This document shows positions 1 to 38,055 of a stretch of DNA of 38,055 bases, piece after piece. A program made the translations under genes and the position numbers. The notes under the pieces were generated by a model, which ran no database searches, was not told where the DNA came from, and saw only the letters and a list, made by a program, of their open reading frames with translations. The first letter of the stretch is position 1. Each line of letters opens with the position of its first letter. Source of the stretch: Deltaproteobacteria bacterium (lineage in GTDB: Bacteria > Desulfobacterota > Dissulfuribacteria > Dissulfuribacterales > UBA3076); contig JAGYNZ010000026.1 of assembly GCA_018399745.1 (NCBI GenBank), forward strand, positions 1 through 38,055. The letters are read 5' to 3'.

Positions 1-64
1 GCACTTCTCCTTTAGGTTTGATTTTTTGAGTATCAAAACCATTACTAGGAAAAGTGCCTTTTTT
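1..64 (+). terminator. Hairpin plus T-run, possible terminator
   Basis: The first 10 bases (GCACTTCTCC) pair with 48-57 (GGAAAAGTGC) with one mismatch. A second inner stem forms between 16-23 (GGTTTGAT) and 33-40 with one bulged A. The hairpin is followed directly by CTTTTTTCT. This fits a Rho-independent terminator for a plus-strand gene lying left of the window, but that gene is not visible. It could also be the end of a mobile element. Confidence 0.35.
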
Positions 65-398
65 CTACTATTCAGAATTCACACAAGATATTTTACAGTA
101 CCCAACTTTTCACCAAAAAAATCCTTAAGATCGTCTACTAATGTGCTATTTCCATAAAGTGCCCAGATTAAGGATGCACAAGAACGTGCTACCATCTTCA
201 ACCGGTTCGGGGGAAACACCTTTGGCCCGTATTCGAGAGAGATTGGAGTAAGAAATCCCCCTTAAAATACCAAAGGAGAACAGACGATACTCCGGATACC
301 AATGATAGTATAAGACCAATACAATAGACTACCAACTGTGAAATGTAAGGTTACAGGATTAAGGGGAAGATCATACTCATATCAAGGACCTCAAGCAA
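65..398. other. Stretch without a convincing gene
   Basis: No intact reading frame is seen. A short open stretch at about 165-265 on the plus strand translates to protein-like sequence (it includes RATIFNRFGGNTFG) but has no start, meets a stop at once and matches no family I can name. I read it as decayed coding sequence, in keeping with the mobile-element debris next to it. Confidence 0.4.
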
Positions 399-548
399 TC
401 ACGGAGATGATTGACAAGGCTCATCTACTGAACATCCACCCTCAAAAAAATCCGACAGGTGTCCCTTGAGGGAAATCGTCCCTAAAACTGACGAAGGTGC
501 CATCTCAGAATCTACGGAGGATGTTGCCTGAAAACAGGTCTTCTGAAT
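399..548 (-). pseudogene. 3' part of IS-interrupted thioredoxin-like gene
   Basis: This is the C-terminal portion of the thioredoxin-like gene whose 5' part lies at 2077-2449. On the minus strand the frame runs from the IS junction (YIQKTCFQ...) to a TGA at 399-401 and ends in a Cys-containing tail, GGCSVDEPCQSSP. It joins in frame to the other part when the IS4-family element and one 8-bp target duplication are removed. That in-frame join is direct evidence that both pieces were one gene before the insertion. No start or ribosome binding site is present here, so this piece is not expected to be expressed by itself. Confidence 0.6.
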
Positions 549-556
549 GTAACTTA
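549..556. repeat. Left target-site duplication of IS4-family element
   Basis: GTAACTTA here is repeated exactly at 2077-2084 on the other side of the element. The 8-bp length fits some IS4-family subgroups. Collapsing the two copies to one restores the reading frame of the interrupted thioredoxin-like gene, which supports the assignment. Confidence 0.7.
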
Positions 557-1939
557 CTAAAGTTTCGCAGTTGTTATTGTTAACTGCTCCATGATAATAT
601 TTTCTAATATATCAATAAGTTTCAAAAAGTTATCAGGGTCAATTTTAGGACAAACTAGTGGACTTGACACAAACATAAGTGCCTTCACTTTGTCCCAGAC
701 TTTAGCCATATAAAACATTTGGAGATGGGTAGCTACCATTTCCCGGAACAAAGGTCCCAGGGAAACCCTGTGGCCATGTCTTGCTAAAATATAGACCAGC
801 AGCAAATATCTGATCATAACCAGACTATAACAAGCGATAACTGCATCAAATGTCTCGCTCTGCTCCTTACCCAAATATAACATCTGTTTTGCATCTTTGA
901 AAAAGACCTCAATGCTCCAGCGTCTGGCATAATATTTAAGAATTTCAGAGGGCTCCAATTCTGAGTCCGTACATAGAAAAGGATGCCATTGCTTTTTCCC
1001 ATCACTGACAAACAAGACTTGTACTTGCCCAGTCTGCGGTAATGAGACCTTGAGGCTCACTCCTTTTACGTTCATGCCCGGCAACCAGACTGTTTTCCTT
1101 TTGGCTGCTTGTGTCCATAACTGCTTGAGAGTATATCCATGGCCCTGATAAATATATCTGGTTTTCCCTCTTTTCAGTCGGCAGATAACTCCATAGCCTA
1201 TTGATACCGTCTCAGATATCAAGGCATCATGGGAAAACCAACTGTCAAACAGGACAAAAGATGCCTCTATCCCATAATTCCATGATCGTTCCAACATATC
1301 TAACAATACATCGGTCTTCTTCTCAAAAACTTCTTTGCGCCTCCTCCATCCGTTTGTCCTTTTATCTATCTGTCTTGAATCCTGATTAGTACGATTCCTG
1401 GAAGTATGAACAGCCATATCAACAGGATAAAAATTGACACCGTCATGATAGCCAAGCTGCAAACACTGATAGCCTAAAATCGATCTTCTCTTTGCATGAT
1501 CAAAATGATAACTGACCAACTCCATCTGTTTGCCGGTTTTTGGCAATATAGTGTCATCTGCAATCAGGACTTTGTCTCTGAGAGGTGTGTCCTGTAACCT
1601 CATGATAATGCGAGATAACAGTAAATATATAAGCTTGCGCCAATTGAAACGTTCCTGATTCAGAAAACGATAATAAGTATCCTTCTGAGCATCACACATC
1701 CTGCGGAAAGAATCGGCTGTCCAGAGAGAAGCCATGCACTTTTTGACAAATGGTAACAAGATCATCATATATAAGGTGATAATAGTGGGATATCCCCTCT
1801 GTTTATAAATGCCGCACTGATGAAGCATGGTCCTGAAACCAAAACTATCCATTGACCTGTCAATTTCCGACTCCAGACAGATATTTCTTTGTGCAATTTC
1901 CTTTTGCAGAGAAAGCGATAATGGTTTAAAGTGATTCAT
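557..1939 (-). CDS. IS4-family transposase (DDE)
   Basis: The protein should catalyse cut-and-paste movement of the surrounding element. All three DDE acidic residues are visible: Asp in LIADDTILPK (about residue 128), Asp in LFDSWFSH (about 232) and Glu in RRWSIEVFFKDAK (about 344). The last lies in an exact Y-(2)-R-(3)-E-(6)-K signature (YARRWSIEVFFKDAK), the hallmark of the IS4 family. I chose the ATG at 1939 (MNHFKPLS..., 460 aa) because AAAGGAG sits 5 bases upstream of it; an upstream in-frame ATG at 2011 has no such site and would add 24 residues. A weak promoter (TTGACT, complement of 1978-1983) lies just upstream. The frame is complete, so the transposase is probably functional. Confidence 0.9.
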   Translation of the reverse strand: MNHFKPLSLSLQKEIAQRNICLESEIDRSMDSFGFRTMLHQCGIYKQRGYPTIITLYMMILLPFVKKCMASLWTADSFRRMCDAQKDTYYRFLNQERFNWRKLIYLLLSRIIMRLQDTPLRDKVLIADDTILPKTGKQMELVSYHFDHAKRRSILGYQCLQLGYHDGVNFYPVDMAVHTSRNRTNQDSRQIDKRTNGWRRRKEVFEKKTDVLLDMLERSWNYGIEASFVLFDSWFSHDALISETVSIGYGVICRLKRGKTRYIYQGHGYTLKQLWTQAAKRKTVWLPGMNVKGVSLKVSLPQTGQVQVLFVSDGKKQWHPFLCTDSELEPSEILKYYARRWSIEVFFKDAKQMLYLGKEQSETFDAVIACYSLVMIRYLLLVYILARHGHRVSLGPLFREMVATHLQMFYMAKVWDKVKALMFVSSPLVCPKIDPDNFLKLIDILENIIMEQLTITTAKL

Positions 1940-2076
1940 AGCAGCTCCTTTGTTTAGTATTTTTAGTACTTTAGCTAAGTCAAGTATACTAAATTGGAGC
2001 TGCTTTTTCAATTATTTTTGCTATTTTTTCAGTATGTTGAGTGTCTTGTCGATCATTTTTTTACTGCGAAACTTCA
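557..2076 (-). mobile_element. IS4-family insertion sequence, about 1.52 kb
   Basis: The element carries one transposase gene and ends in short imperfect inverted repeats: 558-571 (TAAAGTTTCGCAGT) and the complement of 2063-2076 (TGAAGTTTCGCAGT), 13 of 14 identical. It is flanked by exact 8-bp direct repeats, GTAACTTA at 549-556 and 2077-2084. The transposase stop codon falls on the left end itself, so no bases are spare. The transposase frame, both ends and the duplication are all intact, which suggests a recent and possibly active copy. It interrupts a thioredoxin-like gene transcribed in the same direction. Confidence 0.85.
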
Positions 2077-2084
2077 GTAACTTA
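2077..2084. repeat. Right target-site duplication of IS4-family element
   Basis: GTAACTTA, identical to 549-556. On the minus strand it reads TAAGTTAC and forms the codons for the ...I-S-Y... junction of the interrupted thioredoxin-like gene. Confidence 0.7.
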
Positions 2085-2449
2085 TGATATTCTTTTCGCC
2101 CCTTATAAAAGTCAGTCCGTCAGCATTCCTGGCTATCAGTCCAGGAATGGTATCAATTCCCGAAAGTTTCAGGGCCATTGTATTTATCCTGGGTGAATAC
2201 GCTTCATTGTGGTCCAGTCCCGGGAGAACCTCGCGATTTATCTCTTTTACCGGATTGAAGTGGAACTCTCACTTCGTGCATCCTCTCAGGGCCTCTATGA
2301 CCTTGTGGCAGTGAGGGCAGTCCTCTGAAAAGACAAGATACATCGGCTTGACAGGGTCCGAACAGGTCCTAACCGCGTATGTTCCATCGTCCAGTGTGCA
2401 TCCGTGCAGGCAGGTCTGCGCACTGTCAAATATCAGCAGAGAAAATGCC
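2077..2449 (-). pseudogene. 5' part of interrupted thioredoxin-like gene with in-frame TGA
   Basis: On the minus strand a long frame encodes a thioredoxin-fold-like protein: a DDGTYAVRTC segment, then PMYLVFSEDCPHCHKVIEAL with a CPHC redox motif, then a segment ending DTIPGLIARNADG, where IP matches the cis-Pro site of thioredoxin folds. It would act in thiol-disulfide exchange, probably outside the cytoplasm, but I cannot name the family. Three defects are seen. No ATG, GTG or TTG lies in frame upstream of the conserved part. An in-frame TGA (2269-2271) interrupts GCTK-stop-EFHF. The IS4-family element splits the 3' end, which resumes at 548 and runs to 399. Otherwise the frame is open throughout, so damage looks recent. 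The TGA could be a selenocysteine codon or a nonsense mutation. Confidence 0.6.
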
Positions 2450-2479
2450 TTTATAGGCCTTAAGGGGATGGGCTGTCAA
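2450..2479 (-). promoter_or_regulatory. Candidate sigma-70 promoter, TTGACA-18-TATAAA
   Basis: On the minus strand TTGACA (complement of 2474-2479) is followed after 18 bases by TATAAA (complement of 2450-2455). It points into the interrupted thioredoxin-like gene. It lies within a diverged repeat also present upstream of the glycine-zipper gene at 5664-5692. Confidence 0.5.
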
Positions 2480-2525
2480 ATTTTAAGAGTGATGTCTAAT
2501 CGAGAAGAAAAATAAGACTATCCTT
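2462..2525 (-). repeat. Diverged intergenic repeat, copy A
   Basis: This stretch matches 5676-5736 in the same orientation with scattered changes. Shared blocks include GGGGATGG-CTGTCAAATT, GTGATGTC and ATCCTT. The TTGACA box lies inside the repeat in both copies. Each copy sits directly upstream, on the minus strand, of a gene that has lost its normal N-terminus. It may be the end of a mobile element or a conserved promoter module. Confidence 0.5.
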
Positions 2526-2577
2526 GTGGTTTTTAAAAAGAAATTTTTTAGCTTGACAGGGGAACATAGGATATCTT

Positions 2578-3270
2578 TCAATTCTCTCTTATTCTTGAAG
2601 GAAGCAAAATTCTTGCATCGCCGACAATACAATGTTCCTGTGAGCAGAAGACCGGGTTGAGATCAATCGATTCGATTTCATCTGCTAATTCTGAAACCAG
2701 ATCAGAAAAGGATAAGAGCAATCGAAATAACTCCTGCATGTTTACAGGCGGCTTGCCGCGATATCCTTCCAACAGTTTGCTTGCCTTTAGTTTTTTCACC
2801 ATTAATTCTGCATCTCTTCGGGACAAGGGGGACATGCGTATAGTAACGTCATGATAGATTTCAACACCGGTGCCGCCAAGTCCAAGCAAAATAACCGGGC
2901 CGAACTGATAATCAATCTTGGCACCTACAATCAGCTCCAAACCTTCAATAATTTCTTCAATGACAATTCCGGCAAACCCTTTCATTTTACTCAGTCGTAC
3001 AAACTGTTCAGCCAATGCCGATTCATTATCAATACCGACTATTACGCCCCTTACGTCAGATTTATGCACCACTTGAGGCGATACAATCTTGGCCACTATC
3101 GGATAGCCTATTTTTGCTGCGAATTCGCAGGCCTCCTTTATATCTTTTGCCCAATGCGACCTAGGCACATTGATTCCGGCTAGTTTCAGGATAGCCTTGG
3201 CATCCGGTTCCATTACCCAGCCATATTTCACCGCGGCATCAGATATAATATGTCTGATTTCATTCAACAT
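2578..3270 (-). CDS. ADP-forming acyl-CoA synthetase, beta (ATP-grasp) subunit
   Basis: This is the small subunit of an ADP-forming acyl-CoA (acetyl-CoA type) synthetase, which with the alpha subunit interconverts acyl-CoA + ADP + Pi and acid + CoA + ATP in the cytoplasm. The 230 residues form an ATP-grasp_5 domain. An N-terminal ILKLAGINVPRS segment is followed by the nucleotide-binding strand YPIVAKIVSPQVVHKSDVRG, then VIEEIIEGLELIVGAKID and the metal-binding end IESIDLNPVF. The length matches the separate beta subunits of archaeal ACD enzymes. Its ATG overlaps the end of the alpha gene by 7 bases, so the two are translationally coupled. In anaerobes such enzymes usually conserve energy from acyl-CoA, or in reverse activate acids; the direction cannot be read from sequence. 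Confidence 0.88.
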   Translation of the reverse strand: MLNEIRHIISDAAVKYGWVMEPDAKAILKLAGINVPRSHWAKDIKEACEFAAKIGYPIVAKIVSPQVVHKSDVRGVIVGIDNESALAEQFVRLSKMKGFAGIVIEEIIEGLELIVGAKIDYQFGPVILLGLGGTGVEIYHDVTIRMSPLSRRDAELMVKKLKASKLLEGYRGKPPVNMQELFRLLLSFSDLVSELADEIESIDLNPVFCSQEHCIVGDARILLPSRIREN

Positions 3271-4631
3271 GGTTTTCTCCTCTTAAGTGCCTCAGCCATC
3301 AGCACAGCCCCTTCAATGGAGGGTGAAACAGGCACGCGATTGAGTTCAAAACCTTCAATAAGCATACGATATTTATCAACATGAGGTACGTATGCGATAA
3401 GGGGTTTACCTTGCTGTCTTGAAATCTGGCTTAGGCGAGCCCCGAGGTCCGAGGTGATGCCGGGCAGGTAAGGCAATAGCAACATTATGATGCAGTCAAT
3501 CTCCTGGATCTGGCCGAGAAGACGAGCCACAGCGACAAAGTCGTCATCCACCGCGCTTCCGGTGAGATCAATCGGATTGCCGATCGCAGCTATAGACTGC
3601 ACGCTGGCCGACAGGCTCTCCCTGATTTCTTTTTGGGTCTGTTCAGTAAGGGGCGGGACAATAAGGCCGTAATCCATGCAAAAATCTACTGCCAGAGCAC
3701 CATGCCCACCGCTTCCACTAACAATGCCTATCTGGCCTTCAATGCGTTCCTGATAACAACTCAGAGATTCGCAAAAGGAAACCAGCTCAGATTCATTTCT
3801 GGCCTCTACTACGCCGAATTGGGAAAACATTGCTGAAGTGGTCTTGTAATCGCCGGCCAAAGAGGCGGTATGGCTGGAAACCGCCTTCATTCCGCTGGGA
3901 GTCCTTCCCGCTTTCAACACAACAACCGGCTTGGGGCAATTAAAGGCAGCCTTAACGAATTCCCTGCCCTCGTTTTTCCTAAATCCCTCTACATAAAAGG
4001 CGATCACTTCGTTGTCCGCTTTGTCGGCAAGATAATTAAGCAGATCCAATTCATTGACCATTGCCTTGTTTCCGATACTGACAGCCAGTGACAGGCCGAT
4101 CCCCTCTGTGGCAAACTTGATCATCTGATCAACCAGGATTCCACCGCTTTGGCTGACCAGAGCGACATTTCCCGAGCCTGGTTGGACCATGCGTTCAATA
4201 GGAATAAAAAATGTGTCTACAAGGCCGGGAGAATAGACGCCCAGACAGTTAGGTCCGATAAAAGGAAAACCCGCATCTCTGGCTGAAGTTGTGATCCGGT
4301 CCTGTAAATCACTCCGGCCGCTCTCCGCGAATCCTCCGGAAATCACCGCTGCACCGCCGACCCCGGCCTGGATACAATCATCGATGACTTTGGGAACATA
4401 TTCAGCGCGGACAGCGATCACTGCCAGATCAATTTTCCGATGAATTTCGAAGACACTGGTGAAAACGGTTTGTCCCTGAAAAGAGCCTCCTCTAGGATTA
4501 ACCGGAAAAACCTGGACTCGGTAACGAAGGAAGTTCTTGTTAAAAATAACATTAGCCGGATGGCGGTCATTATTCAAGGACACACCGATGACTGCCATGG
4601 TTTTGGGTTCAAAAAGCGACTGTAGATTCAT
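3264..4631 (-). CDS. ADP-forming acyl-CoA synthetase, alpha subunit
   Basis: This is the large subunit partner of the beta gene downstream. Residues about 1-130 form a CoA-binding Rossmann domain (MAVIGVSLNN, then VFPVNPRG and FIGPNCLGVY). The middle is the flavodoxin-like succinyl-CoA-ligase domain (NVALVSQSGG, then SSHTASLAG, whose His is the expected phosphorylated residue). The C-terminal third is the second ligase domain (GQIGIVSGSGGHG, IGNPIDLTG). The 455-residue length fits separate archaeal-type ACD alpha subunits. The start is supported by AAGGGGG 7 bases before the ATG. The substrate acid (acetate, branched or aryl acids) cannot be decided. Confidence 0.9.
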   Translation of the reverse strand: MNLQSLFEPKTMAVIGVSLNNDRHPANVIFNKNFLRYRVQVFPVNPRGGSFQGQTVFTSVFEIHRKIDLAVIAVRAEYVPKVIDDCIQAGVGGAAVISGGFAESGRSDLQDRITTSARDAGFPFIGPNCLGVYSPGLVDTFFIPIERMVQPGSGNVALVSQSGGILVDQMIKFATEGIGLSLAVSIGNKAMVNELDLLNYLADKADNEVIAFYVEGFRKNEGREFVKAAFNCPKPVVVLKAGRTPSGMKAVSSHTASLAGDYKTTSAMFSQFGVVEARNESELVSFCESLSCYQERIEGQIGIVSGSGGHGALAVDFCMDYGLIVPPLTEQTQKEIRESLSASVQSIAAIGNPIDLTGSAVDDDFVAVARLLGQIQEIDCIIMLLLPYLPGITSDLGARLSQISRQQGKPLIAYVPHVDKYRMLIEGFELNRVPVSPSIEGAVLMAEALKRRKPC

Positions 4632-4814
4632 CGTGCCCCCTTGTATAATTTAATATTAAGGCATTCGGTGCGGTTCGCTATCATCATCTTATGCCTCCTT
4701 TAACATAATTGATATTCAAATCCATTGTTTTCGCATACATTGTCATTTACTTTGTTGTCCGGTATCCGGCAACTTCCTGATCTGGAAAATGGGAGAGTAA
4801 TTGACTAGCTTGAC

Positions 4815-5134
4815 CTACTTTTTCGTTTTCCTTGTAATTGCCTTGGAAATGGCAGACGTAGAAACTCCGAGCTGTCGAGCTACTTCTGCCAATGGGATTC
4901 CATAATCCTGTACCAATTGATACGCTATCTGCAGCCTGACCCGTAAGATATACCGCGACGACTACCCAAAAGCTCAGTTTTTTTAAGGAGATCTGCTCGT
5001 TGGCGTGTAGATAGGATAAATGCTGTGGTTGTGTAGCTAAAGTTTGACACGTTTAATAGGGTTCCCTCCGGGAAATTTAACGGGGTGAACGTCTTTTCCC
5101 CCCGCCCGGCAATTAAAGAAAACCGAAAGAGCAA
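4815..5134 (-). pseudogene. REP-associated (Y1-type) transposase remnant, C-terminal part
   Basis: The minus strand encodes YILRVRLQIAYQLVQDYG, then IPLAEVARQLGVSTSAISKA and a basic end with a stop at 4815-4817. This is the C-terminal helix-turn-helix seen in many TnpA_REP (Y1 tyrosine, HUH) transposases. The segment upstream (RQRADLLKKTELLGSRRG) is in another frame, so a frameshift lies at about 4935-4960. The catalytic HUH domain is missing. It is therefore a dead fragment. It lies between the acyl-CoA synthetase genes and the damaged glycine-zipper gene and adds to the mobile-element debris here. Confidence 0.6.
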
Positions 5135-5182
5135 CTCAGCTAGTCAATGACATATCTGATTTTTGCTTCAGTAAAAGCATAG

Positions 5183-5602
5183 CTACGGTTCTTCCAGGGG
5201 GGGCACATAATCCGGCGGAACAGAGTTGAAACCTGCGGGCGGGTAACCGGATGGCGGTGGAGGCGGGATTTGCCGTACCTGACGGGCGCGTGTTCTGACT
5301 CCGGGGATCTCGTTCCCCTTGGCATACATGCACTGCATATATGCAACATCGTAACGATATTGCGCCTCCCAACCATAAACCCTGCCGGAACTGGCTCCTG
5401 AAGCAGCTCCGACCAGAAGTCCGCTCCCGGCTCCGATAGCTGCACCTGAACCCGTATCCCCGGAAGCCGAGCCGATGGCGGCGCCGACCCCGGCGCCAAT
5501 AGCTGTGCCCACAAAGGCACCTGCAGCTGTATTCTGACTTACCGCCTCCTGTGGGCTGAGTCCGATTGCGATTTGGACTGAAACGATACTCCCAACCGCC
5601 AC
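5183..5602 (-). CDS. Glycine-zipper protein, N-terminally truncated
   Basis: The readable frame starts at a GTG (5600-5602) and gives 139 residues. A glycine-zipper region (about 25-72) has many GxxxG steps (GAGVGAAIGSASGD, GAGSGLLVGAASGA). It is followed by the conserved block YGWEAQYRYDVAYMQCMYAK and a proline-rich tail. Family members are normally outer-membrane lipoproteins with a lipobox and a Cys/Trp-containing segment before SPQEA. Neither is present, and the sequence upstream is in other frames, so the 5' end seems to have been lost or frameshifted. Glycine-zipper proteins are thought to associate with or span membranes; no specific role is known. A promoter (5664-5692) points at it. 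Overlapping longer frames here are shadows. Confidence 0.6.
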   Translation of the reverse strand: MAVGSIVSVQIAIGLSPQEAVSQNTAAGAFVGTAIGAGVGAAIGSASGDTGSGAAIGAGSGLLVGAASGASSGRVYGWEAQYRYDVAYMQCMYAKGNEIPGVRTRARQVRQIPPPPPSGYPPAGFNSVPPDYVPPLEEP

Positions 5603-5663
5603 ACACTGACTCGAACGTGTCCTTCAAATCCCTCCCTAGCAATTCTGTTATTAGCTAATTTTT

Positions 5664-5692
5664 AGTATGGACTTTAGGGGATGGACTGTCAA
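5664..5692 (-). promoter_or_regulatory. Candidate sigma-70 promoter, TTGACA-17-CATACT
   Basis: On the minus strand TTGACA (complement of 5687-5692) and CATACT (complement of 5664-5669) are 17 bases apart. It faces the glycine-zipper gene. The -35 box lies in repeat copy B. Confidence 0.5.
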
Positions 5693-5736
5693 ATTCAGAA
5701 AGTGATGTCGAGTAAAGAGAAAATCAGATTATCCTT
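5676..5736 (-). repeat. Diverged intergenic repeat, copy B
   Basis: Related to 2462-2525 (copy A) in the same orientation, sharing the GGGGATGG-CTGTCAAATT core and the ATCCTT end. It begins immediately after the stop codon of the 53-residue gene at 5737-5898 and runs up to the promoter of the glycine-zipper gene. Confidence 0.5.
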
Positions 5737-5898
5737 TTAATTATCGCCCGCCCAAATTTTAGTGCCTGCCAAATTTTTGCGGCCCCGTTTTGAAAAAGTT
5801 CCCTTTTTGGAATGCTGCGGAACAGTCTGTTTGAGTCTGTTTTTGCGAATCAGCTCCTTACGCTTTGTGTCTCCGTACTTTCCAAACCTGCTGCCCAT
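5737..5898 (-). CDS. Small basic protein, 53 aa, unknown
   Basis: A short frame on the minus strand begins MGSRFGKYGDTKRKELIRKN and ends at TAA (5737-5739). The ATG at 5896-5898 has AAAGGAT about 6 bases upstream. The protein is strongly basic: Lys and Arg make up close to a third of it, and it has no hydrophobic segment. It may bind nucleic acid, or be a decayed fragment of a longer gene. I do not recognise a family. It sits upstream of repeat copy B and the glycine-zipper gene on the same strand. Confidence 0.45.
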   Translation of the reverse strand: MGSRFGKYGDTKRKELIRKNRLKQTVPQHSKKGTFSKRGRKNLAGTKIWAGDN

Positions 5899-6021
5899 AA
5901 ATTATCCTTTCGATGCCGTTACCAGGATATAATAAGTATTTATAATAGATTAAGTTTTGGCACTTAGAATTAAGATGCTGTGTATTCCTGGTGGTTTTAT
6001 AATAAGCATTTTATAATAGTT

Positions 6022-6201
6022 TTAAAGGAGTTGACATCGTTCGGGAAAGTAAATTCGATTTTTCCAATTTTGTGGCTCTGTGTGAGGCCACAATTGTACG
6101 ATTGCTTCGGAAACAACCATTGCCAGGCCCTCACCTTTCTCCCCTTTTTCAAGTAGGAATAACAGCTCATGATCTTTTCTCTCTACTGCCATAGACAGCA
6201 T
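6022..6201 (-). CDS. Possible small protein, 59 aa, unknown
   Basis: A minus-strand frame begins MLSMAVERKDHELLFLLEKG and continues through GLAMVVSEAIVQLW to a TAA at 6022-6024. The composition (charged amphipathic helices, then a Trp-containing end) looks coding, but the ribosome binding site is weak. It could start at the second Met (6192). It follows the 159-residue unknown gene by 44 bases on the same strand. It may equally be a remnant. Confidence 0.35.
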   Translation of the reverse strand: MLSMAVERKDHELLFLLEKGEKGEGLAMVVSEAIVQLWPHTEPQNWKNRIYFPERCQLL

Positions 6202-6245
6202 GATTGATCTGACCTGTTTTATCTTATTTTAAAAAAGGGCATCGG

Positions 6246-6725
6246 TCATGTATGCAACAGAACTGCTTCCTTGGGTGTCGTCGAATAACCGTCCAGCGAA
6301 CATAGCCAATATCGTTCGGGGGATTCAGTAACGGCATGGGCGGTCTCGTCAGTCAGCCAGTGACTGTCGTCGATAAGGTTATAAAAGGCCGAATCGACGC
6401 CGATGAACCCGTCGAGAAAATGGGCAATGATGTGCAGTATCTTGCTCTGATACCCTTGCGGTATTTCGGCCAAGTCGCACTGAGGAGAAAGGCCGGTATT
6501 GCCAAGTTCCTCGATAAAGCGATCGAGTATTCGGTGGTTTTCGTCCAGTCCCTGTTTCAGCATCAGGGTAAAAGCGTTATCCTGTGCTGATAATGGCATT
6601 CCGACAAAGTCGATACGGTCATAGCGGACCAGGGACGTCCGATCGAAAAACTGTCTGATCCGCGTTTTGGCGTTACCGGCTGTCTCAGCAGAGACGAGGA
6701 TGACATGTCTGGCAAGCAATTCCAT
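6246..6725 (-). CDS. Unknown protein, 159 aa
   Basis: The frame begins MELLARHVILVSAETAGNAK and runs to 6246. It looks like a soluble cytoplasmic protein with no signal peptide or membrane span. The C-terminal half contains HIIAHFLDGFIGVDSAFYNL followed by IDDSHWLTDE. The His-rich stretch and DSHW could bind a metal, but this is only a guess. I do not recognise a named family. It lies alone between a 59-residue frame and the FNR-type reductase, with no clear ribosome binding site. Confidence 0.6.
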   Translation of the reverse strand: MELLARHVILVSAETAGNAKTRIRQFFDRTSLVRYDRIDFVGMPLSAQDNAFTLMLKQGLDENHRILDRFIEELGNTGLSPQCDLAEIPQGYQSKILHIIAHFLDGFIGVDSAFYNLIDDSHWLTDETAHAVTESPERYWLCSLDGYSTTPKEAVLLHT

Positions 6726-6984
6726 GGTATCAGATGGTCAGGCCGTACGTGAACGGTGGCGCAGGAATTCATTGTTTTGTAGCCTGCAATTAACAACAGG
6801 GGCTGATCTGGTGATGGATCTCTGCCTTACGCATATCCATTTTCAGTCCCTGCCGCAGGTTTTTTGACTTGATTCTGACATTGCACAGGAGAAAGTCCTG
6901 TTATCTTATTCAGTAATGTGTTTAATCACATGGGCACGCCAATATAAGTCTCAATTGTATCTCACATGAAAGCCTTTATGGAAT

Positions 6985-7653
6985 CTATTGTTCATAGACA
7001 AGCGATTCGGAAGAAAAGCCCATATCCTTGACTATGATATTAATATCCTCAACAAATTTATCCGGTCCGCAGACATAGGCATACTGTTCCGTATCGGTCA
7101 GGGTTTTTTCCAGGTATCTACGGTCAATATGTCCTTCCTCATAGCCCGGGCCGCTTTCCCGCGTACAGATGAGATGACAGCGGCTGCCCAGATAATAGCG
7201 CAGTTCCTTCTCGCAGATCACATCTGCCGGGGTCTTGTTTGAAAATATCAGAGTCTGCTCCGCTATGGTTTGTTCGATGACGAGCTGCCTGAAGATGGAC
7301 AGAAAAGGCGTAATTCCGGCACCTGCTGCGATAAATACCCCTGGACCCTTATATGATATGCTGCCGAACGGATCGCTCATCAACAGATTTTCGCCTGCTT
7401 TCATGCGATGCAGTCTGTCTGTAACGGCCTTATGCTCAGGATATTTCTTTATAGTAAACTCCAGTACTCTGTCAGATACCAGGCTGGTTGGAGTAAACGG
7501 CCTGCCTTTCTCCTCCCGCCATTTTTTCTGATCAATTACAAGCTCTACGCCCTGGCCCGATGTAAAGCTGAAGTGCTCGGGTTTTTTGACTATGAAGCGT
7601 TTTACATCATGGGTAACAAACTCAGTCAACAGGATGGCAGTCCGGTATTTCAT
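6985..7653 (-). CDS. FNR-like FAD/NAD(P)-binding oxidoreductase
   Basis: A single-chain flavin reductase of the ferredoxin-NADP reductase superfamily, 222 aa, cytoplasmic. The FAD-binding beta-barrel holds the RPFTPTS motif (about residues 51-57). The NAD(P)-binding half holds GAGITPF (about 110) and the C-terminal CGPD (about 195), both canonical. No 2Fe-2S or globin domain is fused, so electrons go from NAD(P)H through FAD to a separate acceptor such as a flavodoxin or ferredoxin. It resembles proteins annotated as flavodoxin reductase. No partner gene is adjacent, so the acceptor is unknown. Confidence 0.8.
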   Translation of the reverse strand: MKYRTAILLTEFVTHDVKRFIVKKPEHFSFTSGQGVELVIDQKKWREEKGRPFTPTSLVSDRVLEFTIKKYPEHKAVTDRLHRMKAGENLLMSDPFGSISYKGPGVFIAAGAGITPFLSIFRQLVIEQTIAEQTLIFSNKTPADVICEKELRYYLGSRCHLICTRESGPGYEEGHIDRRYLEKTLTDTEQYAYVCGPDKFVEDINIIVKDMGFSSESLVYEQ

Positions 7654-7688
7654 TATTTACCTCTGAAAATCATATAGCTGTCTGTTTT

Positions 7689-8066
7689 CTACTTTTCGAC
7701 AAACTCACCATTCCTGAATGTTCCTACCAACTTCTTACCATCAGAAGAAGTCAGGGTCCCTTTTCCATGCAACTTATTATTCTTGAATTCTCCAATATAC
7801 TTGACCCCGTCTGGACGTACCAAAATCCCTTTTCCCTGCATCATGTTATTTTTGAATTCGCCCACATATTTTGCCCCCTCAGGCGATGTCAGGGTCCCTT
7901 TTCCATGCATCTTGCCGTCCTTGAATTGACCTACATATTTTTCGCCATTGGAGCGGACAAAGGTCCCCTGTCCATTTACACAGTTTCCTTTTATACAATC
8001 GCCAAAGGCGCTAAGAGGCGACAAAAAAAAGACGAACACTATTACGGCTATCAAAGGCGCTCTCAT
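7689..8066 (-). CDS. Secreted MORN-repeat protein
   Basis: The protein has an N-terminal signal peptide (MRAPLIAVIVFVFFLSPLSAFG) followed by about four MORN-type repeats, for example EKYVGQFKDGKMHGKGTLTS and AKYVGEFKNNMMQGKGILVR. MORN repeats form an elongated beta-sheet and often contact membranes or other proteins. It should be exported to the periplasm. I chose the ATG at 8066 because GGAGG lies 8 bases upstream; the earlier in-frame ATG (8081) overlaps that site. It starts 34 bases after the OmpA-family lipoprotein gene ends and is probably co-transcribed with it. The specific function is unknown. Confidence 0.75.
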   Translation of the reverse strand: MRAPLIAVIVFVFFLSPLSAFGDCIKGNCVNGQGTFVRSNGEKYVGQFKDGKMHGKGTLTSPEGAKYVGEFKNNMMQGKGILVRPDGVKYIGEFKNNKLHGKGTLTSSDGKKLVGTFRNGEFVEK

Positions 8067-8100
8067 TTTCCTTTCCTCCATTTTCTTAGTAAAAACCTAT

Positions 8101-8748
8101 TCATGAGACCACAGGCATAATGACGATGTTTACCCTTCTGTTAGCTGCATTACTGGAAGAGATGGTTTGGGATTCACCGAAACCCACGGTATAAATCCTT
8201 CTGGGATCTATGCCTCGCTGTATCAGTGCATTAGCCACGGTTTCCGCGCGTCTTTCTGACAATTGTTGATTATAGGTTTCAGGACCTGTGGCGTCTGTAT
8301 GACCCTCGACCCTGATGGTCGTCCGGGGATATCTTTTCAACACCTCAGCCACCCGACCGATCTCATTATAGGCACCGGGTTTGAGTGTGGATGAGTCAAA
8401 GTCGAAAAAGAAGTCGCTTTTGAAAGTGGCCGTCAGGACGTCTTGTGTCCTGTGAATACTCGCGGCTTCACTTGCGGCTATTGCAGATCTGAGCTCTCGC
8501 TCCTGTCGATCCATATAGGCACCGATTTGATGACCACCAAGACCGCCGATTGCGGCCCCGATGCCAGTACCTATAAGTGTTGCCTCTGTATCCCGACCGA
8601 TGACCTGGCCCAGGATGGCCCCGGTGGCAGCACCAATTAAAACACCCGTTGTTGCCCCCCTTTGTTGTCGTGATTGCCCTGCACAGGAAAACAGGCAGAT
8701 CAGCAGTGCAAAACTTAAAAAGACTGCAACGAGACTTCTCATCATCAT
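8101..8748 (-). CDS. OmpA-family lipoprotein with glycine-zipper region
   Basis: An outer-membrane lipoprotein that should tether the envelope to peptidoglycan. A signal peptide ends in the lipobox LFSC (Cys about residue 22). Next comes a glycine-zipper stretch (GVLIGAATGAILGQVIG, then GTGIGAAIGGLGG, about 35-75) and a C-terminal OmpA domain (about 110-215) with VEGHTDATGPETYNQQLSERRA and the binding residues of NRRVNIVI. The start is ambiguous among three consecutive ATGs (8748, 8745, 8742). AGGGGG just upstream is best spaced for the third. It resembles the YiaD/Pal-like group. It lies first in a minus-strand pair with the MORN protein. Confidence 0.88.
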   Translation of the reverse strand: MMMRSLVAVFLSFALLICLFSCAGQSRQQRGATTGVLIGAATGAILGQVIGRDTEATLIGTGIGAAIGGLGGHQIGAYMDRQERELRSAIAASEAASIHRTQDVLTATFKSDFFFDFDSSTLKPGAYNEIGRVAEVLKRYPRTTIRVEGHTDATGPETYNQQLSERRAETVANALIQRGIDPRRIYTVGFGESQTISSSNAANRRVNIVIMPVVS

Positions 8749-9347
8749 GCCCCCTTTGTATTTAGGATCTGTTTCCCCGCCGAGTTGTTTCGGCTGTCAG
8801 ATGGTTGGTCTTTCAACAAGTTAAAGGAAATCGCTCTTACGATATCGAAGAGCAGATTTGCCGGAAGAAAGTTGCATTTAATTGCCAAAACCGCTCGAAA
8901 TCAATTTTTTGCAACTTATGTAACATAGAATTCGTGTATCAGATCGAGATTCGAGTGTCAAGGACATATCAGCATGGTTCCCGAGCATCTCAAGGCCTTA
9001 AATCCGTTTTGAAAAGCAGGGACGGTGTCAAAGAAGATCTGGAGACTTTTTCAGGGGCAATCGCAGAAATTGTTACGTGTCGCCAGTAACACCGGAAATA
9101 TACATGGAAAAGAATGGCTGTGCTGAATATTAGCTGACCCATGGTAACCGATAGAGGATGTTATCTCAAAATGCATCCTAATTTAAGGGCCGTTAAAGAT
9201 ATATCGGGATAAAGGTAATATAAAGTTAGCAAAAAGACAGGGGATTGTTAGCTAAGGTTTATCGTCATAATTACCGATATTTAGCACAGTAAGAGAATTA
9301 TATTATCGAAATCCGGCAATCATTTAAGAATATGTGTAAGAATATGT
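8749..9347. other. Intergenic region between divergent genes
   Basis: About 600 bases between the minus-strand OmpA lipoprotein and the plus-strand pseudopilin. A 94-codon open frame on the plus strand (8805-9089) lacks a binding site and a family-like sequence, so I do not call it. The right half is AT-rich and should hold the promoter of the pseudopilin operon, but I see no box pair good enough to mark. I looked for a c-di-GMP riboswitch, since the operon carries HD-GYP, and could not support one. Confidence 0.5.
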
Positions 9348-9863
9348 GTGGATTTTTTCAGTTCCCACCAGCTAGCGAGCATGTTGAACTACCACCGGAA
9401 ACGAAATCAGATTCAAGGTTGCTGTGGATTTACTATCCTGGAAATCCTTCTTGTGGTGACTATTATAGCTACCCTGTCCACCATTGCCGTTTTTGCCGGC
9501 TCCAAATATATCAACCGCGTGCAGAACGCAAGGGCTGTGGAGGAAATCCGCATGTTGGAAAGGGAGATCACACTCTATTCTATGGAAAAGGGCGTATACC
9601 CAAACGATCTCGATGATATCGGCCAGGGGGGCTTACATGATCCATGGGGCAAACCTTACGAGTACTTGAACATTGTCGATCTCAATCCTCCAAAGGGTAA
9701 GCTGCGGAAAGACCGGTTTTTCGTTCCGGTTAACTCGGACTACGATCTTTACAGCATGGGCAGGGACGGAAAAACCAAAAGGCCCCTTCAGAATCCGCAG
9801 GCAAAGGATGACATTATTCGGGCCAACGATGGGCAGTATGTTGGCCTTGCTGGATATTTTTAA
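9348..9863 (+). CDS. GspG-like type II pseudopilin
   Basis: The protein carries a class III prepilin signal: GCCGFTILEILLVVTIIAT, where cleavage between Gly27 and Phe28 leaves Glu at position +5, as in all GspG/type IV pilins. After the hydrophobic helix, NARAVEEIRMLEREITLYSM then GVYPNDLDDIG and LHDPWGKPYEYLN match the GspG major-pseudopilin C-terminal domain, including the DPWG and DLYSMGRDG calcium-loop region. The upstream leader is unusually long, and the start (GTG at 9348, or ATG at 9381) is uncertain because neither has a clear binding site. No secretion-system genes are adjacent. It precedes the HD-GYP gene by 14 bases and is almost surely in its operon. Confidence 0.8.
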   Translation: MDFFSSHQLASMLNYHRKRNQIQGCCGFTILEILLVVTIIATLSTIAVFAGSKYINRVQNARAVEEIRMLEREITLYSMEKGVYPNDLDDIGQGGLHDPWGKPYEYLNIVDLNPPKGKLRKDRFFVPVNSDYDLYSMGRDGKTKRPLQNPQAKDDIIRANDGQYVGLAGYF

Positions 9864-9877
9864 CTGGATTTGTGACC

Positions 9878-11983
9878 ATGAAGTTATCCAAATCCTTTCT
9901 TCGCAGTAGAGTTGCACGTCGAATTTTCGTGCTTTTTATTTTGTGTGCCCTGGTTCCTATTCTATTTCTTGCCGTTTACTCATTTGGCCATGTGACCATA
10001 CAGCTGAATGAACAGAACGATCAGAAAATACAGTGGGAAAGCAAAAATATCGGCATGTCCATTATGGAACGCCTGCTGTCTCTTGAAAGGGGAATGGTGG
10101 ACATACAATTTTATGTGCATGCAATGGCTGATTCCAAGAGTTCCTTTACTACTGAAGAATTCAGAGAATATTTTGGGCAGCGCTTTTCAGCCCTTGCATT
10201 AATTAATGGCTTTGGCCATCTGGAGCCCCTTATTGGACAGATTAAAAACCCGCCGGAACTAGATCAAACTGACACGAAACGCCTTGAGGCCGGTAAAACT
10301 GTCCTGTTCGTCAACTATCCTCAAAATGATCTTCCGCGAATATTCATGATAAGGTTAGTGGACACACATGACATCCAGGCGGGTATAATTTTGGGAGAGA
10401 TCAGCACAGCCGAGCTTTGGGGTGTGGGAGAAATATATACATTGCCGGCCATGGCAGAAATCAGTGTTTTAGATGAGTACGACAATGTGCTTTATAGTTC
10501 AATCCCCCTGCCTGAAAATTTTTCAGATCACTTAGTTTCAAGAATCAATGATTCCAGAGATCGACTATTTGAATGGGAACACAAGGGCGAAGTCTATCTG
10601 GCCAGCTCTTGGGTCATCTTCTTAAAGGCCAGGTACTCCATACCTAAATGGACAGTAGTATTAAGTCAACCAAAGGCATTAGCATTTGCACCTGTGGCCT
10701 ATTTCAATAAAACCTTTTTTCTTGTTGTCCTTTTGTCACTGTGGACAGTTCTATTTCTCAGCACATTCCAGATACGCAGGAACCTTATTCCGCTTGAAAA
10801 GCTTAAGGATGGTGTCGTTCGGATTGGCCATAGGGACTTTAATACGCGGGTATCCATAACCAGCGGAGATGAATTTGAAGAATTAGCCGATTCCTTTAAT
10901 GAGATGAGCGGTCGATTGGGCAAGCAGTTCAGCGTTCTAAAGGCTATGGCTGAGATTGATCAGGCGATACTTGGAATCTTAGATACGGACAAAATTGTGG
11001 ACACTATTCTGAGCAAAATGGGAGATGTGGTTCCCTGTCAACTTGTAAGTGTAAGTATTTTGGATCGTAATGATTCAAATACTATCCGGACATACATAAA
11101 AGCGGGGAAGACCGGAAAAGGGAAGTCCCTTAAGTTGCTGGCGCTCAGGTCGGAGGAATTGCAAATCCTTACCAAGAATTCTCATCACCTGTTTATTGAA
11201 GTTAAGCGCTCCATCCCTTCTTATTTAAGACCATTGGTTAAAGACGGATTAAATTCATTTTTGGTGCTGCCCATATTTATCAAGGAGAAACTGGCCGGGA
11301 TAATTTCTCTTGGTTTTCCCCCTGGATATGACAAAAATGAGGAAGACTTAATTCAGATCAGACAGTTAGCTGACCAGGCAAACGTGGCCTTGTCAAATGT
11401 CTACCTTGTTGACGATTTGGCCCAACTCAACTGGGGGACGCTAACTGCTCTTGCCCGTACCGTTGATGCAAAATCACCCTGGACATCGGGTCACTCTGAG
11501 AGGGTGGCGGAACTTGCGTTTAAGATAGGACTGGCAATGGGACTGGAGGAAAAAGATCTGGATACATTGAAGAGGGCGGGACTGCTCCATGACATCGGCA
11601 AGATAGGCATTCCAGCTGCCATTCTGGACAAGAAAGGGAAATTGACTGACGAAGAATACCTGTTAGTGAAAAGCCATCCTTTGATAGGGGCACGCATTCT
11701 GGAACCCATATCTGCGTACTCGGAAATTATACCTGTTGTTGAACAACATCATGAAAGGTTTGACGGTACAGGTTATCCTCACGGAATCTTCGGGGAAGAT
11801 ATCTGTCTGGGTGCCCGGATCCTGGCTGTTGCCGACGTTTTTGATGCCCTGATTTCAGATAGACCATATCGATCCGGATGGGAACGTGAGCGGGTTTACG
11901 GTTACATCAAAGAAGAGGCTGGGAGTCAGTTCGATCGTAAGGTTATTGAAGCTTTTTTTGAGGTTATGGCCCAGAAGATTTGA
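9878..11983 (+). CDS. Membrane HAMP-GAF-HD-GYP c-di-GMP phosphodiesterase
   Basis: A membrane-bound sensor that should hydrolyse cyclic di-GMP. Domain order: transmembrane helix at about 15-38, extracytoplasmic sensor about 40-280, second helix about 275-298, HAMP about 300-350 (IPLEKLKDGVVRIGHRDF), GAF-like about 360-510, HD-GYP about 520-700. The catalytic motifs are complete: SGHSERV, LLHDIGKIGIP, HPLIGARIL, QHHERFDGTGYP and ADVFDAL-SDRPYR. I chose the ATG at 9878; an in-frame GTG lies 6 bases upstream. Because it follows the pseudopilin directly, it may couple an external signal to pilus or surface behaviour through c-di-GMP. The GAF ligand is unknown. Confidence 0.9.
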   Translation: MKLSKSFLRSRVARRIFVLFILCALVPILFLAVYSFGHVTIQLNEQNDQKIQWESKNIGMSIMERLLSLERGMVDIQFYVHAMADSKSSFTTEEFREYFGQRFSALALINGFGHLEPLIGQIKNPPELDQTDTKRLEAGKTVLFVNYPQNDLPRIFMIRLVDTHDIQAGIILGEISTAELWGVGEIYTLPAMAEISVLDEYDNVLYSSIPLPENFSDHLVSRINDSRDRLFEWEHKGEVYLASSWVIFLKARYSIPKWTVVLSQPKALAFAPVAYFNKTFFLVVLLSLWTVLFLSTFQIRRNLIPLEKLKDGVVRIGHRDFNTRVSITSGDEFEELADSFNEMSGRLGKQFSVLKAMAEIDQAILGILDTDKIVDTILSKMGDVVPCQLVSVSILDRNDSNTIRTYIKAGKTGKGKSLKLLALRSEELQILTKNSHHLFIEVKRSIPSYLRPLVKDGLNSFLVLPIFIKEKLAGIISLGFPPGYDKNEEDLIQIRQLADQANVALSNVYLVDDLAQLNWGTLTALARTVDAKSPWTSGHSERVAELAFKIGLAMGLEEKDLDTLKRAGLLHDIGKIGIPAAILDKKGKLTDEEYLLVKSHPLIGARILEPISAYSEIIPVVEQHHERFDGTGYPHGIFGEDICLGARILAVADVFDALISDRPYRSGWERERVYGYIKEEAGSQFDRKVIEAFFEVMAQKI

Positions 11984-12008
11984 CTTATTTATCGGGAATG
12001 AAGGACAA

Positions 12009-12404
12009 ATGAAGAATAAAATAAAATTCAAATGGATTTTTATGGCCATACTCGTGGTTACAGCAATATTATTAATGCACCATATATATAATAAAGATAA
12101 AGAATCACTTCCAAGCGATTTGATTGGCCGTTGGATTACTTCATCACCGAGGTATACCGGACGCTTTCTTGAGTTCAGCCAGATTGCGGTCATTTTTGGT
12201 ATCGGTGAAGACAATATTGATGTGAACTTTATTTCATCAGTGGACAAAAGAATAGAAGCCGGGGTTATCATATATACCATAAAGTATCGTAATCAAAACG
12301 AAATCGAGGGTTCTATCGCTTTTTACTGGTATCCTTCTGAGAATATGATCAGGCTGAAGAACCAGAGACAAATGATCTGGAAAAAAGCAAAGGATAAATG
12401 CTGA
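12009..12404 (+). CDS. Membrane-anchored small protein, 131 aa, unknown
   Basis: The protein begins with a basic leader and one hydrophobic helix (FKWIFMAILVVTAILLMHHI), so it is anchored in or exported across the inner membrane. The rest looks like a beta-rich domain: LIGRWITSSPRYTGRFLEFS and VIFGIGEDN, a pattern seen in lipocalin-like small barrels, though I cannot assign a family. The ATG at 12009 has GAAGGA close upstream. The longer open frame that starts earlier overlaps the HD-GYP gene and is not used. It lies 25 bases after the HD-GYP gene, in the same operon. Confidence 0.65.
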   Translation: MKNKIKFKWIFMAILVVTAILLMHHIYNKDKESLPSDLIGRWITSSPRYTGRFLEFSQIAVIFGIGEDNIDVNFISSVDKRIEAGVIIYTIKYRNQNEIEGSIAFYWYPSENMIRLKNQRQMIWKKAKDKC

Positions 12405-12520
12405 TTCTTGTGTTTGTTGCTGACAGGCACTTTTTCCGTAACGGCGTCAAATCAGCCTTCACAGAAGTATACGAAGGCATTTAATTTAATAATTATATAA
12501 GTATTTAAGGGAGTTGCAAA

Positions 12521-13132
12521 ATGGAGAAAAAATATAAGAGAAGGAGGTATTTTGTACATCCTCTGAGCCAGGGTACCTATATCGCTTTTAGTATTATACC
12601 TGCATTACTATCGAGTATTTTTTGCATCTATTTGCTGATCCACGGCGGAGAGCTTGTTCTGAGGGCGGCCCACGAAAAACCTCTTGTGCCCTTTTACTCC
12701 ATCAGACAAACGATCCTGACCTTGGAAAAAGACGCATATACAGAAGAGACAGAACAAAAAGTGAGCAGGCTAAAAGAGGAGTTGACTGTACTCAAAAACG
12801 CTCTGGAGGCCTCATATTCTGAAACGCTTACTCAGTGGAACAACATAATACGAGAAATTTTTGTCCTGTTAACCCTGTTCCTTATTCTGGTAGCGGGCAT
12901 TGCACTATTATATTCTCACAGGATAGCCGGTCCTCTTTTTAGAATAAATAGATGCATAAACCTGCTCTCTGAAGGTAAAGATACAGGACCCATTATTCTC
13001 CGGAAGCGCGATCATTTTAAAGAGTTGGCTGAATCCCTAGAGCATCTGAGGCTGAACATGAAACACAGGGGCCTGTTAGGATCAAGCAAAACAGACTCAC
13101 CAGCAGACAAAAAATGTGACGTACCGGATTAA
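12521..13132 (+). CDS. HAMP-domain membrane protein without output domain
   Basis: A 203-residue inner-membrane protein. The first helix is at about 20-42 (IAFSIIPALLSSIFCIYLLI), then a charged coiled-coil-like periplasmic segment (LEKDAYTEETEQKVSRLKEE), then a second helix at about 112-131 (IFVLLTLFLILVAGIALLY). A HAMP domain follows (HRIAGPLFRINRCINLLSEG to about residue 182). There is no kinase, cyclase, HD-GYP or chemotaxis domain after it. It might pass signals by pairing with another HAMP protein such as the HD-GYP upstream. AGGGAG lies 7 bases before the ATG. The hairpin at 13146-13177 ends the operon. Confidence 0.75.
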   Translation: MEKKYKRRRYFVHPLSQGTYIAFSIIPALLSSIFCIYLLIHGGELVLRAAHEKPLVPFYSIRQTILTLEKDAYTEETEQKVSRLKEELTVLKNALEASYSETLTQWNNIIREIFVLLTLFLILVAGIALLYSHRIAGPLFRINRCINLLSEGKDTGPIILRKRDHFKELAESLEHLRLNMKHRGLLGSSKTDSPADKKCDVPD

Positions 13133-13145
13133 TACAATCTGTGAT

Positions 13146-13177
13146 GTTTGAAGGATTGTGGGTTCAATCCTTCAAAC
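13146..13177. terminator. Bidirectional hairpin between convergent genes
   Basis: GTTTGAAGGATT (13146-13157) and AATCCTTCAAAC (13166-13177) form a perfect 12-bp stem with an 8-base loop. It lies between the HAMP gene (ends 13132) and the convergent hemerythrin gene (stop at 13164, inside the hairpin). A T5 run on the plus strand comes 8 bases later, so it is not a classical terminator on either strand, but position and strength support a shared one. Confidence 0.6.
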
Positions 13178-13586
13178 AAATCCCCTTTTTGTCCAGCCAG
13201 GCCCCGAATTGCTGGTCTTCCCCCTTGATATGTTTTACCAGCCAGTTCATAAGGTAGGTATTTATGGATCTGGCGAGACCCTCAGTGGCCCCCTCTTCCT
13301 TGAAGTCCTCGATCATGCTGTTAACCATTTCTTTGAACTCCTGATGGGCCTTTCTGTGCTCCTTGTACTCAGGATATTCATGGGCAATCATGTGCTTCTC
13401 TTCGGTGGAAAAATGAAAATCCGCGTAATCGATCATGAAGTCAAAGGTTTTGAGTATTTTCTCGGCACCCAGGGTTTGCTCGATCGCCTGGTTGATATCG
13501 TTCAGTTTATCGATAAGCATCTTGTGCTGTTCGTCTACCAGTTCCACGCAGATGGAAAGGCTTTTATCCCATTTAATCTTTGCCAT
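13164..13586 (-). CDS. Bacteriohemerythrin
   Basis: A single-domain hemerythrin of about 140 residues that binds O2 at a di-iron site. The iron ligands are visible in order: His in ELVDEQHKMLID, His and Glu in DFHFSTEEKHMI, His pair in EHRKAHQEF, and His and Asp in LVKHIKGEDQQF. In anaerobes and microaerophiles such proteins store, sense or remove oxygen. The ATG at 13586 fits the conserved N-terminus (MAKIKWDKSLSI); a GTG 9 bases upstream closer to GAGGAG is an alternative. It is convergent to the pseudopilin-HD-GYP operon and not part of it. Confidence 0.93.
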   Translation of the reverse strand: MAKIKWDKSLSICVELVDEQHKMLIDKLNDINQAIEQTLGAEKILKTFDFMIDYADFHFSTEEKHMIAHEYPEYKEHRKAHQEFKEMVNSMIEDFKEEGATEGLARSINTYLMNWLVKHIKGEDQQFGAWLDKKGICLKD

Positions 13587-13886
13587 ATGGGTCACTGCTC
13601 CTCAGTTACTGCCTCGAATAATGTCGTATTTCATAAACTGTTTACGGTTCAGTTTCTTTGATCCCGCCAATTAGTTCGATAAATTCACTCTCACTGCATA
13701 GAGGTCCCGCTTTAGGAATTTGGAGCGAGACCGCACTTGTATGGTTACTGAGTGTATAGCAGTTTCCATATCATTTTTGGGAGTCGCGGGTCAAGTAATT
13801 TACCATGGGTTTAGTGGAGAAGAATGCCTGAATAATTATCTGGCTTACTGAAAATGCAGATTTCAAGACAATTTTGAGTATTCCTC
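13587..13886. other. Intergenic region upstream of hemerythrin gene
   Basis: No gene is called. Two overlapping minus-strand frames at about 13642-13790 give protein-like stretches (SLQIPKAGPLCSESEFIELI, and ETAIHSVTIQVRSRSKFL), but neither has a start, and both stop before the hemerythrin gene. They may be decayed coding sequence. Promoters for the hemerythrin gene must lie in this interval, but none is convincing. Confidence 0.4.
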
Positions 13887-14111
13887 TTACGGGGTCAGCC
13901 GCAATAGAATTTTATTCAAACTGTCGATCTTCTGCGTTCCAGGGACACCTAATATTCGATGAAGAATGTTTAGACTAATAATCAGGGCTTCATTTATGAG
14001 TGAGTCATATTCCAGATAGATTAAAGGATTGACCTTACAGACTTTTTTGATAAGCTTTTTATATTTTTGCAGCAAATAAAAGGGCTCGCAAGCAGACATC
14101 GGTAAATACAA
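13887..14111 (-). CDS. Doubtful small protein, 74 aa
   Basis: A minus-strand frame translates to an apparently helical, Leu/Ile/Lys-rich sequence (PFYLLQKYKKLIKKVCKVNP, then INEALIISLNILHRILG). No ribosome binding site precedes the start, no family is recognised, and the base composition is AT-rich like the non-coding surroundings. It may be a real small gene or a chance frame. The remaining bases up to the polX start (14112-14249) hold nothing else visible. Confidence 0.3.
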   Translation of the reverse strand: MYLPMSACEPFYLLQKYKKLIKKVCKVNPLIYLEYDSLINEALIISLNILHRILGVPGTQKIDSLNKILLRLTP

Positions 14112-14249
14112 TACCTGGCCCGTGAATTATGAGGTTCTGAAAGCGGAAATTATCAAAGATTCTCCGTAAATAATAAATAGAAAAACGGTACTCTGCATTA
14201 TGACGTAACATGGGTATAGAAAGCTTCAGTATCAAACAGGGAGTCGAAA

Positions 14250-15971
14250 ATGCCGGTTCAAAATTCGGATGTGTCAGATATATTCAACAAAATGGCGGAT
14301 CTCCTTGAAATTGAGGGGGCAAACCCGTTTCGAGTTCGCGCCTATCGTAACGCCTCACGTGCTGTCTCCAGTCTGCCCCGAAGTGTATCGGACATGCTCG
14401 AATCAGGTGAAGATCTCACGGATCTGCCTGGGATCGGTAAGGATCTGGCAGGAAAGATTAAAGAGATTGTAGAGACCGGTTCCCTAGCCCTGTTTGAAGA
14501 GCTCAAAGGCAAAACGCCGTCCGGACTGAGTCAACTGATGAAAGTGGAGGGCTTAGGTCCTAAAAGGGTAAGGGCCCTCAACCGGAATTTGGGCGTGACC
14601 AGTCTCAAGGAACTTGAGGAGGCGGCGCGTACGGGCAAAGTGAGAGAACTGGATGGATTCGGGGAAAAGACAGAGCAAAAAATCCTGGAAGAACTTGAGG
14701 CCTATGAAGGAATAGAAAAGCGGATCAAGCTGATTGAAGCCGAGCAGAGGGCCCGGTCCATAGTAGAGTATCTCAAAGGAGTAAAGGGCGTCAAAAAAAT
14801 CACGGTCGCCGGGAGTTACAGGCGGCGGAAAGAGACGGTGGGTGACCTGGATATCCTTGTGACTTGCAAAAGAGGGGCTCAGGTGATGGAGCGTTTTGTG
14901 AACTATGAGGACGTCAAGAAAGTGGTTTCTCAAGGGAACACCCGGGCCACGATAATCCTTCGCTCAGGCCTTCATGTGGATCTCAGGGTTGTCCCACAGG
15001 TCAGCTATGGAGCGGCCCTTCACTATTTTACCGGATCAAAGGCCCACAACATTGCGGTACGCAAGCTGGGCGTCAAAAAGAATCTCAAAATAAATGAGTA
15101 CGGTGTGTTTAAGGGAGATGACCGTATTGCCGGAAAGACTGAAAAAGAGGTCTATAACCAGGTGGATCTCCCGTACATCGAACCCGAGCTGCGAGAGAAC
15201 CGTGGTGAAGTGGAGGCGGCGCAGAAAGGGAGCCTGCCTCGACTGATTGATCTGAAAGACCTTAGAGGCGATCTGCATGCCCACACCAAGGCAACAGACG
15301 GACATGCCACCCTTGAAGAAATGGCCGAGTCTGCTAAAGCCCGCGGATATGAATACCTGGCTATTACTGATCATTCCAGGAAAGTAAGTATTGCACACGG
15401 CCTGGATGCCAGGCGTCTTGCAAGACAGATCCAGGAGATCGATCAGTTGAACGAAAAACTCAGGGATATTGTTCTCCTTAAGGGTATAGAGGTGGACATA
15501 CTAAAGGACGGGACTCTTGATCTGCCTGATGCCGTCTTGAAAGAACTGGACGTCGTCGTCTGTTCTGTCCATTATCACCGCCGGCTCTCCAGAAGAAAGA
15601 TGACTGAGCGGGTTATCAGGGCAATGGACAACCCCTACTTCAATATTTTTGCCCATCCCACCGGCCGACTGATTAATGATCGCGAGCCCTATCAGATTGA
15701 CCTGGAGCGAATCATTGAGGCGGCCAGGGAACGGGGTTGTTTTCTTGAAATCAATGCCAACCCGGATCGGCTTGACCTCTCAGATAGCCACTGCAGAATG
15801 GCAAAGGACATGGGGCTTAAGCTGGCGATCTCAACAGATGCGCACAGCGTCGCGGATATGGACTTTATCCGTTACGGAGTGGATCAGGCCCGCCGGGGCT
15901 GGCTGGAGCCGGACGACATACTCAACACCAGAAGCCTGAAGCAACTTAAGAAGATGCTTAAAAGGACATAA
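14250..15971 (+). CDS. polX: DNA polymerase X family protein with PHP domain
   Basis: A bacterial family X DNA polymerase for gap filling in base-excision repair, 573 aa, cytoplasmic. The N-terminal part has helix-hairpin-helix motifs (DLPGIGKDLAGKI, KVEGLGPKRVRAL, ELDGFGEKTEQKI). The palm carries the catalytic aspartates in VGDLDILV and HVDLRVV. The C-terminal PHP phosphoesterase starts at about residue 338 and keeps its metal ligands (DLHAHTKATDG, AITDHS, GIEVDIL, CSVHYH, FAHPTGRL, STDAHS), consistent with 3'-5' exonuclease or AP-endonuclease activity. GGGAG lies 7 bases before the ATG. The length equals the normal family size. Confidence 0.95.
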   Translation: MPVQNSDVSDIFNKMADLLEIEGANPFRVRAYRNASRAVSSLPRSVSDMLESGEDLTDLPGIGKDLAGKIKEIVETGSLALFEELKGKTPSGLSQLMKVEGLGPKRVRALNRNLGVTSLKELEEAARTGKVRELDGFGEKTEQKILEELEAYEGIEKRIKLIEAEQRARSIVEYLKGVKGVKKITVAGSYRRRKETVGDLDILVTCKRGAQVMERFVNYEDVKKVVSQGNTRATIILRSGLHVDLRVVPQVSYGAALHYFTGSKAHNIAVRKLGVKKNLKINEYGVFKGDDRIAGKTEKEVYNQVDLPYIEPELRENRGEVEAAQKGSLPRLIDLKDLRGDLHAHTKATDGHATLEEMAESAKARGYEYLAITDHSRKVSIAHGLDARRLARQIQEIDQLNEKLRDIVLLKGIEVDILKDGTLDLPDAVLKELDVVVCSVHYHRRLSRRKMTERVIRAMDNPYFNIFAHPTGRLINDREPYQIDLERIIEAARERGCFLEINANPDRLDLSDSHCRMAKDMGLKLAISTDAHSVADMDFIRYGVDQARRGWLEPDDILNTRSLKQLKKMLKRT

Positions 15972-16203
15972 CCCCGGTTCGATCATGCAGATTCTGGTCC
16001 AGTTTGTCTCTGTTTGAAAGACAAGAATGAAAAGCCTGTTGCACGGAAAATTGATAAAATTAGAAAATAGGCTTGAATTTTTGCTGGGGAACAGGGATAT
16101 TAAGATCGAAGACATTTGAAGTTTTGATACGCGGCCCTTTCTTTTTAGGGTGCCCGAATAGAGCAAATTCTTATCACCAATTCGTATCACCTTCTATAAA
16201 ATC

Positions 16204-17859
16204 ATGCTTTTAGAGCTTGCGTTAGAAAATTTTGTACTTTTTGAAAAGGTATCTTTCGGTCTGTCGGATGGACTTACCGTGCTCACAGGGGAGACCGGTG
16301 CAGGCAAGTCCTTACTTCTCCGGGCCTTGAAACTTATACTTGGGGCCAGGGCTGATCTGCAGCAGATAAGGACTGGGGCAAAGCAGGCCATGGTGCAGGC
16401 AGTGTTTGACGTCTCATTCGAGGTCCGAGACAAACTGGAAAATATGGGGATATCCTGCGACGAAGAGCTTGTCATAAGAAGGACGGTTCCACGGACCGGA
16501 AAGGGGAGGATATATATAAATGGGGCCATTGTGAGCCTTCAGGACCTGAGGAGAATTGTATCGGGTCTTGTAAGCCTTGCCGGACAGCACGAATACCAGC
16601 AACTTCTGCACCGGCAAAGACATGGACCCTGGCTGGACCGCTTTTCCGGGCTTGAACATGAAGTGGATCAAATAAACAGCTTGTATCAAGAGATTAAGGT
16701 ACTTCAAGCAAATCTCCAAGGTGCTGTAGATGCAAGAGAAGCAGCGGCTGTAGAAGAAGACAGGCTTCGACAGGAGGCAGAGGAAATTGACAGAATTGCT
16801 CCCAGGCCGGGAGAAGAAGAAGGACTTGAACAGAAGCTCAAGGTATTAAAGGCCGCTGAGGCTTTGCGGACATTGGGAGACAACTGTTACAGAATCCTTT
16901 ATGCTGATAAAGGATCGATTCAGGAAAGATTGGCAATCTGCAGGCAGGACCTTAAACGTATGGCGGAACTTGATTCTATACTGGGAAAGACGGCAAACGA
17001 ACTGAATTCAGTGATCTATCAGGCGGAAGAGGTGGCGTTGACCCTGCGGGATTATATACACGGCCTTCCGACAGATCTTTCTCAATTGGAACAGATTGAG
17101 GAACGAATCTACGCCCTTAGGCAGCTTAAGAGGCGCTGTGGTCCAACAACAGAGGACGTCCTGGACCATCGAAATGACATTGAGATAAAACTTGCGGCCC
17201 TTTGCGAAAATGAAGATCGTATAGAGGAGTTACATAAAAGACTCGAAGAAAAAGAGAAAAAACTCATAAGCCGGGCCCTGGAGTTGAGCAAGAAAAGACG
17301 TCAGGGTGCAAAGAGACTCTCTGAGGCGATTAAGGCCGAATTATTCGATCTTAAACTGGCTAAAACTGATTTCTTGATTGATGTAGAGGCCGCGGCAAGG
17401 CCCATAGCCTCGGACGTGGGACCAAGGGGGCTTGACAGGGTCCAGTTTCTCTTTAGTCCCAACATTGGATTTCCTCTTCGTCCCCTGGCGTCGATTGCTT
17501 CCGGCGGAGAACTATCAAGGGTAATGTTGGCATTAAGGGCCGCTTTGGCCAAGCAGACAGGTATTGAAACCATTGTGTTTGACGAGATAGATGCGGGAAT
17601 TGGGGGAGAGGTGGCAGAGAAAGTGGGTTTTAAACTCAAGGCACTCTCTTCTTTTGGCCAGGTTGTGACCATAACCCACTTCCCGCAGATAGCGGCACGT
17701 GGTGATCATCACATAGCATTAGAGAAGGTGGCCGAAGGGGATAAGACAGCTATCGTAATAAGGAAAGTAGCAGGAAATCAGCGCCTGGAGGAACTTACCA
17801 GGATGCTCGGTGGAGACAGGGAAACAGCCAAGGCATATGCCGGTGAACTGCTGAAGTAA
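16204..17859 (+). CDS. recN: DNA repair protein RecN
   Basis: An SMC-like ATPase that acts early in recombinational repair of double-strand breaks. It has Walker A GETGAGKS (about residues 29-36), a coiled-coil middle rich in Glu and Lys (about 160-370), the ABC signature ASGGELSRVMLAL (about 430) and Walker B IVFDEIDAGIGGEVAE (about 458). The C-terminal D-loop region VVTITHFPQIAARGDHH is intact. At 551 aa it is full length. The start ATG has a poor binding site; 232 non-coding bases separate it from polX, in which I see no clear promoter. Confidence 0.96.
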   Translation: MLLELALENFVLFEKVSFGLSDGLTVLTGETGAGKSLLLRALKLILGARADLQQIRTGAKQAMVQAVFDVSFEVRDKLENMGISCDEELVIRRTVPRTGKGRIYINGAIVSLQDLRRIVSGLVSLAGQHEYQQLLHRQRHGPWLDRFSGLEHEVDQINSLYQEIKVLQANLQGAVDAREAAAVEEDRLRQEAEEIDRIAPRPGEEEGLEQKLKVLKAAEALRTLGDNCYRILYADKGSIQERLAICRQDLKRMAELDSILGKTANELNSVIYQAEEVALTLRDYIHGLPTDLSQLEQIEERIYALRQLKRRCGPTTEDVLDHRNDIEIKLAALCENEDRIEELHKRLEEKEKKLISRALELSKKRRQGAKRLSEAIKAELFDLKLAKTDFLIDVEAAARPIASDVGPRGLDRVQFLFSPNIGFPLRPLASIASGGELSRVMLALRAALAKQTGIETIVFDEIDAGIGGEVAEKVGFKLKALSSFGQVVTITHFPQIAARGDHHIALEKVAEGDKTAIVIRKVAGNQRLEELTRMLGGDRETAKAYAGELLK

Positions 17860-17922
17860 ATCCAAAAGCAACCTGAATCTTCGAGCGTCTGTTTTGACAG
17901 AATATCGATATATTAGACAAAC

Positions 17923-18969
17923 ATGAAAATTCAATCACCAAATCACCAAATAACCAAATCACCAAATTCTTCTCCTACAGGCATTGTTCTTCACTCCGGA
18001 GGTCTGGACAGCACCATTGCCTGTAAGGTTCTCCAGGCACAAGGCATACATATCATAGCCCTTTACTTCATTACGCCATTTTTTGGATATAAAGTCGAAG
18101 GACAGAAAAAGATCTTGAGTAACAGGGCAATGGTCGACCAGGGGATAGAATCCAAAGGAATAGATATTTCTGAGGTGTATCTTAAAATGATAAAGAATCC
18201 GGAGCATGGTTATGGAAAACACATGAATCCATGTATCGACTGCAGGATTCTGATGATTCGAAATGCCATTAACAGGCTGGATGAATTCAACGCATCCTTT
18301 GTAGCCACAGGCGAGGTCCTTGGCCAGAGGCCCATGTCTCAGCGCAGAGATGCGCTCAGGATAATAGAGCGGGAGAGCGGTGCTGACGGACAGCTCTTGC
18401 GTCCCCTTTCAGCCCTTCATCTTCCCCCTACAGACGTGGAAAACAAGGGTGTGGTTGATCGTTCAAGACTGCTGGGGCTGACCGGCAGGGGACGAAAAGA
18501 CCAGATAATCCTTGCCGAAAAATATGGAATAAAAGACTATCCGGCCCCTGCTGGAGGATGCGTACTTGCTGACCCCATACTATCCCTTAGATTTAAATGT
18601 ATGTTCAGGCTCAGGCCGGAGCTTGATGTAAATGACTGCGTGCTTTTGCGTATGGGCAGACACTTTGTCCTGCCTGACGGATCCTGGCTGGTGATAGGTA
18701 GAGATAAAAGGGAAAACGCAAAGCTTGTATCCATGATGATGGAAGGGGACATTAAGCTGGATCTGACAGCAGGTTACGGTCCCACAGGACTTTGGCGAAA
18801 GACCTGCTCCGATGTCTATGCAGATCTCGCAGCGGGCATTCTGTGCCGGTACGCAAGGATTAGAAGGCGTTTGGAGGAGGTCAGGCTCTCGGGACCTGGA
18901 ACCGAAAATGTAAAAACTATCACGACCTTTCAGGCTTCAGACGAAATCGTTAATAAATATAAGGTCTAA
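17923..18969 (+). CDS. MnmA/ThiI-like PP-loop tRNA-modifying protein
   Basis: An ATP-pyrophosphatase-fold protein, 348 aa, probably a tRNA thiolation or related enzyme. The PP-loop LHSGGLDSTIA is at about residues 23-33. A PCxxC site (NPCIDCRILMIRNA) matches the catalytic-cysteine loop of MnmA, followed by FVATGEVLGQRPMS and a second Cys in PAPAGGCVLADP. The C-terminal part is not that of canonical MnmA, so the exact modified base is not certain. The first 18 residues are encoded by four 8-nt tandem repeats (17933-17964) and look added to the domain. It is 63 bases after recN and may share its transcript. Confidence 0.8.
   Translation: MKIQSPNHQITKSPNSSPTGIVLHSGGLDSTIACKVLQAQGIHIIALYFITPFFGYKVEGQKKILSNRAMVDQGIESKGIDISEVYLKMIKNPEHGYGKHMNPCIDCRILMIRNAINRLDEFNASFVATGEVLGQRPMSQRRDALRIIERESGADGQLLRPLSALHLPPTDVENKGVVDRSRLLGLTGRGRKDQIILAEKYGIKDYPAPAGGCVLADPILSLRFKCMFRLRPELDVNDCVLLRMGRHFVLPDGSWLVIGRDKRENAKLVSMMMEGDIKLDLTAGYGPTGLWRKTCSDVYADLAAGILCRYARIRRRLEEVRLSGPGTENVKTITTFQASDEIVNKYKV
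17933..17964 (+). repeat. Four 8-nt tandem repeats in a coding start
   Basis: Four units of AATCACCA follow each other, the third being AATAACCA. They lie 10 bases after the ATG of the PP-loop gene. Because 8 is not a multiple of 3, loss or gain of a unit would shift the reading frame, as in slipped-strand phase variation. Confidence 0.85.
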
Positions 18970-19228
18970 TTTGAGACCCCTGAATATTACCTGTCTAAAC
19001 TTGTTGTCATTATTGCGAAAAGACTTTAATTTGTGAAATGGCAGGTTGTTAGAAGTTGCAAAGGGGAATTTTGAAAATGAAAAGAGGCTTTTCTCTCTGT
19101 GAATGATTACAATAAAGGTTTTTAAACTTGCTTTCGAGAGAAATTTATAATGTAAAAATCATGAAAAAATGATCCTGTTAAAAGAAGATCGGTTTTTTCA
19201 GCGTAAATAGAAAGGAATATGGTAATCA
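18970..19228. other. Intergenic region before ppiD-like gene
   Basis: 259 bases without a gene between the PP-loop gene and the PPIase gene. It is AT-rich and presumably holds a promoter for the latter. GAAAGGAAT lies about 11 bases before the ATG at 19229. No terminator hairpin with a T-run was seen. Confidence 0.4.
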
Positions 19229-21118
19229 ATGTTAAGCACAATTAGGCAGAGTACAGGCTCCTGGCTTATTAAATGTATACTCGGTATTATTGTAATAGTA
19301 TTCGTTTTCTGGGGTGTAGGAAGTTTTCGTTCCCAGAGGCTTGATGTCGTGACAACGGTGAATGGTGAAGATATTCTTATGGAATCCTATCGCCTTGCCC
19401 ACGCCAATATGCTGGATAACTACAGGCGGATGTTCGGCGGGCAGATACCTGAAGGTTTTCTGGACCAGGTGGATTTTAAACAGCAGGTCCTTAACGGCCT
19501 TATAAATGAGACGCTAATTCGGCAGGCCGCTAATGAGGCGGGTATAATAGTCAGCGATATAGAGATTCAGAACATTATTCTTTCTATGCCTGCATTTCAG
19601 CACAATAAAGTCTTTGACCAGGGACTTTATGAAAGAACTCTGGGTGGGGTTCGTTTGACTCCCGCCGTCTTTGAAGCACAGGTCAGACAGCAGGTGCTCA
19701 CAGATAGATTGAAGGCCCTTCTGAGTTCCGGACTTGCTGTTACCGAGGCAGAGGCAAGGAACCATTATATGTTCGAAAACGAGGAGATCAATCTTGCCTA
19801 TGTATCGATTGACACCTCAGAATGTGAGACTGAAGTAAATGCTACAGAACAAGATCTGACGTTATGGCACGAATCACATAGTGAAAATTACATGACAGAA
19901 CCTCAGATTAAGCTGCGTTACCTGGTCCTTGAGGAGTCTGATATTGACGATGCCAATGTGACGGATTCGGAGATAGAGGCTTACTACAAGGATCACGAGA
20001 ATGAATATGAGGTCAAGGAACGCAGGCGTGCAAGACACATATTACTTAAGATACCAGAAGGCGCTGATGAAGATATTATAGGAGAAATAAGGGAAAAAGC
20101 GCAAAAAATTCGCGGGCAGATAGAGAAGGGCGAAGACTTCGCAAGGCTGGCCAAGGAGAATTCTGAGGATATCGGAAGTGCAGACAAAGGCGGAGAGCTG
20201 GGTTTTTTTAGCAAAGGCATGATGGTAAAACCCTTTGAAGAAGCTGTATTCTCCATGAAGGAAGGGGAAATAAGCAGGCCGGTTCTTACCCGTTTCGGCT
20301 GGCACATAATCGAGCTTGAGGAGATAGAACCGGATAGGGTAAAACCCCTTACCGAAGTAAAGAAATCTATTGCCACCAGGCTTAAAGACCAAAGAATCAA
20401 AAGCATGATATGGGATCGGGCTAATGAGGCCTATGACGAGATAATTGAATTAGGGAGCCTCAGCGACTTTGCAGAACAACATGATGAAATTGAGCTGAAA
20501 ACCACTGAATTTTTCAGCCAAAAGGAACCGACCTCTGTAATAGGGAGGGATCCGGAACTGCTGCGAATCCTGTTTGCCTTAAATTCCGGTGAGTTGAGTT
20601 CCCTGCTCCGGATACATCAGGGTATCCTCATAGCCGAAGTGCTTGAGAAAAAAGCACCTTACCTGCCCTCTCTGGAAGAGGTCAGAGAGCAGGTCGAAGA
20701 AGATTATGTAAGAGAAAAGGCAAAAGAACTGTGTCGTTTGAAGGCCGGAGAACTTCTTGAGGCAGCAAAGAAACGGGAGCTTGAGACGACGGCAAGAGAA
20801 GAGGGGCGGGAAATCCAGCAGACAGGTCTTTTTAAGCGGACAGACAAGACTGCAAAAGGAGATCTTCCTCCGGCCGTTGTCCAGGTCGGACTATTATTGT
20901 ATGAAGGTAAGGTCTGTCCTGATGAGATAGTTGAAAGCGGAAATACTTTTTACATACTGACCTTCAAGGAAAAGAAAGAGGCGGATATTGCAGGCTTTGC
21001 AGCGCAAAAGGACGCTATTACCAAGCGGATACTTGAACAGAAGCAACAGACCCTTTTTGAGGACTGGCTGAAACATCAATGGGATCAGGCATCTATCAAA
21101 CAGGTTGCAAAGATATAG
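19229..21118 (+). CDS. PpiD/SurA-like periplasmic peptidyl-prolyl isomerase
   Basis: A membrane-anchored chaperone for outer-membrane and periplasmic proteins. One N-terminal helix (about 14-32, CILGIIVIVFVFWGVGSF) anchors it, with the bulk outside. A SurA_N-like helical region (about 35-180, with NGEDILMESYR and LINETLIRQAANEAG) is followed by one parvulin domain (about 265-365: RARHILLKIPEG, GSADKGGELGFFSKG, FGWHIIELEEI). The rest is PpiD-like. At 629 aa it is in the usual PpiD range. It supports BamA, encoded on the other strand in this window. A strong terminator follows directly. Confidence 0.88.
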   Translation: MLSTIRQSTGSWLIKCILGIIVIVFVFWGVGSFRSQRLDVVTTVNGEDILMESYRLAHANMLDNYRRMFGGQIPEGFLDQVDFKQQVLNGLINETLIRQAANEAGIIVSDIEIQNIILSMPAFQHNKVFDQGLYERTLGGVRLTPAVFEAQVRQQVLTDRLKALLSSGLAVTEAEARNHYMFENEEINLAYVSIDTSECETEVNATEQDLTLWHESHSENYMTEPQIKLRYLVLEESDIDDANVTDSEIEAYYKDHENEYEVKERRRARHILLKIPEGADEDIIGEIREKAQKIRGQIEKGEDFARLAKENSEDIGSADKGGELGFFSKGMMVKPFEEAVFSMKEGEISRPVLTRFGWHIIELEEIEPDRVKPLTEVKKSIATRLKDQRIKSMIWDRANEAYDEIIELGSLSDFAEQHDEIELKTTEFFSQKEPTSVIGRDPELLRILFALNSGELSSLLRIHQGILIAEVLEKKAPYLPSLEEVREQVEEDYVREKAKELCRLKAGELLEAAKKRELETTAREEGREIQQTGLFKRTDKTAKGDLPPAVVQVGLLLYEGKVCPDEIVESGNTFYILTFKEKKEADIAGFAAQKDAITKRILEQKQQTLFEDWLKHQWDQASIKQVAKI

Positions 21119-21146
21119 ATAATTCCGTTCAGGAAACTCAATCAGC

Positions 21147-21173
21147 GGCGTACGCAGAGTACGCCTTGTTTCT
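21147..21173 (+). terminator. Rho-independent terminator after ppiD-like gene
   Basis: GGCGTAC (21147-21153) and GTACGCC (21159-21165) form a 7-bp perfect stem with a 5-base loop, followed by TTGTTTCT. It lies 29 bases after the stop codon. Confidence 0.7.
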
Positions 21174-21257
21174 CTGAAATCTTGCGCCTTGCATTTTGAA
21201 CATTTTGAATGGAATCATATTTCAGAGCAATAAAATAATTTAAAATATTCATTTGCC

Positions 21258-21896
21258 TTAGGCCTGTATGGAAAGGGCCCTTTTCAGGGCGGCCGCATGT
21301 ACCTTGCCGGCAAAGTGCAGTGGACTTTTGCCTGATAAAGGATCAAAGGCTGATGGATCGGCCTTGCAGAGATATTGAATCTCTCTCCCAATGGTACTCA
21401 GTGCTTCATCCACGGTAACCCCGATCATTCTGCGAATGACATGCCATGTGGCACCGCACGAGGCCCCACGTCTTACATAAAGGCCTTTGATGTATCCGTC
21501 TTTTACATTGACATCATATTCAGGCAGGCCGAACTGTTCTCCATAGGCACCAAGGTCCTTCCTGTGCCCAAGGCCGCAGCACGTAAATGGGCAGATGGCT
21601 CCCGGTATGTTTTGCCCTGATGCTATTACCGGTATTCCCTTGATTTTACAGAGCTCAACAAGATATTCAGACAGATCAGGATGTCTCAAAAAATTAAGGA
21701 TAAGGTCGGCTGTAAAATCGTCAGGGATAAATTCTTCGGGCTCGTCAACGATCTCAGGCAAGTCGAAAAGAATGTCATATGTTCGTTCTATTGTGATATG
21801 ACGGCCATAGATTTCTATTCCAGCTATCTTATATTTCCCTGAACCTGCCTCTTCGAAAATTATCAATCTGAAGGGAAATAAATTTGTTTCAACCAT
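21258..21896 (-). CDS. DUF166-family protein
   Basis: A 212-residue protein matching the DUF166 (PF02593) family as I recall it. Family members have been labelled thymidylate-synthase-like in methanogens, without firm proof. Distinctive Cys clusters are present: ICPFTCCGLG (about 100) and RRGASCGATWHV (about 143), which may bind a metal or cofactor. It is cytoplasmic with no signal peptide. It lies last in the minus-strand gene run, 80 bases after the SYLF gene, and may be independently transcribed. The role is not known. Confidence 0.75.
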   Translation of the reverse strand: MVETNLFPFRLIIFEEAGSGKYKIAGIEIYGRHITIERTYDILFDLPEIVDEPEEFIPDDFTADLILNFLRHPDLSEYLVELCKIKGIPVIASGQNIPGAICPFTCCGLGHRKDLGAYGEQFGLPEYDVNVKDGYIKGLYVRRGASCGATWHVIRRMIGVTVDEALSTIGREIQYLCKADPSAFDPLSGKSPLHFAGKVHAAALKRALSIQA

Positions 21897-21976
21897 AACG
21901 TATGCGTGAGGAATTCTCTATTTGAATTTAATCGAGACATTTTATCTTTTTTTATGCGAGGTAAGAAGCAGTGAGC

Positions 21977-22708
21977 CTATGGACAATTTTTGTCAAGAAA
22001 TTCAGTAAAACTTCGGCTTAACTCCGGAACAGAAATCGCTTTCTGAGACAATATCTCTCCAGGGGTCAAAACCTTTCCGTAGAGGCGCTCATCCGTGTTA
22101 TAATCGTGATGTAAATACGCCCCCTCAAGGGATAGGCCCGCAAAAAAGCCCTTGCTTCTGGAGTAAGAGTATACCTCGGCTTTGAGAGTTGCATCAGTGG
22201 CGGCTTTCAATTTCCTGCCGACAGGACCGGCGGCCACCGAAATATCTCCTCCCAGTGTCAAGTTGTTATTGAAAAAGGCATTTACCCCCCTTTGATTCAT
22301 TATCACAATCACCAGGTCCGTTGCCTGAACTCCAATCTGCCAGCCAAAACTCCCGCTTCCTATTCGTAAAAAGGCTGGGCCGTGCCATTTTCCTGTCTTG
22401 GGATTTCTGGCAGCCATCAGGCCATGTCCATAACTGGCCCCTACAACAAATCCACCTTTGTAGACAGATGGAAATATTGCCAGCCCTTCACATCTTGCCA
22501 GAAGTTCATCCGGGATGCCTCCATCCGGGGCATTCCTGATCTCTGTCAGTACAGTCATGGCATTTTTTATGACTTCGTCAGGTTCCGCCGCCTCTGCCGG
22601 CGTTCCATAAAAAAGGTGAACAGCGAAGATCATGAATACACTGAAGCATATGGCCAAGTGCAGGGATTTGAACGAAAACGGGTAAATACAATAAAGTCCG
22701 GCTTTCAT
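21977..22708 (-). CDS. SYLF (Ysc84-type) lipid-binding protein, exported
   Basis: A 243-residue protein with a signal peptide (hydrophobic about 14-32, cleavage near AEAAEPD) and a SYLF domain. The domain shows LLARCEGLAIFPSVYKGGFV, GSFGWQIGVQATDLVIVIMN and GGDISVAAGPVGR, the motifs of bacterial Ysc84 homologues. These proteins bind phospholipid and are exported to the periplasm, where the role is unclear. TAGGAG lies 6 bases before the ATG. It follows the SpmA/SpmB-like gene after 185 bases, so it may have its own promoter. Confidence 0.85.
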   Translation of the reverse strand: MKAGLYCIYPFSFKSLHLAICFSVFMIFAVHLFYGTPAEAAEPDEVIKNAMTVLTEIRNAPDGGIPDELLARCEGLAIFPSVYKGGFVVGASYGHGLMAARNPKTGKWHGPAFLRIGSGSFGWQIGVQATDLVIVIMNQRGVNAFFNNNLTLGGDISVAAGPVGRKLKAATDATLKAEVYSYSRSKGFFAGLSLEGAYLHHDYNTDERLYGKVLTPGEILSQKAISVPELSRSFTEFLDKNCP

Positions 22709-22893
22709 GATCTACTCCTATGTTGATAATTATTTTGTTGTCCATAATCCTTATATGCTATTCTATATTGTACCTCAAGGACAAATATATTTTCTCTGTA
22801 AAAGAAATGGCTTGTTGACTATTTTCACCACAGACATATTTGTTTACACGGCCAGCGCACCTTACTATGCTGTATCTTTCTTATAAAAGACAG

Positions 22894-24210
22894 CTAGAAC
22901 ATAATGTGACACATAACGAGCGACATTAGAATTCCAGTAATATCTGCAATTAAGGCAGCCGCGACTGCATATCGGGTCCGAACTACGCCAACCGCACCGA
23001 AATATACTGCCAGTACATAGAAAGTGGTTTCTGTGGAACCCTGCATTGTGGAGACCAGAAAGGATGAAAAACTGTCAGGGGCATGGCTCACCATCTCACT
23101 CATGATCCCAAATGCCCCGGAGCCTGAAAGGGGTCTCATAAAGGCCATGGGAAGGGCATCTGCCGGCATTCCAATTATTGAAGTGAGCGGCTGGAATGCC
23201 AATACCATCAGGTCAAAAGCTCCAGAGGCCCGAAACATGCCGATGGCAACCAGGATCATTACAAGAAAAGGAATGATTTTTACCGCAACCTGGAATCCTT
23301 CCTTTGCGCCTTCGGTAGCGGCTTCATACACCTTGACGCCTCTAAGATAACCAAACAGAAGGAGGCTGCACATAATGAAAGGGACTAACCAGTAGGAAAG
23401 AATCTCTGCACCCAGGTCCTGCCAGGGAGTGCCGTTGATCAGACGAAATACGGCTCCACCGGCAAAGGCAAGTAAGATCAGGATGACTGCCCACCTGCCG
23501 ACCCATCCGGGTCTATGGAGTTCTTCATGGGTTTGTTTTTCTTTACTGTTGAGCGTTTCAGGGTCCTGTTCCGCATCATTATTATAATTGCTTATTATTT
23601 TTGAGGGTATTTTATGATGGCTGAAACAAACAAAGGCCTTTGAGGCTATGACGGCCACGGTGGTAGAGCATATTGTTGCAATGAGTGAAGGGATAAGAAT
23701 GGAAGCGGGTTCTGCCGCACCAGCGGCTGCCCGCACACCGATGACGCCCAGCGGCAGAATGGTAACGCTTGATGTATTGACAGCCAGAAAAAGACACATA
23801 GCATCAGTGGCCTCTCCCTTGTTCGGGTTCAGCCGGTCAAGTTCCATCATCGCCTTAATTCCCATTGGTGTGGCGGCATTACCAAGTCCCAGGGCATTGG
23901 CAGCCATATTCATAATCATGGCTGACATGGCCGGATGCTCTGCAGGCACATCAGGAAAAAGGCGGCACATAACCGGACGAATGGCGCGGGCAATAAGACG
24001 CATAAGGCCACCGGCTTCAGCTACTTTCATAAGACCAAGCCAGAGGGCCATAATTCCGATCAGGCCGATTGCCAGATTGACTGAACTCTTTGCGGATTCG
24101 AATGAGGCATCAACCAGCTGCTCCATTCTGCCGTTGTAAGTGGCCACCACAGTAGCCAAAAGTATCATAAAAAGCCAAATGAGATTGATTGCTGCCGGAC
24201 GCTTATCCAT
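22894..24210 (-). CDS. SpmA/SpmB-like fused membrane protein (Gate/nucleoside recognition)
   Basis: A polytopic inner-membrane protein, 438 aa, with two Gate (nucleoside-recognition) domains, as if spore maturation proteins A and B were fused. The first half has NMAANALGLGNAATPMGIKA and the second has MAFMRPLSGSGAFGIMSEM and MQGSTETTFYVLAVYFGAVG, both signature stretches of the SpmA and SpmB halves. A charged cytoplasmic loop joins them at about 210-235. It lies 10 bases after lpxB and is co-transcribed with lipid A genes. No sporulation gene is seen here, so a substrate transport or envelope role is more likely. The start ATG at 24210 has a weak site. Confidence 0.82.
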   Translation of the reverse strand: MDKRPAAINLIWLFMILLATVVATYNGRMEQLVDASFESAKSSVNLAIGLIGIMALWLGLMKVAEAGGLMRLIARAIRPVMCRLFPDVPAEHPAMSAMIMNMAANALGLGNAATPMGIKAMMELDRLNPNKGEATDAMCLFLAVNTSSVTILPLGVIGVRAAAGAAEPASILIPSLIATICSTTVAVIASKAFVCFSHHKIPSKIISNYNNDAEQDPETLNSKEKQTHEELHRPGWVGRWAVILILLAFAGGAVFRLINGTPWQDLGAEILSYWLVPFIMCSLLLFGYLRGVKVYEAATEGAKEGFQVAVKIIPFLVMILVAIGMFRASGAFDLMVLAFQPLTSIIGMPADALPMAFMRPLSGSGAFGIMSEMVSHAPDSFSSFLVSTMQGSTETTFYVLAVYFGAVGVVRTRYAVAAALIADITGILMSLVMCHIMF

Positions 24211-24220
24211 TGGCCTGATG

Positions 24221-25420
24221 TCAGGCTGCCTTCGTGCCGGAAATAAGTTCTATGGCCAGGTCCGCCGCCCTTGCAGCTGCACCTGATGCGCCCAGGGCGT
24301 TTTTCACTGCCTTCAGGTCCGCCCTCATGTTCTCTCTTCCTTTGTCGTCTTCCAGTAAAGACAGCACCTCGTGAGAGAGCCGTTCAGGAGTGACATCTCG
24401 CTGGATTACCTCGGGCACTAACCCGCGCCCTGCTACCAGATTCACCAGGGATGCAAAAGGCACCTTTACAAGGCATTTTCCAATAAAATATGTAAAAGGT
24501 GATACCTTGTAGGTGACTATCATGGGAGTCCCCAGAATGGCCGCCTCAAGGGTAACCGTACCAGAGGCCGCAAGTATCAGGTCAGAGGCGGCTATTGCCT
24601 CATAAGTCTGTCCCTTTACCACTCGAATAATTGGGAAGTTGGGTGATTTGTTCGCCAGTGATTGGCTATCTACGTTTGTGACAGGAGATATTTCGATTGA
24701 GCAATGAAATGATTCCAGAATCCGGGAATCAAGAGATGGAGCAAGGGGTAGCACAAACTGGACATCCGGTCTATCCTGAAAGACCCTCCCGGCGGCCTCT
24801 GCCATTACAGGGAACAACCTGGAGATTTCGCTTTTTCGGCTGCCGGGGACGAGTCCCACTATTGGCCTTTCCGTATTTATCCCTGTCTTTTTGCAAAATT
24901 CGGCCCTTGAAAACTCGGCCCTGACTATATCCAGAAGGGGATGACCTACAAAGCTCACTTCCATGCCGTGAGATCTGAAAAAGGCTTTCTCAAAAGGTAG
25001 AATAACGGCCATTCGATCTACCAGACGGCGAAGCTTTTTCACCCTGCCCTGACGCCAGGCCCATACCTGGGGGCTTATATAGTAAAATATGGGGATTCCC
25101 AGCTTCTTTGCCCTTGCTGCCACCTGTAAGTTGAACTCTGGATAATCTATTAGAACGAGTAAATCAGGTCTCTCTTTGCGGAGCCAGGCCCTGGTACGGC
25201 AAAAGGCCTTTAATATCGGCCTGATATGACCAATGATCTCCGCCACGCCCACCACAGCAAGATCAGAGCTGGGCAACAGTAACTCCAGCCCTGCCTCCTC
25301 CATTTTGGGACCGCCGATGCCTGTAAATCTTGTCTGGGGCAGCCTGGACTTAAGGGCATGGATGAGGCATGAACCATGGAGGTCGCCGGAGGCCTCTCCA
25401 GCTATGACAAATATCCGCAC
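24221..25420 (-). CDS. lpxB: Lipid-A-disaccharide synthase
   Basis: LpxB joins UDP-2,3-diacylglucosamine and lipid X to make the lipid A disaccharide, at the inner face of the membrane. It is a GT19 glycosyltransferase of 399 aa. Visible family motifs: FVIAGEASGDLHG (residues 4-16), FTGIGGPKMEEAGLE, YYISPQVWAWRQGRVKK and LVPGSRKSEI, then AASGTVTLEAAILGTPMIV. It starts with GTG at 25420, preceded by AGGA, and lies 15 bases after the Gfo/Idh gene. The neighbouring LpxI supplies one of its substrates. Confidence 0.96.
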   Translation of the reverse strand: MRIFVIAGEASGDLHGSCLIHALKSRLPQTRFTGIGGPKMEEAGLELLLPSSDLAVVGVAEIIGHIRPILKAFCRTRAWLRKERPDLLVLIDYPEFNLQVAARAKKLGIPIFYYISPQVWAWRQGRVKKLRRLVDRMAVILPFEKAFFRSHGMEVSFVGHPLLDIVRAEFSRAEFCKKTGINTERPIVGLVPGSRKSEISRLFPVMAEAAGRVFQDRPDVQFVLPLAPSLDSRILESFHCSIEISPVTNVDSQSLANKSPNFPIIRVVKGQTYEAIAASDLILAASGTVTLEAAILGTPMIVTYKVSPFTYFIGKCLVKVPFASLVNLVAGRGLVPEVIQRDVTPERLSHEVLSLLEDDKGRENMRADLKAVKNALGASGAAARAADLAIELISGTKAA

Positions 25421-25435
25421 CCACTGATTCCTTTA

Positions 25436-26398
25436 TTACTGATTACTGATGATACTGTCAAAGTCCAGTGCATCGAGCCCTTTAATAATCCGGGCATTTA
25501 TATCCAGGGCGAGCTTTAGTGCCCTCCTGCCCGATTCCCCGGTAACTTTTGGTTTTTCAAGGCCCTGCACTGACCGTATGAATGACTCAAGTTCGTCATA
25601 GAGTATGTCTGTTCCCTCATGGGTCTTGAATTCGGGTCTTATGGCGGACATTGGATCTGCACCTAAATCTCTTGTCACCACCAGACTCTTGCGCTCTGCG
25701 CAATCCGCAGAGATATAGGCCCCTGGCTGAAACACTCTTATTCTGCGCATATCCCGAAGAGAGATCCGGCTTGCTGTAATATTTGCAGTACATCCATTCT
25801 CGAAAATAAGCCTTGTGTTTGCAATATCCACTTTTGAGGTCAGTACCGGCACACCCACTGCCCTTATTTCTTTGAGGGGTATGTCCACTATAGCCAGTAT
25901 TATCTCAAGATCGTGAATCATCAGATCAAGGACCACATCCACGTCAGTGGCCCTGTCCTTAAAGCCGCTCAGTCTGTGGGCCTCTATAAAGAGGGGGTGT
26001 TTTACTTTTGCTTCCAGCACCTTTATGGCCGGATTAAATCGCTCCAGATGCCCTACCTGGAGTATAAGACCCTGCTTTTTTGCCAGGCCAATGAGTTCAT
26101 CTGCTTCCTCCACGGTGGTGGATATGGGTTTCTCAAGCATGCAGTGTATACCATGAGACAAAAGTATATTGGCAACTTCATGATGATTAACCGTCGGGAC
26201 AACCACTGAAGCCGCATCGATTTTTCCTAAGATATCATGGATATCAATGTATGCTCTGGTACCCACCTCTCTGGCCACGTCCTGTGCACGCTCAGGCGAT
26301 ATGTCTACTACTCCGACAAGGTCTACTCCCTGCATCTGCGAGTATTTCTGGGCATGGAACCTTCCCAGATATCCCACTCCTATAACTGCTGTCCTCAT
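25436..26398 (-). CDS. Gfo/Idh/MocA oxidoreductase in lipid A operon
   Basis: An NAD(P)-dependent sugar dehydrogenase of the Gfo/Idh/MocA family, 320 aa, cytoplasmic. Residues 2-15 form the Rossmann motif (VIGVGYLGRFHA). The EKP motif MLEKPIST, and the VLDLMIHDLEIIL stretch with a conserved His in the catalytic region, are present. It lies between lpxI and lpxB. In Acidithiobacillus ferrooxidans, GnnA, a member of this family, is encoded between lpxA and lpxB and oxidises UDP-GlcNAc at C3 for the aminotransferase GnnB. Here no gnnB is visible, so the same role is only a hypothesis. The ATG at 26398 is 10 bases from GGAG; a TTG precedes it. Confidence 0.85.
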   Translation of the reverse strand: MRTAVIGVGYLGRFHAQKYSQMQGVDLVGVVDISPERAQDVAREVGTRAYIDIHDILGKIDAASVVVPTVNHHEVANILLSHGIHCMLEKPISTTVEEADELIGLAKKQGLILQVGHLERFNPAIKVLEAKVKHPLFIEAHRLSGFKDRATDVDVVLDLMIHDLEIILAIVDIPLKEIRAVGVPVLTSKVDIANTRLIFENGCTANITASRISLRDMRRIRVFQPGAYISADCAERKSLVVTRDLGADPMSAIRPEFKTHEGTDILYDELESFIRSVQGLEKPKVTGESGRRALKLALDINARIIKGLDALDFDSIISNQ

Positions 26399-26447
26399 CA
26401 ATGTGTTTCTCCATTAATATTGCACGGCAAAAAGGCAGAGCGCTTTG

Positions 26448-27278
26448 CTACGAGTGCCGTACAGTATGGTCTCCGTCGATCCCGACTACAGTTATTGACG
26501 ACCTGTCAGCCAGATGAAGGGTAGAATCTTTGTCAAAAAATAAGGTACGGTCCGCTTCTACAGCAAGTACCGAGGCCTTAACCCGGATCATTTGTTCAAT
26601 GGTTTCAGCCCCGACTGAGGGCAGGTCAAATCTGGTATCCTGCGTGGGTTTACAGACCTTTATCACCACTGCTCCCGTTCCGCCCAGTCGTCCGCCACGT
26701 TGAATGGTCTGATCTGTTCCTTCAATTGCCTCGACAGCCAACACGGCACGATCTTTGACTACCAGGCACTGGCCTATGTCAAGGCATCCTATCTCCCTTG
26801 CGAGTTTCCACCCGAAGTGAATATCGTCCCATTGGCTTTTCGAGGGCTTACAATCCGTCAATACTCCGGGTGGTACGAGTAGTTCCTTTAAAAGAAAGGT
26901 GGAAGGAAGCACCCGAATGCCTTCTTGCTCGAGTTCTGAGGCAATGGACCTCAATATTCTGTCATCCAGCCGGGTGCCCAGGCGTCGCCATAGATCTAAC
27001 GCCCTGAGATCAGGCCTGACGTCCTTAAATATCCTGGTCTTTGTTATGGAACCCGCAAATATGGCCTCTGACGCACCTGCCTTTTTTAGCGTCTTTATAA
27101 GCTTTCCTAACTGCCCCAGGTAAATCCATTCAATTTGATCTACTTCCTCTGAAAGCAAAGGGTCTGTCTCTCCCTTATGGGCTACTGCCACTATCCCATG
27201 GCCCTGCTTTCTGGCAGCTCTGGCGCACAATAGAGGGAACTGCCCTCCCCCTGCCACCAGTCCTAAAGGACTCTGCAT
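26448..27278 (-). CDS. lpxI: UDP-2,3-diacylglucosamine pyrophosphatase LpxI
   Basis: LpxI hydrolyses UDP-2,3-diacylglucosamine to lipid X and UMP. It replaces LpxH in many alpha- and deltaproteobacteria and is unrelated to it. The 276 residues show GLVAGGGQFPLLCARAARKQ at the N-terminus, then EAIFAGSITKTRIF, a DDRILRSIASELE segment and GGTGAVVIKVCKPTQDTRFD, then PSVGAETIEQM. The ATG overlaps the lpxA stop by one base (TAATG), and GAGGAA lies upstream. The position between lpxA and lpxB supports the assignment. Confidence 0.92.
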   Translation of the reverse strand: MQSPLGLVAGGGQFPLLCARAARKQGHGIVAVAHKGETDPLLSEEVDQIEWIYLGQLGKLIKTLKKAGASEAIFAGSITKTRIFKDVRPDLRALDLWRRLGTRLDDRILRSIASELEQEGIRVLPSTFLLKELLVPPGVLTDCKPSKSQWDDIHFGWKLAREIGCLDIGQCLVVKDRAVLAVEAIEGTDQTIQRGGRLGGTGAVVIKVCKPTQDTRFDLPSVGAETIEQMIRVKASVLAVEADRTLFFDKDSTLHLADRSSITVVGIDGDHTVRHS

Positions 27279-28087
27279 TAAGGTTCCTCTTCTCCATTTG
27301 AGGCCATGGGCACGCCCCTTTTGGAAGATCTGATAAACCCGGTGAATTCTTTTACCTCTGGTATCTCCCCAAGCCTGGATTCCACGGTGTCAAGGGCTTC
27401 TTGCACAGTATCACTTTCTTGAAAGACCATTCGATAGGCCTTTTTCAAGGCCTCAACAACCTCTCTCGAAAGTCCTTGCCGTCTCAGTCCCACCAGATTC
27501 AGACCATACAGATGATCCCTCTGGCCCCAGTATTTCACATACGGCGGTATGTCCTTGTTCACACCTGACATGCCGCCAAGAAAGGCATGGGCACCGATTC
27601 GACAGAACTGATGGATAGCTGACAGTCCACCGATGATGACCGAATCTCCTATATTCACATGTCCTCCAAGGGTGACGCCGTTTGCCATGATCACCCTGTC
27701 TCCGACCTGGCAGTCATGGGCTACATGGCAGTAAGCCATAAGCAGACACTGCTTCCCGACCCTTGAAATACCGCCTCCACCTTGAGTTCCGCGGTGTATG
27801 GTAACGAATTCCCTGATTATAGTCTGATCGCCTACCTCGACCCTTGTAGGTTCCCCGCTGTACTTCAGATCCTGAGGAGGCGCTCCGATAGATGCAAACT
27901 GGAATATCTTTATCTTTTTTCCAAGCCTGGTATGGCCTTCGATCACAACATGGGGACCTATTTCCGTCTCCGGCCCTATTTCGACTTCAGGCCCGACAAC
28001 CGCATAGGGCCCTATCTTCACTCCTTCGGCGATTTCTGAATTCGGAGAAATTATGGCTGTTGGGTGTATGTTTTTTTCTATAGGCAT
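27278..28087 (-). CDS. lpxA: UDP-N-acetylglucosamine acyltransferase LpxA
   Basis: LpxA adds the 3-acyl chain to UDP-GlcNAc in the first step of lipid A synthesis. About 269 aa, a left-handed beta-helix of hexapeptide repeats (IHPTAIISPNSEIAEGVKIG, IGPYAVVGPEVEIGPETEI), followed by an alpha-helical C-terminal domain. The catalytic His lies in LMAYCHVAHDCQVG, as in family members. I chose the ATG at 28087; the upstream TTG at 28099 is an alternative. The ribosome binding site is weak. A TATAAT-like box (complement of 28112-28117) lies just upstream and may give a separate promoter. It follows fabZ after 140 bases containing inverted repeats. Confidence 0.95.
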   Translation of the reverse strand: MPIEKNIHPTAIISPNSEIAEGVKIGPYAVVGPEVEIGPETEIGPHVVIEGHTRLGKKIKIFQFASIGAPPQDLKYSGEPTRVEVGDQTIIREFVTIHRGTQGGGGISRVGKQCLLMAYCHVAHDCQVGDRVIMANGVTLGGHVNIGDSVIIGGLSAIHQFCRIGAHAFLGGMSGVNKDIPPYVKYWGQRDHLYGLNLVGLRRQGLSREVVEALKKAYRMVFQESDTVQEALDTVESRLGEIPEVKEFTGFIRSSKRGVPMASNGEEEP

Positions 28088-28129
28088 CAGATTGTCCAAT
28101 CATTATAATCTATTTAATTTATTAGAAAC

Positions 28130-28211
28130 TTCTTCTTTTAAGAAAGAAGAAACAGAATCGCCAAGGCAAACAGGGTCCTTCAACCCGTGTTCATTCTGTT
28201 AAGAAGGACCC
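28130..28211 (-). other. Inverted-repeat cluster between fabZ and lpxA
   Basis: Three inverted repeats crowd this gap. TTCTTCTTT (28130-28138) pairs with AAAGAAGAA (28143-28151), loop TAAG. AACAGAAT (28151-28158) pairs with ATTCTGTT (28193-28200). GGGTCCTTC (28173-28181) pairs with GAAGGACCC (28203-28211). The last two interleave, so they could form an H-type pseudoknot or alternative hairpins in the operon mRNA. No T-run follows the 9-bp stem, so a simple terminator is unlikely. Confidence 0.5.
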
Positions 28212-28227
28212 GCCTCAGGCGACTAAT

Positions 28228-28674
28228 TTATTGAACGGCCGCTAAAAGTATTGCCTCTGCTGCGACCTTGTCATTAACATATGTCTTGCCTTCCATCTTC
28301 CACAAAATCGATTTACGCTTCAAGAGTTTTAATTCCATAATCAGCTGGTCGCCAGGGACTACTTGCCTTCTGAAGCGTACTTCATCCATCCCGGCAAACA
28401 CCAGCAGTTTATTCTCAAAACCACCTGGTTGTGTGTTCTTGGCAAATATGATCCCGGTCTGAGCCATGGCTTCCAGGATAAGTACTCCAGGCATAATCGG
28501 TTCTCCGGGGAAGTGACCTTGGAAGAAAGGCTCATTTATGGTTACGTTCTTAAGTGACTTGATGCTCAGCCCCGGCTCGATGCTCAAAACACGGTCAACC
28601 AGAAGGAAAGGATATCTGTGAGGCAGCAAGGCAGATATTTCCTGTATCCGGAGTTGGTTATGCATTGTTTCCAT
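28228..28674 (-). CDS. fabZ: 3-hydroxyacyl-ACP dehydratase FabZ
   Basis: FabZ dehydrates 3-hydroxyacyl-ACP in fatty acid synthesis and competes with LpxA and LpxD for the same substrates. A hot-dog fold of 148 aa. The conserved LLPHRYPFLLVDRVL is near the start. The catalytic His and Glu are in FQGHFPGEPIMPGVLILEAM. I chose the ATG at 28674 (METMHNQLRI) because AGGGG lies 6 bases upstream; a farther ATG at 28701 overlaps lpxD by 44 bases. It overlaps the end of lpxD by 17 bases, which suggests translational coupling. Confidence 0.95.
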   Translation of the reverse strand: METMHNQLRIQEISALLPHRYPFLLVDRVLSIEPGLSIKSLKNVTINEPFFQGHFPGEPIMPGVLILEAMAQTGIIFAKNTQPGGFENKLLVFAGMDEVRFRRQVVPGDQLIMELKLLKRKSILWKMEGKTYVNDKVAAEAILLAAVQ

Positions 28675-29710
28675 TTTTTTCCCCTGATGATTTGTCTTCA
28701 AGTTTATCTACACGCAGTTTAAGATCACTGACCTGTTTTACCATTTCAGGAAGCCGCTTCAGGGCACTGCTGGCCCTTAAAAACAACTTGTGAGGCATTG
28801 CAGGGGTCCCGGTGACCGCCTCGCCGGCCGCAAGGCTTCTGGCAACTCCTGATTGCGCACCTACCATGGCCCGGTCTCCAATCTCTATATGACCTGCCAG
28901 CCCGACCTGACCCCCCAGTACCACTCCCTTGCCGATACGAGTACTTCCTGCAATACCCACAAAGGCCACAAGCAATGAGTTGTCCCCAATAGATACGTTA
29001 TGGCCGACCTGCACAAGGTTATCGATTTTAGTTCCCCGACCTATGCGGGTTTCTCCCAGGGCCGCCCTGTCTATAGTCACGTTGGCACCTATCTCTACAT
29101 CGTCCTCTATCACAACTATGCCGATCTGAGGGATTTTTACGTGGGATTCACCGTGCCTGGCATAGCCAAACCCGTCGCTTCCGATCACCGTCCCTGCATG
29201 TACTGCCACCTTTTTCCCCAAGCGACAGCCCTCATAGACTACTACATTAGGATATAGGGTTGTTTCGTCATCAATATAGACATCATTCCCAACATACACC
29301 CCGGGATAGAGGGTTACATGCCGACCAATGTGAACTCTATCACCTATAAATACCTGGGGATATATACTGACATTGCGGTCAATATCACAGTTTGAGCCCA
29401 CATGTGCCTCGGGGCTCAAACCCAGCGCCATGAAAGGCCTTTCCAAAAAAGCTGCTACGGTCAGGGCATAGGAGAGATATGGATCTTCGACCAGAATCGA
29501 AGGGCGGTCCAGCACGCAGGGCCAATTCTTTGGCAGTATCAACGCCCCTGCCTTGCTCTTTTCCACCTCTTTCTTATAGCGCGCTCCTGCGGCAAAGCTT
29601 ATTTCATCAGGTCCTGCCGCTGCCAAGGCCTGTAAGCCGATGATATTGAGATCACCGGGTCCTTTCAGTTCTCCCTGTAACAGTCGGGCAATTTCGCCAA
29701 GGGTCTTCAT
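28658..29710 (-). CDS. lpxD: UDP-3-O-acyl-glucosamine N-acyltransferase LpxD
   Basis: LpxD adds the second 3-hydroxyacyl chain to the amino group at position 2 of the lipid A precursor. The 350 residues have an N-terminal uridine-binding domain (TLGEIARLLQGELKG) and a beta-helix of hexapeptide repeats (VYVGNDVYIDDETTLYPNVV), with a conserved catalytic region in GTVIGSDGFGYA and NLVQVGHNVSIGDN. A helical C-terminal end follows (MVKQVSDLKLRVDKLEDK). It begins 27 bases after bamA. No skp/ompH gene stands between, unlike the order in E. coli. Confidence 0.95.
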   Translation of the reverse strand: MKTLGEIARLLQGELKGPGDLNIIGLQALAAAGPDEISFAAGARYKKEVEKSKAGALILPKNWPCVLDRPSILVEDPYLSYALTVAAFLERPFMALGLSPEAHVGSNCDIDRNVSIYPQVFIGDRVHIGRHVTLYPGVYVGNDVYIDDETTLYPNVVVYEGCRLGKKVAVHAGTVIGSDGFGYARHGESHVKIPQIGIVVIEDDVEIGANVTIDRAALGETRIGRGTKIDNLVQVGHNVSIGDNSLLVAFVGIAGSTRIGKGVVLGGQVGLAGHIEIGDRAMVGAQSGVARSLAAGEAVTGTPAMPHKLFLRASSALKRLPEMVKQVSDLKLRVDKLEDKSSGEKNGNNA

Positions 29711-29737
29711 GGTTTATCAGTCATCAAATCGAACATT

Positions 29738-32458
29738 TCAAAAGCTTCCCCCCATCCTGAATTCCCAGTTGCTGGAATCATCCCCTTCGTCTTTATTTAT
29801 ATTGAATCCCCATTCTATACGAAGGGGGCCCATGGGAGACAGCCACCTTATGCCAGGACCCACGGACAGACGCGTCGTTTGATTTTCATAGTCATTGTCA
29901 TCGTCCCAGCAGTTACCCATATCCACGAATATAACGCCATTCAGGCCCATATTTTTCAGCAGCGGAAAGATGGTCTCAAGTTGAACATAACCCATATAAT
30001 TGCCGCCGACGCGATCGTCATCCGGGCTGTTTGGATCTGTAGGGCTTATACGGCCATATTTGTATCCCCTGACAGAGTCGATTCCACCCAGGAAAAAGCG
30101 TTCATAAATAGGGAGCTTTCCGTTGCCACCTTCGGCAACATAGCCTGTTCCGGCTCTTATGTGGCCGATGACAGACTTCCAGATAGGATGGTAATAACTG
30201 ACGACGCCTTCCAGTTTCACAAAGGCGCTGTCACCGCTGAGGAGTCCCCCTGCGTATTCAACTGAGACACTGTTATTCCAACCGCGGGAGGGATTGTAGT
30301 AATCATTTCTTGTATCGTAAAGGATACCAGTGCTTACAGACCTGGTAGAGTGTATATCCTGAGAATCCTTTATTATCGTCGAGGCGTAGTCAGAGACGTC
30401 TGTCATGTCGGTATTATCCATTCTCAGCTTAACAAACGCACGCAGATCGTCAGTCAGGGGATAGCCGAAACGCACTGCGCCGCCTATGCTTTCCTTTGTA
30501 TAATCATCATATTCCACCTCCCAGTTGTATGCTTCAATACCAAAAGAGAGTTGAGTATCCCTTAAATAGGGCTCGACGAAAGTCAGTGAGAACCTCGTGG
30601 TCTCCCCGCCAAGTATACCCCTGAAACTCAGAGACTGACCCTTTCCCAGGAAATTTCTCTGTTCGATCTCCCCCATGAACATAAAATTTTCCACCGAACT
30701 GTATCCGGCTCCTATACTGAATGTACCGGTTGCCATTTCCTTGACCTCTACCTTGAGGTCCATAAGTTCTTCGCTGCTCCCTTTGCTGGGGACAAGATTG
30801 ACATCCTCAAAGTAACCCAGCCTATTCAGTCTTTGAACACTCTTTCTGAAGCCGGAGGCGCTGAAGGGCTCAAGCTCTTTGACTCTGAGTTCCCTTCGAA
30901 TGACTTTATCCCTGGTCCTTGTATTTCCAACTATTTCTATTTGTTCAAGCCTCACCTTTGGACCCGTATTCACAGCTAGTATTACATTTACCAGCTTTTT
31001 GTCCGGGTCCTTTTCAATTTTCGGGGTAATATCTGCATAGGCAAAGCCCTCATCTGCATAAATGTCTGTGAGTTTCAACAGGTCCTGACGAAGTATCTGC
31101 CGACTGAAAACAGGCTCTTTAGTGATCTGCAGTTTGCTTAAAAGATCTTCCTTGTCCTTAAAAAAGTCCTGCTCTATATCCAGGGAACCGACTCCATAAA
31201 GGTCTCCCTCTTCTATGGGAATCGTTATGTATAGACCGTCATCTTTTTTCTGGACCGATGGACGGCCCACCTTTGCATCCATATACCCTCGATTGTGATA
31301 ATAAGATGCGATTCTTCCCAGGTCCCTCTCCATGGCATCCTGCTTCAGTATAGCCTGGTCCCCTTTAAACAAGGCCATGATATTGCTCCAGGACGGTATC
31401 CAGAGAGATTTTTTTTCAGTGGTTTCCAGCAATTCTTTTAATTCCTTGTCTGAAAAGGCGCTGTTGCCCTGGAATTCAATGGCCTGGATTTGGACCTGCT
31501 CTCCTTCCCTGATTTCAAAAAGCACATCGGCCGTCTGCTCTGATACCGGTTCAATTGAGGCCTTAACAGTGGTTCCGACATAGCCCTTTTCAGTATACAG
31601 GGCCTTGATCTTTTCGATATTTTCCTGAATGGTCTTTTCTTGAATTATAGTATATGGCTTAAGATCTATGGTTTCTCGTATGTTTTTCTCCGGGATTTCT
31701 TTATTGCCTGAAAATTTGATGTTCTTTATGGCGTGCTTTTCTTTCAGCATGAAGGTCACGATGCGACCGGAGGGACCCTCGCTGGCATCCACCCGCACAT
31801 CATTAAAATAACCCAGGCCGTATATACTCTTAATATCAGAAGCAATAATCTCAGGATCGAAAAAATCGCCTGCCCTGGTCATAGTAACCTGCAGAATTGC
31901 ATCGGTATCTACCCTTTTATTACCGGTGACACGTACCTTCGATACCAGGTAAGGGGCAGCCATGGCCTTTACCATTTTGGTCCCCATTTTATCCAAAAGC
32001 GTGTTCAATTCGTGCCTTTTCCCTTCAGTAGAGAGGATTTTGGGCTCAATGTCGGCCTTTTCCAGATCAACAATCCTTAAATTCAGGCCCATCCAGTCTC
32101 CAAGGCAGCTAATGCTTCCATAAAAAACAAACTGAGCCTGGTGTTCCTTTCCAGATCTGATAATGTCATCCAGGGTCTCCGGTGGTGGGTCTTTCGACAA
32201 AATCACTGTATATCCATGGGATTCAAGTCGTCTGGAAAGTCCCTGCAATGCCTCATCCACCCGACCGGGCTTGTCTTGCTGTCCATGATAAGCCAGTTTA
32301 GTGCCGAGAATGGTGGCAGATGGGAGAGAAACTTCCCCCATGGTACTGGAGATAAAAACAAATTGAAACGACATGGACAAAACAAGATATACGGCAGGTA
32401 AATAAAATGACTTATACAGAGGTACTATCAGTTTTCGCAGAATATTAGAGGTCTTCAT
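29738..32458 (-). CDS. bamA: Outer-membrane assembly factor BamA with extra N-terminal domain
   Basis: BamA is the essential beta-barrel that inserts outer-membrane proteins. 906 aa, with a hydrophobic export segment at about 15-42. A domain at about 45-165 (SATILGTKLAYHG, then FVFYGSISCLGDWMG) resembles the TolB-N/lipoprotein-type fold and precedes five POTRA domains (about 172-560, e.g. SKVRVTGNKRVDT, KNIKFSGNKEIPE, QAIEFQGNSAFSD, EQIEIVGNTRTRD). The C-terminal barrel (about 590-906) ends in the Phe signature EFRMGGSF. Barrel motifs RFFLGGIDSVRGYKYG and GPGIRWLSPMGPLRIEWGFN are intact. It is downstream of lolD after a 140-base gap. Confidence 0.95.
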   Translation of the reverse strand: MKTSNILRKLIVPLYKSFYLPAVYLVLSMSFQFVFISSTMGEVSLPSATILGTKLAYHGQQDKPGRVDEALQGLSRRLESHGYTVILSKDPPPETLDDIIRSGKEHQAQFVFYGSISCLGDWMGLNLRIVDLEKADIEPKILSTEGKRHELNTLLDKMGTKMVKAMAAPYLVSKVRVTGNKRVDTDAILQVTMTRAGDFFDPEIIASDIKSIYGLGYFNDVRVDASEGPSGRIVTFMLKEKHAIKNIKFSGNKEIPEKNIRETIDLKPYTIIQEKTIQENIEKIKALYTEKGYVGTTVKASIEPVSEQTADVLFEIREGEQVQIQAIEFQGNSAFSDKELKELLETTEKKSLWIPSWSNIMALFKGDQAILKQDAMERDLGRIASYYHNRGYMDAKVGRPSVQKKDDGLYITIPIEEGDLYGVGSLDIEQDFFKDKEDLLSKLQITKEPVFSRQILRQDLLKLTDIYADEGFAYADITPKIEKDPDKKLVNVILAVNTGPKVRLEQIEIVGNTRTRDKVIRRELRVKELEPFSASGFRKSVQRLNRLGYFEDVNLVPSKGSSEELMDLKVEVKEMATGTFSIGAGYSSVENFMFMGEIEQRNFLGKGQSLSFRGILGGETTRFSLTFVEPYLRDTQLSFGIEAYNWEVEYDDYTKESIGGAVRFGYPLTDDLRAFVKLRMDNTDMTDVSDYASTIIKDSQDIHSTRSVSTGILYDTRNDYYNPSRGWNNSVSVEYAGGLLSGDSAFVKLEGVVSYYHPIWKSVIGHIRAGTGYVAEGGNGKLPIYERFFLGGIDSVRGYKYGRISPTDPNSPDDDRVGGNYMGYVQLETIFPLLKNMGLNGVIFVDMGNCWDDDNDYENQTTRLSVGPGIRWLSPMGPLRIEWGFNINKDEGDDSSNWEFRMGGSF

Positions 32459-32598
32459 TTATTTTTTCCATTTAATTGCGCCGTATAAGATAGCTTGTCA
32501 TTATCAGTGCGAATTTAAAAAATATCAGTCACTGATTTCACTGCCTAATCCACGGTTGTCAAGGTAGTCCGCATCCCAAAAAGTAAATTACCAAAGCA

Positions 32599-33393
32599 TC
32601 AGGATATACTTCCTACACCGAAATCCTTAAGTTCAGAGACATCGAGCTCAACGGCCCGGCCTCCGGCCAACCCGATACATCGGTCCATGCGGCTTGCCAG
32701 GGCCAAATTATGCGTAACGACTACTACAGTTGTACCGTATCGTTTATTTAAGGTAAAAATTAATTCAGCGGCCTTTTCTCCTGTCCTTTCATCAAGATTT
32801 CCAGTAGGTTCATCCGCAAGGAGCAATCCGGGTTTTCTTGCCATGGCCCTTGCCAGGGCTACTCGCTGCTGCTCACCACCTGAGAGCTGACCAACCCGGT
32901 GATCGAATCTCTTTTCAAGACCGGTTTCAGCCAGTATATCCTTTGCCATCTCCCTGGCTTTAGCCCTGGATTCCCCAGCCACAAGACACGGCATCATAAC
33001 ATTCTCAAGGGCGGAGAACTCCGGTAGAAGGTGATGAAACTGAAAGACAAATCCCAGTTCTTTATTACGAAATTTGGAGAGTTTTGTGTCATTCCACGAA
33101 AACACATCTTCTCCAAAGTGGAGGACCTTACCGCTGGTAGGACGGTCCAAAGTGCCCAGTATGTGAAGAAAGGTGGTCTTTCCAACCCCTGAAGCCCCGA
33201 CTACTCCCACAATTTCCCCGGAATAAATCAAACATTTGAGATCCTTGAGTACCTCTACCTTGAGCCCATTGTTTGAAAATACTTTTTTAAGAGAATCAAC
33301 CTCTAAAACCGAGGTTTTGTTGTCTGCTTCCTGACAAAAGGAGGTATCTCTTTCGCGGACAGCTCCTGATAAAGTTTTTTGGGCTTCAGTCAT
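32599..33393 (-). CDS. lolD: Lipoprotein-export-type ABC transporter ATPase (LolD-like)
   Basis: The ATPase of the LolCDE complex, which moves lipoproteins out of the inner membrane. Walker A GASGVGKTTFLHILG, signature QLSGGEQQRVALARAMA and Walker B LLLADEPTGNLDE are complete, and the FVFQFHHLLPEFSALENV loop is as in LolD/MacB ATPases. I start it at the ATG at 33393 (MTEAQKTLSG...), giving 264 aa. The longer frame (to 33471) would add a hydrophobic stretch and has no binding site. About 35 residues still precede the usual start of the domain. No LolC/LolE permease gene is in the window, and the next gene upstream is divergent. Confidence 0.85.
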   Translation of the reverse strand: MTEAQKTLSGAVRERDTSFCQEADNKTSVLEVDSLKKVFSNNGLKVEVLKDLKCLIYSGEIVGVVGASGVGKTTFLHILGTLDRPTSGKVLHFGEDVFSWNDTKLSKFRNKELGFVFQFHHLLPEFSALENVMMPCLVAGESRAKAREMAKDILAETGLEKRFDHRVGQLSGGEQQRVALARAMARKPGLLLADEPTGNLDERTGEKAAELIFTLNKRYGTTVVVVTHNLALASRMDRCIGLAGGRAVELDVSELKDFGVGSIS

Positions 33394-33550
33394 TATGTGT
33401 GTTAAATCAAATAAGTTAAAAATCGTCCCATTGATAACAAATAAGAGTACCTCAATCAAGTAGAGATACACGTAAATAGTTTTTTAATTTGACACACAGG
33501 CCTGCCGCTGTTAACCAAAAACTATTATTAAACTGATGGGAGGACACGAT

Positions 33551-35677
33551 ATGTCCAGAATGCCTGTGCTTTTCGGTGTGCATAACCACCAACCCCTTGG
33601 CAACTTGAACCAGGTCATAGAGAGGTTGACCAACACATGTTATCGTCCTTTTCTGCGGGCGGTTTCCAGTGCCTCGTGGTTTTCATTTTCCATTCATGTC
33701 AGCGGGACCCTGCTTACCTGGTGGGAAGAAAACGATACTGCTGTTATCGACCTCATGGGAGATATGGCGGATAGAGGACAAATAGAATTACTGGGCGGTG
33801 GTTTTTATGAACCGGTCCTTGCAGCCATATCCAGGGAGGACAGAAAGGAACAAATACTGAAGTTGAGCGAATACCTTGAGCGGCGTTTCGGGCAAAGACC
33901 AAGAGGGGTATGGCTCACAGAGAGGGTATGGGAAGACCAGATAATCGAGGACCTGTTAGATGCAGACATAAAATTTATCATCGTAGATGACTGGCATTTC
34001 CTTGTAACCGGTTTTCGTAAAGAAGATCTCCATGGCTACTATCTCACTGAATCGGGAGGAGAGACCCTGGCGGTTTTCCCGATAGATCAGACCTTGCGTT
34101 ATTGTATCCCTTTTTCGTCAATTAACGAGCTTGAGACATACCTGAGACAGGTGGCTGCAAAAGGGAAAATGGCTATCTACGTGGACGACGGAGAAAAATT
34201 CGGCGCTTGGCCCGGGACTCACAAACGGGTATTTGAAGACGGATGGCTTGATGATTTCCTGGAGTCCGTTTCCCGATGGAAAGATGAATTCATTGAATTG
34301 ACTACATTTTCTCAGGTCATGTCTAAGATACCCGCATCAGGTATCTGCTATCTCTCCAACGCATCCTATGATGAAATGGAGCAGTGGGCCCTTCCTGCAG
34401 GTAATATTCTACAGCTCCAGCAATTGATCAGGTCTTTGGGCCCGGAAGCAAAAGGGATCTACAGGCCGTTTCTGCGTGGCGGTCACTGGAAAAATTTCTT
34501 TGTGAAGTACCCGGAGTCAAACCATATGCACAAACGCACTTCCGCTGTAAGCCGGATGAGTCTCAGTACCCGCTTACCCGACAGGCAGGCCAGGGATTAT
34601 ATCCTGTCGGCCCAGTGTAATGATGCATATTGGCATGGCATCTTTGGCGGTCTTTATCTTCCGCATTTAAGAAATGCCGTGTGGCAGTCAATACTCAAGG
34701 CCGAGGCCGGACTCCGCAAAGGGCAGGACCTGTCAATCGACGAATCAGATATTAATAGAGACGGTCTTCCAGAGGTTGTTGTTACCTCCGGAGACGCATG
34801 TTCAGTCTTTGAACCGCACTCTGGTGGACAATTGGTCGAGTTTTCTCTGTTTGACCATCCAAACAACTATTGTAATACCCTGACCAGAAGGTTTGAATCA
34901 TATCATCAGCCCCTGAGAAAGTTTATGGAGAGCGGGACTTACGATAATAATGCAGAATCAAGTGAAGGCGTCTCCAGCATCCACACCCTCACCAGGGTAC
35001 CGGATCTTTCCCTGCTGGACGATCTTATATATGACTGGTACAGCAGAAATTCATTTATAGATCATTTTTTCGACCCTGCGGCCACCCTGGACGATTTCAG
35101 GAGGTGCGATTTCAGAGAGTGGGGAGATTTTGCCAACCAGCCCTTTGAATACAATATTGATCAGGGGACCATTGTTTTTGTGAGAGACGGAGGTCTCTAT
35201 GCGCCCGGGTCTCCGAAAACGCCTGTCTGCCTTACCAAGAGCTTTATCTTTAAGAATAAGGGCATGTCAGTTAATGTCCAGTATATCATTAAAAACAGAT
35301 CGAATGACCTTATAAACTGCCGATTCGGCGTGGAATGGAATGTCTTTCCGGCATTTCTGGCTTTGGGAAACGGGGAAGTGCTGGTGAAAGGACAGGAACA
35401 GAATTTCAGTTCACCGTGGGAGCAGACAGGGGATAAAATAGCCTTCGTGGACCGGGCCATAGAGGCTGAGCTCCATATCGGTTTTGGCCGGGACATCACA
35501 ATCTGGGGATTTCCAGTGAATACCATAGCCCAGTCGGAGAGCGGCTATGAAAAGACCGTCCAGGCAATTTCCATCATGGCCCATCAGGAACTGGTGCTTG
35601 AACCGGGAGAAGAGCTGCAGCAGGGAATCACCTGGCAGATGGAGACAGCGGCCCTGAAGAGCGCCTTTATACTATGA
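33551..35677 (+). CDS. GH57 glycoside hydrolase (4-alpha-glucanotransferase-like)
   Basis: A cytoplasmic alpha-glucan enzyme of family GH57, 708 aa, probably disproportionating maltodextrins in glycogen metabolism. The N-terminal barrel starts with LFGVHNHQPLGN. The nucleophile Glu lies in GVWLTERVWEDQI and the acid/base Asp in AIYVDDGEKFGAWPG, both canonical. The C-terminal part matches the DUF1925/DUF1926 all-beta domains of this subgroup (SKIPASGICYLSNASYDEME, then NCRFGVEWNVFPAFLALGNG). The ATG at 33551 is preceded by GGGAGG 7 bases upstream; a farther ATG at 33536 overlaps that site. It is divergent from lolD. No other glycogen genes are next to it. Confidence 0.88.
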   Translation: MSRMPVLFGVHNHQPLGNLNQVIERLTNTCYRPFLRAVSSASWFSFSIHVSGTLLTWWEENDTAVIDLMGDMADRGQIELLGGGFYEPVLAAISREDRKEQILKLSEYLERRFGQRPRGVWLTERVWEDQIIEDLLDADIKFIIVDDWHFLVTGFRKEDLHGYYLTESGGETLAVFPIDQTLRYCIPFSSINELETYLRQVAAKGKMAIYVDDGEKFGAWPGTHKRVFEDGWLDDFLESVSRWKDEFIELTTFSQVMSKIPASGICYLSNASYDEMEQWALPAGNILQLQQLIRSLGPEAKGIYRPFLRGGHWKNFFVKYPESNHMHKRTSAVSRMSLSTRLPDRQARDYILSAQCNDAYWHGIFGGLYLPHLRNAVWQSILKAEAGLRKGQDLSIDESDINRDGLPEVVVTSGDACSVFEPHSGGQLVEFSLFDHPNNYCNTLTRRFESYHQPLRKFMESGTYDNNAESSEGVSSIHTLTRVPDLSLLDDLIYDWYSRNSFIDHFFDPAATLDDFRRCDFREWGDFANQPFEYNIDQGTIVFVRDGGLYAPGSPKTPVCLTKSFIFKNKGMSVNVQYIIKNRSNDLINCRFGVEWNVFPAFLALGNGEVLVKGQEQNFSSPWEQTGDKIAFVDRAIEAELHIGFGRDITIWGFPVNTIAQSESGYEKTVQAISIMAHQELVLEPGEELQQGITWQMETAALKSAFIL

Positions 35678-35690
35678 TGTTGAACCGGCC

Positions 35691-35850
35691 TTAACTCCTC
35701 GGAAAATCTATCTGATCAGGCATAACGACTTGCTTCGCGAGGCTAAGGGGACTGGTGGGAATTTTACCGTACAGCTTCTCAAGCATTTGCGGTGAGGAGG
35801 GATGGGAAAGCAGGACCTTGATTATTTGACCAGCACCCTGACCCTCTATC
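35691..35850 (-). other. Coding-like remnant after gpmA
   Basis: On the minus strand, one frame after the gpmA stop reads GQIIKVLLSHPSSPQMLEKL, continues through KIPTSPLSLAKQVVMPDQID and stops at 35691-35693. It looks like protein sequence but lacks a start with a binding site and overlaps the gpmA end in another frame. It may be the 3' remnant of a lost gene. I do not recognise it. Confidence 0.3.
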
Positions 35851-36592
35851 GGGCTTTGCCCTGGTCTGCCACGGCCTTGGTTGCCTGTGCCACGGCATCT
35901 GCATCCCCCAGATAGTAATGTCTGATGGGCCGCAGATTATTGTCCAGCTCGTATATCAACGGTATGCCGGTTGGAATATTCAGCTGAATAATGTCTTCTT
36001 TTGCGATATTGTCCAGATACTTAACCAGCGCCCTGAGGCTATTGCCGTGCGCCGCGATGATTACTTTTTTTCCTGCTTTGACGGCAGGCGCAATAGATCC
36101 GTGCCAGTAGGGCAGGAAGCGCTCCACCGTGTCTCTCAGACATTCTGTCAGCGGCAGATCACGTTCATTCAATTCACGATAGCGTGGATCATGGCCCGGG
36201 TATCGTTCGTCTGTCTTTTCCAGGGCCGGGGGCAAAACATCGTAACTTCTGCGCCAAAGCAGCACCTGCTTCTCTCCAAAGCGCCTTACTGTCTCCGCCT
36301 TGTTCAGACCCTGCAGGGCCCCGTAATGCCGTTCATTCAGACGCCATGAACGCTGGACAGGAATCCACATCTGGTCAATTTCATCCAGCACAATCCAGAG
36401 TGTGCGTATCGCCCGTTTCAGCACTGAGGTATAGGCGATGTCAAAGCAGATGCCTTCGGACTTGAGGGCCCTGCCGGCTTCTTCAGCCTCGATCCTTCCA
36501 TGGTCCGTAAGATCGACATCCGTCCACCCGGAAAAACGGTTTTCCTTATTCCACAGGCTTTCCCCGTGCCTCAACAGTGTCAATTTTATCAT
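35846..36592 (-). CDS. gpmA: 2,3-bisphosphoglycerate-dependent phosphoglycerate mutase
   Basis: Interconverts 3- and 2-phosphoglycerate in glycolysis and gluconeogenesis. 248 aa from the ATG at 36592, equal to the usual GpmA length; the frame extends upstream to 36631 but the family starts at [12 protein letters not shown]. Visible motifs: [20 protein letters not shown] (phosphohistidine His), [12 protein letters not shown], and the second active-site His in [24 protein letters not shown] lies just upstream. Its promoter region is a copy of the one before the parA remnant at 37931 (TTGACA-16-TACAAT at 36677-36704), so it seems to run from a captured promoter. Confidence 0.93.
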
Positions 36593-36676
36593 TTGCGCCC
36601 CATGTGTCCTTCCTTCGTATTGCCCATCCATCCTTTTTATTCGCTATGGCAATAATTTTTTCATAGGTTTATTTAG

Positions 36677-36704
36677 ATTGTAGGAGAAATAAAAACTTTG
36701 TCAA
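36677..36704 (-). promoter_or_regulatory. Sigma-70 promoter for gpmA (captured parA promoter)
   Basis: TTGACA (complement of 36699-36704) and TACAAT (complement of 36677-36682), spacer 16. The same pair occurs in repeat copy 2 (37944-37970) with a spacer of 15, in front of the parA remnant. Confidence 0.65.
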
Positions 36705-36723
36705 TATCAATAAATTCAGAGTG

Positions 36724-36732
36724 TTATCCACA
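36724..36732 (+). promoter_or_regulatory. DnaA box, TTATCCACA (copy 1)
   Basis: Exact match to the consensus DnaA box. The same box is at 37990-37998 in the second repeat copy, at the same place relative to the parA promoter. DnaA boxes are common near parA when it lies close to the origin. One box alone does not make an origin. Confidence 0.5.
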
Positions 36733-36803
36733 AAAAAAGGTCCTTAGACCAGAGCAACCCAGTATTTCAAAAGAGCAGTTTAGGATATCTGTTTTTCAAA
36801 AGC

Positions 36804-36836
36804 TTGACTAATTTAGCTAAAAAGCCTATTATAGGC
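36804..36836 (+). promoter_or_regulatory. Toxin-antitoxin promoter with palindromic operator
   Basis: TTGACT (36804-36809), a 17-base spacer and TATTAT (36827-36832). The -10 lies within the perfect palindrome GCCTATTATAGGC (36824-36836), a likely operator for the antitoxin, alone or with the toxin, as in other Phd/YefM operons. The first codon is 22 bases downstream of the palindrome. Confidence 0.75.
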
Positions 36837-36858
36837 ATATTTTAAAAAGGAGATTAAC

Positions 36859-37095
36859 ATGCAAATAACTGCCACAGAACTTAAAAACAGACTCGGTAGA
36901 TACTTGGACGCAGCGGAAACATCTCCCGTAATAGTTGAAAAATCAGGTAGAATAAAATCAGTATTAATATCAAATGCAATGTTTGAAAAATTCCTTGCCT
37001 ATGAAGATGCTTATTGGGCTTCCAAAGCTAAAATAGCCGAAGAAGAAGGTTATTTAGGAGAAAAGGCCTCTGAAGCACTTTTAGCCAGGACCTGA
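36859..37095 (+). CDS. Phd/YefM-family antitoxin
   Basis: A 78-residue antitoxin of the Phd/YefM type that should neutralise the RelE-type toxin encoded 5 bases downstream and repress their operon. The N-terminal DNA-binding fold shows ITATELKNRLGRYLDAAET, and PVIVEKSGRIKSVLIS matches the strand-turn-strand after it. The C-terminal Glu/Ala-rich segment (AKIAEEEGYLGEKASEALL) is the toxin-binding helix. AAGGAG lies 6 bases before the ATG. The promoter with a palindromic operator is just upstream (36804-36836). Confidence 0.9.
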   Translation: MQITATELKNRLGRYLDAAETSPVIVEKSGRIKSVLISNAMFEKFLAYEDAYWASKAKIAEEEGYLGEKASEALLART

Positions 37096-37100
37096 TCATA

Positions 37101-37376
37101 TTGTATAAAATTGATATTACTAAAGCTGCCGGTAAATTTATTAAAAAATTGCCGCCAAAACAATACCGGCAAGTAGTAAGTACTATACTCGCTCTTCGAG
37201 AAAATCCAAAACCTAATGACTCGAAACAATTAACAGGATATACTAAATATTATCGTGTGGATATCGGGGAATATCGTATAGTTTATCGTTTTGACAATGA
37301 TACTGTTTATATTGCTGTAATCGGAAACAGAAATGATGATGAAGTATATAGGCGATTTAAACAGCAAAATCAGTAA
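37101..37376 (+). CDS. RelE/ParE-family toxin
   Basis: A 91-residue toxin that by family would inhibit translation by cutting mRNA on the ribosome. The sequence shows the RelE pattern: KIDITKAAGKFIKKLPPKQY, RENPKPNDSKQLTGYTKYYR, VDIGEYRIVYRFDNDTVYIA and VIGNRNDDEVYRRF. It is the expected length. It starts at a TTG (37101), since no ATG is available there, with GGA about 10 bases upstream; translation is probably coupled to the antitoxin, which ends 5 bases before. The frame is complete. Confidence 0.88.
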   Translation: MYKIDITKAAGKFIKKLPPKQYRQVVSTILALRENPKPNDSKQLTGYTKYYRVDIGEYRIVYRFDNDTVYIAVIGNRNDDEVYRRFKQQNQ

Positions 37377-37461
37377 CTTATTTCAATTTCTCGATACACA
37401 CAACGTCTGAACTGACCAGCGTTTCACGTCCGGCAGCGCCTGGTCGGGCCAGGTTTCACAT

Positions 37462-37620
37462 TCATGTTTTACTCTTTCTTGCTCTCTTCTCAGGTGCATT
37501 TCCAAGTAAAAGAACTGACCACTTGTCCCTAAACTCTCGCATCACATCTTCAGGGGATAAATTCATATAGATTTCTATAGTGGCAAGATGGCTGTGGCCT
37601 AAAAATTCTTGCCAGAATCT
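37462..37620 (-). pseudogene. Tyrosine recombinase (integrase) C-terminal remnant
   Basis: On the minus strand the frame FWQEFLGHSHLATIEIYMNL continues SPEDVMREFRDKW and ends at 37462-37464 after a basic tail. LGHSHLATIEIY holds the HxxH/Y catalytic end of tyrosine recombinases (final Tyr in the EIY). Only the C-terminal part is present; the 5' side runs straight into parA-like sequence in another frame. It is therefore a fragment left by a deletion, evidence of a former integrative element here. Confidence 0.65.
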
Positions 37621-37931
37621 GGTCGAAATTCCGGGACAAGCTGCTGTTCTGCTTTGTCAAGTCGAATATGCGAGGGTAGTAAAGAAAGGTTCGAAACCTT
37701 GGTCTTTAAAATAGCTTCCTAGACCTCTTTTTTTTAAGCAAAACATCATGAAGCGCTGCATCATAGATCTCTGGTTCAACTCCCAAGGCCAATAGTGGAA
37801 TGAGCCTGGGGATCAGGATCAATTAAAAGCGTTTTTTGTTCTTTGTTGGCCAGTCCGCAAGCTAAATTAATTGAGGTGGTGGTCTTTCCCACCTCTCCTT
37901 TTTGGTTTGCTATGGCAATGATTTTTTGCAT
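37599..37931 (-). pseudogene. parA remnant with frameshifts and deletions
   Basis: The ATG at 37931 starts [20 protein letters not shown], a ParA deviant Walker A, and continues to STIGLG, where a frameshift interrupts. The next frame gives [18 protein letters not shown], and a third gives SLLPSHIRLDKAEQQLVPEF, ending at 37599-37601. Large parts of the ATPase between these are missing. It would have been the chromosome or plasmid partition ATPase. Gly-Gly of the usual KGGVGKT is KGEVGKT here. The promoter and DnaA box upstream are duplicated before gpmA. It is not functional. Confidence 0.75.
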
Positions 37932-38052
37932 AGGTTTATTTAGATTGTAGGAAAATAAAAAGTTTGTCAATATCAATAAATACAGGTTTTTATCCACAAA
38001 ACAAGGTCCTTAGACCAGAGCAACCCCGTATTTTAACGGGGTGGTTTAGGAT
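37896..38052 (+). repeat. Direct repeat copy 2 (parA 5' region)
   Basis: Matches 36631-36790. It keeps the in-frame ParA start and the promoter TTGACA-15-TACAAT (37944-37970). It continues to the window edge, so the repeat may be longer. Between the two copies lie the toxin-antitoxin pair and the integrase and parA remnants. Confidence 0.85.
37990..37998 (+). promoter_or_regulatory. DnaA box, TTATCCACA (copy 2)
   Basis: Exact DnaA-box consensus, at the same place relative to the parA promoter as the box at 36724-36732. Confidence 0.5.
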
Positions 38053-38055
38053 CGT

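Follow-up and report, generated by a model that had tools for sequence, protein, structure and literature searches.

An in-frame TGA at a conserved cysteine of a VKOR-thioredoxin gene copy: most likely gene decay in an apparently selenocysteine-using deltaproteobacterium

A thioredoxin-like reading frame on the minus strand of a deltaproteobacterial contig (JAGYNZ010000026.1 of assembly GCA_018399745.1, whose positions 1 to 38,055 are the whole stretch analysed and are called the window here) carries a TGA where a Cys would be expected. This raises the question of whether the codon specifies selenocysteine or records recent decay of the gene, the two options offered by an original prediction made on this DNA. 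We find that the window copy is very probably an ectopic, 5'-truncated, IS-disrupted VKOR-thioredoxin pseudogene with a nonsense codon at a conserved Cys, and that its in-frame stop is most likely the product of ordinary gene decay and not a selenocysteine codon.

The reading frame, its family and the residue at the TGA

Translation of the frame places the TGA at 2271-2269 on the minus strand. The frame is open from 2475 to the TGA and then onward past 2078, the upstream stop being a TGA at 2478-2476, and from 2445 to 2078 it translates as FSLLIFDSAQ...CPHC...GCTK-TGA-EFHFNPV...IPGLIA...NIISY; the CPHC, EFHFNPV and IP that had been read on either side of the TGA are all there. The extent first given to the feature, 2084-2449, had the right frame but was too short, as the feature runs from about 2445 to 2078 and resumes at 549-399 past a mobile element; the lower limit of 2084 is the first base of that element's target-site duplication. 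When the two parts are rejoined, this frame holds one stop in 172 codons, compared with 15 in 171 and 8 in 171 for the other frames of the same strand. The main part, at 2078..2445 (minus strand), is a remnant of a VKOR-thioredoxin fusion gene that begins with the final residues of the last long VKOR helix, continues with the thioredoxin-like domain and ends where the IS was inserted, and it shares 63-69% protein identity with intact homologues of the genus across 118-123 residues. The window copy retains 23 of the 25 residues that are invariant in 30 homologues, having lost only the Cys at the TGA and the V after the cis-Pro-like P, and its tail keeps the family-invariant C273 and C295. Judged by these sequence comparisons, the minus-strand frame is real coding homology. 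Two points count against a pseudogene: with a single stop and nearly all invariant residues in place, the protein sequence itself looks little decayed, and the stop falls exactly at a redox-type Cys in an organism that appears to use selenocysteine.

VKOR-thioredoxin fusions are a type of membrane enzyme that makes or passes on disulfide bonds. The intact homologues of the window copy are about 300 residues long and share the layout of the Synechococcus VKOR (PDB 4nv6, 4nv5, 3kp9), in which a thioredoxin-like half that bears a CxxC comes after a VKOR-like half. The window copy differs from that protein in being without a VKOR half, and the group to which it belongs differs in its extra GCxxC and in a tail that contains Cys. 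Across the class-level group, this extra GCxxC (C201 and C204 of the homologue L010) is invariant beside the usual CxxC and the Cys-containing tail, and the invariant columns of a 30-row alignment (A1) include C42, C110, C113, C188, C191, C201, C204, C273 and C295. The paralogue in the same genome matches Pfam VKOR with an E value of 4e-4 and 20.9 bits, below the cut-off of 27.5, and the sole solved relative returned by profile search was the Synechococcus VKOR-thioredoxin protein (4nv6, E 0.01). A fold search with a structure model of the relative L097 also placed the Synechococcus VKOR first (4nv5, E 1e-4), although the TM-score over the query was only 0.38; the model has a pLDDT of 79.8 and a pTM of 0.54, which leaves the placing of its two halves unsure.

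Matches were found in 8 of the 11 genomes searched within the family, that is, in 7 of 10 others and in the window's own genome, where one match lies in the window and the other is an intact copy on contig C5. At the level of the class, 36 of 46 genomes searched had a match, the own genome included. The class-level search gave 36 homologous places besides the window, all without internal stops; 30 of them were read at residue level, three (G026, G013 and G012) were added through the phylum-level set and three (G022, G028 and G031) are known only as being without internal stops. Scanning a contig collection with a single sequence returned no relative, and scanning it with alignment A1 returned 36. 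The named relatives are MAGs, mostly labelled Deltaproteobacteria, Desulfobulbaceae or Thermodesulfobacteriota; 33 of the 36 named loci make up a second alignment (A2), from which L125, L126 and L128 were omitted. The plasmid collection contained no relative of the fragment.

Alignment with the homologues puts the TGA (2269..2271, minus strand) at C204 of L010, which is the second of the two Cys in the GCxxC motif, bearing out the proposal that it occupies a Cys-like position of a thioredoxin-fold protein. The site is Cys in all 30 class-level loci and in 21 of the 29 phylum-level loci besides the window; this second Cys is absent from the other 8, which have another residue or a gap there and are all at most 41% identical to the query. 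All 36 named loci have Cys as well, of which 27 carry a search pattern indifferent to this residue; the remaining 9 came up solely through a pattern that demands it and so are not independent evidence. The class, phylum and named sets overlap, and no other locus read in any of them has a TGA or another stop at the site. What the window copy shows is one nonsense codon at a Cys that is invariant in its nearer homologues, and the homologue alignment, which had been suggested as a way to learn whether the position is Cys or Sec, thus answers Cys. If the site is taken as Cys, the rejoined frame offers 26 single-base routes to TGA and 66 to any stop, and in each case 10 of these start at Cys codons, so that a nonsense mutation striking a Cys is no rare coincidence. 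Under gene decay, a Cys codon here would have become TGA through a single-base substitution.

Loss of the VKOR half and interruption of the tail

Homology in the window starts at residue 146 of the own-genome paralogue, where the fifth long helix (129-148) of the structure model of L097 ends. A tblastn search of the window with the full-length paralogue gave no convincing match to the VKOR half, and the Pfam VKOR model, by which the genome-wide hunt for this half was made, matches only the C5 gene in the whole genome at an E value of 0.001. The stretch where the VKOR half would be expected, 2446..2577 (minus strand), has no recognised gene, and tblastn and Pfam VKOR detected no VKOR remnant in it; as a query, positions 2430-2640 matched four other short stretches of the genome at 78-85%. 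The window copy lacks the VKOR half. It had been stated that the frame has no in-frame start, which holds for everything upstream of the thioredoxin domain, where no ATG, GTG or TTG occurs in frame, but there is a single in-frame ATG at 2343, 24 codons ahead of the TGA and at the first strand of that domain. No Shine-Dalgarno-like stretch was seen by eye ahead of this ATG.

The 3' part of the gene is divided by an insertion element of 1521 bp (557..2077, minus strand) with 15-bp terminal inverted repeats that differ by one mismatch. Its transposase ORF (557..2011, minus strand) scores 367 bits against the IS4-family model NF049925, for which the cut-off is 250, and contains the Pfam domains DDE_5 and DDE_Tnp_1. 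A perfect 7-bp target-site duplication, TAAGTTA, flanks the element at 2078..2084 and 550..556 (minus strand), which points to a recent insertion. Partial copies of the element elsewhere in the genome stop within a base of these limits, at 2076-2078 in L049, L052 and L057 and at 557 in L055; another partial copy, L050, still matches up to 2085. A transposase above the NCBIfam cut-off, terminal repeats and a target duplication are all present, and the element has no notable difference from other IS4-family insertion sequences. Past it the frame resumes with the C-terminal tail of the gene, YIQKTCF ... GGCSVDEPCQSSP (399..549, minus strand), which ends at its own stop, a TGA at 401-399. The IS4-family element thus divides the tail of the gene, and the TGA is not the only defect of the reading frame, of which the 5' half is gone, the start is missing and the tail contains an IS.

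Contig C66 of the same genome ends in a second copy of the 3' tail (L062:4900-5070), beyond which it is not assembled. This copy is 96% identical to the window over 340-514 and 99% over 400-514, and about 565 extra bases on C66 separate the parts that match window positions 339 and 340. The tail on C66 is suggestive of another copy of the gene.

The TGA might also be an assembly or sequencing error, with the thioredoxin part still open. The assembly is in 88 contigs, and C66 breaks inside the second copy of the tail; this copy provides no test of the base in question, because it stops short of the TGA codon. Nothing observed points directly to such an error, and the gene would be truncated and split regardless; we regard the error as highly improbable.

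Selenocysteine machinery and the search for a SECIS

The search of the genome for selA/B/C/D that had been recommended found all of them. selA (607 bits), selB (355 bits), selD (384 bits, with one in-frame TGA) and the tRNA-Sec (74.5 bits) each score over their family cut-offs. A gene for the formate dehydrogenase alpha subunit, fdhA (L145, G000:C45:29978-31816), also has an in-frame TGA, followed by a textbook SECIS-like hairpin with a GGUCU loop at 18 nt and -20.3 kcal/mol, and selB is located on the same contig at 53677-55623. Judging by selA, selB, tRNA-Sec, selD and fdhA, the genome appears to use selenocysteine. With the full Sec machinery present and the position a conserved Cys, neither of the findings that had been named as refuting selenocysteine, a genome without selB or selC and homologues with neither Cys nor Sec at the site, was obtained; the evidence against selenocysteine comes instead from the broken state of the gene.

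PMC13188914 (Fig. 2 legend) describes the bacterial SECIS as a stem-loop 16-37 nt after the TGA, with a G in the first two loop positions and a free energy of -7.5 kcal/mol or lower. The same paper notes that certain SECIS elements of bacteria depart from this model, and failing the score is therefore no proof. We applied these constraints, together with a contiguous upper stem of 4 bp, in a purpose-written script and not in bSECISearch. The control TGAs in selD (L059) and fdhA (L145), chosen for long open frames on both sides or after them, both pass the script, at -9.5 kcal/mol (loop GGA, 20 nt) and -20.3 kcal/mol, respectively. After the window TGA no SECIS was found, the best stem-loop reaching -2.3 kcal/mol against the limit of -7.5. 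As a further control, the window and 10 loci supplied 241 Cys codons from frames that stay open for at least 250 codons, although not every one of these frames need be a gene; 108 of the codons score -2.3 or lower and 40 pass -7.5. The scan is therefore permissive, and the window TGA fails all the same. None of the 8 genus homologues with Cys passes the SECIS limit. Folding gave the 72 bases from the TGA onward no advantage over shuffled sequences (z 0.75; 162 of 200 shuffles at least as good). A GGT does lie 17 bases past the TGA, as had been pointed out, but the scan and the folding give it no place in a hairpin loop; the earlier failure to fold a convincing SECIS was repeated with both methods.

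One explanation that would preserve a role for selenocysteine is that the ancestor of the window copy was a true CxxU selenoprotein form of the VKOR-thioredoxin fusion, with loss of the 5' half and insertion of the IS coming later. The window motif would read CxxU, a motif listed for Sec in PMC13188914; the site is a Cys invariant in the nearer homologues, and the genome has both the Sec machinery and two genes of known Sec families with an in-frame TGA. We nevertheless judge this ancestry very unlikely, as scanning and folding yielded no SECIS, no locus read in the class, phylum and named sets has a TGA at the site, and the 36 class-level places besides the window are without internal stops. 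There is accordingly just a slight chance that the source lineage had a CxxU form with a non-standard or eroded SECIS and that the window holds its fossil. By their titles, none of the literature matches listed concerned a bacterial VKOR selenoprotein. The window copy resembles bacterial thioredoxin-like selenoproteins of the CxxU types in having TGA in place of a redox-type Cys, within an organism that uses Sec, but differs from them in that no SECIS was found, a start is missing, the gene is split and no TGA-bearing relative occurs among the loci read.

A short stand-alone selenoprotein of 89 residues could also be imagined, one that is made at present, begins at the ATG at 2343 and reads the TGA as Sec, since the thioredoxin domain has its first strand at this ATG and the frame continues through the TGA to ISY-TGA inside the IS. 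Its end stop (2076-2074), however, was created by the IS, the homologues read are fusions of about 300 residues, and neither a Shine-Dalgarno-like sequence (by eye) nor a SECIS was found; the probability of such a product is close to nil.

The selenocysteine reading was consequently rejected after the machinery, the alignment, the controlled SECIS scan and the folding had all been considered: the TGA lies in a split gene that has no usable start, no SECIS that we could find and no TGA homologue among the loci read. The option of recent decay gains support from the missing 5' half, the IS insertion and the intact copy elsewhere in the genome.

History and meaning of the copy

The intact Cys copy on contig C5 lies between thiC and panC, a placement common to the own genome and the three same-genus genomes looked at (G005, G009 and G004). 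An intact homologue with Cys is thus kept in the same place as in these relatives. The window copy adjoins an acyl-CoA ligase pair. This two-subunit ligase (2578-4631, minus strand; ATP-grasp_5 and CoA-binding/Succ_CoA_lig) has, for its ATP-grasp subunit, relatives of only 34-39% identity in the genomes of the family, a second gene of the own genome among them, and the stretch 2578-4631 may for this reason have been acquired.

In the gene tree, the window copy falls outside the clade of 8 genus genes with moderate support (80/86). Its pN/pS against these 8 genes is 0.369-0.435, values that are rough because dS exceeds 1 in all window pairs, and the pN/pS among the genus genes themselves is 0.195-0.525, with 27 of 28 pairs below the window values. 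The ratios of the window copy suggest long constraint. That they lie above 27 of 28 genus pairs is, on this rough measure, what relaxed selection would give, and we read the values as constraint for most of the history of the copy, followed by some relaxation and recent decay. The G+C content was considered as a sign of foreign origin and rejected: the fragment, at 48.6%, resembles the rest of the genome (44.7-50.3% in other loci), and it is the paralogue, at 38.3%, that is the outlier. From its position and phylogeny we infer that the copy was acquired from another lineage or stems from an old duplication. In the course of events that we propose, a copy arriving from outside the genus, or an old duplicate, would have been long under selection before it decayed.

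By sequence homology, the window copy is a further case of the known VKOR-thioredoxin family, as a pseudogene. A pseudogene with a TGA at a conserved Cys mimics a new selenoprotein in searches for Cys/Sec pairs, and the window copy clearly illustrates such mimicry in an organism that genuinely uses Sec. Finding selA/B/C/D did not help to discriminate here; the tests that separated the two readings were whether the gene is complete, the IS that flanks it and SECIS controls drawn from its own genome.
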